Of a stretch of DNA of 64,000 nucleotides, positions 1 through 64,000 are shown one piece after another. Position 1 is the first letter of the stretch, and every line of letters begins with the position of its first letter. Source of the stretch: Nitrospira sp. (GTDB lineage: Bacteria > Nitrospirota > Nitrospiria > Nitrospirales > Nitrospiraceae); assembly GCA_019636815.1 (NCBI GenBank), contig JAHBWT010000011.1, positions 1 to 64,000 on the forward strand, in the 5' to 3' direction. The notes under the pieces were generated by a model, which was not told the DNA's origin, searched no databases, and saw nothing but the letters and a program-made list of their open reading frames with translations. The position numbers and the translations under genes are program-made.

Positions 1-482
1 GCCAAGATCACATTCTGGATGCCGCGGAGCCGCAACAACATCTCCAGATCGGTCGCCCAGAACGAGCCCTTGCCGGGCTTGTCGATGATCGGTTCGCCCT
101 CCTTCGGAGCCAATTCAGGGATGATGTCCCAGCCGGGCTCGCCCCGTACCAGGATCTTGCCACAGGGACCCGGGTCGCCGATGCCGGCTCCGATGCGGCG
201 GCTGCGCCAGCGCTTGTTCTCGGGTAAATCCGACAGGTCGGGCCGGTGCCCCTCTCTGGTGTGGAACACATGCATGCCGATGGTTCGGGCTTTCGACAGT
301 ACCTTGAGGATATGCGCGATGGGCGCGCGAGTGAGAGAAATGTCATAGCCCATCTTGTCGACATAGCCGCCCTTGCCGCAAAAGTCGGTCTGCATATCGA
401 TGATGAGAAAGACTGAATTGCCCGGCCTGAGATCGCCGTTATAGGGATACGGGTAGGGGTCGGATGCGACATATCTCGTCAT
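1..482 (-). CDS. biuH: Biuret amidohydrolase-like cysteine hydrolase (isochorismatase fold), partial
   Basis: The frame starts at ATG 482 behind a GAGAGG ribosome site and runs open to the window edge, giving 160 residues without a stop; the C-terminal third is outside. It has the isochorismatase-like opening IIDMQTDF with Asp29, then [10 protein letters not shown], the segment [12 protein letters not shown], and DKPGKGSF with Lys135. The Asp-to-Lys spacing (106) equals that recalled for Rhizobium biuret hydrolase (Asp36, Lys142); the nucleophilic Cys would lie just beyond the edge. Close likeness to that enzyme suggests hydrolysis of biuret to allophanate and ammonia, or action on a related ureide. 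It is the last visible gene of the GntR-controlled operon, 55 bp after the second permease. Family is secure; exact substrate is inference. Confidence 0.8.
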
Positions 483-537
483 GGCGTACCTCTCATGGAT
501 TTCCAGGTTAAGGTTCATTCGAGTCATCCTGTGTCGA

Positions 538-1455
538 CTAGCGAGTTACCGTGAGTTCATGGGGCACTCCTACAAGCGTGCGTCTGGGAGAACAGGTGAT
601 GATCATCACCGCCAAGGTCATGATGTACGGGATCGCGTTGAAGATGTAGTATCCGCCCGTGATGCCGACGGATTGTAAGGAGGGTCCCAATGCGGCGGCC
701 CCTCCCCACAAAAGGGAGACCCACAGGCAGCCGATCGGGTGCCAGCGGGCGAAGATCACCAGGGCCACCGCCATCAGTCCCTGCCCGCTCGATAAGCCTT
801 CACTCCAGTTGAACGGATAATAGAGGGAAAGATACGACCCACCGATCCCTGCCAAGAATCCTCCCTGAGCCGTGCTGAGGATCCGTATGCGATCGACCGG
901 CAATCCGAGGGCGCGCGCCGCATCCGCGCTTTCGCCGACGACTCGTACTTTTAACCCCCACGCCGTGTTCTTCAACATCCATGCGAGCGCAATAGCCACG
1001 ACGATTCCCATCAAGAACAACGCATTGATTTGGAGAGCCGCCTGGAGTTGCGGAATATCACTCCATCCACCAAGGTCAATAGAAGGCAGCCGAGGCGCGG
1101 AGGGCTGGATGTACGGCTTTCCCAGAAAGAAGGCCAATCCCGTGCCGAACAGCATCATCGCGATCCCCACGGCGATATCGTTGACTCGTTGGAAACTGCA
1201 GAGCCAGCTGTGCAGGGCGCCGAGCACCATGCCGGCCAGTCCGGCGCACAGGACGCCCAGCCAGGGAGACCCGCTGTGCAGCGAAACGGCATAGCCTGTC
1301 ATCGCGCCCATGACCAGGGTGCCCTCCAGACCCAAGTTGATACGGCCGCTTTTCTCGGTCAAGCACTCGCCCAGCGAGACAAAAAGGAACGGCGTGCCGA
1401 TTCGAATCGCACCGCCTAAGACGGCGATGAGGACTCCCCACCATCCGATTTCCAT
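538..1455 (-). CDS. ABC transporter permease, BMP/nucleoside-type, second subunit
   Basis: This 305-residue inner-membrane protein has about eight to ten hydrophobic segments and the family signature [18 protein letters not shown] near residues 34-51, typical of NupQ/YufQ-like permeases that partner BMP-family binding proteins. A second typical stretch is the cytoplasmic [15 protein letters not shown] coupling region around residues 168-185. Its ATG overlaps the stop of the preceding permease gene (TGATG), so the two are translationally coupled. With the other permease it should form the membrane channel of an importer for a nucleoside- or ureide-like solute. No ATPase gene is visible; it may lie beyond the left edge. 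Confidence 0.85.
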
Positions 1456-2519
1456 CAGGACACTCCTTGTTTCTGCAACCTCGAAAAGCGGCCGTACAGA
1501 GTTTCGCTGAAGAGGATGACGAGAAAAATGATCCCCTGCATCACAAGGACGGTCGCATCGGGCAACTCGTGCGCGCGTTGCAGCAATCCGCTGCTCGCGC
1601 GGATGCCTCCCAGCAAAACGGCCACAGGAATGATGGCCAGCGGATTATTGCGGGCCACAAAGGCCACGAGAATGCCGGCATACCCATAATTGGCATTGAG
1701 GGTGTCATTGGCCCGGCCATGAATGGCCGCCACCTCCACCATGCCTGCCAGTCCACCGGCCGCTCCGGCCAGGAAACAGATGATCAAGATCAGCCGCCCG
1801 ACCGGCAACCCTGCGATTTGAGCCGCCCGAACATTCCCTCCGGCGATCTGGGACGCAAAGCCGAACACGGTGTGGTGCATGAGAAACCACGCGATGACGC
1901 ACGCCACCACTCCGAGCACTAATCCCCAATGGAGGTCTGTCCCGGGAATGACGCCGATCATATTGGCCTCTCCGATATGATGCGTCGAGGGATGGTTGAG
2001 GCTTTCCGGATCGCGAAAGGTGCTGGTGACGAAATGGTTCAATACCGCAATGGCGATATAGTTCAGTAACAGGCTGCTGATGGTTTCATTGACGGCGCGA
2101 TAGTGCCGCAATGCTCCTCCGATAATGAGCCACAGCCCGCCCGCCACCATGCCCGCGACCGCCATGGTGGTCAGAACGACCATGGGGGGAGCCGTCGGTA
2201 TGGCGAGCGCCGCAATAGCTGCGACAAGGCCGCCCATGACCACTGCTCCCTCTCCGCCGATGATAATCAAGCCGAGATATCCGGGGAGTGCGGTGCAGAG
2301 CGCCGTCAACATCAATGGCGCGGCTCGGATCAGCGTATTTTGCCAGGAAAACGTGGTGCCGAAGGCGGCCCGATACATGGTCTGATACACCTCGAACGGA
2401 TCGGCTCCAGCCGACGCCACGAAGACCCCGAACAACACCATCGAGACCATCAAAGATCCGACGATGATGAGAAACGGTTCCAGCGCTTTGTTCAGAGTTT
2501 GTGGCACGGCTCTGCTCAC
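1455..2519 (-). CDS. ABC transporter permease, BMP/nucleoside-type, first subunit
   Basis: A NupP/YufP-like membrane permease with many hydrophobic segments and the family motif PGYLGLIIIGGEGAVVMGG. An upstream ATG exists at 2573, but the GTG at 2519 overlaps the stop of the binding-protein gene as GTGA, which is the coupling seen elsewhere in this operon, so 2519 (354 residues) is preferred. It pairs with the permease encoded immediately downstream and with the BMP protein encoded upstream. Substrate cannot be read from the sequence; the operon context suggests a ureide or carbamoylated compound. Confidence 0.83.
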   Translation of the reverse strand: MSRAVPQTLNKALEPFLIIVGSLMVSMVLFGVFVASAGADPFEVYQTMYRAAFGTTFSWQNTLIRAAPLMLTALCTALPGYLGLIIIGGEGAVVMGGLVAAIAALAIPTAPPMVVLTTMAVAGMVAGGLWLIIGGALRHYRAVNETISSLLLNYIAIAVLNHFVTSTFRDPESLNHPSTHHIGEANMIGVIPGTDLHWGLVLGVVACVIAWFLMHHTVFGFASQIAGGNVRAAQIAGLPVGRLILIICFLAGAAGGLAGMVEVAAIHGRANDTLNANYGYAGILVAFVARNNPLAIIPVAVLLGGIRASSGLLQRAHELPDATVLVMQGIIFLVILFSETLYGRFSRLQKQGVS

Positions 2520-3649
2520 GACTTCGTCGAACCGATGACCCCTTCGACAAGCCAATCCATACTTTCCAGCCACATATCAGTCTGGACATGCTCCGTTCCG
2601 GCGGCGATCACCACACGGCCGGTGTTGTCTTTGATCGGCCCCTTGTACACGACCATCCCTCCACTCATGAATTTGTCTTTGGCAGCGTCGGCTTGTTTGC
2701 GAACGGCTTCCGTCACCACTTGGTTATAATCCGATACCTTGACGATGCCTTCCTTCAGCCCGCCGCGCACGAGGTGAGGAACAGGCTGCCCTTTCCGAAT
2801 CATGTCCGCATAATCCATGTAGACCTTGGCCCAATTCCATTCCGCTCCGGTGAGATACCCCTTCGGGGCCAGCTTCGATTGGTTGCAGTGGTATCCGGTG
2901 CAGTAGATGCCCCGCTTTTCAGCGGTCGTCATGACGACCTTGGGGCTGTCAACGTGGCAGGTAATGACATCGATGCCTTGGTCGACCAAGCTGTTCGTCG
3001 CTTCCGCTTCACGGACCGGCAGCGACCAGCCTCCGGTAAAAATCACATTGGTCGTACAGTTCGGCCTGATGCTGCGGGCGCCGAGCGTGTAGTTGTTGAT
3101 ATTGCGCAAGACCTGCGGGATGGGCTTGGCCGCCACGAATCCCAGTTTCCCGCTCTTGCTCATCCCACCCGCCACAATACCGGCGATGTACTGCGATTCA
3201 TCGATATAGCCGAAGTAACTGCCGGCGTTCTTGGGATGTTTCCCTTCCTGATAAAGCCCGCCGCAATGGAGAAACTGGATAGTGGGATATTGAGGAGCGA
3301 CCTTGAGAATGTGGGGATCGAAATACCCGAACGATGTGGGGAAGAGCACCTGGGCTCCGTCCAGTTTGACCATGCTCTCCATGGTTTTTTGGACCTCGAT
3401 GGTCTCCGGCACCTTTTCTTCATCGAAGGCCTTCACCCAATCGAGCTTGGCCACCGCCGATTTACCCTCGAAATGCGCCTGATTGTACCCGTAATCGTCT
3501 CGTGGCCCCACAAAAATGAAGCCCATCTTGACCTTGCCCGCCGCCCAGGCTTGGTCGGTCCAGCGTAAGCCACCCAACATTCCCAGGGCGCCGGCAGCTG
3601 CGGTTCCTTTCAGTAGCTGTCGTCTAGTCAGTTTCGGTGATGCAGCCAT
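2516..3649 (-). CDS. BMP-family (PnrA-like) ABC transporter substrate-binding protein, Tat-exported
   Basis: The 377-residue protein begins with a twin-arginine signal (TRRQLLKG at residues 8-15, then an Ala/Gly-rich core and AWAAG cleavage region), so it is exported folded to the periplasm. The mature part begins KVKMGFIFVGPRDDYGYNQAH, typical of the basic-membrane-protein family of nucleoside and related solute receptors, and keeps HCGGLY and DVITCHVDSP segments. It lies 9 bp after carbamate kinase and overlaps the first permease gene. Its likely task is to capture the compound degraded by the operon's enzymes. No lipobox is seen, unlike many Gram-positive members. Confidence 0.87.
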   Translation of the reverse strand: MAASPKLTRRQLLKGTAAAGALGMLGGLRWTDQAWAAGKVKMGFIFVGPRDDYGYNQAHFEGKSAVAKLDWVKAFDEEKVPETIEVQKTMESMVKLDGAQVLFPTSFGYFDPHILKVAPQYPTIQFLHCGGLYQEGKHPKNAGSYFGYIDESQYIAGIVAGGMSKSGKLGFVAAKPIPQVLRNINNYTLGARSIRPNCTTNVIFTGGWSLPVREAEATNSLVDQGIDVITCHVDSPKVVMTTAEKRGIYCTGYHCNQSKLAPKGYLTGAEWNWAKVYMDYADMIRKGQPVPHLVRGGLKEGIVKVSDYNQVVTEAVRKQADAAKDKFMSGGMVVYKGPIKDNTGRVVIAAGTEHVQTDMWLESMDWLVEGVIGSTKS

Positions 3650-3658
3650 ATGCCCTCC

Positions 3659-4666
3659 TTAATTGTGAGAGGTGAACGTTGGGACACCTTCCCGAACGAT
3701 GAACGTGCCGGTCTGACCTGCCATGGCGCGACCGATATTCTCAGGATTCGTGATCAGTCCCGTCTGCCCGCCTCCTTCGAGAAATTCGATTAGGGCTTGA
3801 ATCTTCGGCCCCATGCTCCCTTTGTCGAATTGATCGTCTGCATGGTGCTTCTTCGCTTCTGCGACCGTCATGCGATCCAGCCATTGCTGAGTGGGTTTGT
3901 TGAAATTGATGGCCACTTTTTCGACGCCGGTGGATACCATCAATAAATCGGCGCCGATGCCACGAGCCAGTAAGCTCGATGCCAGGTCCTTGTCGATGAC
4001 AGCCTCGACGCCGATAAGGTTTCCTTCCTCGTCCTGCACCACAGGAATCCCACCGCCTCCGCAAGCGATGACGACAAACCCAGACCGAGCCAAGAGGTTG
4101 ATGGCCGCCAGCTCGACGATACTCCTCGGCTGTGGAGACGGCACAACCCGCCGCCATCCACGACCCGCGTCTTCTTTGACGATCCATCCCTGCCGGCGCG
4201 CAAGCCGTTGCGCAGTCTGTTCGTCCATGTGTGACCCAATGGGTTTGGACGGGTCGGCAAAGGCCGGATCATTGCGGTCGACCACGGTCTGGGTCACGAT
4301 GGCCACCGCCTTCCGATCGATCTTCTGCTTGCGGAATTCGTTGTAGAGAGCTTTGAGGAACATGTACCCGATGCCGCCCTGCAGGTCGGCATCGGCGTAG
4401 TCCATCGGCACGGGAGGGACTTCCTCCAGAGCCAGCTCGGAACGGCGCAGGATGAAGCCGACCTGGGGGCCGGTCCCATGCGTAATCACGACATTCCATC
4501 CGGCCGCGATCATCTCCGCGATATGATGTGTCGTAATGGCAGCCTCTCGGCTTTGATCGGGAATCGATTCGTGATTCTTGTCGCGGATCAATGCGTTGCC
4601 TCCGACCGCAACGACTGCGAGCTTGTTGGTGGCGTTCACGAGAGCTTCCTCCCGGGCACTACCCAT
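3659..4666 (-). CDS. arcC: Carbamate kinase
   Basis: Carbamate kinase converts carbamoyl phosphate and ADP into ATP and carbamate, which decays to ammonia and CO2. The 335-residue protein shows the amino-acid-kinase landmarks AVGGNAL (about residues 20-26), THGTGPQVG, CGGGGIPVV and EAVIDKDLASS. It has about 16 extra N-terminal residues compared with ordinary family members; an internal start would remove them. The ATG overlaps the end of the allG-like gene by 8 bp, so both are co-translated. Next to FdrA/AllG/AllH homologues it should take carbamoyl phosphate made by that complex, as AllK does in Escherichia coli allantoin fermentation. Confidence 0.93.
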   Translation of the reverse strand: MGSAREEALVNATNKLAVVAVGGNALIRDKNHESIPDQSREAAITTHHIAEMIAAGWNVVITHGTGPQVGFILRRSELALEEVPPVPMDYADADLQGGIGYMFLKALYNEFRKQKIDRKAVAIVTQTVVDRNDPAFADPSKPIGSHMDEQTAQRLARRQGWIVKEDAGRGWRRVVPSPQPRSIVELAAINLLARSGFVVIACGGGGIPVVQDEEGNLIGVEAVIDKDLASSLLARGIGADLLMVSTGVEKVAINFNKPTQQWLDRMTVAEAKKHHADDQFDKGSMGPKIQALIEFLEGGGQTGLITNPENIGRAMAGQTGTFIVREGVPTFTSHN

Positions 4667-6071
4667 CGACTATGGTATTCGCCAACGCGGAAACGGCCTG
4701 AGTGAAACAAGCGAGCGGCGCGCGCGTGATTCCGGCCCCGATCTGGCCGATCCCGGCCTCACGATGGGCAATGCCCGTATTGATGATTGGTTGGATCCCT
4801 GTGTCGACGACTTTCCGGATGTCGATCCCGGCCGGTGAACCGGCAAAATTCAGAGACGGGAGCGTGAAGGCATTGTTACGGCCGATGGTGATGTGGGTCA
4901 TGGTCATGGTGTTGTCGATCGCATCCTGCGGCGTACCGCCGACGAACTTGACGATGGCCGGAGAGGCGGCCATGGCGAAACCTCCGACTCCGGCGGTTTC
5001 GGTGATGGCACTATCTCCCAAATCCGGTGCTGCGTCGGCGGTGGTGTAGCCGGGGAAGAACAGTCCGTCCACAAGCGGGGCTTCTGCGGTAAACCACCGG
5101 TTCCCAGTGCCGCTGACTCTGATGCCGAACTCAACTCCGTTACGGGCCATGGCTGTGACCATACTGCTGCCCGGAACGCCGTGAGCTGAGTCGAGCATGG
5201 CTTTACACGCGGCCATGGAAAGATTGAGAAAAAAGTGATCGTTGCCGGCGATGAACTCGACGACCGTCGAGACGTCGGCAGCCGGGATGTGTGCCTTCAA
5301 CAATGCTGAGATGAAGCGCTTGAGGAACAGCGAGGAAGCAGCGGCATTGCGATTATGCACTTCATCGCCCATGTGGAGAGCCTGCGCCATCATGGGCTTG
5401 AGATCCATCCCGCCCAGGAGTTCGACGCCGGTTCGCAGTGCCGGCGCGAGAACTTGCCCCATCCATTTGAGACGGGTGATCACGTCCGGGCCATTCGCGC
5501 CGAACCGAAGCGCCTTGCCGAGGCCTTCGTTAAAGTTGCTGAATGCCTGATTTCCATTGATCGTATTGGTCACCATCCACACCGGCATGGATGGGCTGAT
5601 GATCCCGGCCATTGGTCCGACGGCATTGTGGTGGTGGCAAGGCTCAAACGCGATCTCTCCACCAGAGGCCATGGCCTCTGCCTTGGCGAGGTTTTCAGCC
5701 CAGCCTTCATAGAGAATCGCCCCGACGATGGCTCCCCTCATGGGCCCGCACATATCCCTCCACGCAATGGGGGGACCACTGTGGAGAATCATGCGATCCG
5801 CCATGTTGGGAATGACTTGACCTGCGATACCGATTCCGCGAAGCACCGGCTGGGCCGATTGGTAGGCGTCGAAGGCTGTTTGATTCGCCGTTTCAACCGC
5901 GGAAAGGTTGATTAGTCGGGCCAGGTCACGGCCGACCTCCGCTTGTCCCTGCGCGGGCGGAGCCCATTCGATCTGGAGAGCGGAACCACCTGCCATGGCG
6001 ATGGAATCTGCGAAGGAAGATAGACCGACGTTCAATACTTGAAGTTTTTCCTGAAACAGGGCCTGTATCAT
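4659..6071 (-). CDS. allG: DUF1116 protein, AllG-like subunit of a carbamoyltransferase complex
   Basis: The 470-residue protein belongs to DUF1116, the YlbE/AllG family that acts with FdrA and AllH as oxamate carbamoyltransferase in E. coli. Recognisable parts are EPCHHHNAVGPMAGI near the middle, NTINGNQAFSNFNEGLGKAL, and a C-terminal AGSPAGIDIRKVVDTG. A longer open frame reaches 6218, but the ATG at 6071 overlaps the fdrA stop as ATGA and the upstream residues are Arg/Gly-rich non-family sequence, so 6071 is chosen. It sits between fdrA and carbamate kinase. The actual carbamoyl acceptor or donor is not known here. Confidence 0.88.
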   Translation of the reverse strand: MIQALFQEKLQVLNVGLSSFADSIAMAGGSALQIEWAPPAQGQAEVGRDLARLINLSAVETANQTAFDAYQSAQPVLRGIGIAGQVIPNMADRMILHSGPPIAWRDMCGPMRGAIVGAILYEGWAENLAKAEAMASGGEIAFEPCHHHNAVGPMAGIISPSMPVWMVTNTINGNQAFSNFNEGLGKALRFGANGPDVITRLKWMGQVLAPALRTGVELLGGMDLKPMMAQALHMGDEVHNRNAAASSLFLKRFISALLKAHIPAADVSTVVEFIAGNDHFFLNLSMAACKAMLDSAHGVPGSSMVTAMARNGVEFGIRVSGTGNRWFTAEAPLVDGLFFPGYTTADAAPDLGDSAITETAGVGGFAMAASPAIVKFVGGTPQDAIDNTMTMTHITIGRNNAFTLPSLNFAGSPAGIDIRKVVDTGIQPIINTGIAHREAGIGQIGAGITRAPLACFTQAVSALANTIVDG

Positions 6072-7624
6072 AATCGCCCTCCGACAGCGCCTGCCCGTAC
6101 CGCCACTGCGGTTGCCATACGCACCGCCTGCGCGTTGCTCTCGGCCAGAATGACCCCGGCTTCTCGCAAGGCCATCTCCTGCCGAGCGAGATTCTGCGGG
6201 TCTCCGGCAGTCCCGCACACGAATCCTACGATCACCAGATCCCGGCCGGCCTTGCCTGCCAAGTCGCGCGCTTTTTGAACGACCGGTACGATTTCACCGG
6301 CGGGATCGGCATGAGACCCATGCCCGAGGACGACATCCAGCAGAATAACCGCCGTCTCAGGATCGGTGGCCTCCTTGATGAGGCGTTCATTCCGCAGTCG
6401 ATGATCGATCATCGGATGTGGACGTCCGCGGGTGAACAAATCGTCACCGAGATCGACAACGGTGTGCGCGCGACTGGTCCAGACATCGTGTAAACGGTCT
6501 CCGGGGTCCACGGGCGTATTGGAAAAGACTTGCCCTAATTCCTTCTTCAGCAGGAGCGTTGCTTCGTAACAAAAGGTCCCCCCACTGTACAGGCCGCGAA
6601 TGTATTGCTGTCCGGGGGACAATCCGGACGGAATGGATATCGGAGTGCATTTCGGTTTGGCATCGTCTGGATTTCGGCCTTCGGCGAGAGCAACAGCTGC
6701 CGCTGCGGCATCTTCCAGAGTGGTGGCGGCAAACACGTTCCCGCGCCTGACGAGCGCAGGATCAGCGCCGAGAAAATTCGCCACGACCGGTTTCCCGGCG
6801 CCTTCTGCCGCTTCCAGCACGCGCCCGGCCACTTCCGGAGACGGAGGCTTGGAGATCAGCACGATGACCGAGGTGGAGGGGTCGGCCGCGAGGGCTTTCA
6901 ACCCCTGGAGCATGGAAATGCCGCCCACGTCGCGGTGCAAATCATGCCCGCCGGTGCCGATCGCTTGTGAAATGCCGCCACCCCACCGATCGGCCAGGCA
7001 GGTGACCTGCTGTAAGCCCGTGCCGGATGCTCCGACGACACCGATGACTCCATGGCGTACCACGTTGGCGAAAGCGAGCGGGATGCCGTTGATGATGGCC
7101 GTTCCGCAATCCGGACCCATCACGATGAGGTCTCGGGATTGGGCGAAACGTTTGAGGGCGATTTCGTCCTTCAACTCGACGTTGTCACTGAACAGCATCA
7201 CGTTGAGGCCGAGACTCAACGCTTTGAAGGCCTCGGATGCCGCATACTCGCCGGGAGTGGAGATCAAGACGAGATTGGCACCGACCATATTGCCAAGGCC
7301 CATTTCAATGCTTCGTGGAGGAATACCGCGTGACAATCCGTTTTCTGACGACGACGGAGGCTGCTTCAATGCCGACTCCGCGGCTGCCAACGCCGATTCC
7401 AGCGCACCGGCATTGCCTTGTAGCGAGATCAGCAGGTCGTTGGCGCTGGCGTCGACGGATTCGGTCAGCAAGCCGGCATCTCGGAGCAAGCGTATGTTGT
7501 TGGGGGAAGCCATAACGGCCGAAGCTTGCTCCACGCCCGGCAGCTTGGCGAATGTGGAGGAAAGCTGCATCAATGAGACGGAATCGCGATAGAAATTTCG
7601 GAGTACTTTGGCGGCCGTGGCCAT
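6068..7624 (-). CDS. fdrA: FdrA-family protein, acyl-CoA-synthetase-like subunit of a carbamoyltransferase
   Basis: A 518-residue FdrA homologue with two succinyl-CoA-synthetase-like halves. The N-terminal half contains MGPDCGTAIINGIPLAFAN and GVVGASGTGLQQVT; the C-terminal half contains LDVVLGHGSHADPAGE, where the histidine resembles the phosphohistidine region of CoA ligases, and IVGFVCGTAGDPQ. In E. coli FdrA works with AllG and AllH to move a carbamoyl group between oxalurate and phosphate. It is the first gene behind the operator-promoter at 7657-7686 and overlaps allG by four bases. A general CoA ligase is unlikely given its neighbours. Confidence 0.9.
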   Translation of the reverse strand: MATAAKVLRNFYRDSVSLMQLSSTFAKLPGVEQASAVMASPNNIRLLRDAGLLTESVDASANDLLISLQGNAGALESALAAAESALKQPPSSSENGLSRGIPPRSIEMGLGNMVGANLVLISTPGEYAASEAFKALSLGLNVMLFSDNVELKDEIALKRFAQSRDLIVMGPDCGTAIINGIPLAFANVVRHGVIGVVGASGTGLQQVTCLADRWGGGISQAIGTGGHDLHRDVGGISMLQGLKALAADPSTSVIVLISKPPSPEVAGRVLEAAEGAGKPVVANFLGADPALVRRGNVFAATTLEDAAAAAVALAEGRNPDDAKPKCTPISIPSGLSPGQQYIRGLYSGGTFCYEATLLLKKELGQVFSNTPVDPGDRLHDVWTSRAHTVVDLGDDLFTRGRPHPMIDHRLRNERLIKEATDPETAVILLDVVLGHGSHADPAGEIVPVVQKARDLAGKAGRDLVIVGFVCGTAGDPQNLARQEMALREAGVILAESNAQAVRMATAVAVRAGAVGGRL

Positions 7625-7656
7625 GTGGTCGGTCTCTGATGAGGTCTACGAGCCAA

Positions 7657-7686
7657 AATAGAACACAATATTGTATACAATGTCAA
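7657..7686 (-). promoter_or_regulatory. Promoter of the fdrA operon with GntR-type operator in the spacer
   Basis: Read on the minus strand, a perfect -35 box TTGACA (7686-7681) is followed after 18 bp by TCTATT (7662-7657). The spacer contains the perfect 12-bp palindrome ATTGTATACAAT (7670-7681), the type of site bound by FCD-class GntR repressors. A nearly identical site lies before the GntR gene at 9532-9543. Binding there would block RNA polymerase, so the operon is probably repressed until a ligand binds the regulator. The boxes are seen directly; function is inferred. Confidence 0.7.
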
Positions 7687-7783
7687 GAGAGAAACTGGGA
7701 GCTTGAACTCTATGGCAAATCAGCTTGTGGAACATTGTCTCATCGCTCCCTTATCGTTCGAGCCGCATTCCTGGTGAAACGAA

Positions 7784-8734
7784 TCAATTGAAGAGCACAG
7801 ACTCATCAAGAAGATGAAGCGCCGGGCTTTGCCACGCGAGACAGCCCAACAGCAGTCCCAACACGCCGTCGGGGCCGGACGTATGGCCGACTTGTAAAGC
7901 GGCTTGTGTGGCCACCCTGACGCTCATCATGTCGTTCGCCTGCTTCAGCTGCTGGGCTAATTTCGCGATCGGCTCAGCAATGTGCCCTTTGACTGCAGAT
8001 CGGAGATAGGCGCAGCTGATCTCATTGGTGTTTCGTGCTAGTGCAGGTATTTCAGCCTTGAGGGCGGCGAGGAATTGCCTCCGCGATGGGCTGTCACACG
8101 CCGTGGACCATAAGCCGGCTAGATAGCCCACGAGAAAATCATCACCTGAAGGGGTTAAGCCGGGGCCCCGCCCGATCAATGGCATGATGGAAGCCCTGGC
8201 ATCCTCCGATTGAAAATCTTTCGTCGCTTGCAGGAGAGCAGAAATCGTATGAATCGACGGCTGAAGAAAGACCTCTGTAGCGGTCGGAGTGTATGACCGC
8301 TCCTTCGAAGGAGAAACAACTCGCGGAATCTTTGATAGGCCGCTCCTACGGCGAAAGGTTTTCAATTCGCACCAAGCGATTGCCCAGGAGTGGGCTTGAG
8401 CATATTGGCGGAGATCGATGTGTAACTCTTGGAGATCGATGTGCCAAGGACGTGCGGATCGCAGGTCGACGGAAAAAGCGGATCCGCCGGTGCGGAGGAT
8501 GCCGCCTCGGCAGGCGACCGGTTGTCCGACTTGCACAAGATTGACGAAGGTAAATTCGGGTGGGGTATGCAAGCGAATGCCGTGAGGAACATTGCCTTTC
8601 TGGCTTGGAAGCAGGGTCAGCAGCATACCAGGCTCCAGCCATAGGTTGCAGGCGTGGTGGAACACGCTGTGCACGGTTCCGCTGAAATGATGAATCGGCA
8701 CCTGAACGCCGACCGAAAGGGCTTGGCAGCGCAT
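7784..8734 (-). CDS. allH: DUF2877 protein, AllH-like subunit of a carbamoyltransferase complex
   Basis: The protein (316 residues) belongs to DUF2877, the YlbF/AllH family, recognised by IGRGPGLTPSGDDFLVGYLAG around residue 200 and by the C-terminal HTSGPDGVLGLLLG. ATG 8734 is preferred because GGAG lies five bases before it; a GTG two codons upstream is also possible. In E. coli AllH is the third subunit of oxamate carbamoyltransferase with FdrA and AllG. Here it is not directly next to fdrA: it follows the GntR gene by about 35 bp and is separated from fdrA by the operator-promoter, so it may be transcribed with the regulator. Confidence 0.82.
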   Translation of the reverse strand: MRCQALSVGVQVPIHHFSGTVHSVFHHACNLWLEPGMLLTLLPSQKGNVPHGIRLHTPPEFTFVNLVQVGQPVACRGGILRTGGSAFSVDLRSARPWHIDLQELHIDLRQYAQAHSWAIAWCELKTFRRRSGLSKIPRVVSPSKERSYTPTATEVFLQPSIHTISALLQATKDFQSEDARASIMPLIGRGPGLTPSGDDFLVGYLAGLWSTACDSPSRRQFLAALKAEIPALARNTNEISCAYLRSAVKGHIAEPIAKLAQQLKQANDMMSVRVATQAALQVGHTSGPDGVLGLLLGCLAWQSPALHLLDESVLFN

Positions 8735-8770
8735 GGACACTCCATTGCCCGATACATTCCAAGGCGACCG

Positions 8771-9484
8771 CTACGTTCTCATTGAATACGCTCTAGCCAG
8801 CGCATCCTTGATCGATGTATGAACGTTGTTGCGCCCTTCATCGATATTCCGTTGCATCGCGACACGGGCGCCAGGCGCATCTTTGGATTCGATACGCTCC
8901 AGAATTTCCAGATGTTGACGGCACGTGCTGTCAGGTCGATCCGGCTTGCCGAAATCGATAATACGAAACAGCATCAACCGCTCGTTGATGGCGCGAAGGT
9001 GACGCAAGAGGGATTTGTTTCCCAAGGCGTGGGCGAGTGTTTCGTGAAACAGCGTGTCCAGTTTGGCGAGTTCCTCGGGTTCCTTGGAAGATCCGTCCAG
9101 CAGGTCCGTCCATGTCCGCTTCAGCTTAACCAAGTCTTCAGTATCATTCTTTTTCTGCGGACCTCTGGTCGCCAGACATTCAACGGCATACAGTTCCAAG
9201 GCTAAGCGGACCTCGTACAGTTCCTCGATCTCGCCGATGTTGTACTGTCTGACGACATAGGCCCGATTCGGTAATTTTTTCACGAATCCGTCGGATGCTA
9301 GGACACGGAGCGCTTCCCGTACCGGACTTCGACTCACCTTGAATTGCTCGCACAGCTCAGCTTCGGTCAGTCGATGTTCAGGCGGGTAGTGCCAGTGAAT
9401 GATCTGTTCCTTGAGTGTGGCGACGATTGAAGCACTGAGATTTGACGGTTCTCGCTCCCGTAACTGGTCGTTTGACTTCCCCAT
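8771..9484 (-). CDS. GntR/FadR-family (FCD) transcriptional regulator
   Basis: A 237-residue regulator with an N-terminal winged helix (about residues 20-85) containing LTEAELCEQFKVSRSPVREA, the standard GntR recognition helix, and a C-terminal all-helical FCD ligand domain. The FCD metal/ligand residues are visible as LDTLFHETLAHAL and RQHLEILERI. It is the first gene of the operon cluster. A 12-bp palindrome at 9532-9543, about 48 bp before its start, matches the one in the fdrA promoter in 11 of 12 positions, so it probably represses itself and the catabolic operon. The inducing ligand is unknown. Confidence 0.9.
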   Translation of the reverse strand: MGKSNDQLREREPSNLSASIVATLKEQIIHWHYPPEHRLTEAELCEQFKVSRSPVREALRVLASDGFVKKLPNRAYVVRQYNIGEIEELYEVRLALELYAVECLATRGPQKKNDTEDLVKLKRTWTDLLDGSSKEPEELAKLDTLFHETLAHALGNKSLLRHLRAINERLMLFRIIDFGKPDRPDSTCRQHLEILERIESKDAPGARVAMQRNIDEGRNNVHTSIKDALARAYSMRT

Positions 9485-9531
9485 AACCAGAACCCTTCAG
9501 AACCCCTTCGTTTAAGTCGGGCAGCAGACAC

Positions 9532-9543
9532 ATAGTATACAAT
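9532..9543. promoter_or_regulatory. Likely GntR operator upstream of the regulator gene
   Basis: ATAGTATACAAT differs at one base from the palindrome ATTGTATACAAT in the fdrA promoter. On the minus strand it includes TATACT, a good -10 hexamer, so bound repressor would cover the promoter of the GntR gene. The repeat of one unusual palindrome in just these two gaps supports a shared regulator. Confidence 0.6.
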
Positions 9544-9650
9544 GAAATGTACCAAATAAAATACGCTTGAACGGGGCGTCAATCGATAAACGACAGCGTG
9601 GAGAGTTGAGGGTGTGGCGGCCGAATCTCGTAGTCCCAGGACAGTGTTAC

Positions 9651-9684
9651 GATGACGAAAGAACCGCGGGTCTCTTTCGTCGTC
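9651..9684. terminator. Stem-loop between slp and the GntR gene
   Basis: Twelve-base arms GATGACGAAAGA (9651-9662) and TCTTTCGTCGTC (9673-9684) pair with one G-T position around a 10-base loop. It lies about 55 bp past the slp stop codon. There is no clear T-run on either side, so it may be a factor-assisted terminator or an RNA-stabilising hairpin. Confidence 0.4.
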
Positions 9685-9739
9685 GGGTATTCACAATGGT
9701 CTTACGGTAGGCCTATGACGTGTAATGATCCATGGGTGA

Positions 9740-10279
9740 TTACCACCAATAGTAAGGCCAGTACGGTGACCAGTAAGGACCCCAATAGGGACCGGGGCTG
9801 ATGGGGCGGCGGATGCGAGGTGCCTCCTCATCGTCTTCGGTCCACACGCGTAGATTGGTGATGTGTATGAGCGGGTAGGTATATTCGGTTTCATCCAGCG
9901 GCAGGACGATGGTACCGGCCATCTCTCCTGTCACGGTAAGGAACGTGCCGGGCGGCACCGTCGCAGGATCCAGGAATTCCTTCTGCAAGGCTACAAAACG
10001 GCCTTCGGACTTGCTGAGCTCCCTCGTTGGTTGGAGGGAAGAAGTCAGCGGCAATTGTAGGATTTCAATTCTGGTTCCTTCCTTGAGCCTTCTTGCTGCC
10101 AACACTTTCCCGCCGAAAGTGACCGGCTGTCCGTTGTACGATTCCGGTTCCGCCTTCACTTGCGAATAACTAATCTGAGGCGCGCCGGAAGATAGCGTGT
10201 CGGCATGCTCATCCGTCAATGCGCAAGCCGGCAGGATTAATAGTAAGAACGCGATGCCTACATGTCGGGGGATGTTCAT
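9740..10279 (-). CDS. Slp-family outer-membrane lipoprotein
   Basis: With ATG 10279 as start (MNIPRHVGIAFLLLILPAC) the protein is 179 residues with a lipoprotein signal and lipobox LPAC. The body ISYSQVKAEPESYNGQPVTFGGKVL matches the Slp (starvation lipoprotein) family, a small OB-like fold found in the outer membrane. The C-terminus is unusual: a Pro/Tyr/Trp-rich tail GPYWGPYWSPYWPYYWW. A start at 10315 would add 12 residues that spoil the signal peptide. It is divergent from the DsbA-like gene, with an 81-bp shared promoter region. Role is unknown beyond envelope stress association of the family. Confidence 0.8.
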   Translation of the reverse strand: MNIPRHVGIAFLLLILPACALTDEHADTLSSGAPQISYSQVKAEPESYNGQPVTFGGKVLAARRLKEGTRIEILQLPLTSSLQPTRELSKSEGRFVALQKEFLDPATVPPGTFLTVTGEMAGTIVLPLDETEYTYPLIHITNLRVWTEDDEEAPRIRRPISPGPYWGPYWSPYWPYYWW

Positions 10280-10360
10280 CGTAGGATTATAACAAAGAGC
10301 AAGAAGGCGCTCCATCCGTTATAATGGGCATCGGGCGCTTACCCGTGAAAGGAGTATGAA

Positions 10361-11017
10361 ATGAATGGTCGAACGCTGTCGATGGGGAAGTTTGTTCTTA
10401 TGGTTGTGGGAGTGATGGGGGTGTTCGCTGCACCGTTCAGCGCTCAGGCGACCAAACCGGAGCTGAAGGGGAAATTCGAAATACTCAAGGACGAACCTTC
10501 AACGCATCAGCCGGGCAAAGTGAAAGTGATCGAATTCGCCGACTTCTATTGCCCTCACTGCCATCATTTCGAGGAAACGGGGGTGCCTCTCCTCCAGAAA
10601 GAATTCGGTAATAAGGTCGAAATCACCATGGTCGGATTTCCCGTCATCCCCGGGAAGCTTCCGACTCCCTTCGATATGCATGAGCAGGCGAAGCTGATGG
10701 GCAAGGGAGACCGCATGAAAGAGATCTTGTTCCGCACCATCCATAAAGACAAAGTCGATGGCGTGTTGGACCGCTCCATACGCTCGCTGTTGATCAAAGA
10801 GGCCGGCTTGGATGTCACCGCCTTCGAAGCCGGACTGGAAAGCGGGAAGCCGGCCAAGCTGTTTGAAGAAGGGCGTCGATGGGGGGAGCGGATCAAGGTG
10901 TCGTCTACGCCGTCGCTCCTGCTGGATGGGAATATCAAGGTCGATGGCGCGAACATGACACCTGAAAACGTGATCACCATCGTCCGGAGCATTCTTGAGG
11001 CAGATGCAAAAAAATGA
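10361..11017 (+). CDS. DsbA-family thiol:disulfide oxidoreductase
   Basis: The 218-residue protein has a Sec signal peptide (about residues 1-30, ending AQA) and a thioredoxin fold with active site CPHC at residues 64-67, the redox motif of DsbA, inside FADFYCPHCHHFEE. The cis-proline loop is present as VSSTPSLLLDG. A helical insertion between these parts is typical of DsbA. A clear AAAGGAG ribosome site precedes the ATG. It lies just before the copper ATPase gene, so it may help fold disulfide-bearing periplasmic or copper-handling proteins. Confidence 0.85.
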   Translation: MNGRTLSMGKFVLMVVGVMGVFAAPFSAQATKPELKGKFEILKDEPSTHQPGKVKVIEFADFYCPHCHHFEETGVPLLQKEFGNKVEITMVGFPVIPGKLPTPFDMHEQAKLMGKGDRMKEILFRTIHKDKVDGVLDRSIRSLLIKEAGLDVTAFEAGLESGKPAKLFEEGRRWGERIKVSSTPSLLLDGNIKVDGANMTPENVITIVRSILEADAKK

Positions 11018-11099
11018 TGAGGGCTATTGTTGAGTCTTGAGACAAAAATCGGCTCATCACCTCAGCACGTAGGACTCGGAACTTCCCGTTTGAGGCGCA

Positions 11100-13727
11100 A
11101 TGGCAATCGATCCCATTTGCGGCATGACCGTTGATCCCGCGAAGGCGGCGGGGCAGTTCGACTATCAAGGCACGACCTACTATTTCTGCGCGCGGTCTTG
11201 CCTGGAACGATTTCGCGCTGATCCGGAACGGGTGCTCAGCAAGAAACCGCTGAACATCATCACGATGCCTGCCACGCGGAAACCGTTGCCGATGATGCAA
11301 CCGGCTCGGCAAGGTGAGATCGACCCAGTCTGTGGGATGACGGTGCAGCCTGCCACGGCGGCCGGTTCATACGAATATCGCGACACAAAATACTATTTCT
11401 GCGCCACGCGATGTCTCGAAAAATTTCGAGCCGACCCTGAGTATTACCTGATCCCGCCTGAACAGCGCATTCCAAAACCTGCTCCTGCTCCGGCCGGTGA
11501 CAACGTCAAGTATGTCTGTCCGATGGATCCCGAGGTTTCTGAATCCAAACCCGGTGCCTGCCCTATCTGCGGGATGGCATTGGAGCCGGAGGACGTGACC
11601 GTTCTGCCGACTCGCACCGAATATACCTGTCCCATGCATCCTGAGATCGTTCAGGCCGAACCTGGGAACTGTCCAATTTGTGGGATGGCATTGGAACCGC
11701 GCACTGTGGCAGTGGACGAAGCCAACCCGGAACTCGTCGACATGACGCGCCGTTTTTGGCAGAGCGTGGCCCTTGGGGCGCCTATTCTCGCCCTGATGAT
11801 TTCCGACATGCTGCCGGGGCAGCCGTTGCAGCACCTGGTGCCTGGGCGAGCGCTCGTCTGGTTTCAGTTTCTGCTGGCCACGCCGGTGGTGCTGTGGATC
11901 GGTCGTCCTCTCTTCGAGCGCGCCTGGTCGTCGATCGCCAGTCGCCACCTCAACATGTTCACACTCATCGGACTGGGGACCGGCGCGGCGTATTTGTACA
12001 GTGTTGCTGCCACGCTGGCTCCTGGGGTGTTTCCCGACTCCTTCCGTGCGCATGGAGGGGAGCTTGCCGTCTATTTTGAACCGGCGGTGGCCATCATCGC
12101 CCTCGTGTTGTTGGGACAGGTGTTGGAGCTGAGAGCCAGAAGTCGGACCAGCAGTGCCCTCAAAGCGCTCTTGGGACTGGCGCCGAAAACGGCCCGTGTG
12201 ATTCGAAGCGACAGCCGTGAAGAAGATATCCCTTTGGAACAGGTACAGGTCGGCGATCGGTTGCGCGTGCGTCCGGGCGAGAAGATTCCAGTGGACGGTT
12301 CGGTTCTGGAAGGCTCAAGTACCGTCGATGAATCGATGGTGACCGGTGAGCCGATCCCGGTGGAGAAGCAAACGGGGAACAAAGTTGTGGGAGCCACCGT
12401 CAATGGAACGGGAAGTTTTGCGATGCGCGCTGAGCGAGTGGGCCGAGAAACGCTGCTGGCGCAGATCGTGCGCATGGTCAGTGAGGCGCAACGTACCCGC
12501 GCGCCGATTCAACGGTTGGCCGACGTCGTTGCCGCCTACTTTGTCCCGATCGTCATCCTGGTTGCCGCGATCACCTTTGCGATTTGGGGGTTCTTGGGGC
12601 CTGAACCTCGCATGGCCTATGCGTTATTGAACGCGGTCGCGGTTTTAATCATCGCGTGCCCCTGCGCCCTGGGTCTTGCAACACCCATGTCGATCATGGT
12701 CGGCACCGGGCGGGGAGCTACGGCGGGCGTGTTGATCCGTAATGCTGAAGCGCTGGAGACCTTGGCCAAGGTGGATATCCTCGTTGTGGACAAGACCGGT
12801 ACGCTCACGGAAGGCAAGCCTCGTCTCATGACCGTTGCCCCGTTACCGGACCTCAGCGAGACGGAGCTTCTGAAGCTGGTAGCCGGTCTGGAGCAGAACA
12901 GCGAGCATCCCCTGGCGGCCGCGATTGTGGCGGGTGCTCAGGAGAGAGATATCGTTCCGGCGAAAGCGCAGCGGTTTCGCTCTGTCACGGGAAAGGGAGT
13001 GATGGGGACGGTTGAAGGACATGAGGTGGCAGTGGGGACGGCGTTGTTTCTGGAGGAATCGAATGCCGAGACCGCGGTGTTGTCGGCTCAGGCCGACCCT
13101 CTGCGGCATGAAGGCCAGACCGTCACGTTTATAGCCATCGACGGCAAGCCGGCCGGGTTGCTGGGGGTAGCCGATCCCGTCAAATCATCCACGCCGGAGG
13201 CCATCGACCTATTGCACAATGAAGGACTGCGAATCGTGATGCTGACCGGAGACAATCGGACGACCGCGGAGGCGGTCGCGCGGCGACTCCATATCGATGA
13301 AGTCCATGCCGAAGTGTTGCCCGAGCAAAAAGTGGCGGTCGTCAAGCGGCTCCAATCGGAAAGGCATGTCGTGGCGATGGCGGGAGACGGAATCAACGAT
13401 GCCCCGGCCTTGGCACAGGCGCACGTTGGAATTGCGATGGGAACAGGGACCGATGTCGCGATGGAAAGCGCGGGGGTGACACTGGTGAAGGGAGATCTTC
13501 GAGCGATCGCGCGGGCACGCCGGTTGAGCCGTGGGACGATGCAGAACATCCGGCAGAATCTGTTCTTTGCCTTTGCCTACAACACGCTGGGCGTGCCCAT
13601 TGCTGCCGGCATCCTCTATCCGTTCGTCGGCGTGCTTTTGAGCCCCATGATCGCCAGTGCCGCGATGACGTTCAGTTCCGTATCAGTGATCGCAAACGCA
13701 CTCCGTCTACGCAAACTGGCTCTCTAA
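11100..13727 (+). CDS. copA: Cu+-translocating P1B-type ATPase with doubled YHS and metal-binding modules
   Basis: The 875-residue inner-membrane pump exports monovalent copper using ATP. The N-terminus carries two YHS domains (DPICGMTV and DPVCGMTV, each with a later FCA..CL.KFRADP type segment) and two short heavy-metal-binding modules (CPMDPEV...[10 protein letters not shown] and CPMHPEI...[10 protein letters not shown]). The core has TGEPIPVEK, the membrane CPC motif in IIACPCALG (about residue 520), the phosphorylated aspartate in [11 protein letters not shown] (about 564), SEHPLA, and [14 protein letters not shown] in the seventh and MTFSS in the eighth membrane segment fit the Cu+ class. 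The paired modules look like a tandem duplication. A multicopper oxidase remnant follows 27 bp later. Confidence 0.93.
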
Positions 13728-13754
13728 AACGCTTGGGTCTACCGCCCATCGAAG

Positions 13755-13961
13755 ATGAATGACGAGGGGATACCCAGACGCCTCTTGCTGAAACGGGCGG
13801 GAGCGTTGGGGCTGCTTGCCGCGCTCCAACCGATTCTTCCATCCTGTGCAAGCCATCCGTTGCCACCCGTCACTCGCTCCGGTCAGGACAGTTCGACGCT
13901 CAGTGGTGAATTGATCGATCTGGTGATCAGCGAACGGTCCTTCGAGATCAATACCGGATGA
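13755..13961 (+). pseudogene. N-terminal remnant of a Tat-exported multicopper oxidase (CopA type)
   Basis: The 68-codon frame encodes a Tat-like leader (RRLLLKRAGALGLLAAL) and then ELIDLVISERSFEIN, which resembles the start of the first cupredoxin domain of CopA-type multicopper oxidases. It then stops; the copper-binding histidine motifs and over 400 residues expected for the family are missing, and no continuation was found in the next 200 bp in any frame. It lies directly after the Cu+ ATPase gene, where such oxidases often occur. I judge it a deletion remnant, though a tiny exported peptide cannot be excluded. Confidence 0.6.
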
Positions 13962-14170
13962 GTTCCGCATAACCTGGCCGCAAGGTTGGCAGAAGCACGT
14001 ATGCGCAGCTGCACGGGTTGTCGCTAACCTCCTCAAAGGGAGGCACCTTGCTGACTTGCGTGGCACCGACCCCACGACGATTCGCGTCGAAGCAGACCGT
14101 CTTGTCTGCAACGCCGTACCTCGTCCATGGTCTCACCAATTCGTTGAGTTCTTCCATTTAGGATCCGTGG
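13962..14170. other. Gap with no recognisable gene
   Basis: About 210 bp between the oxidase remnant and the end of the P2A ATPase gene. A 69-codon minus-strand frame (13948-14157) exists but has no family likeness and no ribosome site. The segment is probably leftover sequence at the deletion junction of the oxidase gene. Confidence 0.4.
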
Positions 14171-16909
14171 TCATTGCTCGGCCTTTCTTGGTCGCCGAGC
14201 GTGGCCCACAACTTTCACCATCTCCAACATCGCCAGCGGGATAGCACCCACCGCGAGTAGCAGCAGGCAGTCGGCGACCGACAGAAACGACGTCTTCAGG
14301 AAGAGCCCCAGCGTTGCGTTGTGATGGCTCCATACTTGAAGCCCGAAAGAAATCGACACCACGATAGTGAGGTTGATGTTCGAGAGCAGGGAGATGCGCC
14401 AGACGGGCTTGGTTGCGCTCCTACCGCCGAAGGCTCGCAGGAGTTCGGCGAAGACCAGAGTCGCAAAGGCCTCGGTGCGGGCCATTTCCTCGGTTCCCGT
14501 CTTCAAGCCGTAGAGATACACCGCGAACGATACGCCGGCCGTCAGGCAGCCGGTGAGCAGCATCATGCCGAGAAAACCGTGGTCGGTGATGCGTTCAGAC
14601 CGGCGACGAGGGCGGCGCGCCATCACGTCGGGATCGATGGGATCAGTGGCAAGGCAGAGAGCAGGCAAGCCATCGGTGACAAGATTAATCCAGAGCAAGT
14701 GAATCGGTAAGAGTGGGGTCGGGAGACCCATAACCACGCAGATGGTCATCAACAGCAGTTCACCCGTGTTGCCTGCCAGCAGGTATTGGAGCGTCTTACG
14801 GATGTTGTCGTAGATGCCGCGGCCTTCTTCGACGGCGGCGACGATCGAGGCGAAGTTGTCATCGGTGATGATCATGTCCGAGGCTTGCTTGGTGACTTCC
14901 GTTCCTGATTTCCCCATGGCGATGCCGATGTCGGCGCCCTTGATGGCAGGGGCGTCGTTGACTCCGTCGCCGGTCATCGCCACCACTGCATCGTTCGCTT
15001 TCCACGCCCGAATGATGCGCAGTTTGTGCTCGGCGGTGACGCGGGCATACACAGTCACCTTGGGCGCGCGTTCCCGTAGTTCTGTATCGGATAGTTTATC
15101 CAACTCCGATCCAGCAAAGGCGGTGTCGTCACCTGACGCGATACCGAGTTCGCGCGCGATGGCCATCGCAGTGTGCGGATGGTCGCCGGTAATCATCACT
15201 ACACGAATGCCGGCGTTGCGACATTTTGCGACGGCCTCTTTGGCCTCCTGACGCAACGGGTCATACATCCCCGACAGGCCGACGAACACGAGATCGTCCT
15301 CCACGGCCGCCGCGGTGAAGTCGACGGAGGACGCGTCATCCAAGTCACGATAGGCCGAGCCGAGCACGCGCAAGGCTTGCTGCGCCATCGCCTCGTTGTG
15401 CGACACAATGCTCCGGCGGTCTTGCTCGGTCAGGGGCCGAACCCCCGTGCCGGTGTAGAGATTGGTGCAGCGTTCCAGGAGCATGTCGGGCGCTCCGTTG
15501 ATGAAGGCGCGGAGCTTCCCGTCCGGCATCTTGCGAATGACCGTGCTGCGTTTCCGGTCGGAGTCGAACGGAATTTCATGCTGCTTCGGCAGGTCCTGCT
15601 CGATGCGCTCCCGGTTTCCGCCGGCCTTACGACCGGCAGCGAGCATGGCGCCTTCAGTGGGATCGCCGATCACGTTCCATGTTCCGCCTTCCTGGACGAG
15701 ATGGGCGTTGTTGCAGCCGAGGAGGACGGTCGCTAGTTCGAGTAACGGCGCGGCTTGCTGCGCGTCCGTTTTCTTGCCCTCGAAGTACACATCACCATCT
15801 GACTCGTAGCCTTCGCCGGTGACGTTGTAGCGTCGGTCTGCGACGTAGAGGGCGCGCACGGTCATCTCGCCGACGGTCAATGTGCCGGTCTTGTCCGTGC
15901 AAATGACCGTTGTCGAACCGAGCGTCTCGACCGCAGGCAGTTTGCGCACGAGCGCGCGGCGACGGGACATGCGCAATACTCCGAGCGCGAGCGCCACCGT
16001 GACGACGGCCGGCAACCCTTCCGGCACGGCGGCCACAGCGAGGCTGACCGAGGTCATGAAGAGCTCGAAAGGCGGTATCCCGCGCAGCAACCCCAGCCCG
16101 AACAGCAACGCGACGATGCCCAGCGTTGCCCACACGAGAAGCTGCCCGAATGAATTGAGCTTCTTCTGTAGAGGTGTGCCCTCCTCCCCGCCCGCCGCAT
16201 CAATCAGACCGGCGATGTGGCCCAGCTCCGTGTTCATCGCCGTAGCGACCACGACGGCTTGCCCGGTACCCGCCGCGACGCTGGTGCCCATGAAGATCAT
16301 GTTTTTACGATCGCCCAGCGGGACATCGCGCCGCTCCAACGTGTCGGCCTGTTTTGTGACCGCCTGCGATTCACCGGTCAGCGCGGACTCGATGCACTTG
16401 AGGGAGGTTGCCTCCACAAGCCGTGCATCGGCTGCGATCAGGTCACCGGCTTCCAGTGCGAGGATGTCGCCCGCGACGACGCCCGAGGCTGGAATCGACG
16501 TGACTTGTCCGCCGCGCCGCACCGTGGCGTGGGGCGAGGTCATCTTTTTGAGTGCCGCGATGGATTTCTCAGCTTTGAATTCTTGGTAGAAGCCGATGAC
16601 GGCATTGAGAATAACGATGGTGAGGATGGCGATGGCGTCCATCCGTTCGTCCAGCAGCGCAGATATAAGAGCTGCAGCGATGAGAACCCAGATAATGAGG
16701 CTTTTGAACTGCGTGAGGAACATGTGGAACGGGCTGATGGGTTTGCTTTCTTTCAACTCGTTCGGGCCGTTCGCGGCCAGTCGGCGTGCGGCCTCCGACG
16801 AAGAAAGCCCGGAGACTGCGGAGCCGAGTTGGGCCAACACTTCCTCGGCAGACTGGCTGTGCCAGGCTTTGCCGTTTGGTTGTGTGGCAATGGCTGGTGC
16901 TGTGGTCAT
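14171..16909 (-). CDS. P2A-type cation-transporting ATPase, probably Ca2+ (PMR1/SERCA-like)
   Basis: A 912-residue P-type ATPase. Visible parts are the N-terminal cation-ATPase domain with [27 protein letters not shown] in the actuator domain, PEGLPAVVT in membrane segment 4, [11 protein letters not shown] at about residue 335, [10 protein letters not shown], and in membrane segments 5-6 GNTGELL and [12 protein letters not shown]. The Glu of PEGLP, Glu of GNTGE and the N..TD of NLVTDG match the calcium-site residues of SERCA-type pumps, so Ca2+ (or Mn2+) export is likely. It has no heavy-metal motif such as CPC. It lies downstream of cusA on the same strand with a 116-bp gap and may be transcribed separately. 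Confidence 0.87.
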
Positions 16910-17025
16910 ACGGGGCTTCTTTCAGAACAAGTCATTGCATGCAGACCCCTCTCCCGCTCTTCTATTGCGGAGTACACGTCTGGGACGATGATCGGAACGA
17001 CTCGAAGCATTCGGTTTACTCATTC

Positions 17026-20000
17026 CTACTCGTCCTTCACACCGTACGTTCGAGGCGCTCGTTGTTCTTTCCACCATCGCCACATGACATAGACGGGCGG
17101 AATGACGAACAACGTGAGAATCATCGCCGAGAACACTCCCCCGACCTGCGGTGCGGCAATTCGTTTCATCACGTCGGCACCGGTTCCGGTGGCCCACATC
17201 ACCGGGAACAGCCCGATCACATCCACAACACCGATCATGGCCATCGGCCGAATGCGCTCGACCGCCCCCAGTTGGACGGTCTCGATGAGGTCTTGAAGAG
17301 TTCGCAACCCCCCGGCCTCTTTTCGCCGCTTGCAAGCCTCGTCGAGATAGGCCAGCATCACGGCGCTGGTTTCCGCCGCGGTCCCCACGACCGTGATCAG
17401 TCCCACCCACACGGCAATGCTCATGTTGTATCCGAGGATCGACAGGTACCAGACGGCGCCGACTAACGAGAGCGGCACGCCGACCATCACCATGCAGGTT
17501 TCCGCCACGGAGCGGAACGCAAAATAGAAGGTGACGAAGATGATGACGAGCGTCAACGGCACGACGAACTTCAGCCGTACTTTTGCCCGCTCCATAAACT
17601 CATATTGACCGGACCAGGCAATCGTGTAGCCTGGCGGCAGCCCAACTTTTTCCGCCACAACGCGTTTAAGATCCTCCACATAGCCGCCGACATCACGTCC
17701 CTTCATGTCCAGAAAGACGTAGCCAGCCAACATGCCGTTTTCGTCACGAATCATCGGCGGGCCATTGACGAACCGCAGCGTCGCAAGTTGGGCCAGCGGT
17801 ACTTGAGCACCGGTCGGCGTGTCAACGAGCACGCGCTTCAGCTTTTCAGGATTATCCCGCAACTCACGGAGATAGCGGACGTTAATTGGATAGCGCTCGC
17901 GGCCTTCGATCGTGGTCGCGATATTTTCACCCCCGATCGCGGTTTCGATGATCTTGCCGACATCCATCAGCTTCAGACCATAGCGTGCGATCTCGTCACG
18001 GTTGATGTCGAAGTCGAGGAAATAGCCGCCGGACACTCGTTCGGCGTAGACACTGCGTGTCCCTGGCACCTCTTTGAGGACCATTTCCAGATGTTCGCCG
18101 ATCTGTTCGATCTGCGTGAGGTCGGGACCGAAGATCTTGATCCCTACCGGTGTTCGGATTCCGGTGGTCAACATGTCGATCCGTGCCTTGATCGGCATCG
18201 TCCAGGCGTTCGTCACACCGGGCAACTGCAGTGCCCGATCCATCTCATCAATCAATCCCTCGTAGCTCAGACCGGGTCGCCACTGTTCTTTCGACTTCAG
18301 CGATACCATCACTTCCATCATGCTGAAGGGCGCCGGGTCAGTGGAGGTCTCCGCCCGTCCCGCTTTGCCGAAGACGTGCTCCACCTCGGGGAATGAGCGA
18401 AGCTTCCGGTCCATGATCTGGAGCAGCCGACTCGCTTCCGTTACCGAGAGCCCTGGCAGGGTCGTGGGCATGTAGAGGATCGTGCCCTCATACAGGGGCG
18501 GCATGAACTCGGAGCCCATGCGCTGATAGACCGGCACGATGCTCAACAGGAGTCCGATGGCTAAGACCACCACAGTTCCGCGATGCAGCAACGTCCATTT
18601 CAACAGAGGAGCATAGAGGCGCTGAAGGCTCCTGCTGACCGGGTGCTTCTGTTCCGGAAAGATCTTTCCGCGAATGAAGGTCGGGAGGCAGGCGGGCACC
18701 AGGGTAATGGACAGCACCGCACACATGGCGATCGCGAGGTTATTCGTCCAGGCGAGTGGCTTGAACATGCGACCTCCCTGGGCTTCGAGGGCAAAGATAG
18801 GAATGAACGAAATGGCAATGACGAGGACGGAGGCAAAAATAGGCGGGCCAACTTCTTTAGCGGAATTGATCAGCACTTGCAGCCGATCGCTCTTTCGTCC
18901 CTCCCGTTCCCAGTCCTCTAAGCGCTTGTGCGCGTTGTCCACTATCACGATCGACGCATCCACCATGTCGCCGATCGCGACGATGATGCCGCCCAGCGAC
19001 ATGATGTTGATGCCGATCTCCATGATGTACATCGGAATGAATGCAATCAGCACCGCAATCGGTAAGGTGAGGATGGGAACGATCGCGGAACGGACGTGCA
19101 GCAAGAAGGCAATAATGAGCACGCCGGTCACAAGCAGTTCTTCCAGGAGACTTTCGCTGGCCGTGGCAATCGATTCATGAATGAGGTCGCTCCGGTCATA
19201 GACCGTGACGACCTTCACGCCTTTCGGCATGGAGGGTTCGATCTCCTTGAGTTTGGCCTTGACTCGTTCGATCACGGTGAGAGCGTTTTCGCCGAACCGC
19301 ATGACCACGATGCCGCCAGCGACCTCGCCTTGGCCGTTGAGCTCCGCCAACCCTCGTCGCATATCCGGCCCGAGCCGGACCGTCGCGACGTCGCGCAACA
19401 GAATCGGCGTGCCGTTGTCGTTGACTGCTACGGCGATCTTCTCGATATCCTCAGCCTTCTTGATGTAACCTCGGCCACGGACCACATATTCGATCCCCGA
19501 AAACTCTACGACGCGGCCACCCACGTCGTTGTTGCTTTGTCGAATCGTTTCCACAATGGAGGGAATGGACAGGCGATAGGCCAATACTTTGGTCGGATCG
19601 AGATTCACTTGGTACTGCCGGACAAAGCCGCCGATACTGGCTACCTCGGCCACTCCTTCCACGGCTCGCAACCAGTACTGCAGATACCAATCCTGGAAGC
19701 TGCGTAGACCGGCCAGATCATGCTGACTGGTCTCATCGACCAGGGCGTACTGAAAGACCCAGCCCACGCCGGTCGCATCCGGGCCGAGCTGCGGCGTGAC
19801 ACCATCTGGCAGACGGCCTGCGATCTGGTTCATATACTCGAGGACGCGGGTACGTGCCCAATAGATATCCGTGCCATCCTTGAAGAGGACATAGACATAC
19901 GAGAAGCCGACGTCCGAGAAGCCACGCACGACCGTGACTTTTGGCGCAGACAGCAGGGCCGTGACGATCGGATAAGTGATTTGATCTTCAACGAGATCGG

Positions 20001-20172
20001 GAGAGCGGCCTGGCCAGGTGGTGTAGATGATGACTTGGGTGTCCGAAATATCCGGCAGGGCATCGATGGGCGTCTGCCACATCGCCCAGAGGCCGACCGC
20101 TGAAAATGCAAAGACCAGCAGGAAGACGATGAAGCGGTTTCTCGCGCTAAATTCGATGATCTGTTCGACCAT
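17026..20172 (-). CDS. cusA: Copper/silver RND efflux transporter, CusA type
   Basis: The 1048-residue inner-membrane RND pump drives metal from periplasm through the CusBC channel using protons. Heavy-metal-efflux signatures are PDISDTQVIIYTTWPGRSP near the N-terminus and GDMVDASIVIVDNAHKRL in the fourth membrane helix. The three methionines of the E. coli CusA metal site are all kept, in ILYMPTTLPG, PFSMMEVMV and RIDMLTTGIRTP, which argues for Cu+/Ag+ rather than Zn/Co. It is the last gene of a cusCBA order; 76 bp separate it from cusB, holding an inverted repeat. A decayed copy of its 3' end lies at 23904-24092. Confidence 0.94.
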   Translation of the reverse strand: MVEQIIEFSARNRFIVFLLVFAFSAVGLWAMWQTPIDALPDISDTQVIIYTTWPGRSPDLVEDQITYPIVTALLSAPKVTVVRGFSDVGFSYVYVLFKDGTDIYWARTRVLEYMNQIAGRLPDGVTPQLGPDATGVGWVFQYALVDETSQHDLAGLRSFQDWYLQYWLRAVEGVAEVASIGGFVRQYQVNLDPTKVLAYRLSIPSIVETIRQSNNDVGGRVVEFSGIEYVVRGRGYIKKAEDIEKIAVAVNDNGTPILLRDVATVRLGPDMRRGLAELNGQGEVAGGIVVMRFGENALTVIERVKAKLKEIEPSMPKGVKVVTVYDRSDLIHESIATASESLLEELLVTGVLIIAFLLHVRSAIVPILTLPIAVLIAFIPMYIMEIGINIMSLGGIIVAIGDMVDASIVIVDNAHKRLEDWEREGRKSDRLQVLINSAKEVGPPIFASVLVIAISFIPIFALEAQGGRMFKPLAWTNNLAIAMCAVLSITLVPACLPTFIRGKIFPEQKHPVSRSLQRLYAPLLKWTLLHRGTVVVLAIGLLLSIVPVYQRMGSEFMPPLYEGTILYMPTTLPGLSVTEASRLLQIMDRKLRSFPEVEHVFGKAGRAETSTDPAPFSMMEVMVSLKSKEQWRPGLSYEGLIDEMDRALQLPGVTNAWTMPIKARIDMLTTGIRTPVGIKIFGPDLTQIEQIGEHLEMVLKEVPGTRSVYAERVSGGYFLDFDINRDEIARYGLKLMDVGKIIETAIGGENIATTIEGRERYPINVRYLRELRDNPEKLKRVLVDTPTGAQVPLAQLATLRFVNGPPMIRDENGMLAGYVFLDMKGRDVGGYVEDLKRVVAEKVGLPPGYTIAWSGQYEFMERAKVRLKFVVPLTLVIIFVTFYFAFRSVAETCMVMVGVPLSLVGAVWYLSILGYNMSIAVWVGLITVVGTAAETSAVMLAYLDEACKRRKEAGGLRTLQDLIETVQLGAVERIRPMAMIGVVDVIGLFPVMWATGTGADVMKRIAAPQVGGVFSAMILTLFVIPPVYVMWRWWKEQRAPRTYGVKDE

Positions 20173-20196
20173 GTTTGTCGCTCGTCTTTCATGAAG

Positions 20197-20245
20197 CGTG
20201 AAGCGCCGAATCCGACGAGATACGCTTCACGAGGCCCGCTTCACG
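20197..20245. repeat. Inverted CGTGAAGCG repeats in the cusB-cusA gap
   Basis: CGTGAAGCG (20197-20205) is followed by two copies of its complement CGCTTCACG (20223-20231 and 20237-20245). Either pair can form a 9-bp stem in the transcript between cusB and cusA, where the other pump gene pairs here overlap instead. It may tune the ratio of pump to adaptor or be a small dispersed repeat. Confidence 0.55.
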
Positions 20246-20248
20246 GCG

Positions 20249-21481
20249 TCAATGCATGCCTGTCATGCTGCCGACCGAAGCCTTCAATTGGCTTTCGGAA
20301 TCGATCAGGAAATTCGCTCCCGTCACCACATGATCGCCTTCCTTGATCCCTTCCGTGACTTCTACCCAGTCTCCGGCCCTCGCTCCCAGCATGACGTTGC
20401 GCCACTCCAATTGACCGCCTCCGTGATGGGTGAAGAGCAGTTGCCGCTCGCCGGATTCAATGATGGCATCCCTCGGGACCACCAGTCTGGTGCCGAGTGG
20501 AACCTTCAGTTCCACGTTGGCGTACATGCCGGGCTTCAGCTTTTCCCCGGGATTATCCAATTCGAATCGCACCTTGGCTGTGCGCGTCTTGGGATCGAGC
20601 GTCGGATAGATGAAGATGACGTGACCGTGCAGTTTCGCGTTAGGATCGTATGACAGCGTCACGGTCGCGCCCTGCCCTTTCTTGATGAAGGGCAGCTCGT
20701 ATTCGTAGATGTCGGCGAGAATCCAGATGCGGGAGAGATCCGCGATGAAATAGAGCTCGGTGCCCGGTGTCACGAAGGTGCCGGCACGGGCTTCCATACG
20801 AATGACCGTTCCCGGGACCGGAGAGTGGATCGGCAGCGTTCGCAACACCGTTCCGGTCCGTTCCAAGTCCTGGACATGGTTCTCTTTGATATCCCAAAGC
20901 TGGAGCCGGCGGCGTGTGGCTTCGAGTAAGTCCTTGGCGCCGCGCGATACTTCCGGGAATTCGATTTTCCCCAGCTCCCGATAACTCTGGAGGGCCAGCA
21001 GATATTCCTCTTGGGTCGCCACCAAATCCGGGCTGTAGATCGTGAAGAGAACTTGGTCTTTCTCGACGCGATCACCGATCGCGCTCACGCGCAGGTCCTC
21101 GATCCATCCTTCGAACTTGAGATTCACGCGCCCCACCAAGCGCTCATCAATTTCGACGTGGCCTACAGTACGGATCACCTTGTCGAGCGGCCGCCGCGCC
21201 GCTTCCTGGAACTTTACGCCGATGGTTTGCAGCCGTTCAGGGGCGATCGTTATCCTGTTGCCGCCGGCGTCCGACATCTCCGGACGGGCGTGCTCGGTTT
21301 GGCCATGCTGTGTCGGCACCGGCATCTCCATGGGCTGCTTCGTGCCGGGCATGGTAGTTCCGTATTCTTGTGGTAAGCCGACCGGCGGAGCCCCTGACTC
21401 ACGAGTTGCCAACCACATTGCCAGGGCAAGACCGGTTACAACCGCGATCCCCAGGCCCGTGACAACCATTGGCCTCGTCAT
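20249..21481 (-). CDS. cusB: RND efflux periplasmic adaptor, CusB type
   Basis: The 410-residue membrane-fusion protein links CusA to the outer-membrane channel. An N-terminal membrane anchor (about residues 5-25) is followed by a Met/His-rich stretch (MPGTKQPMEMPVP and more, residues 44-75) that probably binds copper or silver, as the N-terminus of E. coli CusB does. Then come a barrel-sandwich segment with VGRVNLKFEGWIEDL, a helical hairpin (SPDLVATQEEYLLAL), and beta-barrel parts ending with EVTEGIKEGDHVV. Its ATG overlaps the cusC stop as ATGA. Confidence 0.92.
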   Translation of the reverse strand: MTRPMVVTGLGIAVVTGLALAMWLATRESGAPPVGLPQEYGTTMPGTKQPMEMPVPTQHGQTEHARPEMSDAGGNRITIAPERLQTIGVKFQEAARRPLDKVIRTVGHVEIDERLVGRVNLKFEGWIEDLRVSAIGDRVEKDQVLFTIYSPDLVATQEEYLLALQSYRELGKIEFPEVSRGAKDLLEATRRRLQLWDIKENHVQDLERTGTVLRTLPIHSPVPGTVIRMEARAGTFVTPGTELYFIADLSRIWILADIYEYELPFIKKGQGATVTLSYDPNAKLHGHVIFIYPTLDPKTRTAKVRFELDNPGEKLKPGMYANVELKVPLGTRLVVPRDAIIESGERQLLFTHHGGGQLEWRNVMLGARAGDWVEVTEGIKEGDHVVTGANFLIDSESQLKASVGSMTGMH

Positions 21482-22836
21482 GGGTGCAACGCTCCTTCCG
21501 TGGTCCGCTCTGCACCACCCAACATCCGCCCACCCCCGCCTGGTGGAAAGGAACCGGAGATCGACAGCGGGCCACCGGTCACCTCCTCCAGTCTCGCCAG
21601 CGCCTTTTCGTGCGCGACCATTTCGCCGTGCAATTCCAATTCGCTTTCCTGCAAGGTGAGCAGACTATTGAGCAGCGTGAGGAAGTCGACCTTGCCGACC
21701 CCATAACCAGACTGAGAGGCTCGGAGCGCCAGGATAGCTTGCGGGATGATCGCGTCGCGTAAAATTGTGACGAGTCGTTCGGCCCGTTGGGCCTGGACGA
21801 AATCATTCTTTACCCGAAACAGGAGATCCTGCCGCGTGTTGGTGAGGCTCTCGCGCGCTTCGGTGGTTTCGGCCAACGCTTGTTTCACCGCCTGTCGTTG
21901 TTTGGTCGTGTAATAGAGGGGAAGGCGAATGCCGAGCATCACCTGAAAGCCATGCTCATTCATACGGTCGTTGTGTAGGCCGAGGGCACTCACGTCAAAA
22001 TCCGGATAGTATTCCCGGCGGGCGAGGGCCACGGCCTGTTCACCCCGTTCCACCCCTTTGGCGGAGGACTGCAGAATCGGCGAGAAATCTTCCGCGCGTT
22101 GGCTCAGTTCCGGCAACGGCAGCGTCAACATCGTCATCTGGATCTCTTCCGGGGATCCGAGCGGGCCGGCGGGCGGCCGGTTCAAGAGCCGGTTGATTGC
22201 GGCATGCAGGCTCTCCTTTTGCTGGTCAAGCACCGCTAACCGGTCCAGTACCCGAGAGATCTCGACCTGCGCGCGGAACACATCCTGCTGAGCGGCCTGG
22301 CCGACGGCGTACCGCGACTTCGCTGTTTTCTCGAACTGCATCAGGAGGATTTTGTTCCGTTCGACGATCTCGATCGCGTCATGGATGAAGTGCAAATCAA
22401 AATACGCTTCTTTGAGCCGGGCGATGAGGCGAAGCCGTACGGCCAAATATTCTTGTTCAATCCTGTCGGCCTCACGTTGAGCAACCTCCCCTTTCAGTCG
22501 GAGTTTTCCTGGAAAGGGAATCTCCTGGCCGATCCCGTACATGGTTCCCTGCAACGGTTCTCTCATCGGCATCCGTTGATAGCCGATTTGGAGACGAGGA
22601 TCCGGCAAGGTCTGCACCTGCGGTACAACCGCCTGAGCCGCTTCCCAGCGTTCACGTGCTGCCTTGATTTCCGGACTGCGGGCAGCCAGCTCCTCGATGA
22701 GGGTGGAAAGGGAGAGTTGGCCCTCATCTGCCATCGCGAGGCTCGTGACGTTCATCCCGAGGGAAGCCAGGCCCAAGAACGAAGCAGTCAGAATGTTGCA
22801 AAGCTTTCCGGAAAGCTGGTGGAATAATAGGTTCAC
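21478..22836 (-). CDS. cusC: TolC-family outer-membrane efflux channel, CusC type
   Basis: A 452-residue outer-membrane factor with a signal peptide (residues 1 to about 36, ending LAMADEG) and the two-repeat helical layout of TolC proteins: ELAARSPEIKAARERWEAA in the first half and VALARREYYPDFDVSALG in the second. The C-terminal repeat ends with LLNSLLTLQESELELHGE and a Gly-rich tail. It is the first gene of cusCBA and overlaps cusB by four bases. A 124-residue secreted protein gene lies 89 bp upstream on the same strand and may belong to the same transcript. Confidence 0.9.
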   Translation of the reverse strand: MNLLFHQLSGKLCNILTASFLGLASLGMNVTSLAMADEGQLSLSTLIEELAARSPEIKAARERWEAAQAVVPQVQTLPDPRLQIGYQRMPMREPLQGTMYGIGQEIPFPGKLRLKGEVAQREADRIEQEYLAVRLRLIARLKEAYFDLHFIHDAIEIVERNKILLMQFEKTAKSRYAVGQAAQQDVFRAQVEISRVLDRLAVLDQQKESLHAAINRLLNRPPAGPLGSPEEIQMTMLTLPLPELSQRAEDFSPILQSSAKGVERGEQAVALARREYYPDFDVSALGLHNDRMNEHGFQVMLGIRLPLYYTTKQRQAVKQALAETTEARESLTNTRQDLLFRVKNDFVQAQRAERLVTILRDAIIPQAILALRASQSGYGVGKVDFLTLLNSLLTLQESELELHGEMVAHEKALARLEEVTGGPLSISGSFPPGGGGRMLGGAERTTEGALHP

Positions 22837-22925
22837 GATGACACCTCCAGACGATGTCGAACCAATGGATCACTGCCAGCTCCACACACAGATGGAGAGG
22901 CAATCAATGAACTGGAGGTGTGGGA

Positions 22926-23300
22926 TTAAATTCGAAGGACCGAGGAGGAGGTTATGGAGATGGGGACGGACTCCGAAGCAGCATTCCAGGACAAGGATTC
23001 TAAGGTTGATGAAACAGTGAACGCTACCACAGGGCCAAGTAGTACCGCTATCTGATGCAGATCGGTGGTTGCCAGGGGTTTGGACTGCCGTTCCGGCGAT
23101 GACACGGCGGAGGGTGGGCACATGCTGGTCCCGTCCATTGGACAGGCCATATGGTTCATTTCTTCAGCCAGCTGTGCCGCGTCGTTGGCCAACGACAGAC
23201 CCGGCACCGTACACATTGCCCCGACAATCTGACAGAAGGCGAAGAACAAGACAGGGCTGAAGAATCGCATCCTAGCTTTGGCAAGTACCCAACCATTCAT
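22926..23300 (-). CDS. Small exported protein with Met/Cys cluster, upstream of cusCBA
   Basis: The 124-residue product has an N-terminal signal or anchor (about residues 10-38) followed by NHMACPMDGTSMCPP, a Met/Cys/His-rich patch suited to binding soft metals, and a second hydrophobic segment near residues 84-98. I know no named family. It precedes cusCBA in the same direction, a common place for small periplasmic metal chaperones. ATG 23300 gives 124 residues; an internal Met 11 is also possible. Periplasmic copper or silver binding is a reasonable inference but is not proved by the sequence. Confidence 0.6.
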   Translation of the reverse strand: MNGWVLAKARMRFFSPVLFFAFCQIVGAMCTVPGLSLANDAAQLAEEMNHMACPMDGTSMCPPSAVSSPERQSKPLATTDLHQIAVLLGPVVAFTVSSTLESLSWNAASESVPISITSSSVLRI

Positions 23301-23674
23301 GAAGCGATAGCTTGCCTCAGTGCTGAGAGAGCCGTCAAGCTCAAAAATTGTACATATGCCGGACTGTCGTTCGACCGAAGCTTCGGTGAAACTGCCACCT
23401 TAGTGCGTCAGCAAGGCGGAGTTCCGAGCCAGATCCGATTCGTGGTTGGAGTACGGATGTGGTTCTGAAGTTAAGCGGATCTTGCCGATATGCGATCCTC
23501 GGGATGGCTGCGCGATCGATTAATGCCGGGTCTACGATGGCGTTGTCCAATCTCGGCGTGATCCTCTTTGCATACTCGTATGTTTCGTCCATGGTCAGTT
23601 TCTCGTCCAGGAGCGCATGCCGTTCATGACGGCATCGGGGGCATATATCTCCGGCGAGCCTACGCCATGTTGGT
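23301..23674. other. Gap with no secure gene
   Basis: About 370 bp. A minus-strand frame at 23341-23799 runs through it, but it has no signal peptide, no known domain, mixed composition, and overlaps the better small membrane gene at 23675. No MerR-type palindrome or two-component site could be seen. It lies between intact cusCBA and the decayed cusA end, so it may be debris of an older cus locus. Confidence 0.35.
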
Positions 23675-23857
23675 TCAAGCGCTAGGGGAACTTCCTCGGA
23701 GTAACAGCACAACCGCGACGATGACGTATGTGACGACCGGAATAGCCCACATGATGTTGGAGTCAGACCACACGAACAGAAATATCGGCTCATGAACAAT
23801 CAGAAAGACCACCATCATCCAAAACCCAATCCAATTGGATCCACGCATGCCCATCAT
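23675..23857 (-). CDS. Small two-helix membrane protein
   Basis: A 60-residue frame with two hydrophobic segments (about residues 9-28 and 36-53) and a Met-rich start MMGMRGSNWIG. Short proteins of this look are common in copper and silver loci, but I cannot assign a family. It sits between cusCBA and the cusA remnant. Hydrophobic periodicity supports it being real; lack of a known homologue keeps confidence low. Confidence 0.4.
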   Translation of the reverse strand: MMGMRGSNWIGFWMMVVFLIVHEPIFLFVWSDSNIMWAIPVVTYVIVAVVLLLRGSSPSA

Positions 23858-23903
23858 GATATTGGTCCCCTTTCAAGAATCGATCTTAACGTTGCGATGC
23901 ATG

Positions 23904-24092
23904 CTATGAAAATTCGGCGCGCTCTTTCCACCATTGCCACACGTCATAGTCTGACGGAATGACGAACAGCGTGAGAATCATAGCAGACAACACTCCGCCG
24001 ACCCACATAGTCCGTGGCACCGGAGCAACGAGAACATCCATGTCTGCGGCGGCTGTACCGGTCCCGAGGCACGGATCTGTCCGGCTATACAC
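23904..24092 (-). pseudogene. Decayed 3' end of a second cusA gene
   Basis: The frame contains WVGGVLSAMILTLFVIP and VWQWWKER, nearly the same as VGGVFSAMILTLFVIP and MWRWWKEQ at the end of the intact CusA. At DNA level 23922-24005 aligns with 17064-17147 with only scattered differences. The upstream part (GTGTAAADMDVLVAP) is a blurred form of the CusA segment TGTGADVMKRIAAP. The remaining roughly 980 residues are absent, so this is a relic of a duplicate or earlier cus operon. Confidence 0.75.
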
Positions 24093-24327
24093 AGCGTGAG
24101 TGGAACGCCATCACTTCCGGCTGAACTCGCGGCCACGGAAATGCGTCCCTGTGCGACGCCCCTGGAAGGGTATGCGCAGCGGCGCCATCACTCACCCGGT
24201 GCACGTGGAACGTGAAATCGCCCCGTCATAGCCTTGTCGCAGGATCATCCTATAGACTGGAGGAATGGACAAGATCGAAGGGCGTGCGATTGATGGTCCT
24301 AGAGAATCGTGCTAGGGTTACTCGGAA

Positions 24328-24810
24328 ATGAGAATAAAGTCTGTAATTTGTCGTTGGGCCCGTGCGTCGGTCGTGGTGTGGGCGTCCCTGTGGATGCTGG
24401 TGGTTCCCTTGTTCCACGTCCATCCAGAAGCGGATCACCGACATGGAGAAACAGGTCACATCCATGGTGGAATCGTCCACTTGGCATGGTCTCCAGACCT
24501 CGACTGTGAGTTTGATGGCTACCGGCAAGCGGATCAAAGCGAACAATCGGCCCATCGAGGGTCCGACAACATTGTGCAATTCTCGCATCTCGGCGACGGT
24601 CATGCTGAATTCAGTTTGTCGCTTTTGAGTGATTCGACCGATCGAAAATCGGCCAGACAGTTTGTTGCGCAGGCGCTTGAAGCTTCGCCTGCCGTAGATT
24701 CAGGCGAGACCGGGTCCGGCCGACTCGAAAGAAATACGACGCTTCTTCCGCCACCCACATTGTTTAGTCACGCGATCGTTCCTCGTGCACCACCACATGA
24801 TCTCGTCTAG
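24328..24810 (+). CDS. His-rich exported protein preceding the czc-type efflux operon
   Basis: The 160-residue protein has a hydrophobic leader (residues 12-29) followed by a histidine cluster, HVHPEADHRHGETGHIHGG, of the kind that binds zinc, nickel or cobalt. The rest is Ser/Asp-rich with more histidines and ends HAIVPRAPPHDLV. No family name is recognised; the position just before a czcCBA-like operon resembles that of CzcI-like small proteins. It is co-directional with czcC, 105 bp upstream. Metal sensing or buffering in the periplasm is an inference from composition and place. Confidence 0.65.
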   Translation: MRIKSVICRWARASVVVWASLWMLVVPLFHVHPEADHRHGETGHIHGGIVHLAWSPDLDCEFDGYRQADQSEQSAHRGSDNIVQFSHLGDGHAEFSLSLLSDSTDRKSARQFVAQALEASPAVDSGETGSGRLERNTTLLPPPTLFSHAIVPRAPPHDLV

Positions 24811-24915
24811 CTTCCGCACTCGCTCACGTTGAGTCACATCGTCACAGACGTGTGAAACCGGATGTGGCCTTTCGGAATGGCCGCCGGGTCAGGCTGTCTG
24901 TGGAGGAGATTTCTC

Positions 24916-26175
24916 ATGATTCTGCAGAAACCGATGATTGTCCTCATCGTTTGCTGCTTAGCCGGCCCCAGTTTCCTTGCCGAAACGGCGAGGGGGGCTG
25001 AGCGACGCACCTCGCCATATTCTTTGGGAGAAATTTTGACCCTTGCGCTCAAGCACAGTCCGGTGATGACCGAAGCGGAGGCGGCTCTTGAAGAAAGCCA
25101 AGGCCGGCAGGTCACGGCCGGCGCCTACTTGAACCCGACCATCAGCGGCTCGACCGGACGCGGTTCGATTCGAGATCCCCGTACCGGTGTCTCGATTACG
25201 GAACGGACGGTCACGGTTGAGCAGCCACTGGAATGGCCGGAGAAGCGCGCGGCTCGACAACGAGCTGCCAACGCCGGATTTTCCGGCGCACTCGCCGGCG
25301 TGGAAGAAGCCAAGGTGGTTCTGACAGCGGAGGTCAAGTCGGCGTTTTTCCAATTGCTGTTTGCACAGCAGGATGCTTGGTTGGCCGGGGAAAATCTCAA
25401 GACGGTCGAAGATTTCGTCAAGCTGATCAACGCACGGGTCGAGACGCAGGAATCGCCAAAATTCGAGTTGGTGAAAGCGACGGTGGAACTTCAAAAGACT
25501 CAAAAGGATCTGGCGAGGGCGGATAACGCGCTTCTCGTCGCCCGCACCAACCTGAATCGAGTGACGGGCAAGGCCCTGGGAGGGCACTTCTCCATTCAAG
25601 GGGAATTTGAAGTGACCAGGTTGGGCCTCGATCTTGATGTCTTGACCGAGCAGGCCCTTGGCCGTCACCCCACGCTTCGCCGACAGGAAAAAGCGGTGGA
25701 GCAAGCCCAATTTGCGCTGGAACACGAACGCGCGGCACGGATCCCGAACGTGTCGGTGATCGGGCAGTACCATCGAGAAGCCGGCGATGAATCAATCATG
25801 GGGGGATTGAGCGTGCCCGTCCCCATTTGGTATCGGCGACAGGGAGAGATCGGCACAGCCATGGGGACGCATCGTCGAGCGCAAGCCGAACGCATCCGAG
25901 TCCAGTACGAGTTGGAGCAATCGGTGACGCAATATTTCCAAGAAATGCAGACTGCTCAACGGCAGATCCAGGTCTTTGAACAAGGGCTTCTTTATCAAGC
26001 GAAAGAGGCTCTCGACATCGCGCAATTCAGCTTTCGGAACGGCGTGGCGAGCCTCCTCGAAGTCATCGATGCGCAGCGTGTCTATCGACAGGCCTTGCTC
26101 GAATACGCCCAAGCACAAGCCGATCATTCCATCGCGCTGACTTGGTTGGAGCGGGCGGTGGGAGAGTTGCCATGA
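24916..26175 (+). CDS. czcC: TolC-family outer-membrane efflux protein, CzcC type
   Basis: ATG 24916 follows a strong GGAGGAG site, giving 419 residues with a signal peptide (cleavage near ETARGAE). An upstream ATG at 24862 adds 18 residues and lacks such a site. The body shows two outer-membrane-factor repeats, starting EILTLALKHSPVMTEAEAAL and EQALGRHPTLRRQEKAVEQA, each about 190 residues. It forms the outer-membrane exit duct for the pump encoded by the next two genes. It overlaps czcB as ATGA. Confidence 0.9.
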   Translation: MILQKPMIVLIVCCLAGPSFLAETARGAERRTSPYSLGEILTLALKHSPVMTEAEAALEESQGRQVTAGAYLNPTISGSTGRGSIRDPRTGVSITERTVTVEQPLEWPEKRAARQRAANAGFSGALAGVEEAKVVLTAEVKSAFFQLLFAQQDAWLAGENLKTVEDFVKLINARVETQESPKFELVKATVELQKTQKDLARADNALLVARTNLNRVTGKALGGHFSIQGEFEVTRLGLDLDVLTEQALGRHPTLRRQEKAVEQAQFALEHERAARIPNVSVIGQYHREAGDESIMGGLSVPVPIWYRRQGEIGTAMGTHRRAQAERIRVQYELEQSVTQYFQEMQTAQRQIQVFEQGLLYQAKEALDIAQFSFRNGVASLLEVIDAQRVYRQALLEYAQAQADHSIALTWLERAVGELP

Positions 26176-27398
26176 GTGTTCACTGTGTCATGCGCGCCCC
26201 GTTGGTTTTTCTGCAGATCGTTCTATTTCTCGCGATGGTCACGGCTCATCTGTCGTGTCAGGCAAAGCAAGAGGACGCTCCGAAACCGACTTCCCCGGCA
26301 GCCACGGCCCATCCTTACGAGTCGGGTGTCCTCGAATTGCCGGAAGGAAGTCCGACCCTTGCACGTCTTCTGACCGAGCGAGTGGCCGTTCGCCCTATTC
26401 AGGCGACTCTCAAAGCCCAAGCGGGGAAGATCGTGGCCAATGAGAATCGATTGGCGCACCTCAGCGCGAGAGTTCCCGGGCGTATCGTGACCGTGTACGC
26501 CGATCTTGGCGACCGAGTCAAACAGGGCGACCGACTTCTGCTGCTTGATAGCCCCGCCTTTGGAGAGGCCCAACTCGAATATCGCAAAGCGCGGAACGCG
26601 TTGGGCGTGACGGAAAAGGCCTTCGAACGAGCTCACGCGCTGTTGGATCGCGGCGCAATCGGGGCGGGTGAACACCAACGGCGCGAGGCCGACTACGAGA
26701 ATGCACAAGCCGATCTGCACGAAGCGGAAGAAAAGCTGCATTTGCTCGGCATGACGGAGCGAGAGATCCAGCTGCTGGCGGCCAAGACATTGCCCCATGC
26801 GGAAGTCGCGCAAGTTTCCCTTCGAGCCCCCTTTCACGGCGAAGTGATCGAACGGAACGCGACGGTCGGCGAGGTCGTCGACCCCAATAAAACGTTATTC
26901 ACAGTGGCGGATCTCTCGACTGTTTGGGTGCGCGCCGATTTTCCGGAGCAACAGGCCGGTCGATTGAAGACCGGCCTCGCCATCGAAGTGCGGGTATCGG
27001 CCTATCCGGACACGATGTTTCAGGGCGTCATCACCTACGTCGGCGCCATGATTGAGTCAGCCACACGGACGATCAAGGCACGCGCGGAGGTGCCCAACCT
27101 CGATGGCCGATTGCGGCCGGAGATGTTCGCCGAAGTCCTTTTGGTTACGGACGAGCAATCTGTCTTGAGCGTACCTCGTACGGCGGTGCAACAGGTAGGC
27201 AATCGACGGGTTGTCTTTGCTGTGTTGGGGCCGCGTCGATTCGAGTCCCGCGACGTGACCGTCACCCAGACTTCAGGCGATTATTTTCAGGTTGTCGCTG
27301 GGCTTACCGCGGGAGAGGAGGTCGTGACGCAAGGCAGTTATACCTTGAAGTCCGAGTTGCTCCGGGAGGAGATATCGGCAGGAGGCTCGCTATTATGA
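26172..27398 (+). CDS. czcB: RND efflux periplasmic adaptor, CzcB type
   Basis: The ATG at 26172 overlaps the czcC stop; the protein has 408 residues with a lipoprotein-like leader whose cysteine lies in HLSCQAK. The adaptor core includes LAHLSARVPGRIVTVYADLGDRV-type barrel-sandwich sequence, a long alpha hairpin (KARNALGVTEKAFERAHALL), the second lipoyl half (VSLRAPFHGEVIERNATVGE) and the beta-barrel TVWVRADFPEQQAGRLK. No Met/His-rich N-terminal arm like that of CusB is present. It overlaps czcA as ATGA. Confidence 0.9.
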   Translation: MSVHCVMRAPLVFLQIVLFLAMVTAHLSCQAKQEDAPKPTSPAATAHPYESGVLELPEGSPTLARLLTERVAVRPIQATLKAQAGKIVANENRLAHLSARVPGRIVTVYADLGDRVKQGDRLLLLDSPAFGEAQLEYRKARNALGVTEKAFERAHALLDRGAIGAGEHQRREADYENAQADLHEAEEKLHLLGMTEREIQLLAAKTLPHAEVAQVSLRAPFHGEVIERNATVGEVVDPNKTLFTVADLSTVWVRADFPEQQAGRLKTGLAIEVRVSAYPDTMFQGVITYVGAMIESATRTIKARAEVPNLDGRLRPEMFAEVLLVTDEQSVLSVPRTAVQQVGNRRVVFAVLGPRRFESRDVTVTQTSGDYFQVVAGLTAGEEVVTQGSYTLKSELLREEISAGGSLL

Positions 27399-30300
27399 CC
27401 GAACGACTGATCCGTGCCTCATTAGAACAACGGTTTATCGTCCTCCTGGTCGTTTTTGGGCTTATTGCAGGCGGCGTGGCGGCATTCCACCGTCTGCCGA
27501 TCGACGCTTTTCCCGACGTCACGCCCGTCCAAGTTCAAGTGATCACCCGAGCCCCCTCTCTGGCTCCTTCAGAAATCGAACGTCTCGTGACGTTTCCCCT
27601 GGAGATCGAGTTGACGAACTTGCCCGGCAAAACGGAACTCCGGTCGGTGTCGCGATTCGGGCTCTCGGTGATAACCGTGGTCTTTGAAGATACGACCGAT
27701 ATCTACTTCGCCCGGCAACTCATCTTGGAACGGATACTTCGTGCCCGGTCCGGTCTCCCACAAGGCACTGAACCTGTACTGGGGCCGGTCAGCACGGGAC
27801 TCAGTGAAGTCTTCATGTACCTCGTTGAGGGGACGACGCAGACGCTTATGGACTTGCGGACCCTTCACGATCGGGTGATCCGTCCGACGTTGCGAGCAGT
27901 CCCGGGCCTCGCTGATGTCGATACGTTGGGCGGCTTCGCGAAGCAGTATGACGTGCTCGTCGATCCCGATCGATTGACGAGCTTTGGACTTACATTGCGT
28001 CAAGTACATGCTGCCGTAGCAGGGAACAACCAAAATGCCGGAGGCGGTTACATCGAGCAGAGCGGGGATAAGTTGGTCGTCTATGGCGTAGGGCTGGCTC
28101 GCTCTGCCGAGGACCTCCAGCAGATCGTCGTGTCGGCGCACAAGGGCACACCGATTTATCTCGGAGATGTTGCGCAGGTTCGCCAAGGGAGTGCGATCCG
28201 ATTGGGTGGTGTCACGCGTGACGGGAAGGGTGAGGTGCTCGAAGGGATCGCCGTGATGCTGCGGGGCGGCAATAGTCGGGAGGTTGTTTCAGCAGTGAGA
28301 GAAAAGGTCGAGCTGGTCAACCGGGTTTTGCCTTCCGGCGTCTCGGTCGTCCCGTTCTATGACCGTATCGAATTGGTAACACGGGCACTCGATACGGTCG
28401 AACGTGCCCTATTGGAAGGCGCCGTGGTCGTGATCCTTGTCCTGTATCTCTTCCTGAGAAATCTCCGTGGCGCGCTTGTCGTCGCTCTGACATTGCCGCT
28501 AGCCACATTGGCGACGTTCATCGTCATGCACCAGGTCGGCCTGTCTGCGAATCTGATGTCGCTGGGCGGTTTGGCCATCTCGCTGGGAATGATCGTCGAT
28601 GCGGCCATCGTGCAGGTCGAGAATGTCGAACGCCATCTGAGCGAGCAGGCCAAGGGACAAGATCTCCCGATCACCGACAGGCTGCCGGTCGTCTTACACG
28701 CCGTCCTGGAAGTGCGGCGACCGAGTCTATTCGGGGAGTTGATCATTGCATTGACCTTTGTCCCGCTTCTGACCCTGCATGGTATGGAAGGCAAGATGTT
28801 CGTGCCGTTAGCCACGACTGTGGTCATCGCGCTTCTGAGTTCCTTAGTCCTCTCGATGACGGTCGTTCCGGTGCTGGCAACGGTGCTCATGAAACCGCGT
28901 GCCGCGCAGCAGGGAGGGCGTCTGTTGGAGCGCGGGAGACGGCTGTATCGACGGATGTTGGAGGGAGCCATCCGCAGGACTCGTCTGGTCGTCCTCGTGG
29001 CGGCCGGTGTGCTCGTCGGCGGGGCGGCTCTGGTCCCGTTCATCGGCCGGGAATTCGTGCCGATCATGGACGAAGGGACGGTCGTGGTGAATCTGGTGCG
29101 ACTCCCAAGCATCAGCTTGAGCGAATCGCTGAAAATTTCCGGAGAAGCCGAACGGTTGTTGCTGGACATACCGGACATACGCTCCGTGATTTCTCGCACT
29201 GGAGCCAATGAGCTGGGTACCGATCCGATGGGGATGGAGCTGAGCGATATGTACGTCTTGCTCAAGCCCGAGTCTGAATGGCAGGCGCGGTCAAAAACCG
29301 AGATCGAGGAACACATCCGCCGGCGGCTGGCGCAAGTCCCCGGCATCGCGTTCGGGTTGTCCCAGCCGATCGCCATGCGCGTCGATGAATTGGCATCGGG
29401 AGTCCGGTCCCAGGTCGCCGTCAAACTGTTCGGCGATGATCTTGAGACGTTGCGGGTGAAGGCGGACGAGATCTCGCGGGTGCTGCGGCACGTGCGCGGC
29501 ATTTCCGATCTAAGGGTCGAGCAGGTATCCGGCCTCTATTACCTGAAGCTCGACATCGACCGTGCGAAGATCGCGCGTCATGGGATCAATGTAGCCGACA
29601 TCACGGAAGTCATCGAAGCGGTCGGCGCCGGCATCGGTGCCGGAGAAGTCTTTGAAGGGCAGTGGCGGTTTCCGATCATGGTTCGGTTCCCAGACGACCG
29701 ACGAGCCGATGTCGAGTCGATCGCGACTCTGTGGGTGACGGCGCCGGATGGTTCCCGCATCCCGCTGAGGGAACTCGCCGACGTTCGAATCGTAGAAGGA
29801 CCGGCACAAATCAGCCGGGAACAGGCCAGCCGCCGGATCGTCGTCGAGGCCAACGTGATCGGGCGGGATCTCGTCGGTGCGGTCCAGGAGGCACGGACGG
29901 CCGTTTCCAATCTGGTACGGCTTCCGCCTGGGTATCACGTCGCGTGGGGAGGGCAGTTTGAAAATCAGCAGCAGGCGATGGCTCGTCTGGCCGTCGTCGT
30001 GCCTGTCGTCGTCGGACTCATTTTCCTCCTTCTGTTCTTTACGTTCGGGAATCTCAGGCAGGCAGCGCTGATTCTACTGGCGATTCCTTTCGCCATGGTC
30101 GGAGGTCTCGTGGCGCTGCTGATCGGTGGTCTGTATCTCTCGGTTCCAGCGTCCGTGGGTTTCATCGCCCTATTCGGTGTGGCGGTGCTCAACGGGGTGG
30201 TGAAGATCGCCTACATCAACCAGTTGCGGGAGCAGGGTATGCCGTTGGATGAGGCTGTGTTGACCGGCATGGTCTTGCGGTTGCGTCCTGTACTGATGAC

Positions 30301-30532
30301 CGCGGTCGTGGCAATGATGGGACTCATTCCGCTGCTGCTGGCGACCGGCCCCGGTTCCGAGATACAACGTCCGCTCGCCACGGTCGTGATCGGAGGATTG
30401 TTTTCGTCGACCGCGTTGACCCTTGTCGTGTTGCCGGTGCTCTACCGGTGGATGGAGCAGCGAATCGTTCAACGACGTGAAGCCGAGTCTTCCGTACTTG
30501 CTCCAGGATCTACGACGGAAGCGACAACGTGA
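27395..30532 (+). CDS. czcA: Heavy-metal RND efflux transporter, CzcA type
   Basis: A 1045-residue RND pump with the heavy-metal signature PDVTPVQVQVITRAPSLAPSE and the fourth-helix GMIVDAAIVQVENVERHL. At the positions of the three CusA methionines it has V (GTVVVNLVRLPS), a non-Met residue in the second strand, and Glu in MRVDELASGV, so it is not a Cu+/Ag+ pump. RVDEL with a preceding Met is usual in divalent-cation members; Zn, Co, Cd or Ni cannot be told apart here. It ends a czcCBA operon with four-base overlaps. Confidence 0.9.
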   Translation: MTERLIRASLEQRFIVLLVVFGLIAGGVAAFHRLPIDAFPDVTPVQVQVITRAPSLAPSEIERLVTFPLEIELTNLPGKTELRSVSRFGLSVITVVFEDTTDIYFARQLILERILRARSGLPQGTEPVLGPVSTGLSEVFMYLVEGTTQTLMDLRTLHDRVIRPTLRAVPGLADVDTLGGFAKQYDVLVDPDRLTSFGLTLRQVHAAVAGNNQNAGGGYIEQSGDKLVVYGVGLARSAEDLQQIVVSAHKGTPIYLGDVAQVRQGSAIRLGGVTRDGKGEVLEGIAVMLRGGNSREVVSAVREKVELVNRVLPSGVSVVPFYDRIELVTRALDTVERALLEGAVVVILVLYLFLRNLRGALVVALTLPLATLATFIVMHQVGLSANLMSLGGLAISLGMIVDAAIVQVENVERHLSEQAKGQDLPITDRLPVVLHAVLEVRRPSLFGELIIALTFVPLLTLHGMEGKMFVPLATTVVIALLSSLVLSMTVVPVLATVLMKPRAAQQGGRLLERGRRLYRRMLEGAIRRTRLVVLVAAGVLVGGAALVPFIGREFVPIMDEGTVVVNLVRLPSISLSESLKISGEAERLLLDIPDIRSVISRTGANELGTDPMGMELSDMYVLLKPESEWQARSKTEIEEHIRRRLAQVPGIAFGLSQPIAMRVDELASGVRSQVAVKLFGDDLETLRVKADEISRVLRHVRGISDLRVEQVSGLYYLKLDIDRAKIARHGINVADITEVIEAVGAGIGAGEVFEGQWRFPIMVRFPDDRRADVESIATLWVTAPDGSRIPLRELADVRIVEGPAQISREQASRRIVVEANVIGRDLVGAVQEARTAVSNLVRLPPGYHVAWGGQFENQQQAMARLAVVVPVVVGLIFLLLFFTFGNLRQAALILLAIPFAMVGGLVALLIGGLYLSVPASVGFIALFGVAVLNGVVKIAYINQLREQGMPLDEAVLTGMVLRLRPVLMTAVVAMMGLIPLLLATGPGSEIQRPLATVVIGGLFSSTALTLVVLPVLYRWMEQRIVQRREAESSVLAPGSTTEATT

Positions 30533-30586
30533 ACGTGTGAGAAATGCGTAGACTTCGCGACAAGGGTTTTTGATCTTGATGCAATC

Positions 30587-31773
30587 ATGATGAAGCATCC
30601 ACAAAGCCATGTTCCGTCGGGTATCTGGGTGCTGGGCTTTGTCAGCATGCTGATGGACATCTCATCAGAAATGATTCATAGCTTGCTGCCGTTGTTTATG
30701 ATCACGACCCTCGGCGCAAGCACCATCGCCGTCGGGTTTGTCGAAGGATTGGCCGAATCCCTTGCTCTGGTCGTTAAAGTATTTTCCGGGACGCTGAGCG
30801 ACTACCTTGGAAAGCGTAAGGGGCTGGCCATATTTGGCTACGCCTTGGGCGCACTCACCAAACCCCTCTTTGCACTCGCTTCGGGGGTGGGTATGGTAGT
30901 GACTGCCCGATACTGGATCGGGTAGGGAAAGGGGTCCGGGGAGCGCCGCGCGATGCGTTGGTGGCGGACATCACGCCACCGCATCTCCGAGGGGCGGCGT
31001 TCGGCTTGCGGCAGTCGCTGGATACTGCTGGCGCGTTCATTGGCCCACTGGTTGCCGTTGGGTTGATGCTCCTCTGGGCCAACGACTTTCGGGCAGTCTT
31101 CTGGGTAGCCGTCATCCCAGGTTTGATGGCCGTGGTACTCCTGGTCTTCGGGGTTCGAGAGCCTGTGCGCCGTCAAATCGAGACGAGGGTAAACCCGATT
31201 CGAAGGGATAATCTCCGGCGACTCGACTCCACCTATTGGTGGGTGGTGGGAATCGGATCGGTATTCACGCTGGCACGGTTCAGCGAGGCTTTTCTTGTCC
31301 TCCGTGCTCAGCAAGGGGGAATGCCCATCGCTCTTGTCCCTTTGGTCATGGTTGCAATGAATCTGGCCTATGCGGTATCGGCGTACCCGTTTGGCAAGCT
31401 CTCCGATACGATGAGCCATACGAAGCTGCTCCTATCAGGTCTGATTGTACTGATTGCCGCCGATGTGGTTTTAGCCATCGATAATCACTGGGGTATTGTG
31501 CTAGGGGGCGTTGTCTTGTGGGGGGTCCATATGGGGATGACGCAAGGCTTGCTGGCGGCCATGATTGCCGGTGTCTCACCCGCAGATCTACGCGGGACGG
31601 CATATGGCTTCTTCAACCTGGCCTGTGGATTGGCCCTGCTGCTCGCGAGTGTGCTTGCGGGCATCGTCTGGGAACAATTCGGCGCGCCATTCACATTCTA
31701 TGTGGGGGCAACGTTTGGAGCTTGTGCGATCGCGCTGGTTGCCTTTAAAGATGGGCAGTCTTCAAGTGTTTGA
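30587..31773 (+). pseudogene. MFS transporter broken by a small deletion
   Basis: Two frames together encode a roughly 390-residue major-facilitator protein: 30587-30925 starts GIWVLGFVSMLMDISSEMI and ends ARYWIG-stop; 30958-31773 continues VADITPPHLRGAAFGLRQS to the C-terminus. At 30911-30921 the text reads TGGATCGGGTAGGG; the family pattern W-I-D-R-V-G-K-G is restored if four bases (one ATCG unit of an ATCGATCG repeat) are put back. Everything downstream stays open for 270 codons, so the break is recent or a sequencing error. It follows the czc operon by 54 bp; substrate unknown. Confidence 0.75.
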
Positions 31774-31821
31774 ATGGGGGTTCCCACAGCGGTAGTCAGT
31801 ACCATCAGAAAGGACATAAGA

Positions 31822-32151
31822 ATGTCTGTCTTTAGTTCATTAGGACTCTTTGTGCTCGCCGGATTGTGCGAGATCGGCGGTGGGTATCTTGTGTGGCTCT
31901 GGTTCCGCGAGGGACGGCCACTTGCGTACGGGATTGTCGGGGCGGCCATTCTTATTCTCTACGGCATCATCCCAACATTTCAGCCGGCCCATTTTGGCCG
32001 GGTTTATGCCGCCTATGGCGGCATGTTTATCCTCCTGTCGCTGATCTGGGGATGGGCTCTCGATGGCGCTCGCCCGGATCGCTATGACACGATGGGAGCC
32101 TTACTCTGTTTGGGCGGTATGATGGTCATCATGTATGCGCCCAGGACATGA
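31822..32151 (+). CDS. ynfA: YnfA-family (UPF0060) inner-membrane protein
   Basis: The 109-residue product has four membrane helices and the UPF0060 marks [35 protein letters not shown] and [15 protein letters not shown]. Members resemble small multidrug resistance proteins in size. ATG 31822 is chosen; an earlier frame start at 31774 adds a non-family leader. It lies between a broken MFS gene and the mer locus, in keeping with a resistance island. Confidence 0.92.
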
Positions 32152-32368
32152 GGAAGCAAGTGTGGGTACCATTCTTCATGAGTCGTAAATAGAAACTCTA
32201 TTATCCCGAACGCACTCGGTTGCAGAGAATTGCCTCAAACGTATCGAACTCTTCGCGTCATTCCGTTCGCGTAGCTTCCATCGGTTATCACGTAGTTCCA
32301 AGAGCCCGGTTCATGCATCCATGAGAACTCTTACGGAGCGCCGAGCGCCATGAGCGACTTGTACCCAC

Positions 32369-32400
32369 TTGACCCTGTACCCTGGTACAGGGTGTAAGGT
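32369..32400 (+). promoter_or_regulatory. MerR-type promoter-operator
   Basis: TTGACC (32369-32374) and TAAGGT (32395-32400) are separated by 20 bp, the overlong spacing used by MerR-controlled promoters. The spacer region holds the perfect dyad ACCCTGTACC (32372-32381), CT, GGTACAGGGT (32384-32393). Sequence and layout match the known mer promoter pattern (TTGACT, GTAC dyad, TAAGGT). It faces merR itself, so merR and the following genes form one autoregulated unit. Confidence 0.85.
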
Positions 32401-32428
32401 TTCAAATATCAATAGGACAGGTGATGTG

Positions 32429-32866
32429 ATGGCAGCGGAACGCACGATTGGTCGGTTGGCGAAAGCGGTCGGTGTCAACGTTCAGACCGTGAGGTACTAT
32501 GAACGGCTTCATCTGCTTGGCCCGTACGCGAGAGCATTGTCGGGATATCGACTCTATGGTTCAGAAGAAGAACAACGATTGCGGTTTATCAAAAATGCAC
32601 GGGCGTTGGGGTTCACATTGCGGGAGATCACCGACTTGCTGGATCTGCGCGTGAGTTCGCGAGCGCGATGTAGCGATGTGCAGCAAAAGGCAGAAGAAAA
32701 ATTGCAGTGTGTGGAGGTCAAGGTGCAGGCCTTAGAGGCCTTGGCTCAAGCGCTTGAGAGTTTGATTCAGGCCTGCCGGGCTGGTCAGCCAACTGATCGC
32801 TGTCCGATTCTCAAAAGATTAGAAAAGAAAGCAGAAGTGCAGGTCGAGAGCCGAACAAGGAGATGA
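32429..32866 (+). CDS. merR: Mercury-responsive MerR regulator
   Basis: The 145-residue protein has a winged-helix DNA-binding part (TIGRLAKAVGVNVQTVRYYER) and a long dimer helix. Cysteines at 81, 116 and 125, with CRAGQPTDRC spacing, correspond one for one to Cys82, Cys117 and Cys126 of Tn501 MerR, the trigonal Hg(II) site. The start at 32429 follows the mer promoter by 28 bp; the longer frame from 32369 would begin inside the promoter and is rejected. It overlaps the merT remnant by four bases (ATGA), a promoter-merR-merT order reading in one direction rather than divergent. Confidence 0.93.
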   Translation: MAAERTIGRLAKAVGVNVQTVRYYERLHLLGPYARALSGYRLYGSEEEQRLRFIKNARALGFTLREITDLLDLRVSSRARCSDVQQKAEEKLQCVEVKVQALEALAQALESLIQACRAGQPTDRCPILKRLEKKAEVQVESRTRR

Positions 32867-33089
32867 CGGCTATGGACCCGTGCAAGGAAGCTCCTTCCAA
32901 GTCCCGACCGCCGAAAAATCCGGTGACGATGCTCTCGGTTGGTGGATTGAGCGCAGCGTTGCTGGCTTCTGTCTGCTGCATTGGACCAATGGTCTTCGTC
33001 GCGCGCTCGGGGTGGTAGTCGGGGGCATGGGATTTTGGGATGACACGGCTGGATTTCTGAAAGGCCTCTTGCCATTCCTAGCTTCCTAG
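32863..33089 (+). pseudogene. merT: Frameshifted and shortened merT (mercuric ion transporter)
   Basis: The first frame gives LSVGGLSAALLASVCCIGPMVFVA, the first membrane helix of MerT with its vicinal Cys pair, then stops at 33016. An extra GC in a GCGCGC run near 33001-33006 breaks the frame; the shifted frame continues ALGV..GGMGFWDDTAGFLKGLLPFLAS to TAG at 33087. Even when corrected, the product would be about 74 residues, shorter than the usual 110-120, lacking the cytoplasmic Cys pair and third helix. Mercury import by this copy is doubtful. Confidence 0.7.
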
Positions 33090-33124
33090 TGGAGAAGCGA
33101 GGCGATAGAGAGGAGGAAACGACC

Positions 33125-33478
33125 ATGTGGAAACTCGTTTACACGATGATCGTGATCGGTGCTGTGACCGTGAGCCTGGGCGCATTCCAAGGACTTGTCG
33201 CTGGAGGTCAAAGTCAGCAGACCGTCATATTGCAGATCGAGGGAATGACCTGTGGGGGGTGCGTCAAGGATGTCAAAGCCGCGCTGGCCAAGGTGCCCGG
33301 CGTCAGCGAGATTGGACTCAGCACGGGACGGAAGTGGATTGTATTCTCTGATTATTCAGACGCCCGCGCGTCAGTGACGTTTGATCCGCAGAAGACGAAC
33401 GTGGAGACGTTGATCAGAGCCGTCGAGGCGGCTGGCAACCCTATGTCGAAATACAGGGCACAGGTGACTGATAAGTAG
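33125..33478 (+). CDS. merP: MerP-like periplasmic mercury-binding protein (HMA domain)
   Basis: A 117-residue protein with a signal peptide (residues 1 to about 27) and one heavy-metal-associated domain beginning TVILQIEGMTCGGCVKDVKAAL, with binding cysteines 43 and 46. It differs from textbook MerP (GMTCAAC) in the residues between the cysteines and has an extra loop (GRKWIVFSDYSDA) before the last strand. ATG 33125 follows GAGGAGG. It lies in the mer transcript after the broken merT; soft-metal binding is clear, mercury specificity is inferred from place. Confidence 0.82.
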   Translation: MWKLVYTMIVIGAVTVSLGAFQGLVAGGQSQQTVILQIEGMTCGGCVKDVKAALAKVPGVSEIGLSTGRKWIVFSDYSDARASVTFDPQKTNVETLIRAVEAAGNPMSKYRAQVTDK

Positions 33479-33525
33479 GCGACCGTCATCTGGTGTCGGA
33501 TTATGAAGTTGAAGGAGGTGTCGTC

Positions 33526-33915
33526 ATGATTCAGGAGACCAATGTTCAGAACGGTCTGCTTGCCGAACTTCGGAAACTGAGCCCCGCAGTCACCGGCGGG
33601 TTGTTGCGCATGCGGCAACAGGCGTATCGGAATGGAACTGTGGCTGCGAAATACAAACTGCTCACCGCCATGGCTATTTCAATCGCGATTCGTTGCGAGC
33701 CTTGTATTCGAGCCTACGTGCGGATGGCTTCCGATCAGGGAATCACTCGGGAAGAACTAGTTGAATTTCTCGAAGTTGCCATGACGATGCAAGGCTGTCC
33801 TGGTGAGGAATGGGCTCTCAAGGCCTATGCGGCCTATAAGGAATGTGTGGCTGGTGGGGCAAGCTCAGAGGTGGCGACCTGTTGTCAGCATGCGGTTGAG
33901 GAAGTCAAAGAGTGA
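33526..33915 (+). CDS. Carboxymuconolactone decarboxylase/AhpD-like protein
   Basis: The 129-residue all-helical protein carries the AhpD-type redox centre CEPCIRAYV with a CxxC pair, in the context AISIAIRCEPC, and ends with several more cysteines (GCPGEEW, KECVAGG, TCCQHAVEE). A strong GAAGGAGG site precedes ATG 33526. It is the last gene of the mer transcript, in the place where merA or merB might be expected. It may reduce peroxides or thiol-bound species or bind mercury via its cysteines; this is inference from context. Confidence 0.8.
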   Translation: MIQETNVQNGLLAELRKLSPAVTGGLLRMRQQAYRNGTVAAKYKLLTAMAISIAIRCEPCIRAYVRMASDQGITREELVEFLEVAMTMQGCPGEEWALKAYAAYKECVAGGASSEVATCCQHAVEEVKE

Positions 33916-33962
33916 GGAGTCGTTAGGTTCGGAAACAGGTCCTTGTCGGCATTGAACTCTGC

Positions 33963-34628
33963 TCAGCGCATAATCTGGACCTTCAGATCATCGAAGTAGG
34001 TCACTGCATCGGACTTGGTCCAGAGTCCGACCAAGCCGGTTGTAAAGGTCTGATCACACAAGTCAAACACCTTCTTCTCATCAAAGAAGACTTGAACCGT
34101 GCATCCTTTTGTGATGACGCGGAGAATATGCCACTGCCGGACGTCAATAATCTGATCGAAGTTCTGGATTACGTGCCGGACACCTTTGACGACCCGGTAG
34201 ATGCGAATATTTTGTTCGAGTGGATTAGCTCTCATCAGATAGTAGTTGCGATCATCGGTGGCCCGCCAGATGAGGCCGCCTCCCATATCGCCTTTACCCT
34301 CGATTGATAAGAATGAGACTTGAAGATCGAGGTCGGATGCCTTGATCCCATCGATGAGCACCGTTTTATACGCGTGTTCCTCACCCTTTCCCATAAGCTG
34401 CCCGAGTACGCGAGAAGGACTCCTGGCCCGATCAATTTCGAGCACCTTCCACTCCCCGGCAGGTCGTCCGTCAAATAGGGTGCCCACCTGAAACGCAGCA
34501 GGAAGTGTCTCGGGTGGATCATTGTCAAAGGTCCACACGTGGGTCGTGCTCTCAAGGCCGTACCCAACCGTCGGCGCAGCTATCGCCACGGCGATCAGCA
34601 GGAAAATTCGTTGGGGCGCTGTCCTCAT
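33963..34628 (-). CDS. Secreted protein with concanavalin-like (DUF1080-type) fold
   Basis: The 221-residue product has a signal peptide (residues 1 to about 24). The mature part, with FSIE-like blocks LDLQVSFLSIEGKGDMGGGLIWRATDDRNYYLMRANPLE and a C-terminal GLVGLWTKSDAVTYFDDLKV, follows the lectin/glucanase-like pattern of DUF1080 proteins (quoted in parts as LIWRATDDRNYYLMRA and GLWTKSDAVTYFDD). Function in the periplasm is unknown. It lies 3 bp after another secreted-protein gene on the same strand, so the two are probably an operon. Confidence 0.6.
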   Translation of the reverse strand: MRTAPQRIFLLIAVAIAAPTVGYGLESTTHVWTFDNDPPETLPAAFQVGTLFDGRPAGEWKVLEIDRARSPSRVLGQLMGKGEEHAYKTVLIDGIKASDLDLQVSFLSIEGKGDMGGGLIWRATDDRNYYLMRANPLEQNIRIYRVVKGVRHVIQNFDQIIDVRQWHILRVITKGCTVQVFFDEKKVFDLCDQTFTTGLVGLWTKSDAVTYFDDLKVQIMR

Positions 34629-34631
34629 GGT

Positions 34632-35375
34632 CTATCGCCAGGTCACTTCTTCCCAGCAGAGATGGACAAAGGTCTCAAAGGGAGGAAAGTTGTTCGTGTT
34701 TTGTTCCTTGGATCGTACCCACAGGTCGATTTCCATTCCGGCTGGGTCTGTTTCACCGCCGGGCAAGGCACGCTTGATCGGGTATCGGACCTCATGGGTC
34801 TTCGGATCGCGAGAGCGCTCCATCACCATGAAGTGGGCGTCATAGTCCTTGTACAGGATCTGGTCATCCTTATACACCGTCCCCGTGCCCCAACCACCCA
34901 AGTACAACCAGGTTTTCGGATACAACGGATCGCCATTGTTCGAGTCCCCATGTTCGTAGATTCTGGTGGCAATGCCTCCATCCTGGAACGGCGCTTTCGC
35001 AGCAAATCGATCAAAGATTATTCGATACCGATCACCCCCTTCGACAAATTCGGCCACCACCCGCCCTGTGTTGGTCAGTTCGTTCACCTCGATGTCAATT
35101 GCCCCTTTCACGGGATTCAACCGCTTGCCTGCATAGTCGAGATGGTCCCAAGGCGCAGTATCGTTCATGCTTCCGATGAGAATCGCCCGCTCACCTTTGA
35201 GTCGAAACTCGCCCGTATAATGAGGGTGCTCCGTGGCTTTGAAAATTCTGGTGCCTTCATCCCCCTTCGGGGTTCCAAACTGTCCTTCTTCAGCCCCCGA
35301 TGTGCTCACATGGCTTCCCAAAATTAATACAGCTAACAACAGAATGTGTCGAGCTTGCAGTGTCCGTCGGGTCAT
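34632..35375 (-). CDS. Secreted protein of unknown function
   Basis: ATG 35375 follows AAGGAGG and begins a clear signal peptide (residues 1 to about 27, ending TSGAEE). The 247-residue mature body is beta-rich with no family I can name; features are TEHPHYTGEFRLKGERAILIG, YLGGWGTGTVYKDDQ and a C-terminal WVRSKEQNTNNFPPFE. A longer frame to 35486 adds a hydrophilic leader and is rejected. It pairs with the DUF1080-like gene downstream and is divergent from chrB with 136 bp between. Confidence 0.6.
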   Translation of the reverse strand: MTRRTLQARHILLLAVLILGSHVSTSGAEEGQFGTPKGDEGTRIFKATEHPHYTGEFRLKGERAILIGSMNDTAPWDHLDYAGKRLNPVKGAIDIEVNELTNTGRVVAEFVEGGDRYRIIFDRFAAKAPFQDGGIATRIYEHGDSNNGDPLYPKTWLYLGGWGTGTVYKDDQILYKDYDAHFMVMERSRDPKTHEVRYPIKRALPGGETDPAGMEIDLWVRSKEQNTNNFPPFETFVHLCWEEVTWR

Positions 35376-35511
35376 GGTCGGCCCTCCTTGTCCGTCGGTA
35401 GTCTGGTTACGGTGTTCCCTCTTCCAGCCTGAGTCAGGATCGGATGCTACGATCAATGTAACAACTGTTGCAAGTGATCGCAACACGTATTAGAGTGTCA
35501 TTCCACTGCAC

Positions 35512-36468
35512 GTGAATTGGGTCGCTTTTTCATATTCGCTGCCCGTCAAGCGGGCCTCTAGCGCGCGCGTATCGCTCTGGCGCCGCTTGCAACGGTTAGG
35601 GGCTGTGACGCCGAAGGCAGGGGTGTATGTGTTGCCGGCCCAGGACGACTGTGTGGAGGCCTTTCTATGGCTTTCGCAAGAGGTTCAGGAGATGGGCGGA
35701 GATGCCGTCGTCATGCGCGTCGATCGGTTTGAAGGCCTGCCGGATGCCAAACTCAAAGGACTATTCCAGCAAGCCTGTCGGGACAAGTACGGAGAAATCG
35801 AAAAGGCCGCGACCGGACTGGAGAAGGCCGTTCGATCACGCAAACCTTCGATCGATCGCGGAGAAAGCCTGAGCCAACTGGAGAGACTCAGGAAGCGGCA
35901 CGCGGAGATTGCTGAAATAGACTTCTTCAATTCTCCGGATGGTGTGAAAGCCGGCGCATTGTTGCGCAGTCTCGATGAACGACTTCGACCAGGTGATACG
36001 AGAGTCCCCTCTCTTGTGCCGATGAATATCGCGGACTACCGGCAAGCACGATGGGTCACGCGGCCACGCCCCCATGTTGACCGATTGGCCTGCGCTTGGC
36101 TCATTAGACGGTTTATCAATCAAGCTGCGGAGATCCGGTATGCAACTCGTCCAGAGCCGGGCGAAATTGGATTCGACACGCGTGATGCCGTGTTTGGACA
36201 CCGGGGAAATCATTGTACTTTTGAGACCATGATTGCCGCATTTAATTTGAAAGAATCCGAGCTGCAGGAAATCGCTGAAATCGTCCATGAAATTGATCTT
36301 CGTGACGGTCGCTATGCACGGCCTGAAACCGCCGGGATTGCGCTCGTTCTCAAGGGCTGGCTCACAGAAAGCTTTTCCGACGCGGAAATCGAACACCGAG
36401 GCATCGCGTTATTTGAGGGACTGTTTACCGCCTTGTCCCGAGTTGGACGGTCCGAGAAGGTTCGGTAA
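35512..36468 (+). CDS. chrB: ChrB-type chromate resistance protein
   Basis: The 318-residue protein starts with GTG 35512. The N-terminal half (SARVSLWRRLQRLGAVTPKAG, VYVLPAQDD) matches the ChrB N-domain; the C-terminal half has WVTRPRPHVDRLACAWLIRRF and HCTFETMIAAF, the conserved ChrB motif with His and Cys residues. ChrB regulates or aids chromate export by ChrA, yet no chrA gene is visible in the window. Role without ChrA is uncertain. It is flanked by secreted-protein genes and a protease, at the right end of the metal island. Confidence 0.85.
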   Translation: MNWVAFSYSLPVKRASSARVSLWRRLQRLGAVTPKAGVYVLPAQDDCVEAFLWLSQEVQEMGGDAVVMRVDRFEGLPDAKLKGLFQQACRDKYGEIEKAATGLEKAVRSRKPSIDRGESLSQLERLRKRHAEIAEIDFFNSPDGVKAGALLRSLDERLRPGDTRVPSLVPMNIADYRQARWVTRPRPHVDRLACAWLIRRFINQAAEIRYATRPEPGEIGFDTRDAVFGHRGNHCTFETMIAAFNLKESELQEIAEIVHEIDLRDGRYARPETAGIALVLKGWLTESFSDAEIEHRGIALFEGLFTALSRVGRSEKVR

Positions 36469-36770
36469 GCATGTCCACAGACCGATCCACTGGCGCTGGC
36501 TTTTGTGCGGTCGAATTTCTCGCCCGCCGTCCTATGGTCTGGCACGAACACCTGGCCTTCCGCTGTTCGCTGTCTCTGATATTTACAGGATTGCGTTGTA
36601 CTGAGCGCGATCTTGTCTGCAAGTCTATAAGGACTCGACAAAACCTCCATTGTTCGCAACAGCTCGACGACGCCATATAGAATTGTGAATGCATGGGCTT
36701 GTTCCGCGTGATAGGCTGGCGTGCGGCAAAGGATGATCTCGGCACGAACGCTCATAGGAGGGGTACATCG
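36469..36770. other. Non-coding gap before the protease gene
   Basis: About 300 bp between chrB and the protease start. Only short frames without family likeness occur. An AT-richer stretch around 36650-36685 (TTGTTC, CATATAG) could be the protease promoter, but the spacing is poor and I do not claim it. Confidence 0.4.
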
Positions 36771-38183
36771 GTGAAAAACGGCAGGCTCATGATGCGGATC
36801 GCCGTCTGGGGGGTTCTGGGCAGTCTGATAGTTCCGGTTTCAGGGCTGGCCGCCACCCAGCAGATTCCAAAAGCGAACGGCCACGATTTACAAAGCCAAG
36901 TCAAGCATACTGCCAATAAGGTCATTCCGGCGGTGGTGAGTATCGCATCGACCGTGATGGTGCGCGACCAAGCCTTCAGCGACGGTGCATTGCCGTTCGG
37001 TCTGTTCAAAGAGCCTCCGGCCCGGCGGCAATATGGGCAGGGGTCGGGCGTGATCGTCTCCCCGGATGGGTACATCGTCACGAACAACCATGTGGTGGCC
37101 GACGCCGTCGATGTGGAAGTGGTCTTGGCGGACCGTCGTCAGTACAAAGGCAAAGTCGTGGCCGGCGATCCGAAGACCGACGTGGCGGTGGTGAAGATTC
37201 AGGCAACGAATCTCCCGTCGGTGGTCTGGGGGGATTCGAACCGTTTGGCGGTCGGCGATTTCGTGCTCGCCATCGGCAATCCGCTGGGATTGAGTCGCAC
37301 CGTCACATTCGGCATTGTGAGCGCGGTCGGGCGGGCCGATGTCGGTGTGGCGGATTTCGAAGACTTCGTCCAGACGGATGCCCCGATCAATCCCGGGAAT
37401 TCAGGCGGAGCGCTCGTCAACATCCATGGCGAGCTTGTCGGGATCAATACGGCGATCGCGAGTCCGACCGGCGGCAACGTGGGAGTGGGGTTCGCGATTC
37501 CCAGCAACATGGCTCGTGCCGCCATGCAGAGCCTGATCAAGACGGGCCGGGTGGTGCGCGGATTTCTCGGAGCGTCGACACAGGACGTCAGCCCTTCGCT
37601 GGGGAAAGTCTTTCGCCTGCCGGATGTCAAGGGAGCGATCGTCACGGATGTGCAACCCAAGGGATCTGCCGAACGAGCCGGCCTGAGGCGAGGCGACGTC
37701 GTGGTGCGCTTCGACGGGGGAGATATCATGGACAGCGGCCAGTTGCGAAACCTGATCGCACAATCGCCCATTGGTAGCAAACATCGCCTGGATCTCATCC
37801 GGGATGGGAAACTCTACCAGGCCGATCTCGCCATTCAGGAGGCGCCGCGTGAACGCATCAAGAAAAGCCAGGCTGCATCGTCGGCGGCGTCGACGGTCCA
37901 TCCGCTTTCCGGCGTGGTCTTCGATGACGTGACTCCTCCGTTGGCGAGGCAGATGGACTTGCCGGTGAATAACGGTGTCGTCGTAACGGATATCGAAGAA
38001 GGGAGCCTCGCCGAGGCTTCCGGCCTGCAACCGGGTGACGTTGTCTTGGAACTGAATCGCCAGCATGTGAACAGTTTTTCGATACTCCAACGCCTCGCCG
38101 ATCCACTGAAACCTACCGATCTCGCTCTCCTGCTCGTGAACCGCCAGGGTAACGCAATATACATCCCAATCCAGGGGGAGTAG
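36771..38183 (+). CDS. degP: Do/DegP-family periplasmic serine protease with two PDZ domains
   Basis: GTG 36771 is chosen because AGGAGGGG lies 8 bp upstream and the product then starts with a signal peptide (MRIAVWGVLGSLIV, ending GLAAT). The 470-residue enzyme has the trypsin-like triad: His107 in TNNHVVAD, Asp137 in DPKTDVAVV and Ser211 in NPGNSGGAL. Two PDZ domains follow (about residues 255-345 and 375-465), with KGAIVTDVQPKGSAERAGL and NGVVVTDIEEGSLAEASGL. It degrades or chaperones misfolded envelope proteins. It stands alone; any stress promoter was not identified. Confidence 0.93.
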   Translation: MKNGRLMMRIAVWGVLGSLIVPVSGLAATQQIPKANGHDLQSQVKHTANKVIPAVVSIASTVMVRDQAFSDGALPFGLFKEPPARRQYGQGSGVIVSPDGYIVTNNHVVADAVDVEVVLADRRQYKGKVVAGDPKTDVAVVKIQATNLPSVVWGDSNRLAVGDFVLAIGNPLGLSRTVTFGIVSAVGRADVGVADFEDFVQTDAPINPGNSGGALVNIHGELVGINTAIASPTGGNVGVGFAIPSNMARAAMQSLIKTGRVVRGFLGASTQDVSPSLGKVFRLPDVKGAIVTDVQPKGSAERAGLRRGDVVVRFDGGDIMDSGQLRNLIAQSPIGSKHRLDLIRDGKLYQADLAIQEAPRERIKKSQAASSAASTVHPLSGVVFDDVTPPLARQMDLPVNNGVVVTDIEEGSLAEASGLQPGDVVLELNRQHVNSFSILQRLADPLKPTDLALLLVNRQGNAIYIPIQGE

Positions 38184-38334
38184 CTCGCTTCCTTGGGCTT
38201 GCTGCAAACTTCCTACGTGGAAGCAGCTGAAGGTCGAATGCCTAAGAGATTCAGCATGCAAAATCGTGATTGTGTTTCGCGTCTTTACAGTGTTATTAAA
38301 TTAAGAATCGTGCTACTCACTGGAGGGCGCTGTC

Positions 38335-38751
38335 ATGGATCAACTTGTGAGGTTCGGAGTCTCGTTGGACCAGCGACTGCTCGCGGAGTTCGACCGCCAC
38401 ATCCGGCGGCGGCGGTACACCAATCGTTCAGAAGCGCTGCGCGACATGATCCGTGACAATTTGGTGGGGGAAGAGTGGGATGGGAACAAGGAAACTATCG
38501 GCACCATCACGTTCGTGTATGACCACCATGTGCGAGACCTGACGAATAAGTTGACCGATATTCAGCATGACTATCATGCGCAGATCCTGTCGGGTATGCA
38601 CGTGCATCTCGATCACGACCATTGTCTCGAAGTGCTGGTCGTGAAGGGGAAAGGCTCCGTGATACAAAAAGTCGCCGATGCGCTTGTGAGCGTCAAAGGG
38701 GTCAAGCACGGCAAGTTGACCATGACGACAACCGGAAAAAGCCTGGACTGA
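38335..38751 (+). CDS. nikR: Nickel-responsive regulator NikR
   Basis: A 138-residue ribbon-helix-helix repressor: N-terminal VRFGVSLDQRLLAEFD and a C-terminal ACT-like nickel domain. The square-planar nickel ligands of E. coli NikR (His76, His87, His89, Cys95) are all present with an offset of two: His78, His89, His91 and Cys97, within HVHLDHDHC. It represses nickel uptake genes when nickel is plentiful. A DUF3842 gene follows after 3 bp and a TonB receptor after about 120 bp. No clean NikR palindrome was found upstream. Confidence 0.95.
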   Translation: MDQLVRFGVSLDQRLLAEFDRHIRRRRYTNRSEALRDMIRDNLVGEEWDGNKETIGTITFVYDHHVRDLTNKLTDIQHDYHAQILSGMHVHLDHDHCLEVLVVKGKGSVIQKVADALVSVKGVKHGKLTMTTTGKSLD

Positions 38752-38754
38752 ATC

Positions 38755-39180
38755 ATGCGGGTATGTGTGATCGACGGCCGGGGCGGGGGGCTGGGTTGCC
38801 GGTTGGTGTCGGGGTTGCGGGAAACTTTGGATCTCGATTGTCAGATCATGGCGGGGGGAACCAACCGTGCCGCTGCCGAGGCGATGAAGGAGGCTGGAGC
38901 TGAACAAGTCGCATCCGGTGTTGAGGCGATTTCTAAGATGGTGCCGGCAGCCGATGTCATCGTCGCCTCGTTGAATATGGTGTTGCCCGGCGCCATGTTA
39001 GGCGAAGTCACTCCGGATCTCGTCAAAACGATTCTTGAGGCAAAGGCCAAGAAGGTCCTGCTGCCGCTGAACCGAGCTCATGTAGAAATTGTGGGAACCG
39101 ATGGGCACACAATGGATACGTTGATTAACGAGTGCCTCGCACGCGTTCGTGTCGCTGTACGAACAACCTGCCAAGCATAA
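38755..39180 (+). CDS. DUF3842 family protein
   Basis: A 141-residue protein beginning MRVCVIDGRGGGLGCRLV, a Rossmann-like start, then MAGGTNRAAAEAMKEAGA and KKVLLPLNRAHVEIVG, all typical of DUF3842. The family has no known activity. Its start is 3 bp after the nikR stop, so it is probably co-transcribed with nikR and may be linked to nickel or to the neighbouring receptor. Confidence 0.85.
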   Translation: MRVCVIDGRGGGLGCRLVSGLRETLDLDCQIMAGGTNRAAAEAMKEAGAEQVASGVEAISKMVPAADVIVASLNMVLPGAMLGEVTPDLVKTILEAKAKKVLLPLNRAHVEIVGTDGHTMDTLINECLARVRVAVRTTCQA

Positions 39181-39302
39181 CAGCATTCCCATCCGTTCAG
39201 AGTTGCGAGACCACGAGGGTCTACGCCGGTCGATGAGTCGACTGCCGAATGACCATCGTGGACGTCTCATCCGTCCATACTTTCGACCAAAGGGGTGGGC
39301 GC

Positions 39303-41348
39303 ATGCGGCGTCTTATAGTTTTCTTAACGGCCGTGGTGGTCGGCATAACCGGAAATGAACTCGCGCGGGCACACGATCCGGATGAGCCGGTACTGGAGGT
39401 TCCGGAGGTTGCCGTGGAGGGTGAACGTCCAGTTGCCGCGTCCTCTCAACAATTCATTCCGGATGACGAAATCGTACTGCAGCCTCAAGGCAGGCCCGCC
39501 CAAGTCCTTCGCCTGATTCCAGGCTTCCTGGCCGTTGAACATTCAGGGGGCGCGGGGAAGGCCGATCAATACTTCCTCCGAGGATTCGACGCGGACCATG
39601 GGACGGACGTCGGCTTCTTCCTCGACGGGATGCCGATCAACCTGCGAGCCCATGCGCATGGGCAAGGCTATACGGATCTCAATTTCATTATCCCGGAGAC
39701 GATTGAAGGGGTGGATGTTCACAAGGGTTCGTATTTGCCGGAGTATGGAGATTTCGTCACAGCGGGAGCGGTGAACTTTCGGACGCGCGACGTGGTCAAA
39801 GAAGGAGTCATTCAGGGGATGGGCGGGGAATTTAGCACGCAGAGATACCTGCTCATGTTCTCTCCGACCAAAGAACGAGTGCGCACGCTGTTTGCCGCTG
39901 AAGGGTTCTACACGAACGGACCGTACCTCGACAACAATCAATATCATCGGACCAATCTGCTGGGGAAGGTGACGACGAATCTGACCGGACGGGACGAACT
40001 GAGCCTGAAGGCGACCTTTCTCCATTCCAGATGGGACGGCTCCGGTGAGATCCCTTTCCGTGCCGTGAGTACGGGCCTTCTGGACCGTTTCGGCGCGGTG
40101 AATCCGTATGAAGGGGGAAACACACTCCGAACGACAGGCCACGCAAACTATCACTACGACACGACGACGGGCGGCCAGTTGTTTGCCAATGCGTATGGTC
40201 AATATTACCGGTTGGATCTCTTCACGGATTTTACGTTTTTCCTCAACGACCCCGTCAATGGCGACGGCTTCGCCCAGTTCGATCGCCGTGTCGTTTATGG
40301 CGGCGATATCGGGTACAAGCAGCGGGGAACAATTCTGGGCATGCCGGCGATCGGAACCGTGGGGTTTCAGACGAGAGTGGACGACGTTCATACGAAATTG
40401 GGGGCGCAGACACTGCGGATTCCGGCCGGTACCACGATCGATAGCGATTCCGTCACCGTGTCCTATTCCCCGTTTGTCAAGGCGGAAGTCCAGCCGCTGC
40501 CATGGGTCAGGTTTTCGGGAGGGGTCCGCGGAGAATTTTTCACGTTTGACGTGAGTAACCGTTGTGCCACCTGTCCGGAACAACCGGTCGGACGGAAGGG
40601 TTCCGGCATTGTTCTCCCGAAGATGAGTATGATTCTCGGACCATGGGCGAGGACGGAATTTTTCATCAATTACGGGGAAGGCTTTCATAGCAATGATGCC
40701 AGATCGGCCGTGACGATCGGGGCCTCCCCGCTTGCGAGAGCGAGAAGCTATGAGGTGGGGGTCCGCTCCAGGCCATGGGGACCGCAGAACCTCGAGTTGA
40801 TCGCGACGCTGTGGCGATTGGACCTCAAGTCGGAACTCCTCTTTGTCGGCGACGAAGGGACGACGGAGATTCGCGGAGCGACCAGGCGCCAGGGGGTGGA
40901 AGTGGCCGCTCGAGGGCAAGTGTGGGGGCCTCTTTATGTCAACGGCAGCTTCACTTGGACCCACGCGGAATTCCACAACGGAGATGCCATCCCGCTGGCG
41001 CCCGAGTACACGGCCTACGGTGCGGCAATCCTCAAGTGGCCCGAAGGGCTGACGTCTCAATTGCAAGTCACGTATCTTGGCGTTCGGCCACTCATCGAGG
41101 ATCGGAGCATCAAGTCGCCTTCGTGGGTCACCTTCGATCTCTCGGAGCGGTATCGCATACCGGTCAAATTGCCGCATGGACGTCTGGAAGCGTTTCTGTT
41201 CGTGCAAAATCTATTGAACACCCAATGGGAACAGGCCATCTTCGCGTTCGAATCGCGGCTCCGTAATGAAGCGACGGGAGTCGAGGATATTCACTTCGTG
41301 CCGGGCAATCCGCGAACCTTTATGGGCGGGTTGGCGTGGTACTTTTAA
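39303..41348 (+). CDS. TonB-dependent outer-membrane receptor
   Basis: The 681-residue receptor has a signal peptide (MRRLIVFLTAVVVGI, ending ARAHD), a plug domain (LRLIPGFLAVEHSGGAGKADQ, LRGFDADHGTDV, DGMPINL) and a 22-strand-type barrel that ends in Phe (GGLAWYF). ATG 39303 is chosen over 39249, whose extra residues hide the signal. A loop holds CATCPEQ. It takes up a metal complex or similar ligand with energy from TonB. Its place after nikR suggests nickel or cobalt; no other clue to substrate is visible. Confidence 0.88.
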   Translation: MRRLIVFLTAVVVGITGNELARAHDPDEPVLEVPEVAVEGERPVAASSQQFIPDDEIVLQPQGRPAQVLRLIPGFLAVEHSGGAGKADQYFLRGFDADHGTDVGFFLDGMPINLRAHAHGQGYTDLNFIIPETIEGVDVHKGSYLPEYGDFVTAGAVNFRTRDVVKEGVIQGMGGEFSTQRYLLMFSPTKERVRTLFAAEGFYTNGPYLDNNQYHRTNLLGKVTTNLTGRDELSLKATFLHSRWDGSGEIPFRAVSTGLLDRFGAVNPYEGGNTLRTTGHANYHYDTTTGGQLFANAYGQYYRLDLFTDFTFFLNDPVNGDGFAQFDRRVVYGGDIGYKQRGTILGMPAIGTVGFQTRVDDVHTKLGAQTLRIPAGTTIDSDSVTVSYSPFVKAEVQPLPWVRFSGGVRGEFFTFDVSNRCATCPEQPVGRKGSGIVLPKMSMILGPWARTEFFINYGEGFHSNDARSAVTIGASPLARARSYEVGVRSRPWGPQNLELIATLWRLDLKSELLFVGDEGTTEIRGATRRQGVEVAARGQVWGPLYVNGSFTWTHAEFHNGDAIPLAPEYTAYGAAILKWPEGLTSQLQVTYLGVRPLIEDRSIKSPSWVTFDLSERYRIPVKLPHGRLEAFLFVQNLLNTQWEQAIFAFESRLRNEATGVEDIHFVPGNPRTFMGGLAWYF

Positions 41349-41454
41349 GGAGAGTGGTTGAACGGTCGTTGTCCGAGAGGTAAGATGCGCTGGTCTGAAT
41401 CGGGGTAGAGTATGATCCATGACATAGCGCTTCAAGCGAGAAGGGAATCTTCAA

Positions 41455-42432
41455 ATGAAACCGACCTCCATTTCGCAATTCATTGACCATCATTATCGAC
41501 ATTTCAACGCCGCGGCGATGAAAGATGCGGCGCACGCCTACAGGGCTCACTTGGACAGAGGCGGGAAAATGCTGGTGACTCTGGGTGGCGCGATGAGCAC
41601 AGGCGAGCTGGGTCTGTCATTGGCGGAGATGATTCGCAAAGACAAAGTTCATGCCATTTGCTGCACGGGCGCGAATCTTGAGGAAGACCTGTATAACCTC
41701 GTGGCGCAAAAACATTATGTGCGCATTCCGTCGTATCGCGAATTGACCGCGCAGGATGAGCGGGCTTTGCTGGACCGGCACTTGAATCGTGTGACCGACA
41801 CGTGCATTCCCGAAGCCGAGGCGATGCGCCGTATCGAGGCCGCGGTCGCATCGGAATGGATAGCGGCCGACCGCGACAACATGCCGGCGTTCCCTCACGA
41901 GTTTCTGTATCGACTTCTCCGCGATGGGAGGCTGAAGGAATACTACCAAATTGATCCCAGCGACAGTTGGATGTTCGCAGCGGCGGAACGGGACCTCCCG
42001 CTGTTCGTTCCCGGATGGGAAGATTCCACGCTGGGGAATATGTATGCGGCGCACTGCCTGACCGGAACGATCAAGAACGTTCATGCGGTGCGAACCGGAG
42101 TCGAATATATGATGCGCCTGGCCGAATGGTATCCGAAGGTGACGGACGCGAGTTCACTCGGATTTTTTCAGATCGGAGGCGGGATCGCCGGTGATTTTCC
42201 GATCTGCGTGGTGCCCATGCTGAGTCAGGATCTTCGAAAGGAGCAGGTTCCTTTCTGGGGATATTTTTGTCAAATCAGCGATTCCACCACCAGTTACGGG
42301 TCGTATTCCGGAGCGGTCCCGAACGAAAAGATTACGTGGGGGAAATTAGGCGTGGATACGCCGAAATTCGTCATCGAATCCGACGCCACGATCGTTGCGC
42401 CGCTGATCTTCGCGTATGTCCTCGGCTGGTAA
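41455..42432 (+). CDS. Deoxyhypusine-synthase-like protein
   Basis: The 325-residue protein is a bacterial member of the deoxyhypusine synthase family, which transfers an aminobutyl group from spermidine to a lysine or amine. It keeps the NAD-binding LVTLGGAMSTGELG and CCTGANLEED, and NEKITWGKLG with Lys297 in the place of human Lys329, the residue that carries the aminobutyl intermediate. Bacteria lack eIF5A, so the acceptor is probably another amine or an unknown protein. It ends 4 bp before the heptose epimerase start. Confidence 0.88.
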   Translation: MKPTSISQFIDHHYRHFNAAAMKDAAHAYRAHLDRGGKMLVTLGGAMSTGELGLSLAEMIRKDKVHAICCTGANLEEDLYNLVAQKHYVRIPSYRELTAQDERALLDRHLNRVTDTCIPEAEAMRRIEAAVASEWIAADRDNMPAFPHEFLYRLLRDGRLKEYYQIDPSDSWMFAAAERDLPLFVPGWEDSTLGNMYAAHCLTGTIKNVHAVRTGVEYMMRLAEWYPKVTDASSLGFFQIGGGIAGDFPICVVPMLSQDLRKEQVPFWGYFCQISDSTTSYGSYSGAVPNEKITWGKLGVDTPKFVIESDATIVAPLIFAYVLGW

Positions 42433-42436
42433 ATTC

Positions 42437-43507
42437 ATGCGGCCCATACACGATTGGCGAGTGCTCGTCACGGGCGGTGCGGGTTTCATCGGAAGCGCCG
42501 TTATTTGGGGGTTGAATCAGCGAGGCTGTGACGACATCGTCGTTGTGGATCGGTTGCGACACACCGACAAATGGCGACACTTGGACCCGCTCCGGTTTCG
42601 TGACTATCTCGAAGCCGACCAGTTGCTTCCTCGCCTGTCCAACAATTCGCTCGGAACGTTCCAGGCAGTCTTGCACTTCGGTGCCTGCTCCTCGACCACC
42701 GAGCGTGATGCGTCCTACCTCATTCACAACAACTTTGAGTTCACGAAAACTCTCAGTCACTGGGCGGTCAAGTCAAAATCCCGGTTCCTCTATGCTTCCT
42801 CCGCAGCCACCTACGGCGACGGAGCGGTGAGCATGAGTGACGACGAGGACCTCGACAAACTGCGACCTTTGAATGCGTATGGGTTTTCGAAACATCTCTT
42901 CGATCGGTATGCCTGGCGACATGGGCTTCTGGACCGAATCATCGGGTTGAAGTACTTCAATGTCTTTGGCCCGAACGAAGACCATAAAGGCGACATGCGC
43001 AGCATGGTGCACAAAGCCGCATTGCAAGTGCAGACGACGAACAAGATCAAGCTGTTCAAGAGCTATCGTGCAGAGTACAGGGACGGGGAGCAGCAACGGG
43101 ACTTTCTCTATGTCAAAGACGCCGTCGATATGACGCTCCATCTTGCTGCCCATACCAAAGCGACGGGTCTCTTTAACATCGGATCGGGCATCGCCCATAC
43201 CTGGCTTGACCTGGCCTCTTCCGTCTGTCGGGCGTTGGGACGGGAGCCGGTCATCGAGTTTATCGATATGCCGACGGATTTGCGGGCGAGCTATCAATAC
43301 TTCACCAGGGCCGATATCGGAAAGTTGCGCGCCACGGGCTACGCCCGTTCTCCGACGCCGCTCGATGCGGCCGTGCAGGACTATGTCGTTAACTATCTTC
43401 TCCCAGGATGTATGTTGGGCGGGAATGGTTCCGGGTCCGTTATGTCAGAGTCGCATCGGCGTCATGCGCGTACCCGCCCGTCTTCTCGGAGAAAGGTACG
43501 CCGGTGA
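42437..43507 (+). CDS. hldD: ADP-L-glycero-D-manno-heptose 6-epimerase
   Basis: An extended short-chain dehydrogenase of 356 residues that makes ADP-L-glycero-heptose for lipopolysaccharide core. Seen are VTGGAGFIGSAVI (NAD site), HFGACSSTTERD, YASSAATYGDG, the catalytic YGFSKHLFD, and YFNVFGPNEDHKGDM. Normal members end near residue 320; here about 32 extra residues rich in Ser, Arg and His follow DYVVNYLLPG and run into the dead LOG remnant, so the original stop was probably lost. An alternative start at 42416 overlaps the preceding gene. Confidence 0.9.
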   Translation: MRPIHDWRVLVTGGAGFIGSAVIWGLNQRGCDDIVVVDRLRHTDKWRHLDPLRFRDYLEADQLLPRLSNNSLGTFQAVLHFGACSSTTERDASYLIHNNFEFTKTLSHWAVKSKSRFLYASSAATYGDGAVSMSDDEDLDKLRPLNAYGFSKHLFDRYAWRHGLLDRIIGLKYFNVFGPNEDHKGDMRSMVHKAALQVQTTNKIKLFKSYRAEYRDGEQQRDFLYVKDAVDMTLHLAAHTKATGLFNIGSGIAHTWLDLASSVCRALGREPVIEFIDMPTDLRASYQYFTRADIGKLRATGYARSPTPLDAAVQDYVVNYLLPGCMLGGNGSGSVMSESHRRHARTRPSSRRKVRR

Positions 43508-43652
43508 AACGAATTGCGAGCTGTTCAATGTCGAAGGTTTCTATGGCGACTTGCTCTCATTCCTTGATCATGCCTCCGATGAGCATCTTCTTCCGTCCCG
43601 CCACGCCATATTCATGGTCGAAAAAGAGCCTGATCAATTAATTATTGAGTAA
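43500..43652 (+). pseudogene. C-terminal remnant of a LOG-family (cytokinin nucleotide hydrolase) gene
   Basis: This frame encodes about 50 residues, ELFNVEGFYGDLLSFLDHA and FMVEKEPDQLIIE, that match the end of LOG/TIGR00730 proteins (pattern LNVxGYYDPLLxFLDHA..LLLVxDDPExLL). The Rossmann core with PGGxGT is missing. No start codon fits. It overlaps the extended tail of hldD by eight bases in another frame, so a deletion likely fused the hldD end to the LOG remnant. Confidence 0.6.
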
Positions 43653-43806
43653 GTTATGCGCCTAGTCCAATCTTGATCGACTCAGATGTAATGTAACCTC
43701 GAAAAGCATCTCTGGACTGATATCCTGGTGCTTAAAGGATGATTGGTTTTGTTACAAGTCGCTCGATCTGTGTGCGGCGGATATCGTAGGGGACAGAAAA
43801 ACCGGA

Positions 43807-44346
43807 ATGGCTCGTGAAATTCTCTCAAGATGGTTTTTCGATCGTCCCACGTTAACAGTGGCTCGCTCTCTTATCGGGAAGTATCTGGTTCGTGAGAACG
43901 GGAGAGGAACAGCTGTGGGAAAAATCGTCGAGGTGGAAGCTTACATTGGCCCCGAGGACAAAGCCTGTCATGCCTCGAAAGGTCGGACGGGAAGAACGGA
44001 AGTCCTTTTTGGTCCTCCTGGGATGTCCTATGTCTACCTGATCTATGGTATGTACCACATGTTGAATGTGGTAACGGAGCGACCTGAATTTCCGGCGGCG
44101 GTATTGATTCGAGCAATTGAAGTCGATGGCGAGTTGATTGATGGGCCAGGGAAGCTTTGCCGCGAGCTGGAGATCGATCGGTCATTGCATCGACTTGATA
44201 TGACGAACGGGCGATCTCTCTGGTTCGAAGATCGTGGCAAGAGAGTGGCACTCAGGCAGGTCGGCACGTTTCCAAGGATCGGCGTGGACTATGCCGGAGA
44301 GTGGGCGAAGAAGCCGTGGCGGTTTAGGTTGATTGAAACGAGCTAA
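43807..44346 (+). CDS. mpg: 3-methyladenine DNA glycosylase (AAG/Mpg family)
   Basis: A 179-residue base-excision repair enzyme that removes alkylated and deaminated purines. Family marks are ARSLIGKYLVR, IVEVEAYIGPEDKACHAS with the catalytic Glu, GPPGMSYVYLIYGMYHMLN, and GPGKLCRELEID. The length is near the usual 180-200. It is monocistronic, facing the next gene across a terminator hairpin. Confidence 0.93.
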   Translation: MAREILSRWFFDRPTLTVARSLIGKYLVRENGRGTAVGKIVEVEAYIGPEDKACHASKGRTGRTEVLFGPPGMSYVYLIYGMYHMLNVVTERPEFPAAVLIRAIEVDGELIDGPGKLCRELEIDRSLHRLDMTNGRSLWFEDRGKRVALRQVGTFPRIGVDYAGEWAKKPWRFRLIETS

Positions 44347-44392
44347 GAAGGCGTGAGGAGTTTCTCCGACGTAACGAATTCTGAAAGCTAAA

Positions 44393-44427
44393 ACAGGGGA
44401 CACCTTGGATCTCAAGGCATCCCCTGT
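44393..44427 (-). terminator. Stem-loop terminator between convergent genes
   Basis: ACAGGGGA (44393-44400) pairs with TCCCCTGT (44420-44427), with an inner CCTTG/CAAGG stem. Read on the minus strand, the stem is followed by TTTTAGCTTT, so it is a plausible intrinsic terminator for the secreted-protein gene ending at 44442. It may also stop transcripts from the glycosylase gene. Confidence 0.7.
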
Positions 44428-44441
44428 GGATCGATGAGAGA

Positions 44442-44810
44442 TTAGTCGATCGTACGATCGCCGGTGATCTTGGTGGCGGAGGTCACCGGTGGAGCAATCT
44501 TGATGTCCGGCCCCTCTACGTTTGGAAGCCGACCGGCACCCTGCTCTTTGGTGATCCGTGCATTGTCCGTCTTCACGAGCTCTTGTTTGCTGTGGTGATC
44601 GTCAAACCCTGCGGCCTTCAACAGAGAGGTTTCTCCCCCGGCATTCGGTTGGCCGGGATCGTTCGCGGTCGGCTGGCCGGTGACCGGACTGCCCGTGTTC
44701 TTCATCGGGTAACCCTCATGTTTGGGGAGGAGCGCCGGGTTCGCCGACGCGATGGAGCACGCAAGCAGGATCGAGGAGGCTGTCGCAACCGCACCGGTAA
44801 GAAGTTTCAT
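44442..44810 (-). CDS. Small secreted hypothetical protein
   Basis: The 122-residue product has a signal peptide (residues 1 to about 23, ending ASANP) and a hydrophilic, Pro/Gly/Thr-rich mature part without cysteines or known motif. It is probably periplasmic and disordered. A terminator hairpin follows 15 bp after the stop. It may be species-specific. Confidence 0.6.
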   Translation of the reverse strand: MKLLTGAVATASSILLACSIASANPALLPKHEGYPMKNTGSPVTGQPTANDPGQPNAGGETSLLKAAGFDDHHSKQELVKTDNARITKEQGAGRLPNVEGPDIKIAPPVTSATKITGDRTID

Positions 44811-44955
44811 GCCTGTTCTCCCTTAAGAAAAAGAAGGATATATGACCATCGTGCATCCCGAGTGGCACACGCGGGGAGAATCATAGCGATGGACGATACT
44901 TCTGTCAAACAGACTTGGGGGGCGATGGTCACTACGCTCGATGAAATCCGGTTCG

Positions 44956-46806
44956 TCAGGTCGGCCGTCGAGGGTGACGTCGACCACGTCCGCGATGTCG
45001 AAATGCCGGTCCCCGGCTGACCCCTGGAAGATGAATGGTGACCGTCGTGCCTTCCCCGACGGCGCTGCTGATCGCGATTGTTCCACCGTGTTCTTCGATG
45101 ATTTTCTTGACGCTGGAGAGACCGAGTCCAATACCCGAACGCTTGGTGGTGAAAAAAGGCTCGAAGACTTTGTCGACAAGTTCGGGTGGGATGGGAACGC
45201 CGTCGTTTTTAATGAGAATCTGAACCTCCAGTCCGCGCCCGACACGGTGTTGCGTGACCTGGATATGAAGATGGCCACCGGGAGACATCGCCTCGGATGC
45301 GTTCCGGAAAATGCTCAAAAACGTCTGTTGGAGCTTGGCCTCATCGCCTCTCACCGGCGCGATGACATTGGCATAGTCTTTGGTGACCTGAATGCGGGTC
45401 GCCTCAAGATCGGTTCCCACGACGACAAGCGCGCTCTCGAGTACTTCCGGGATTCGGCAGAGATGGCGGTGGAGTTCGAGGGGCTTGGCGAAATCGAGGA
45501 TTTCGTTGAGAATCGCTTCGATCCGGATCAGGTCACGCATGGCATTTTCGACACGCGTCTGGGGATCGAAGTCAAGAATCCCTTCGCCGGTCACTTCTTC
45601 CAGCTGCGATCGGATAGAGGCCAGTGGTTCCCGGATTTCTGTCGCTAAAAAGGCGCTGAATTCGCTGATTGCTGCCTGGCGTTCCTGCTTTCGAATGACG
45701 GGCTCGGAAGGATCGGTCGACAAGGGTTGGAGACCCGAAATTCCAGGATCGGCCGCCATGGGAGGGATGGCAGTCTGTGGCGCAGGCGCTTGAAGCAGCT
45801 CCGCAAATTTTAGAATGACGGGTTCCAGTGTGCGAGCATCGGTGGTTTGATATCGGTCGGAATCCTTAGCCCCCAGCGTAATGGTTCCACCGACCTGCCC
45901 CTTGACGAAGAAGGGAATGACGAGCGAGGACTGAAACCGGTCTCTGAAGAGATGCTTGTGATCGACGAAACGCCCTTGCGTAGAGGCCAGATCGTGATCC
46001 ACGCGCGGCTTGCGATGGCGCACTGCCCATCCTGCGGCTGAGCTATCCAGGGTGAGGCGCTGACCGGGCTTCAATTCCTTCTTCGCGTCTTTTTGTTCGC
46101 CTTTCAGGTCACCGACGAGGCCCAACACCTCGACGTTTCCCGCCAATGGATCGTAGTAGCAGGCCCACGCGCGATCATAGGCGACATATTGATGGGCTTC
46201 GGCCAAGACCGCTTCGATTTTCCCCTGGAGTTCGGGGGAGGAGTGTTTGGTGACAGGTGGGTAAAGTTCCGCACCGGCTGGCTGTGGAGCACTGGGTTCC
46301 TGAGAGACATAAGAACGGCTCAACACCACATTGGTATTAAAGAGGCCCTCGCGGTCCAACGCTTTGGTCATGCCTTCGCACATGTGTTCGAGCTGCGACT
46401 TCTCCTTTTTGGAGTATGCCGCACCTTCTTTTCGCCCGATGACCAGGCACCCGTAGACACGATTGAAGTGACGAAGTGGAACAGCGAGCAAAGACTTGGC
46501 TCCAGGGGTAATCAATCGGAGGCGAATGGTACGACCACCTTCTGGATCCGGGCCGGTCGTCGCCAAGACAGAAGCCCGATGATTCGAGAGGGTGCGGAGA
46601 ATAGCTTGAACATCCCTCGGGGTAAAGCCGCGCGACGCATGTTCGACGAGGGGGCCGCTCTCTTGATGGAAGATCGCCGCCAGGACTGAATCGGAGCCGA
46701 TATCGTTCAGCGCAACATTCAACGTCCGTTGAAGGTGGGTCTCCGGTGCCGGTTTGGCTTGAGCAGACGACGTGGTCATACGTTCAAGTGTGTGTAGCGA
46801 AGGCAT
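44956..46806 (-). CDS. GAF-domain sensor kinase-like protein lacking the phospho-acceptor histidine
   Basis: The 616-residue soluble protein has two GAF domains (about residues 25-150 and 195-340), a dimerisation helix pair, and a well-kept HATPase domain: N-box FRNASEAM, DKVFEPFFTTK and SGIGLGLSSVKKIIEEHGG. In the dimerisation helix the usual AHEIRNPL reads ATEIREPL, with Thr389 where histidine should be (codon ACA at 45642-45640). It may bind ATP without phosphorylating itself, or act as an accessory to another kinase. No response regulator gene lies beside it. The C-terminal tail is Arg-rich. Confidence 0.85.
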   Translation of the reverse strand: MPSLHTLERMTTSSAQAKPAPETHLQRTLNVALNDIGSDSVLAAIFHQESGPLVEHASRGFTPRDVQAILRTLSNHRASVLATTGPDPEGGRTIRLRLITPGAKSLLAVPLRHFNRVYGCLVIGRKEGAAYSKKEKSQLEHMCEGMTKALDREGLFNTNVVLSRSYVSQEPSAPQPAGAELYPPVTKHSSPELQGKIEAVLAEAHQYVAYDRAWACYYDPLAGNVEVLGLVGDLKGEQKDAKKELKPGQRLTLDSSAAGWAVRHRKPRVDHDLASTQGRFVDHKHLFRDRFQSSLVIPFFVKGQVGGTITLGAKDSDRYQTTDARTLEPVILKFAELLQAPAPQTAIPPMAADPGISGLQPLSTDPSEPVIRKQERQAAISEFSAFLATEIREPLASIRSQLEEVTGEGILDFDPQTRVENAMRDLIRIEAILNEILDFAKPLELHRHLCRIPEVLESALVVVGTDLEATRIQVTKDYANVIAPVRGDEAKLQQTFLSIFRNASEAMSPGGHLHIQVTQHRVGRGLEVQILIKNDGVPIPPELVDKVFEPFFTTKRSGIGLGLSSVKKIIEEHGGTIAISSAVGEGTTVTIHLPGVSRGPAFRHRGRGRRHPRRPT

Positions 46807-46953
46807 TGTAGCCGGAACGTTCGTGAATAGCTACTCCAGAGACCGAGAGCATCGCGTGGGCTTATGGGGCCGAATTTTACCAAAGACGTGACTTCTGAGG
46901 CTGAGCCAATGCGAGCTGACGACATTCTTCTCTTGTTGGCATCGCCATGAGCA

Positions 46954-47445
46954 TCAATCCGGCGGCATTTTATCAGGATCGAGTTCAACCAGCCGCAGTC
47001 GACCATTGCCAATGTGATCGGTCTTATAGAGTCGGTCGCCTATCTGGATAGTTCCAATCAGGAGATTGCCGGTGATCAGAAATGTGAAATCGCCTTCGAC
47101 GGGAGGCTTGAAGGTCCCGCGGATGACAGAAGTGTCGTTGATGCGGGAGACTGTCGAGGAGACATCGAGTTCAGGGTTGGCATTGTCGAACAGTTCAATG
47201 GTGATTCTGGGAAGAGGTCTGGCGCCCGCATCTTTTAAAACTTGAAGGAGAGGAAGATCGAGCTCAATTTTCCGATCGCGGAGCATCCAGGGCTTCCGCG
47301 GCATCGATGGTTGGCCGGCAGGGGGAGGAGTCAAGATGGTGTGCCATAAACTTTTTGGTGCGAGGCGTTCGTCAGCCCACGCAATCTGGACGAAGAGGCC
47401 ACCCAGCGCCGCAGCAAGAAGGAAATAACTGAATCTGCGGACCAC
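46954..47445 (-). CDS. Secreted hypothetical protein
   Basis: GTG 47445 is preferred, with AAGGAG 8-13 bases upstream, giving 163 residues with a signal peptide (RRFSYFLLAAALGGLFVQIAWA). A longer frame from 47499 adds 18 non-signal residues. The mature part contains WMLRDRKIELDLPLLQVLKDAG and FLITGNLLIGTIQIGDRLY, which I cannot place in a family. It lies upstream of, and on the same strand as, the sensor-like gene. Confidence 0.55.
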   Translation of the reverse strand: MVRRFSYFLLAAALGGLFVQIAWADERLAPKSLWHTILTPPPAGQPSMPRKPWMLRDRKIELDLPLLQVLKDAGARPLPRITIELFDNANPELDVSSTVSRINDTSVIRGTFKPPVEGDFTFLITGNLLIGTIQIGDRLYKTDHIGNGRLRLVELDPDKMPPD

Positions 47446-47576
47446 AGAATCGTCTCCTTGCTGCCCAGTCCCTACGATACTGCCGACAATTTGGCACAAC
47501 TGGAGGGCACTCTTCCATTAGTGCCGTTGAAAAAGAGGCCTCGCTCGTCCTGTCGCACCTGGATCATCGGTGGAAT

Positions 47577-48035
47577 TCAATCCGGATTGATGATTTTGGG
47601 AGGACGGCGGTGTTCCTCGTGGGCTTCCAGATGGACATGACGGTCGACAGTCCAACTGTTCAGGACAGTCGTCACCAGGCTGATCACCAGTGCGCCCCCG
47701 ACAGCCGACCAGAATCCGGAAACCGTGAACCCTTTCACCAAAAACGCCGTGAGTTCCAACAACAGCGCGTTCAAAACCACGAGGAAGAGTCCAAGAGTAA
47801 AGACAATCAATGGCAAGGTGAGAAGAAAGAGAACTGGACGAAGGATCACATTCAAGAACGTGAGGACCAAAACGGCCGCCACACCGGCCGTGAGGCTGTC
47901 TGCCTCTAATCCTGGGACCATCGCGATTGCAAGGAACACCGCAATACCAGTGATGAACACGCGCATGAGGGCGTGGCGCATTCCACCATGGAATGGAGAT
48001 TCGTGGACCACGCGAGAAAAGCGAATGCCAGGCAT
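47577..48035 (-). CDS. Phage-holin-superfamily-IV/YvlD-like membrane protein
   Basis: A 152-residue protein with four hydrophobic helices; the block NVILRPVLFLLTLPLIVFTLGLF is the signature of the YvlD/holin-IV family of small bacterial membrane proteins (not linked to phage here). The C-terminus is a hydrophilic His/Arg-rich tail. It is 3 bp downstream of another small gene. Role unknown. Confidence 0.8.
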   Translation of the reverse strand: MPGIRFSRVVHESPFHGGMRHALMRVFITGIAVFLAIAMVPGLEADSLTAGVAAVLVLTFLNVILRPVLFLLTLPLIVFTLGLFLVVLNALLLELTAFLVKGFTVSGFWSAVGGALVISLVTTVLNSWTVDRHVHLEAHEEHRRPPKIINPD

Positions 48036-48038
48036 CGG

Positions 48039-48380
48039 TTACCGGGGGATAGAAGCGTTTTTCATCGGTGAGTAATGAATGATTGTTGCCGTCATCTTCT
48101 GTTTGTCTCTTGTCGCCTCAATGATGACACGATCGCCTATTTCGGGTGGAGCGACCGATTTGGCGTTGATCTTATTCTTAAATTGTACCTGCTTGTTGAG
48201 CAGGACAGAGACGACCGATCCCTTCGCCGTCTTGACTTCCACATGAGTGGCGTCGATGGCTGTCACGGTGCCGAGTACGTGCAGTAGATCCGCTGCCTGG
48301 ATCGAGCCGACCGTGAACGAGCTTGCTATGACGAGCACGCCCACGCTGGATGGTGTCAGCCGATCGACGCTCAGAAACAT
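48039..48380 (-). CDS. Small secreted protein, DUF5666-like
   Basis: From ATG 48380, behind GATGAGGAC, the product has 113 residues with a signal peptide ending SIQAADL. The mature part (VLGTVTAIDATHVEVKTAKG, IGDRVIIEATRDKQKMTAT) is a small OB-like beta domain resembling DUF5666 proteins. A GTG at 48437 would add 19 residues before the signal. It sits between the carotenoid gene and the YvlD-like gene. Confidence 0.55.
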   Translation of the reverse strand: MFLSVDRLTPSSVGVLVIASSFTVGSIQAADLLHVLGTVTAIDATHVEVKTAKGSVVSVLLNKQVQFKNKINAKSVAPPEIGDRVIIEATRDKQKMTATIIHYSPMKNASIPR

Positions 48381-48473
48381 GTCCTCATCCGCTGAAGCAG
48401 AAAATCCTCGCCGTGACGGCGATTCGAAGCGGGTCACTCCTGTGCAGGAGACCTCAACAACATCCTTGCTCCA

Positions 48474-49316
48474 CTATACAAATTCTTCAGGGCGAATACC
48501 ACTCCCACGGGTGGTCGGGTGGAATCGTCGAAAGTCAAAGAGGCGAACGATGAGCAAGATGAAGACGGGCAAGTGTATCAGCAGGCCGCTTAGCCCCATG
48601 AACAACTCACCGATCCAGAACGTGACGCCGAGGTTGAAGGCCAAGACCCCGTAGTAGAGCCCGATTCCGAGCAAGAGTCGCTGGGTGATCGGTTGTGCAA
48701 GCGAGAGGGGAGCGAGGCGGCGGTCCAGCAAGAAATATATGGCGAGTGCAATGAGCCCCACCACGGCCCAGCCGACATAGTTGACCACTGGAACACCGAA
48801 GTGCCAGCCCGGATCCGGATAGTAGTAGATCTTGCCCAAGAACCAACGGTCGCCGCGCAGAGCTACCGGATCGATTACCATATCGATAAAGGCAAACAGA
48901 AACGCGGTCAGTCCGTAGACTGTCCAACCGGTACGAGTATTCAGGTCGAACCGTAAAGACCTTGGAAAGGTCTCGGCACCTGTCGAGGGCGGCTCAACTG
49001 GAAGCAGGAGCCCGAGGGCTACGGAGTAGGCGGCGAAGAGCAGGAAGCTGAACGAGATGGAATCCATGAACGGCACATCAAAAAAGTAGAGTTCTTGGCC
49101 GACCGTCGAACCGTTGTAAAAGTACCAGCCGAAGGGGATACCGGTTCTCGTGGAGGAAAACTCGCAGATGAATGCCGTGAGCCAAGTGATGAGCCAGAAC
49201 CGCCACGTTCTGGGCCAGCCGATCAGCTTGATGGCAGAGAAAAGGAACGCGGCAAGAAAAATAAACACATAGGGTCGAAGGGCGATCGTCTTGAGAAAAA
49301 GTATGACAGTTTCCAT
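48474..49316 (-). CDS. Carotenoid biosynthesis membrane protein (DUF422/CruF family)
   Basis: The 280-residue protein has about seven membrane helices and the DUF422 pattern: TAFICEFSSTRTGIPFGWYFYN, DVPFMDSISFSFL, and FIDMVIDPVALRGDRWFLG, with conserved Glu/Asp and His positions. Known members hydrate the psi-end of acyclic carotenoids (CruF, bacterioruberin hydratase). It lies next to hpnA and ispA, so it probably works in terpenoid formation. Exact carotenoid not determined. Confidence 0.85.
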   Translation of the reverse strand: METVILFLKTIALRPYVFIFLAAFLFSAIKLIGWPRTWRFWLITWLTAFICEFSSTRTGIPFGWYFYNGSTVGQELYFFDVPFMDSISFSFLLFAAYSVALGLLLPVEPPSTGAETFPRSLRFDLNTRTGWTVYGLTAFLFAFIDMVIDPVALRGDRWFLGKIYYYPDPGWHFGVPVVNYVGWAVVGLIALAIYFLLDRRLAPLSLAQPITQRLLLGIGLYYGVLAFNLGVTFWIGELFMGLSGLLIHLPVFILLIVRLFDFRRFHPTTRGSGIRPEEFV

Positions 49317-49339
49317 GAACAGTGTTTATACACTCGCTG

Positions 49340-50323
49340 TTAGGCGTACCCGTGAGTCTTGAACCACCGTACCGCCTTTTCCAGCGCGATTTCAGGCGGA
49401 TTTTGCGGAAGGCCGAGTTCTCGAACAGCCTTGCGGCAATCGTAGTGCATCTTGTACTTGGCCATCTTCACCCCTTCCAGCGGAATTCTCGGTGGCCGGC
49501 CGGTCAGATTGGCAATCCAGTGATTGAGATAGGCAAGCGGGAGCACCGCGCCTCTCGGCAATTTCAAGGCCGGGGCTTTCAGACCGGTCAACTTGCCGAG
49601 GATTTCAAACACCTCGCGGAGCAAGAGGTTCTTGGATCCCAGAATATATCGTTCACCCTGGCCGCCCTTCTCCATCGCAAGCAGATGGCCGGTGGCGACA
49701 TCGTCCACGTCGATGATGTTCATCCCGGTTTCAATGTACGCCGGCATCCGGCCTTTCATGAAGTCCACGATGACTTGACCGGTCGGGGTCGGCTTCACGT
49801 CCCCCTCGCCGACCGGCGCGCTGGGGTTGACGATGACGACGGGCAGTCCTTCCTTTGCAAGTTTGTGCACTTCCAGTTCGGCGAGATACTTAGAGCGTTT
49901 ATAGTGGCCGGCCATCTGTTCAAGGGACACCGGTGTCTCCTCCGTTCCAAGTCCGCCACCTGGAGGTAAACCGATCGCGCCGATGGTACTACAATAGACC
50001 GTGCGTTCGACCCCGACCTCGCGCGCGGCTTCCAATAGATTTCTGGTGCCGACCACATTAATGTCATAAAAGATCGATGGATCTTGAGCCCACAGAACAT
50101 AGTGTGCGGCAACGTGGTAGAGGTGGCGGCAACCGGTGAGGGCCTCGCGCAGGGATTCTTTATCGCGGAGATCGCCGAGGACCTTGTCGACGTTCAACGA
50201 CCGGAGATTGGTCGCATCGCTTCCGGGGCGGGCAATCACGCGGACTTCCACTCCGGTATTGAGCAGGGCACGAACCACCGCGGCGCCGACAAATCCGGTT
50301 GCTCCGGTTACGAGGGCTTTCAT
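49340..50323 (-). CDS. hpnA: Hopanoid-associated sugar epimerase HpnA
   Basis: A 327-residue extended SDR with MKALVTGATGFVGAAVVRAL (NAD site), STIGAIGLPPGG, catalytic YKRSKYLAELE, and NIIDVDDVATGHL. These match HpnA, a sugar epimerase of hopanoid clusters that may modify the side-chain sugar. It is encoded between ispA and the carotenoid gene on the same strand. No squalene-hopene cyclase is in the window. Confidence 0.9.
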   Translation of the reverse strand: MKALVTGATGFVGAAVVRALLNTGVEVRVIARPGSDATNLRSLNVDKVLGDLRDKESLREALTGCRHLYHVAAHYVLWAQDPSIFYDINVVGTRNLLEAAREVGVERTVYCSTIGAIGLPPGGGLGTEETPVSLEQMAGHYKRSKYLAELEVHKLAKEGLPVVIVNPSAPVGEGDVKPTPTGQVIVDFMKGRMPAYIETGMNIIDVDDVATGHLLAMEKGGQGERYILGSKNLLLREVFEILGKLTGLKAPALKLPRGAVLPLAYLNHWIANLTGRPPRIPLEGVKMAKYKMHYDCRKAVRELGLPQNPPEIALEKAVRWFKTHGYA

Positions 50324-50329
50324 GAGAAG

Positions 50330-50449
50330 TGCTGGGTGGTGGGTGCTGAGTGGATAAAGAGGGAGTACTGAACACTGAGTACTTGAGTGAAAAGGGAGAG
50401 ATGGAAAACTTTATTCCGGAACTCAGCACTCATGTCTCAGCACTCAGAA
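50330..50449. repeat. GTGCTGAGT-type short repeats between ispA and hpnA
   Basis: Several copies and inverted copies occur: GTGCTGAGTGG (50344-50354), AACACTGAGTACT (about 50371-50383), ACTCAGCACTCA (50421-50432) and CTCAGCACTCAG (50437-50448). A further copy, TGAGTGCTGAGT, is near 63853-63864. Inverted copies could fold in the ispA-hpnA transcript. They look like a small dispersed intergenic repeat of this genome. Confidence 0.5.
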
Positions 50450-51340
50450 CTAGTTCTTTCTGGAGGTAATGTATCGCGCGATCTCCCGCAAGTGATCGGC
50501 GGAAGGGCCAAAGGAGGCGAGACGGCTGATGGCACGGGTGACACAGTCATCAGCCAATTGTTTAGCTCCGTCCACACCATAGAACGTCGGGTAGGTCTTC
50601 TTCCCACGCTCGGCGTCGGTGTTGGGGTTCTTGCCAAGCTCTTCTCGCGTTCCCGTCACGTTCAGCACATCGTCGGCGATCTGAAAGGCGAGGCCAATGT
50701 CCTCGGCGTAGCCGGTCATATCGTCGAGCTGGCGGTCGCTCGCCCCGGCTGCAATCGCGCCCATTCGCACGGCGGCACGAATGAGCATGCCGGTCTTGTG
50801 CTTGTGGATATTCTGAAGAGCAGGGAGATCGATGTCTTTGTTTTCCGCTTGGATGTCGAAGACCTGGCCACCCACCATGCCCCTAGCGCCCGAGCCAAAG
50901 GCCAATTCTTGAATGATTCGGACCTGCCGCACCGGATCGCAGTCCTTCATGAGATCCGGTCTGCTGATCAGGTCGAAGGCCATCGTCAACAGCGCGTCGC
51001 CGGTGAGGATCGCCATCGCTTCGCCGTACACTTTGTGATTCGTCGGTTTCCCACGGCGAAAGTCGTCGTTGTCCATCGACGGCAGGTCGTCGTGGATCAG
51101 CGAATAGGTATGGATGAGTTCCAGCGAGCAGGCGACCGCCATGAGGCCGGGCGGTGTATGGCCCAGTGCCTCCGCCGCCGCGATCGTCAGAATCGGCCGA
51201 ACCCGTTTCCCGCCCGCCATCAGGCTGTACCGCAGACTCTCATGCAGTGTCGTCGGCGGCGCGGCGGCCGGCGGAGCCGCAAAATCGAGAAACCGATCCA
51301 CGTCGAGTCGTTTTTGTTCCAGATAGTCGGTAATGCTCAT
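50450..51340 (-). CDS. ispA: Farnesyl/geranyl diphosphate synthase
   Basis: From ATG 51340 (MSITDYLEQKR) the enzyme has 296 residues, the usual IspA size; the longer frame to 51406 adds a Leu/Arg-rich leader. It has both aspartate-rich motifs, LIHDDLPSMDNDD and QIADDVLNVTG, GGKRVRP for diphosphate binding, and TYPTFYG. It condenses isopentenyl diphosphate to C15 (or C20) chains for hopanoids, carotenoids and quinones. The small residues before the first motif fit the farnesyl class. Confidence 0.93.
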   Translation of the reverse strand: MSITDYLEQKRLDVDRFLDFAAPPAAAPPTTLHESLRYSLMAGGKRVRPILTIAAAEALGHTPPGLMAVACSLELIHTYSLIHDDLPSMDNDDFRRGKPTNHKVYGEAMAILTGDALLTMAFDLISRPDLMKDCDPVRQVRIIQELAFGSGARGMVGGQVFDIQAENKDIDLPALQNIHKHKTGMLIRAAVRMGAIAAGASDRQLDDMTGYAEDIGLAFQIADDVLNVTGTREELGKNPNTDAERGKKTYPTFYGVDGAKQLADDCVTRAISRLASFGPSADHLREIARYITSRKN

Positions 51341-51739
51341 GAACACCTGCTTGCGTCGGAGAGGCCAGCCCGGGCGGAGAGTAACAAACGATGTGAGGGG
51401 AGTCAAACGGGAGTAAGAGAACCGGTCTATTCGGCGGACACCGAATCACGATATATTTAGCGTGAACCTATGGAGACGGTAGAGCCACGGATATTGTGCA
51501 GGCTCTACAGCGATACAAGACAGTCCTCCAACAGGGAGCGATTATCACGCTCGATGAGGGATGTTTTTAGGTCATGTACCTTTCCACTCCCATTGCCTTC
51601 CTTCGGATTGACCTGCTTGGGGTACGAGCATACACTCGCCGCAGCTCTGCTCGTCAACGAATTGTGATGCTGCCTGCATATGTTGCATAGGTAGTCTGCA
51701 GTATACGTCTCTAGTTAGACCACCGGAAAATTCGCGCTC
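51341..51739. other. Gap with possible remnant of a PIN-like (DUF5615) toxin
   Basis: About 400 bp with no complete gene. At 51491-51571 the plus strand encodes ATDIVQALQRYKTVLQQGA and IITLDEGCF, which resembles the C-terminal part of DUF5615 PIN-like proteins, then a stop; a one-base shift gives RSCTFPLPL, as expected for the last strand. This is a weak, decayed match. The rest shows nothing recognisable. Confidence 0.3.
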
Positions 51740-52294
51740 ATGAAGACCCAGTACTACACAGCCACCAGTCTTGACGGGTTTATCGCCACGACCGAGGATT
51801 CGCTGGAGTGGCTCTTTCCGCTCGGCGATATCGGGACCACGAGCTATCCGGCCTTCATCCGCCACGTCGGCGCCCTCGCCATGGGCTCCGTCACCTATGA
51901 ATGGATGTTGCGGCATGTAGTGGGACCAGAAGCCAACCGGCCACAGCCATGGCCGTACGAACAGCCGGTCTGGGTGTTCAGTTCCCGCGTACTGGCCACG
52001 GTGTCGGACGCCGACATTCGCTTCGTTCGAGGTGATGTCCGGCCTGTGCATGAGGAGATGGCTGCAGCGGCCGGTGGCAAGAATGTCTGGATTGTCGGTG
52101 GCGGGGGACTCGCGGGCCAGTTCTACGATCACGGCCTGCTCGACGAGTTGTTTGTGCAGGTTGGGTCGGTAACCTTGGGAGCCGGAAAGCCGCTGTTGCC
52201 GAGAGCCATTACAAGCCCACCGCTCCGCTTGCTCTCAGCGAGAGCGGTCGGCCCCGGATTCGCCGAATTACACTACGAAGTCCCACGGCGATGA
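51740..52294 (+). CDS. Dihydrofolate-reductase-like (RibD C-terminal) oxidoreductase
   Basis: A 184-residue single-domain protein: YYTATSLDGFIATTEDSLEWL at the start, MGSVTYEWML, and the NADPH loop NVWIVGGGGLAGQFYDHGLLDEL. These define the RibD-C/YyaP-like dihydrofolate-reductase family. Its substrate is unknown; true folate reduction is doubtful. It stands alone on the plus strand. Confidence 0.88.
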   Translation: MKTQYYTATSLDGFIATTEDSLEWLFPLGDIGTTSYPAFIRHVGALAMGSVTYEWMLRHVVGPEANRPQPWPYEQPVWVFSSRVLATVSDADIRFVRGDVRPVHEEMAAAAGGKNVWIVGGGGLAGQFYDHGLLDELFVQVGSVTLGAGKPLLPRAITSPPLRLLSARAVGPGFAELHYEVPRR

Positions 52295-52469
52295 GAAACG
52301 AGCAGGCCTTGACGCTTTTCAAGGTCCGTAAGGAGGTGCCTATCCCACTAGTTGAAAAAAGTCGCTCCATGAGCCGGACCCGGCATGCGCCTATGGTAAG
52401 ATCTGACCGCGACGACCGCCGCATCTTTCTTTCCAATGGACGTGGGCAAGATCAAGAAGGGAGATCGTC

Positions 52470-52874
52470 ATGGCCATCTCGGATAGACGATTGATCCGCC
52501 TGCTTGCATCCTGGACGGTAATCTGCGGGCTCATTGCCGCCTGCGCGACCCTGTCCGACCAGACCGAGTGGATTCAAATCGGCACGACTACCGAAGCCGA
52601 CATTGTGGCCCGCTACGGGGAACCCGATCTTGTACAAACGTTCCAGGATGGGACCCTTGTCATTTACCGGCCGACGGCTTCCAAACAGCCGCCTCCCGCC
52701 GTCGAAATTCCCACGATCCAGCCCGGACCCTTCGGTACTACCGTCACGACGACGAAGCCGGTAGGGCAAACAGCCGATACGCTGGACCCTGCGGCCAGAA
52801 AGCACGACTGGGTCAAGAAGGAGATCCGTATTCGCTACGATGTACAGGGCATCGTGCGGGAAGTGTTTGAATAG
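52470..52874 (+). CDS. Small lipoprotein, BamE/SmpA-like pattern
   Basis: The 134-residue protein has a lipoprotein signal with lipobox LIAAC (Cys 25). After it comes IGTTTEADIVARYGEPDLVQ, the helix-turn pattern at the start of BamE/SmpA-type folds, then a Pro/Thr-rich loop and a final strand KKEIRIRYDVQGIVREVFE. It is probably attached to an envelope membrane. It precedes another lipoprotein gene. Confidence 0.65.
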   Translation: MAISDRRLIRLLASWTVICGLIAACATLSDQTEWIQIGTTTEADIVARYGEPDLVQTFQDGTLVIYRPTASKQPPPAVEIPTIQPGPFGTTVTTTKPVGQTADTLDPAARKHDWVKKEIRIRYDVQGIVREVFE

Positions 52875-52899
52875 GAAAGAGGAGCGACCACATCTCAGC

Positions 52900-53388
52900 A
52901 TGATTCCCGGCCTCATTTCCGCTCCGCGCTCGCAGCCGGTCGCTGTGCCAAGAGCCGGCGCCTTCTCCCTTTCGTTCTATCATAGCCTGGTCTGGCTGGT
53001 CGCATTGGCCACCTTGCTCGCTGGCTGCGAATACGTCTTGAGCGACGTCGCCACTCGAATTCGGTACCGCCTCCATGCTGCAGTTTCCGAGTTGAAACTC
53101 TCCACGCACGACTCGGTGACGGTTTCTCTGCGCCCCGACCGTTGGCCCGATGAGTGTCCGAAACGGGCGGGCTATCGGTTGGTAATTTCTCCCTACAGGG
53201 GCGGAAAGCAGGTCGCAACCGGCGACATCGCCGTCACATGCAGAGGCGGACGTTCTTACTCGACGGGCCTGGGCCTTGAGGAACTCTATGTCGCACAAGA
53301 CCTCGCCGTGGAGAAAGGATCGGACGAGGATCTGCACATCACGTTGCACAAAACCTCGTCCGGCGTGGAAATCGTCGGTCTGGAGTGA
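52900..53388 (+). CDS. Lipoprotein of unknown function
   Basis: ATG 52900 lies 15 bp after GAGGAG, giving 162 residues with a late hydrophobic segment and lipobox LLAGC (Cys about 43). The mature part contains TRIRYRLHAAVSELKLSTHD and SYSTGLGLEELYVAQDL. No family is recognised. The long stretch before the signal core is unusual, so the real start may be further in. It follows the preceding lipoprotein gene by 25 bp. Confidence 0.55.
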   Translation: MIPGLISAPRSQPVAVPRAGAFSLSFYHSLVWLVALATLLAGCEYVLSDVATRIRYRLHAAVSELKLSTHDSVTVSLRPDRWPDECPKRAGYRLVISPYRGGKQVATGDIAVTCRGGRSYSTGLGLEELYVAQDLAVEKGSDEDLHITLHKTSSGVEIVGLE

Positions 53389-53415
53389 CGCGCTCACCTC
53401 TTCGGGAGAACCGGC

Positions 53416-53616
53416 ATGGCCCTGAAAGCGGTGCTTGTAATGATAGGTATTGCCACGGTCGTTGCGGCTGTCTTGGGCCTTGCCAGAGGCCATGTGTACT
53501 GCAAAGGCGGGCCTTATTCCCGCGCCACCCAGCCGGTTGTGTTCTGGCTGTCGATCGCAGTCTATTGTCTATGGTCTGCGCTGATGATGTACTTCGCGTT
53601 CTTCACACGGGAGTGA
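53416..53616 (+). CDS. Small two-helix membrane protein
   Basis: A 66-residue protein with hydrophobic helices at about residues 4-22 and 40-61 joined by a short polar loop HVYCKGGPYSRATQP. It lies 27 bp after the lipoprotein gene. Function unknown; composition and place support a real gene. Confidence 0.5.
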   Translation: MALKAVLVMIGIATVVAAVLGLARGHVYCKGGPYSRATQPVVFWLSIAVYCLWSALMMYFAFFTRE

Positions 53617-53629
53617 AGGAGAACGCCCG

Positions 53630-53785
53630 ATGTCTTCCCGGGTTCCACGGTTTCGGCGCTATCTCCTCCAGCGGTTTCCTTATGGCCTGATCTACGCCGT
53701 TGAAGGGCAAACTATCTTTGTTGCGACTGTGATGCATCTGAAACGAAAACCAGGCTACTGGATTTCACGCGGCAAGGCCACGTAG
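53630..53785 (+). pseudogene. Remnant or short form of a RelE/ParE-family toxin
   Basis: A 51-residue frame with a GAAGGAGAA site before the ATG encodes RRYLLQRFPYGLIYAVEG, TIFVATVMHLKRKPGYW, the second half of RelE/ParE toxins (pattern RFPYxIxYRVEGDxIxVLAVxHxRRxPxYW). The first half, about 45 residues, and any antitoxin gene are absent. It is probably a dead fragment. Confidence 0.6.
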
Positions 53786-53838
53786 AGCCTCCCCTTTGCT
53801 TGTTTTTTCGCCGGGCGTGCCGCTATACTCCCTCCGCT

Positions 53839-54129
53839 ATGAGTATTCGAAAAGCCGGTGGTGAATGGGAGCCGATGCTGCTCGGGGTTGAGCCCCGCCT
53901 CTGTAGAGTTTGCCGAGAGGATCTCTATCGGGACAAGACGATGTTTCGTGGAGGTTGGTCCCGATGTACCATCTGTGACGAGTTCGTTCATTACAGTTGC
54001 CTTGCGAGCGGAAAGGTCTCCTTCTTAAAGGCACGGCCTCGGGTGTGCAAAACCTGCCGTTCGGTTCAGGAAGGGGTGGCTTCGCCCACTCCGACGAAGG
54101 ATGAGCCTCCGGTGGCCGCCGCGTCATGA
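53839..54129 (+). CDS. Small Cys-rich (treble-clef-like) zinc protein
   Basis: The 96-residue product has paired cysteines CRVC, CTIC, then HYSC and CKTC, spaced like a cross-braced RING/PHD or treble-clef zinc fold (CxxC-x(20)-CxxC-x(4)-HxxC-x(16)-CxxC). The C-terminus is Pro/Thr-rich and disordered. Family unknown. It lies before another Cys-rich protein of 124 residues; both may bind zinc. Confidence 0.55.
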   Translation: MSIRKAGGEWEPMLLGVEPRLCRVCREDLYRDKTMFRGGWSRCTICDEFVHYSCLASGKVSFLKARPRVCKTCRSVQEGVASPTPTKDEPPVAAAS

Positions 54130-54259
54130 ATTCCGGTTCGACGTCCCGATTCCTGTGCGCTTGCATGTGACGGGCTCGCTTCTCCCTCAACTCAATCGTT
54201 GATCAGCGGATCGTAGCTGACGACAGCGTAGATTGCGTGACTGTTCCTAGAGGATGATC

Positions 54260-54631
54260 ATGGCGCAGGTCATTCGCAGCGGAGCCTTTCTTCAACAGTG
54301 CTGGTCGGTGCATCCTTTGTGCTTGGCCGTTAAGCGAATGACAGATGAGCACGCAGTGGTTCTCTCCTGCAGTTCATGCAAATCGGTTCATTACCTCACG
54401 ACGAACACGATTATTTCGAACGAGCCCTCGGCGCAACGCATGTCCGAAGAAGATATCCTTCGAGACATGCCGCCTGGGGAGGAATTCCTCAAAGCCTGTG
54501 TCTCGAGGCACCCGGCATCGCTTTCCCTTCGTGAGATGGACGTCTTTCAGGATCTGGTTCGGCTGCGCTGTGCGGACTGCCGACGACTGTATGACTTGTC
54601 GGTCGCGACATTTGAAACACGGCAGAAATAA
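54260..54631 (+). CDS. Cys-rich protein built from two repeats
   Basis: A protein of about 123 residues (ATG 54260, six bases after AGAGG; another ATG at 54254). The halves align: FLQQCWSVHP...AVVLSCSSCKSVHYL and FLKACVSRHP...LVRLRCADCRRLYDL. Each half thus has Cys, HP and CxxC, suggesting an internal duplication of a small zinc-ribbon-like unit of about 55 residues. No named family is known to me. Confidence 0.6.
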   Translation: MAQVIRSGAFLQQCWSVHPLCLAVKRMTDEHAVVLSCSSCKSVHYLTTNTIISNEPSAQRMSEEDILRDMPPGEEFLKACVSRHPASLSLREMDVFQDLVRLRCADCRRLYDLSVATFETRQK

Positions 54632-54675
54632 GCAGGAGCTGAGGGAAGGGAGCATCATCCCTTCACATCTCTATC

Positions 54676-55299
54676 ATGGTGTCTCATCCTCTACTGCTCA
54701 CCGATGAAGAGACCGCGCTGCTGTCCGATGCTCAGCTCTTTCGGAAAAAAGCTGCAATCACGACAAAAATACGAGCCCAGCTTGAAACGACGCACGATGC
54801 CTTGAAGCAGGAACTCACAGGCCTGTCGCTTAACACCCCTCCGGGCTTCGATCCAACGCTCCATCAGCTGGTGAAGGGCGAGCATCTGGGGGACTGTCCT
54901 TATCAGTACCTGGATTATCCCAAACACTTCGCCGGCGTAGACAAGTTCACCTTTCGAACGCTCGTCTGGTGGGGACATCATGTCACCTGCGCGTTGCTGT
55001 TGGAAGGAGCTGGAATTTCACAGTACAAGCGACAGCTCCTCGGCAGGTTTCACCAGGTCGCGGGACGTGCCTTGGAACTGTCGCTAGCGCCGTCGTTGTG
55101 GGAGTGGAATCGCGGTGAGGGTTATACGCTGCCGATTACCCATGACCGCAAGGCCCGGATCGCGGCCGTGCTTGCGGAACGGTCGTTTATGAAAGTTGTG
55201 CATTGTGTGCCATTTGACGATTCGAGTATCCAGGCCGGGCAGTTGGCCCAGCTGGCGTGCGGCACGTTTCGCTCGATGCTCCCCATCGTCATCCCGTAG
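54676..55299 (+). CDS. Hypothetical protein of unknown family
   Basis: The 207-residue protein has no signal peptide or membrane helix. Notable parts are GEHLGDCPYQYLDYPKHFAGVDKF, LVWWGHHVTCALLLEG, and THDRKARIAAVLAERSFMKVV (in pieces GEHLGDCPYQYLDYPK and LVWWGHHVTCALLL). It starts 44 bp after the Cys-rich gene. Codon use is like its neighbours, so it is likely a real gene, but I do not recognise it. Confidence 0.55.
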   Translation: MVSHPLLLTDEETALLSDAQLFRKKAAITTKIRAQLETTHDALKQELTGLSLNTPPGFDPTLHQLVKGEHLGDCPYQYLDYPKHFAGVDKFTFRTLVWWGHHVTCALLLEGAGISQYKRQLLGRFHQVAGRALELSLAPSLWEWNRGEGYTLPITHDRKARIAAVLAERSFMKVVHCVPFDDSSIQAGQLAQLACGTFRSMLPIVIP

Positions 55300-55381
55300 G
55301 CGTTCCATGACGATTGTCTCCGAACTCCAACTTGGGTAGACTAAGCATCCATGATCGTTGACCTTTGACAGGGAGGAGCCT

Positions 55382-56029
55382 GTGAAGCCATCGCTTTTGC
55401 GGATTCTAGGTTGTGCTATCTTGGCGGTGACCATGCTGGCCGGTTGTAGAGGAACCGGAACGGTCCGTGCACTGGACTTGCGTGAGAAGCCGCCGATGGT
55501 GCAGATGACCGATATCGAGCCGGTTAAAATCGTCATTGAACCGTTTGACGATCGACGGGCGGACAAAAGCCGTGTGGGTCTGCGCACTCACCTCTGGGGA
55601 GGAACCACGTATTTCAATGTGCCCGGTGATCGGCTTGCAAGTGTAATCACTCAGCGACTCGCTGATCGACTACGAACCCGTGGGTGGCGAGATCGGGTAT
55701 GGGATGTGCGCGTGGCTTCCGCCGGATCTGTGGCGGACGCGGATATCGTCATCAGCGGTCAGGTGGCGGATTTCTCCGCGAGTGCGAAGAGCCGCGTCTT
55801 TTCCACGGTGATCGACACCAGGAGCCGATTTAAAGTGGTGGCTAAGAACCAGGCGGATCAAAGTACCACGATTCGTAACATTGAGGGAGGCCGCAGTCGG
55901 ACGGTTTTCTGGTTTAGCGAGGACGACATCCAGGAACAGTTGTCCGTTACGCTCAAAGATGGGATTGAGCGGTTGATTAATGACACGACGATTGAAGACA
56001 AGGCACTGCGATCAGTTCGGGAGCAATGA
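55382..56029 (+). CDS. YajG-like lipoprotein
   Basis: GTG 55382 follows GGGAGGAG and starts a lipoprotein signal with lipobox LAGC. The 215-residue body, VKIVIEPFDDRRADKSRVG, LADRLRTRGW, ADADIVISGQVADFSA, follows the YajG/curli-like pattern of a small beta-alpha domain that computes with an outer-membrane context. Exact role is unknown. It is followed by a hypothetical gene on the same strand. Confidence 0.65.
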   Translation: MKPSLLRILGCAILAVTMLAGCRGTGTVRALDLREKPPMVQMTDIEPVKIVIEPFDDRRADKSRVGLRTHLWGGTTYFNVPGDRLASVITQRLADRLRTRGWRDRVWDVRVASAGSVADADIVISGQVADFSASAKSRVFSTVIDTRSRFKVVAKNQADQSTTIRNIEGGRSRTVFWFSEDDIQEQLSVTLKDGIERLINDTTIEDKALRSVREQ

Positions 56030-56128
56030 ACGCGTGGGGCTGTCGGTGAACCCTGGCACCTTGGACAGGAGGCGACGGTCCTCTGAACGCTCGTTTTCGG
56101 CCAAGAGCCACCGCAAAGGAAGTCATCC

Positions 56129-57190
56129 GTGCGAGAGCGGCGGTGGGAAACGACGACGCCACTGAGCTTCGGTCAGGCTCTTGCGGTAGGTGATCGGCTT
56201 GCGACGCTCGGGCTCAAGCCGGCCGTCCCCGCTCAAGACGTGATCTGCTACGTCGAGGAGTGGACGGTCGGATCTCCGGACGAGTTCGATCAGCTTGATC
56301 CTTGGGCGACGGAAGATGTCACGCTCGTCCACATCCGCGAACGATGGCGCGGTGATTTTTTCCTTCTCTCCGGTGCCTACCATACGGTCTATCAGCGCCA
56401 CCACGATGTCGGGACCTACTGCTCGATCAGCCATCCATGGCGGATTCGAGAAGTGCTGCGGCTTCATGATCAGCGTGGCATGTTCTGGATCGGGTTTCGG
56501 CATGCTCACTCATTCATCCGTATTCGGCTTCAGACTCATGCGGTGATTACGCCCGGGGAGGCGCGCGGCGACGACCAACGGACGCGTTGGTTGGATGAGC
56601 GTCGCGCGGCATTTCTCGAAGCCATTACCGTCTTGGACTTGCCGGTTGAAACCCATGTGGAGAGGAAGGCTGTGGTCTTGCGGCCTTCCGATGCATCAGT
56701 ACCGTTCTTCTGCTCGTGGCCCGATGCCTTTGGTCCCTGCCAGTTCGAATACAATACCCCGGAGGCGTTTGAGTTCCTCGTGCCGGCCAGTAAGTTGGCG
56801 GAGACGTTCAACCCGGAGCCGGCAGGAGTTCGGGCCTATCTCACGGGATTTTCTGAAGCAGCCCTAGCGGAATTCCAGGCCATTGAACCAGGTGCACGAT
56901 ACGCCTATCGTTGTTCGGTCCACTGTCCGTTGGACGATCTGCCTGAGATTCTGGCTGCGATCCAGCCTGACGGCACCCTGTATGCCACGCTCTGTGAATT
57001 TCAGACCCACACTCTGTTGCCTGAATACGATGATGCTTCGGTGATCATTGGAATTGTCGGAACCAACGGCCAGTTCAAGATCGAAGCTCGCCTGAATCAA
57101 GCTCCGCTTCCGGAAGATGCCATGGCTCCATGGCTGGAACGGGTCATCGGCCATCTTGTGGTGTATGCGCCGCTCCCCGCGTTTGTGTGA
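56129..57190 (+). CDS. Hypothetical protein of unknown family
   Basis: A 353-residue soluble protein with a GTG start at 56129. It has no signal peptide. Features are HDVGTYCSISHPWRIREVL, FWIGFRHAHSFIRIRLQTH, FFCSWPDAFGPCQFEYN and a C-terminal WLERVIGHLVVYAPLP. I cannot name a domain. It ends 5 bp before the DUF2914 gene and is probably co-transcribed with it. Confidence 0.6.
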   Translation: MRERRWETTTPLSFGQALAVGDRLATLGLKPAVPAQDVICYVEEWTVGSPDEFDQLDPWATEDVTLVHIRERWRGDFFLLSGAYHTVYQRHHDVGTYCSISHPWRIREVLRLHDQRGMFWIGFRHAHSFIRIRLQTHAVITPGEARGDDQRTRWLDERRAAFLEAITVLDLPVETHVERKAVVLRPSDASVPFFCSWPDAFGPCQFEYNTPEAFEFLVPASKLAETFNPEPAGVRAYLTGFSEAALAEFQAIEPGARYAYRCSVHCPLDDLPEILAAIQPDGTLYATLCEFQTHTLLPEYDDASVIIGIVGTNGQFKIEARLNQAPLPEDAMAPWLERVIGHLVVYAPLPAFV

Positions 57191-57195
57191 CAGGA

Positions 57196-58410
57196 ATGCC
57201 GGTTGAGCCTCACCAGAATCCTGTTCCTGAGGCGGTGGAAGCTGCCGCACGAATCGGTGTTTTTATTGAACAATCGAACGGGATTTCGCAGAGTGAGGGG
57301 ATGAGCCCGTTCGGTAAGGTCCAGTCCGTTCTAGCCAAGCCATTCATGCCGGCAGTATTTTTTCTCTGTGGCGTGAGCTACGATACTGTGACGCTTTCGA
57401 GAATCGATCGGCTTCTGGATAATCTGGTTCTGCTGCTCTACCTGGCGCTGCTGGGTGCTCTGATCGTATTGACGGGGCGATTGGGCGTCGAGTCTCCGCC
57501 GGAGCGCGAACAGCTCCTCACAGGTTCTCCATTTACGCGGTGGGTATGGGAGAGTCGCCCTTACTATCCCATGGCGAGTCAGTTCCTCCTCGGCGGTCTC
57601 TTCAGTGCGTACGCGATTTTCTACTCCCAAAGCGCCACGTTCACCGGCACGGCGATCTTCTTTGCCCTGCTCATCGTGCTCTTGGTAGCCAACGAGTTTT
57701 TGCGTGATCGATTGTCAAATCTCCGAATATTGGTCGGCTTGTACGCAGTGGTCTGTTTCGCGTTTTTTACCTTCTTTCTACCTGTGATTACCGGCTTTAT
57801 GAATGTGGCGATCTTTTTGATCGGAACCGTCTTGAGCCTGGCTGTGACGCTGTATCTGGTCCGACTGGTCTATCGCAACAAACCGGATCAGTCAGCACGG
57901 GAAACATTCAGTGTGACGGCTCCCGCTATGGCGCTCATTACGGTGCTGGTCGGATTTTATTTTCTCAATTGGATCCCGCCGGTGCCGCTTTCGCTCAAGT
58001 TCGGTGGAATCTATCACGAGGTCAAGCGAACGGGTGACCAGTTTGAGCTGTCCTTCGAGAAGCGGTGGTATCAGTTTTGGAAGCGCTCAGACACGACCTT
58101 TCCGGCCGACGAGCCGATCTATTGTTTTACGGCGGTGTTCGCCCCCGTTGATCTCAACACGACCATCTATCACCATTGGCACTTCCGACCGAATGACACA
58201 AAACCGTTCATGCGTGCGGATAGAATTCCCATCAAGATCTCAGGGGGGCGGGATGGTGGCTATCGAGCCTATAGCTTTAAACAGGGCCTTGATCCAGGCG
58301 ATTGGCGTGTCGATGTCGAGACCGAAGATGGGCGGATCATCGGACGGGTTGCGGTGACGGTTTTGAGCCGAACGGAAGAACAGCCGAGGCTGGCGACGGT
58401 GTCGTATTAA
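57196..58410 (+). CDS. DUF2914 multi-pass membrane protein
   Basis: From ATG 57196 the protein has 404 residues: a short cytoplasmic start, about seven membrane helices (residues 50 to 275), then a periplasmic beta domain (DEPIYCFTAVFAPVDLNT, YHHWHF, DPGDWRVDVETEDGRIIGR), which is the DUF2914 domain. The function of the family is unknown; the domain may bind a ligand near the membrane. It follows a hypothetical gene by 5 bp. Confidence 0.85.
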   Translation: MPVEPHQNPVPEAVEAAARIGVFIEQSNGISQSEGMSPFGKVQSVLAKPFMPAVFFLCGVSYDTVTLSRIDRLLDNLVLLLYLALLGALIVLTGRLGVESPPEREQLLTGSPFTRWVWESRPYYPMASQFLLGGLFSAYAIFYSQSATFTGTAIFFALLIVLLVANEFLRDRLSNLRILVGLYAVVCFAFFTFFLPVITGFMNVAIFLIGTVLSLAVTLYLVRLVYRNKPDQSARETFSVTAPAMALITVLVGFYFLNWIPPVPLSLKFGGIYHEVKRTGDQFELSFEKRWYQFWKRSDTTFPADEPIYCFTAVFAPVDLNTTIYHHWHFRPNDTKPFMRADRIPIKISGGRDGGYRAYSFKQGLDPGDWRVDVETEDGRIIGRVAVTVLSRTEEQPRLATVSY

Positions 58411-58527
58411 CAGTCCGTCGTGGAAGGGTTTTGTGGTGACAAATTCTTGAACGGATAGGAAGCTGACCGTACCGTTTGCAGACACCCGGTTGCGAGCTGT
58501 TGTGGAAGAATGTAAAGTGCCGTTTCC

Positions 58528-58890
58528 ATGAGCCAGCGGACTCTTTCTCCCTGTCCTCCCAGCCCCAACTGTGTGTCGACTCTTGCCACGGACGAAGGTC
58601 ATGCCATCGCGCCGCTTCGCTATACGAGGCCTCGTGCCGAGGCGAAGGAGGCCTTGAAGGCAGTGATAAATTCACTATCTCGGACCACACTCGTCGAAGA
58701 AGACGAGTCCTACCTCCATTACGAGTTCACCTCCCTGCTCCTCCGATTCGTCGATGATGTCGAATTTCTCTTCGACGACGACACCAAGACCGTCCACTTT
58801 CGCTCTGCTTCCCGCACGGGCTACAGCGATCTTGGCGTCAATCGGCGACGAATGGAAGAAGTGCGGGCTCTCGTAGGCAGGAAACTCTAG
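58528..58890 (+). CDS. DUF1499 family protein
   Basis: The 120-residue protein has the DUF1499 marks PCPPSPNCVST at the start, TLVEEDESYLHYEFTSLLLRFVDD, and FRSASRTGYSDLGVNRRRME near the end. No signal peptide is seen, although many members are exported. Its function is unknown. Confidence 0.88.
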   Translation: MSQRTLSPCPPSPNCVSTLATDEGHAIAPLRYTRPRAEAKEALKAVINSLSRTTLVEEDESYLHYEFTSLLLRFVDDVEFLFDDDTKTVHFRSASRTGYSDLGVNRRRMEEVRALVGRKL

Positions 58891-58960
58891 CGGTTTCTCC
58901 AAATGTCTTTGGCGCGGTCCAACCTCCTGGTATGATTTCTGCTGCAGGAGGCTTGATCAC

Positions 58961-59284
58961 ATGGGGTTTAAACGGAAACACTCGCGCGTCGATGTCAGCC
59001 GTGCCGGCCGATTACAGCGTGGAGCGCTTTCGGCAGCTTGTAAGGTCATCGATGTGAGCGAGTCCGGGGTCCGGCTCGAGAGCCGCTTGTTCGCCAAGAA
59101 GGGGGAGGTGCTGCACCTCTTGATTGAGCTTGATAGCGGGAAAACCTTGACGTGCGAGTTGGAAGTCGTCCATGTGCGCGCCCCGAAATTAGGAGCACGA
59201 ATCATGGCGATCAGCGCCGAAGATCGAGAGCGACTGGCCCATATCATGGACGACCATGTCCAAAGCAGTTTTTCCCGTCGCTAA
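58961..59284 (+). CDS. PilZ-domain protein
   Basis: A 107-residue single-domain protein that may bind cyclic di-GMP. It starts KRKHSRVDVSRAGRL (RxxxR-type motif), then VIDVSESGVRLESR (D/NxSxxG motif as DVSESG), followed by barrel strands. Both c-di-GMP motifs are present in recognisable form, although the first (RKHSR) is shorter than usual. Regulation of motility or surface behaviour is the usual role. Confidence 0.82.
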   Translation: MGFKRKHSRVDVSRAGRLQRGALSAACKVIDVSESGVRLESRLFAKKGEVLHLLIELDSGKTLTCELEVVHVRAPKLGARIMAISAEDRERLAHIMDDHVQSSFSRR

Positions 59285-59431
59285 CCAAACCCGACCAACA
59301 TGCAAGGCCGGGATCCATTCTCTCCAGCTCAAACGACCGTCAGATCGCCTGTTAGGCCACCGCCCGATATATCAGCGAGGATTATCCCGGAAGCCCGATA
59401 GCCTCCTCGGAAAGGGTGCCTGATCGATGAC

Positions 59432-59596
59432 TCAGGGTTTTGGCCCCAGTCGGCTTGTATGCTGGAATATACACTTGGGACAGGTGTAATGGATGAAGCG
59501 ATTTCCGCCGACGAGCCGTTTCTTCATCAGAACCTTGCACCAGGTGCAGAGGCGGTCGGGCAATTCAACCCGAGATGTGTCTGGAAGAGTAGGCAT
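59432..59596 (-). CDS. Small zinc-ribbon protein, 54 residues
   Basis: The minus-strand frame from ATG 59596 to TGA 59434-59432 encodes a compact protein with CTWC (residues 17-20) and CPKC (residues 40-43), joined by KKRLVGGNRFIHYT, the classic layout of a two-knuckle zinc ribbon. An AGGAAC site precedes the start. It is divergent from the AdoMet-decarboxylase-like gene. Short length makes it easy to miss. Confidence 0.6.
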   Translation of the reverse strand: MPTLPDTSRVELPDRLCTWCKVLMKKRLVGGNRFIHYTCPKCIFQHTSRLGPKP

Positions 59597-59768
59597 GGGA
59601 ACATATTGTTCCTGAGCATTGCGACCTTGTCAACCGCTGGTGGATAACTTCCTGCTCAGGGCCGAAATATTCCTGACCGTTTCGTGCGTATCGAAAAAAA
59701 CATGGTATAGTTCACGCAACGATCAGTCGAAGTGCCCAACCCTCTTACAGAAAGGTAGCGACCTCCTT

Positions 59769-60209
59769 ATGAGCACCTCGCCGAGTTCTGAGTCCACGAT
59801 CTTACCATCCAACGCCTCTTTGGCTACGGCTCGACCCGTCCAGGACATGGTGGGTAGCGGCAAGGCATGGGGACTCTGTACAGCAGTCGACCTCCACGAT
59901 TGCAATCCCGATCTCATCCGCGATGCAGACTCTATCAAGCGCTATGTCGTTGAGTTGTGCGAACTCATCGGGATGAAGCGCTTCGGCGAGTGCCAGGTCG
60001 TGAATTTCGGCGAAGGTCGTGTCGCCGGCTATTCTATGGTGCAGTTGATTTCCACCTCGTTGATCAGCGGGCATTTTGCCAACGACACCAATTATGCCTA
60101 CCTCGACATTTTCAGCTGCAAAGGCTATGATCCGGCAGTCGTCGAATCCTTTTCGAAGGAGTTCTTCGGCGCCCGGCGTAGTGTCGCAACAGCCACACTC
60201 CGGTACTAA
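59769..60209 (+). CDS. S-adenosylmethionine-decarboxylase-like (SpeD fold) protein
   Basis: The 146-residue protein (ATG 59769) resembles class 1b SpeD proenzymes. After a 28-residue extra N-terminus it has AVDLHDCNPDLI (like VDLYGCDPELL) and AYLDIFSCKGYD (like AAVDIFTCG). Ser89, Ser97, His102 and Cys117 keep the exact spacing of Thermotoga Ser55, Ser63, His68 and Cys83, including the serine that becomes pyruvoyl. But Glu62 before the cleavage site is Thr, and the TWPE segment is replaced by FAND. So self-cleavage is possible, while the substrate may differ from AdoMet. Confidence 0.78.
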   Translation: MSTSPSSESTILPSNASLATARPVQDMVGSGKAWGLCTAVDLHDCNPDLIRDADSIKRYVVELCELIGMKRFGECQVVNFGEGRVAGYSMVQLISTSLISGHFANDTNYAYLDIFSCKGYDPAVVESFSKEFFGARRSVATATLRY

Positions 60210-60296
60210 CCCATTTCAATCGTAGTAAAATTGTTTCGGGGGCGGAATGAGCCGTCCCCGAAGTTTTTCGTCATCCCGAAGGGAGTGTGTCAATTC

Positions 60297-60635
60297 ATGA
60301 AAGCGAAAACCATACGAGAGGTGCTCGATGCCCTCCCGGAAAAATTGGATAAAGATGCCGCGGAAGATGTTGATGCGGTGTACCAGTTTGATCTCCAAGG
60401 GACCCAAGGCGGGCAATATCAACTGCTGGTCAAGAATGGAACCTGCATTGTAAAGGATGGAATCCACGGCGATCCGCACGTGACCCTGTCGATGGCCGGA
60501 GAAGATTGCATTCGGATCCTCAATGGACAGCTGAGCAGTATGACCATGGCTATGTCCGGGCGTTTGCAGATCACGGGGGACATTGGGTTGGCCATGCAAC
60601 TGAAATCTTTGTTTCCCAACATTGTGGAACCGTAA
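60297..60635 (+). CDS. SCP2 sterol-carrier-domain protein
   Basis: From ATG 60297, behind AAGGGAG, a 112-residue protein with the SCP2 fold: YQFDLQGTQGGQYQLLVKNG, DPHVTLSMAGEDCIRILNG and MAMSGRLQITGDIGLAMQL (the lipid-binding core and the final helix). It probably binds a hydrophobic ligand, perhaps a hopanoid or lipid. It follows the SpeD-like gene by 87 bp and meets the RND gene tail to tail. Confidence 0.85.
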   Translation: MKAKTIREVLDALPEKLDKDAAEDVDAVYQFDLQGTQGGQYQLLVKNGTCIVKDGIHGDPHVTLSMAGEDCIRILNGQLSSMTMAMSGRLQITGDIGLAMQLKSLFPNIVEP

Positions 60636-60640
60636 CCGCC

Positions 60641-63600
60641 CTACTTGGGATCAGGAACTGCTTCATGTGACGCCGATCTCTGCTCGGGGAGCTCCACCTC
60701 AAACCTCCTAGGAAAACGTTCTTCCAAGATCACGTACATCGTCGGGACGAGAAACAGCGTGAGCAGGGTCGAAACACTCAACCCTCCGACGACAGCGCGT
60801 GCCAAGGGCGCATTGGTTTCAGCTCCGGTTCCGAGTCCGATCGCCATGGGAAGAAGTCCGAAGACGGTGGCCAGCGAGGTCATGAGGATCGGTCGCAGCC
60901 TGGTTCGGGCGCCGGTCACGACGGCGCGGTGAAGTGATTCACCTCTTCGACGAAGCACATTGGTATAGTCAACCAGCAAAACCCCGTTTGAGACCACAAT
61001 CCCCAACATCATAATGATGCCCATCATGGATGAGCTGGACAGTGCCGTATCTGTCAAGAAAAGCATCACAATAACCCCAGGAAATCCCATCGGTACCGAA
61101 AACATGATGATGAATGGATCGATGAGCGACTTAAACTGGGCGGCCATGACCATGTAGACCAACATGAGCGCCAAGACCATGGCAAATTGCAGTCCTTGGA
61201 ACGTTTCGCGCTGTTGTTGTACTTGCCCGGCCAATTTGATGCTGAACCCCGCTGGCAGTTGGAGGGTGGCGAAAGCCGCCTCCAGATCCTCTGCAACATC
61301 TCCCAATGCCCGATTGATGGGATTCGCCGTGACGTGAATCACGCGCTGAAAGTGCTTTCGATCGATTTTCACCGGCCCCGCGTTCAACTTGAGCGATGCC
61401 AGGTTTTTGAGAAGGACCGGTTCGCCGTTGTCGGTGGTGAGGAGGATATGCTCCAAGTCGGTAAGACTCTTTCGGTGTTCCTCGGCTAACCACGCGCTGA
61501 TGAAGTACTCGTTGCCGCTTCGCGGGTCGGTATAAATAATCGGGTCGGTTTGGCCGTTCCCATTCAATGAAAACAGGACCGCATTGGCCACATCGGTTGC
61601 GGTGATGCCGAGTAGAGCTGCTTTCTCTCGATCCACGGTCACGTTGACTTCCGGATAGTTTTCCTCCCGGCTCGGCTCAATATCAGCCAGGCCGGGAGTT
61701 TGCTCCATGATTTCTTTGACGTGCGCGACGACCTCCCTCGCCTTTTCAAAGTCATGTCCATAAATTTCCACATCAACGGCCTTTTGGGAGCCGAAGCTCG
61801 TGACACGCTTCACAAGCCCCCCGGGGTCAAAATACATCGACACACCGGGAAACAGTTTGGCAATCTTAGGGCGCACATCGTTCATGATCTCAACTTGAGT
61901 TCGTGAACGTTTCCCGGGCTCGACGAGGTACACTTGAATCGAAGAGGTGTGAGGACCGGTATTGGGGTTGAACAGAGACGAGCGACCTTGGGACAGAATG
62001 CCGGTACTGGAGACAATGGTTTCCAGTTCGGTGGCGGGAATATTTGCGCGCAGAACCCGTTCAATTTCCGAGACTTGCTGTTCGGTCTTTTCAACCCGTT
62101 GGCCGACCGGTGCCCGCAGGACGATCCGAAACTGACTCTCATCGGAAACCGGTAGGAACTCGGTTCCGATCAGAGGAAGCAAGGTAAGCGATCCAAGGAA
62201 AATCAGCAGAACGGTACCAATCAGAATTTTTCGGTGTTCCAGGACCCACTGCAAGGAGTCTTCATAACCTCGATCCAGCGATTCATAGCGGGTGCGACTC
62301 CATTCCATCATTGCCGCCAGCCAATTCGGCATCACCTCCAGTGCTTCTTGTTCAGGTTTGAGGAACCTATAGCAGAGTGCCGGTGTCACCGTGCGGGAGA
62401 CGAAGAATGACGTGAAGAGCGCGATTGCGATCGTGACTGTCAACGGGATCAATAATAAGCGCGCGATGCCGACGACGAAGAACATGGGGAGAAACACGAC
62501 CACCGTCGTCACGGTCGAGGCAAAGATCGGCATTGCCACTTCACGAGCGGCATCGAGAATGCCGCTCCATCGGTTGGGGTTGGTGTTGATGTGGCGCTGA
62601 ATGTTCTCCAGTTCCACGATTGAATCATCCACGAGCCGGCCAATTCCCAGCGCAAGCCCGCCGAGTGTGAACACATTGAGCGTCTGATTCGTGAAGTACA
62701 GCACAATAAACGTCACCAGCATGGACAGCGGGATGGCCACGGAAATGATCATGGTGCTGGTCAGGTTCCGTAGAAAGATGAGAATCACGGCCGCGGCCAG
62801 CAACGAACCATGGATGGCCTGTTCGACCAGATTGCGGATGGATTGACGGATGTAGAGAGACTGATCGAACGAAATGCCGAGCTTCACTCCTTCGGGGATG
62901 CCGAACATCTTTGGCAAGGCGTCGCGTGAGGCATCGACGACCGCGACTGTGTTGGCGAGCGGTTGTTTATTGACGCGAAGAAACACGGATCTGGCTCCAT
63001 CGGTATGGACAATGTTGGTTTGAATGTCCGAGGCGTCCGTGACGGTTCCTATGTCACGCACGCGGACCGGGTTGCCCTGCTGATTCACCTTCACGATGAC
63101 GTCCTGTATCGGTTCCACCGTCCGAAACTGGTTGTTCGTAAACACGTTGTAGTCGAGGTTGCCGGCTTTGATATTGCCGGAAGGTAAGATCAAGTTGGCC
63201 GCTTTGACTGATTTGACGACGTCAAGAATCGAGAGTCCGCGGGCGCTCAGGAGCGCTGGGTCGAGGTTGATGTTGATCTGGCGGATCTTTCCTCCTTCTA
63301 CGGTCGCGGCCGCCACATCGGCGATTTGCTCGATCTGTGGGGCGATGGTGTTATACGCGAGATCATAGAGCGCGCGCTCGTCCAGGTCGTCGCTCGATAC
63401 CGATACAATCGAAACGGGAATATTGGAGACATCGAACTTGACGATAAACGGTTGCAGAATGCCTGGCGGAAGGCTGTTCAGGATCTGCGTGATGCGTTGC
63501 ATGACCTCCATTTGGCCGGCATCGAGGTTGGCGCCCCAGTTGAACCAGATCTGGACCGCTCCGAGTCCTTGCTTGCTAAACGACTCGACATGCTCCACAT

Positions 63601-63826
63601 TGGAGGCGGAACTGACGGCTTTCTCGATCGGGTACACGACGCTCTGCTCAATGTCGAGCGGAGGCGCCCCTTTATAAATGACACCCACGAACGCGACGGG
63701 AACCTGGATTTGCGGGAAGAGATCAACCGGCAGTCTCTGAAGCGATGTCACGCCCAAGACGACCATCGCCAACGAAAGCATCAAAATGCCGATTCGATTG
63801 CGTAACGCGAGTAGAGTAAGCCACAT
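60641..63826 (-). CDS. RND efflux transporter, HAE1-type (AcrB-like)
   Basis: A 1061-residue RND pump of the hydrophobe/amphiphile class. It has VDLFPQIQVPVAFVGVIYKGAPP at the start, the fourth-helix GIGRLVDDSIVELENIQRH (proton relay Asp pair VDD), GTEFLPVSDESQF, and at the end TRLRPILMTSLATVFGLLP and GLSVSTLLTLFLVPTMY. Length and layout fit Mdt/AcrB-like pumps rather than metal pumps. The adaptor gene ends upstream on the same strand (63909-64000, partial). Confidence 0.92.
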   Translation of the reverse strand: MWLTLLALRNRIGILMLSLAMVVLGVTSLQRLPVDLFPQIQVPVAFVGVIYKGAPPLDIEQSVVYPIEKAVSSASNVEHVESFSKQGLGAVQIWFNWGANLDAGQMEVMQRITQILNSLPPGILQPFIVKFDVSNIPVSIVSVSSDDLDERALYDLAYNTIAPQIEQIADVAAATVEGGKIRQININLDPALLSARGLSILDVVKSVKAANLILPSGNIKAGNLDYNVFTNNQFRTVEPIQDVIVKVNQQGNPVRVRDIGTVTDASDIQTNIVHTDGARSVFLRVNKQPLANTVAVVDASRDALPKMFGIPEGVKLGISFDQSLYIRQSIRNLVEQAIHGSLLAAAVILIFLRNLTSTMIISVAIPLSMLVTFIVLYFTNQTLNVFTLGGLALGIGRLVDDSIVELENIQRHINTNPNRWSGILDAAREVAMPIFASTVTTVVVFLPMFFVVGIARLLLIPLTVTIAIALFTSFFVSRTVTPALCYRFLKPEQEALEVMPNWLAAMMEWSRTRYESLDRGYEDSLQWVLEHRKILIGTVLLIFLGSLTLLPLIGTEFLPVSDESQFRIVLRAPVGQRVEKTEQQVSEIERVLRANIPATELETIVSSTGILSQGRSSLFNPNTGPHTSSIQVYLVEPGKRSRTQVEIMNDVRPKIAKLFPGVSMYFDPGGLVKRVTSFGSQKAVDVEIYGHDFEKAREVVAHVKEIMEQTPGLADIEPSREENYPEVNVTVDREKAALLGITATDVANAVLFSLNGNGQTDPIIYTDPRSGNEYFISAWLAEEHRKSLTDLEHILLTTDNGEPVLLKNLASLKLNAGPVKIDRKHFQRVIHVTANPINRALGDVAEDLEAAFATLQLPAGFSIKLAGQVQQQRETFQGLQFAMVLALMLVYMVMAAQFKSLIDPFIIMFSVPMGFPGVIVMLFLTDTALSSSSMMGIIMMLGIVVSNGVLLVDYTNVLRRRGESLHRAVVTGARTRLRPILMTSLATVFGLLPMAIGLGTGAETNAPLARAVVGGLSVSTLLTLFLVPTMYVILEERFPRRFEVELPEQRSASHEAVPDPK

Positions 63827-63908
63827 ATCTCAGACGCTATAGAAAGACAGTTGAGTGCTGAGTCTGGGTTACCGTAAGACCTGCATCCGGGTGGGAGAGG
63901 TGCTCGCC

Positions 63909-64000
63909 TCACCCTTTCATCACTGGGCCGGAATCGAGAGACGGTGGAAGAAGCCGTGTTTGGACAGGCGTGCCGTCATGCACCAAGTCTTTACCGGACC
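63909..64000 (-). CDS. C-terminal end of a protein, probably the RND periplasmic adaptor (partial)
   Basis: The frame open to the window edge encodes SGKDLVHDGTPVQTRLLPP and ends VMKG-stop at 63909. G..L.DGTPV.. is the usual closing strand of RND adaptors (as in GLQLVRDGAPVRV). It lies 82 bp upstream of the HAE1 pump gene on the same strand, where such an adaptor is expected. Only 30 residues are visible. Confidence 0.5.
   Translation of the reverse strand, partial: SGKDLVHDGTPVQTRLLPPSLDSGPVMKG

Follow-up and report, generated by a model that had tools for sequence, protein, structure and literature searches.

A palindromic candidate operator of an FCD-type GntR regulator is conserved in the two promoters of an oxamate carbamoyltransferase gene cluster of Nitrospira

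Closely similar 12-nt palindromes are found upstream of gntR and upstream of allF (fdrA) in a Nitrospira gene cluster. Sequence comparison makes it highly probable that the adjacent FCD-type GntR protein has its operator in this 12-mer; the protein would act as an autoregulated repressor and make the cluster inducible. The cluster is situated in a stretch of 64,000 nt, here termed the window, and the source genome (G000) consists of 4.01 Mb in 143 contigs. In the open-licence literature, no regulator was found described for the choice by Nitrospira nitrifiers of urea or purine breakdown products over free ammonia. The candidate operator-regulator pair, which would link the oxalurate/biuret cluster with urea import, provides a concrete regulatory candidate.

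The cluster genes are all on the minus strand of the window (Table 1). By sequence match, AllF, AllG, AllH and carbamate kinase occur together, the combination by which an AllFGH cluster is recognized. The start of allG was picked by eye, at an ATG near the allF stop. The gap between gntR and allH is 30 nt and that between allH and allF is 159 nt, the latter holding the second promoter. The preliminary description of this DNA spoke of a carbamoyl operon. The AllFGH, carbamate kinase and transporter genes are indeed present, but transcription is probably in two units, the first gntR-allH and the second starting with allF, and not in one. At its downstream end the cluster of relatives also codes for an ABC ATPase and two isochorismatase-like proteins (identified by eye).

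The four nearest named relatives of the gntR product show 78–82% identity and have Nitrospira or Nitrospirae in their record titles. The regulator is present in 42 of the 175 family genomes. An AMO-family protein is found in 61 of the 175 and in 30 of the 42 regulator-bearing genomes (counted from the listing). Many genus members have UrtA and AMO; the source genome yielded no UrtA match, and its assembly (95% complete) no AMO-family match.

Table 1. Coordinates of cluster genes and promoter features in the window.
Feature	Position (nt)	Strand	Remarks
Two ABC permeases	538..2573 (1455-2573, 538-1455)	-	Pfam BPD_transp_2 in both
BMP-type substrate-binding protein, ABC transporter	2516..3649	-	Pfam Bmp 3.4e-40
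Carbamate kinase (allK/arcC type)	3659..4666	-	TIGR00746, 365 bits, cut-off 358
allG (DUF1116)	4659..6071	-	Pfam AllG 3.1e-97; 470 aa open frame from 6071
allF (fdrA)	6068..7624	-	Oxamate carbamoyltransferase subunit; NCBIfam NF004760, 506 bits, cut-off 433
Second, weaker operator-like box ATTGTGTTCTAT	7658..7669	-	9/12; abuts O2; includes weak −10 TTCTAT
Operator O2 (candidate), ATTGTATACAAT	7670..7681	-	Upstream of allF; conserved in relatives' allF loci
−35 TTGACA of allF promoter	7681..7686	-	One base common with 12-mer O2
allH	7784..8740	-	Oxamate carbamoyltransferase subunit; Pfam AllH 2.7e-26
gntR	8771..9484	-	FCD (FadR-subfamily) GntR regulator; Pfam GntR 2.7e-15, FCD 5.3e-22
Operator O1 (candidate), ATTGTATACTAT on minus strand	9532..9543	-	Upstream of gntR; overlaps TATACT (9534-9539)
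Half-box TTGGTAC, upstream of O1	9549..9555	-	Conserved TnGTAC in gntR promoter alignment

Both 12-mers are found where the preliminary description had placed them (7670–7681 and 9532–9543), O2 at 45 nt upstream of allF and O1 at 47 nt upstream of gntR. The letters at 9532–9543 are ATAGTATACAAT. The perfect TTGACA reported before fdrA is real and lies on the minus strand at 7681–7686; in the alignment of allF promoters, the TTGAC columns hold approximately 2 bits each. The "−10 box" that had been assigned to the same promoter is, however, weak. It reads TTCTAT (7658–7663), agrees at 3 of 6 positions, and is situated 17 nt downstream of TTGACA; a sigma-70 scan of 7500–9800 with a 9-of-12 threshold detected no promoter. 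At gntR, the reported overlap of the 12-mer with TATACT (9534–9539) is confirmed, and in the source genome this TATACT is combined with a poor −35 (TTTTAT, spacing 16). Weaker boxes accompany the main sites. TTGTGTTCAA is conserved in the allF promoter alignment at the weaker box beside O2. Extra half-boxes 7–12 nt from the operator centre are reported for GntR families (PMC4494728, section 17), and the weaker boxes that flank the main site here are in keeping with this placement.

At ≤2 mismatches the 64-kb window has no match other than O1 and O2. Shuffled versions of the window contain 0.78 such matches on average and 16 of 100 shuffles reach two, thus the bare window count is not significant. 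A genome scan with one mismatch, suggested as a check in the preliminary description, shows three places, i.e. O1, O2 and ATTGTAGACAAT at C77:15063, the last of which falls within a predicted ORF. The sites are few and two of the three are in promoters, but the count equals the approximately 2.9 places per genome that base composition leads one to expect by chance. The expectation for each of the two intergenic regions is 0.0006. Thus it is the position of the sites and not their number that is unusual.

For the comparison of relatives, 43 loci around regulator copies were used; the source genome itself contributed a 44th stretch, L109. The cluster-linked or most similar copy is termed GntR1 (25 loci including the window), a label that is not derived from a gene tree. 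ATTGTATACAAT is found upstream of GntR1 as an exact copy in 19 of the 25 loci, with ≤1 mismatch in 24 and with ≤2 mismatches in all 25. Upstream of allF the site is present at ≤2 mismatches in 18 of 18 loci (the window counted), 17 of them within 260 nt. The 18th site (L094) is beyond this 260-nt limit and came to light only in a wider search of 600–700 nt; it displays one mismatch and lies 533 nt upstream of the hit. A candidate operator shared by the two promoters of the cluster, as had been proposed, is thus supported by 25/25 gntR and 18/18 allF upstream regions, counts that are not independent since the loci of relatives share descent. Autoregulation, proposed as well, is likely, with the site in the regulator's own promoter at every one of the 25 loci.

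Among the 4096 palindromic 12-mers, the word ranks first before gntR, where the next unrelated word is found in 2 of 25 loci at 1 mismatch. In the allF upstream regions it has to share the top rank, with TTTGTATACAAA when two mismatches are allowed and with two overlapping words when one is allowed. The operator columns average 1.9 bits (gntR) and 1.8 bits (allF) compared with 0.26–0.92 bits in the 40-nt flanks, as calculated from 24 of 25 gntR contexts and 16 of 18 allF contexts (23 and 15 distinct, respectively). The alignments show the block aTTnnActTnGTAcnCnngATTGTATACAAT for gntR and the block CTTGACTTkGTATACAATnTTGTGTTCAAgTT for allF. AllG is found in 16 of the 43 loci at 77–90% identity and in none of L124, L125, L127, L128 and L129. 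In these same loci the operator is kept before gntR and there is no allF match in the genome. They also display no allG or carbamate kinase gene between gntR and the BMP transporter, and allH is a remnant or absent.

The gntR product consists of an N-terminal GntR winged helix and a C-terminal FCD domain, both above the Pfam cut-off, and it is the one FCD regulator found in the source genome in a search at E 0.001. The consensus of the FadR subfamily is TKGT/ACMA, with a GT-AC spacing of 2 or 3, the value being 2 in some groups (PMC4494728, section 10). O2 is TTGT-AT-ACAA and fits this consensus with spacing 2. O1 is TTGT-AT-ACTA, one base off the consensus in the right box; relatives mostly show TKGTATACAA. 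The present site thus has the TKGT-N2-ACMA palindrome and the half-box distances of the GntR families described in PMC4494728, but Nitrospirota are absent from the taxonomy table of that paper.

A closer comparison is possible with Atu1419 of Agrobacterium fabrum, a VanR-type FCD GntR repressor that was crystallised with ATGTATACAT. In the solved structure its DNA contacts are made by Glu34, Arg45, Thr46 and Arg49, with Arg45 reading guanine (PMC7797058). The residues that align to these positions, E41, R52, S53 and R56, are invariant in 25 of 25 GntR1 and 30 of 30 other copies, i.e. Glu34, Arg45 and Arg49 are conserved in the present GntR and Thr46 is replaced by Ser. One Atu1419 site lies over the −10 and another between the −35 and −10, and its own gene is repressed (PMC7797058). 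The same two site placements are found here. Unlike the present regulator, Atu1419 controls hydroxycinnamate genes, and its sites have ATG...CAT flanks in place of ATTG...CAAT. The FCD domains also differ. The metal ligands of Atu1419 are Asn137, His141, His192 and His214; the corresponding places hold D143 and H147 (Atu1419 alignment), H191, and N213 instead of His. Asn occupies this fourth place in all 51 rows reaching it (alignments with 7u5q and 7xp0). As judged by these alignments, GntR does not have the Atu1419-type metal set of Asn/Asp plus three His; the DNA-binding claim is unaffected by this.

A tandem paralogue, GntR2, adjoins GntR1 and an Slp-type lipoprotein gene in eleven loci (L110, L111, L112, L113, L116, L118, L119, L122, L125, L128 and L129). 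In other genomes GntR2 is found alone beside Slp. The GntR2 label means only that a copy is not cluster-linked, and among the 30 rows so labelled L103 and L104 are more distant copies. In the 11 tandem loci, 45–56 of the 62 residues of the DNA-binding domain are identical between GntR1 and GntR2, a likeness that makes a shared operator plausible. A site with ≤2 mismatches is present within 250 nt upstream of 1 of the 30 GntR2-type copies, and GTATAC is found there in 7 of 30; with 1/30, GntR2 appears mostly not to be autoregulated in such a way.

Matches outside the cluster are also found in relatives. In eight of these genomes, approximately 18 of 41 places with ≤1 mismatch are at gntR, allF or urtA; roughly half lie at other places, several within predicted ORFs. 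Of 79 genus genomes, 41 have the regulator and average 3.4 places at ≤1 mismatch; the 38 without it average 1.0, and 26 of these 38 carry at least one match. Stretches of 19 kb from eight relatives, located at the downstream cluster end or past it, yielded two matches with 2 mismatches (L186, L192) and none closer. The preliminary description had predicted a local regulon. This agrees with the sites in both cluster promoters and the few sites in the source genome, but relatives also have the urtA site and other matches. The switch is of an ordinary kind, well supported by comparison, with a regulon in relatives that is probably wider than had been supposed.

The urtA link arose post hoc, out of the off-cluster matches. 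The site has the form TTGAC-N16/17-TGTATACAAT, is situated 0.27–0.38 kb before the gene and overlaps the −10, e.g. at L172:1520–1531. At ≤2 mismatches it is present in 24 of 32 urtA loci of regulator-bearing genomes and in 0 of 38 loci of other genomes; split by regulator, genomes with GntR1 have it in 15 of 21 loci, those that carry GntR2 alone in 9 of 11, and those with neither in 0 of 38. These counts cover 70 of 71 urtA loci, the remaining one having 58 nt upstream, from 67 of the 110 UrtA genomes; the urtA start was taken as the hit or the end of the stretch and not from annotation, and the stretches L273 and L286, which ended at once, were left out. In the G079 row (L196) the urtA leader was recognised from similarity of the DNA alone, and urtA itself is on another contig. 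In the regulator-bearing genomes 8 of 32 urtA loci have no site. G071, G082 and G092, which are GntR1 genomes without a urtA site, resemble the regulator-less promoters. Eight of the 38 regulator-less urtA regions have a recognisable TTGAC promoter 305–466 nt upstream, with TATATA, TATAAG or TATAAC as the −10.

In a UrtA tree of 51 rows, 23 have both regulator and site, 6 the regulator only, 0 the site only and 22 neither. The raw Fisher p for the association is 2.5e-9, a value that ignores kinship. With correction for the tree, approximately 2 of 6 independent contrasts support the co-occurrence, 0 oppose it and 4 are ties, which is not significant; thus the raw p is not the main support. The co-occurrence of regulator and urtA site may have come about through shared descent. 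It is slightly on the probable side that the FCD regulator and its tandem paralogue form, with one operator, an organic-nitrogen regulon that jointly controls urtA and oxalurate/biuret use, the operator lying over the urtA −10 in regulator-bearing genomes only.

In the mechanism proposed here, a GntR dimer would bind each palindrome of the TTGTATACAA type and block RNA polymerase as long as inducer is absent. At gntR-allH the bound protein would cover the −10, and at allF-allG-carbamate kinase-transporter it would sit between the −35 and −10. It is envisaged that a small organic-nitrogen metabolite binds the FCD domain, upon which the DNA would be released, with induction and autoregulation as the outcome; oxalurate or allophanate are guesses for this inducer. 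In relatives, the same regulator or GntR2 may also control the urea transporter promoter.

Activation of allF by GntR bound at the same site is unlikely. The good −35 and weak −10 of allF are as in promoters that need help, but sites over the −10 or in the spacer usually block polymerase, and Atu1419, whose sites are placed in the same two ways, represses its own and other genes. That the 12-mer is merely a core promoter element, with TATACAAT as the −10 of these bacteria and an accidental symmetry, is quite improbable. At allF the word is directly behind the −35 and not at the −10 in 18 loci, both palindrome halves are conserved, and other −10 sequences are found in the 8 urtA promoters of regulator-less genomes; these points stand against its location at the −10 of gntR and urtA, with a −35 approximately 16–18 nt upstream, and the matches also seen in regulator-less genomes.

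Short palindromes are also bound by other winged-helix families, and the assignment of the site to GntR comes from comparison of sequences. A real operator that binds another regulator is nevertheless very improbable: the site adjoins gntR in 25/25 loci, is found in 0/38 urtA loci of genomes without GntR, and has the consensus of the subfamily to which the one FCD protein of the source genome belongs. The probability of a chance resemblance between two AT-rich promoter stretches is close to nil. The shuffles that reach two matches at 2 mismatches and the genome count at expectation would allow it, but it is contradicted by the conservation in 25/25 and 18/18 loci and by the first or joint first rank among the palindromes.

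Related clusters are known. The allFGH and carbamate kinase genes of E. coli provide similar functions, an oxamic transcarbamylase and a catabolic carbamate kinase (PMC11326118, PMC12535856), but the title of PMC12535856 names ArcA and AllS as their regulators, and no adjacent GntR is mentioned in the accessible portions of these papers. The allFGHK/biuH cluster of comammox Nitrospira is similar in gene content and has gntR in a synteny figure legend (PMC12625717); unlike the present analysis, the accessible portion of that paper gives no operator or regulon, and the word promoter is missing from its main text. Open-licence literature on Nitrospira GntR/urtA, on oxamate carbamoyltransferase with GntR, on oxamic transcarbamylase, and on TTGTATACAA with GntR does not describe the operator. 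The switch type is well known, and the network was not found described in the open-licence literature.

A long leader of approximately 360 nt before urtA (L172:1532–1894) is conserved among relatives. DNA similar to the L172 leader is present in 17 genomes, each of which has a GntR; two of the matches are <35 nt. An Rfam search of seven off-cluster loci showed no match at gathering score; the off-cluster conserved stretch turned out to be the urtA leader. Control by this leader as a 5′ UTR is possible. In G070, the operator-bearing urtA leader and urtA are approximately 15 kb apart (L180 and L252; C6:716739 and C6:732285), which suggests an insertion or rearrangement between them.

In the source genome, an intergenic TTGTATACCA is present between divergent predicted genes at C100:5101 (L337:1501–1510) and is possibly a further site.
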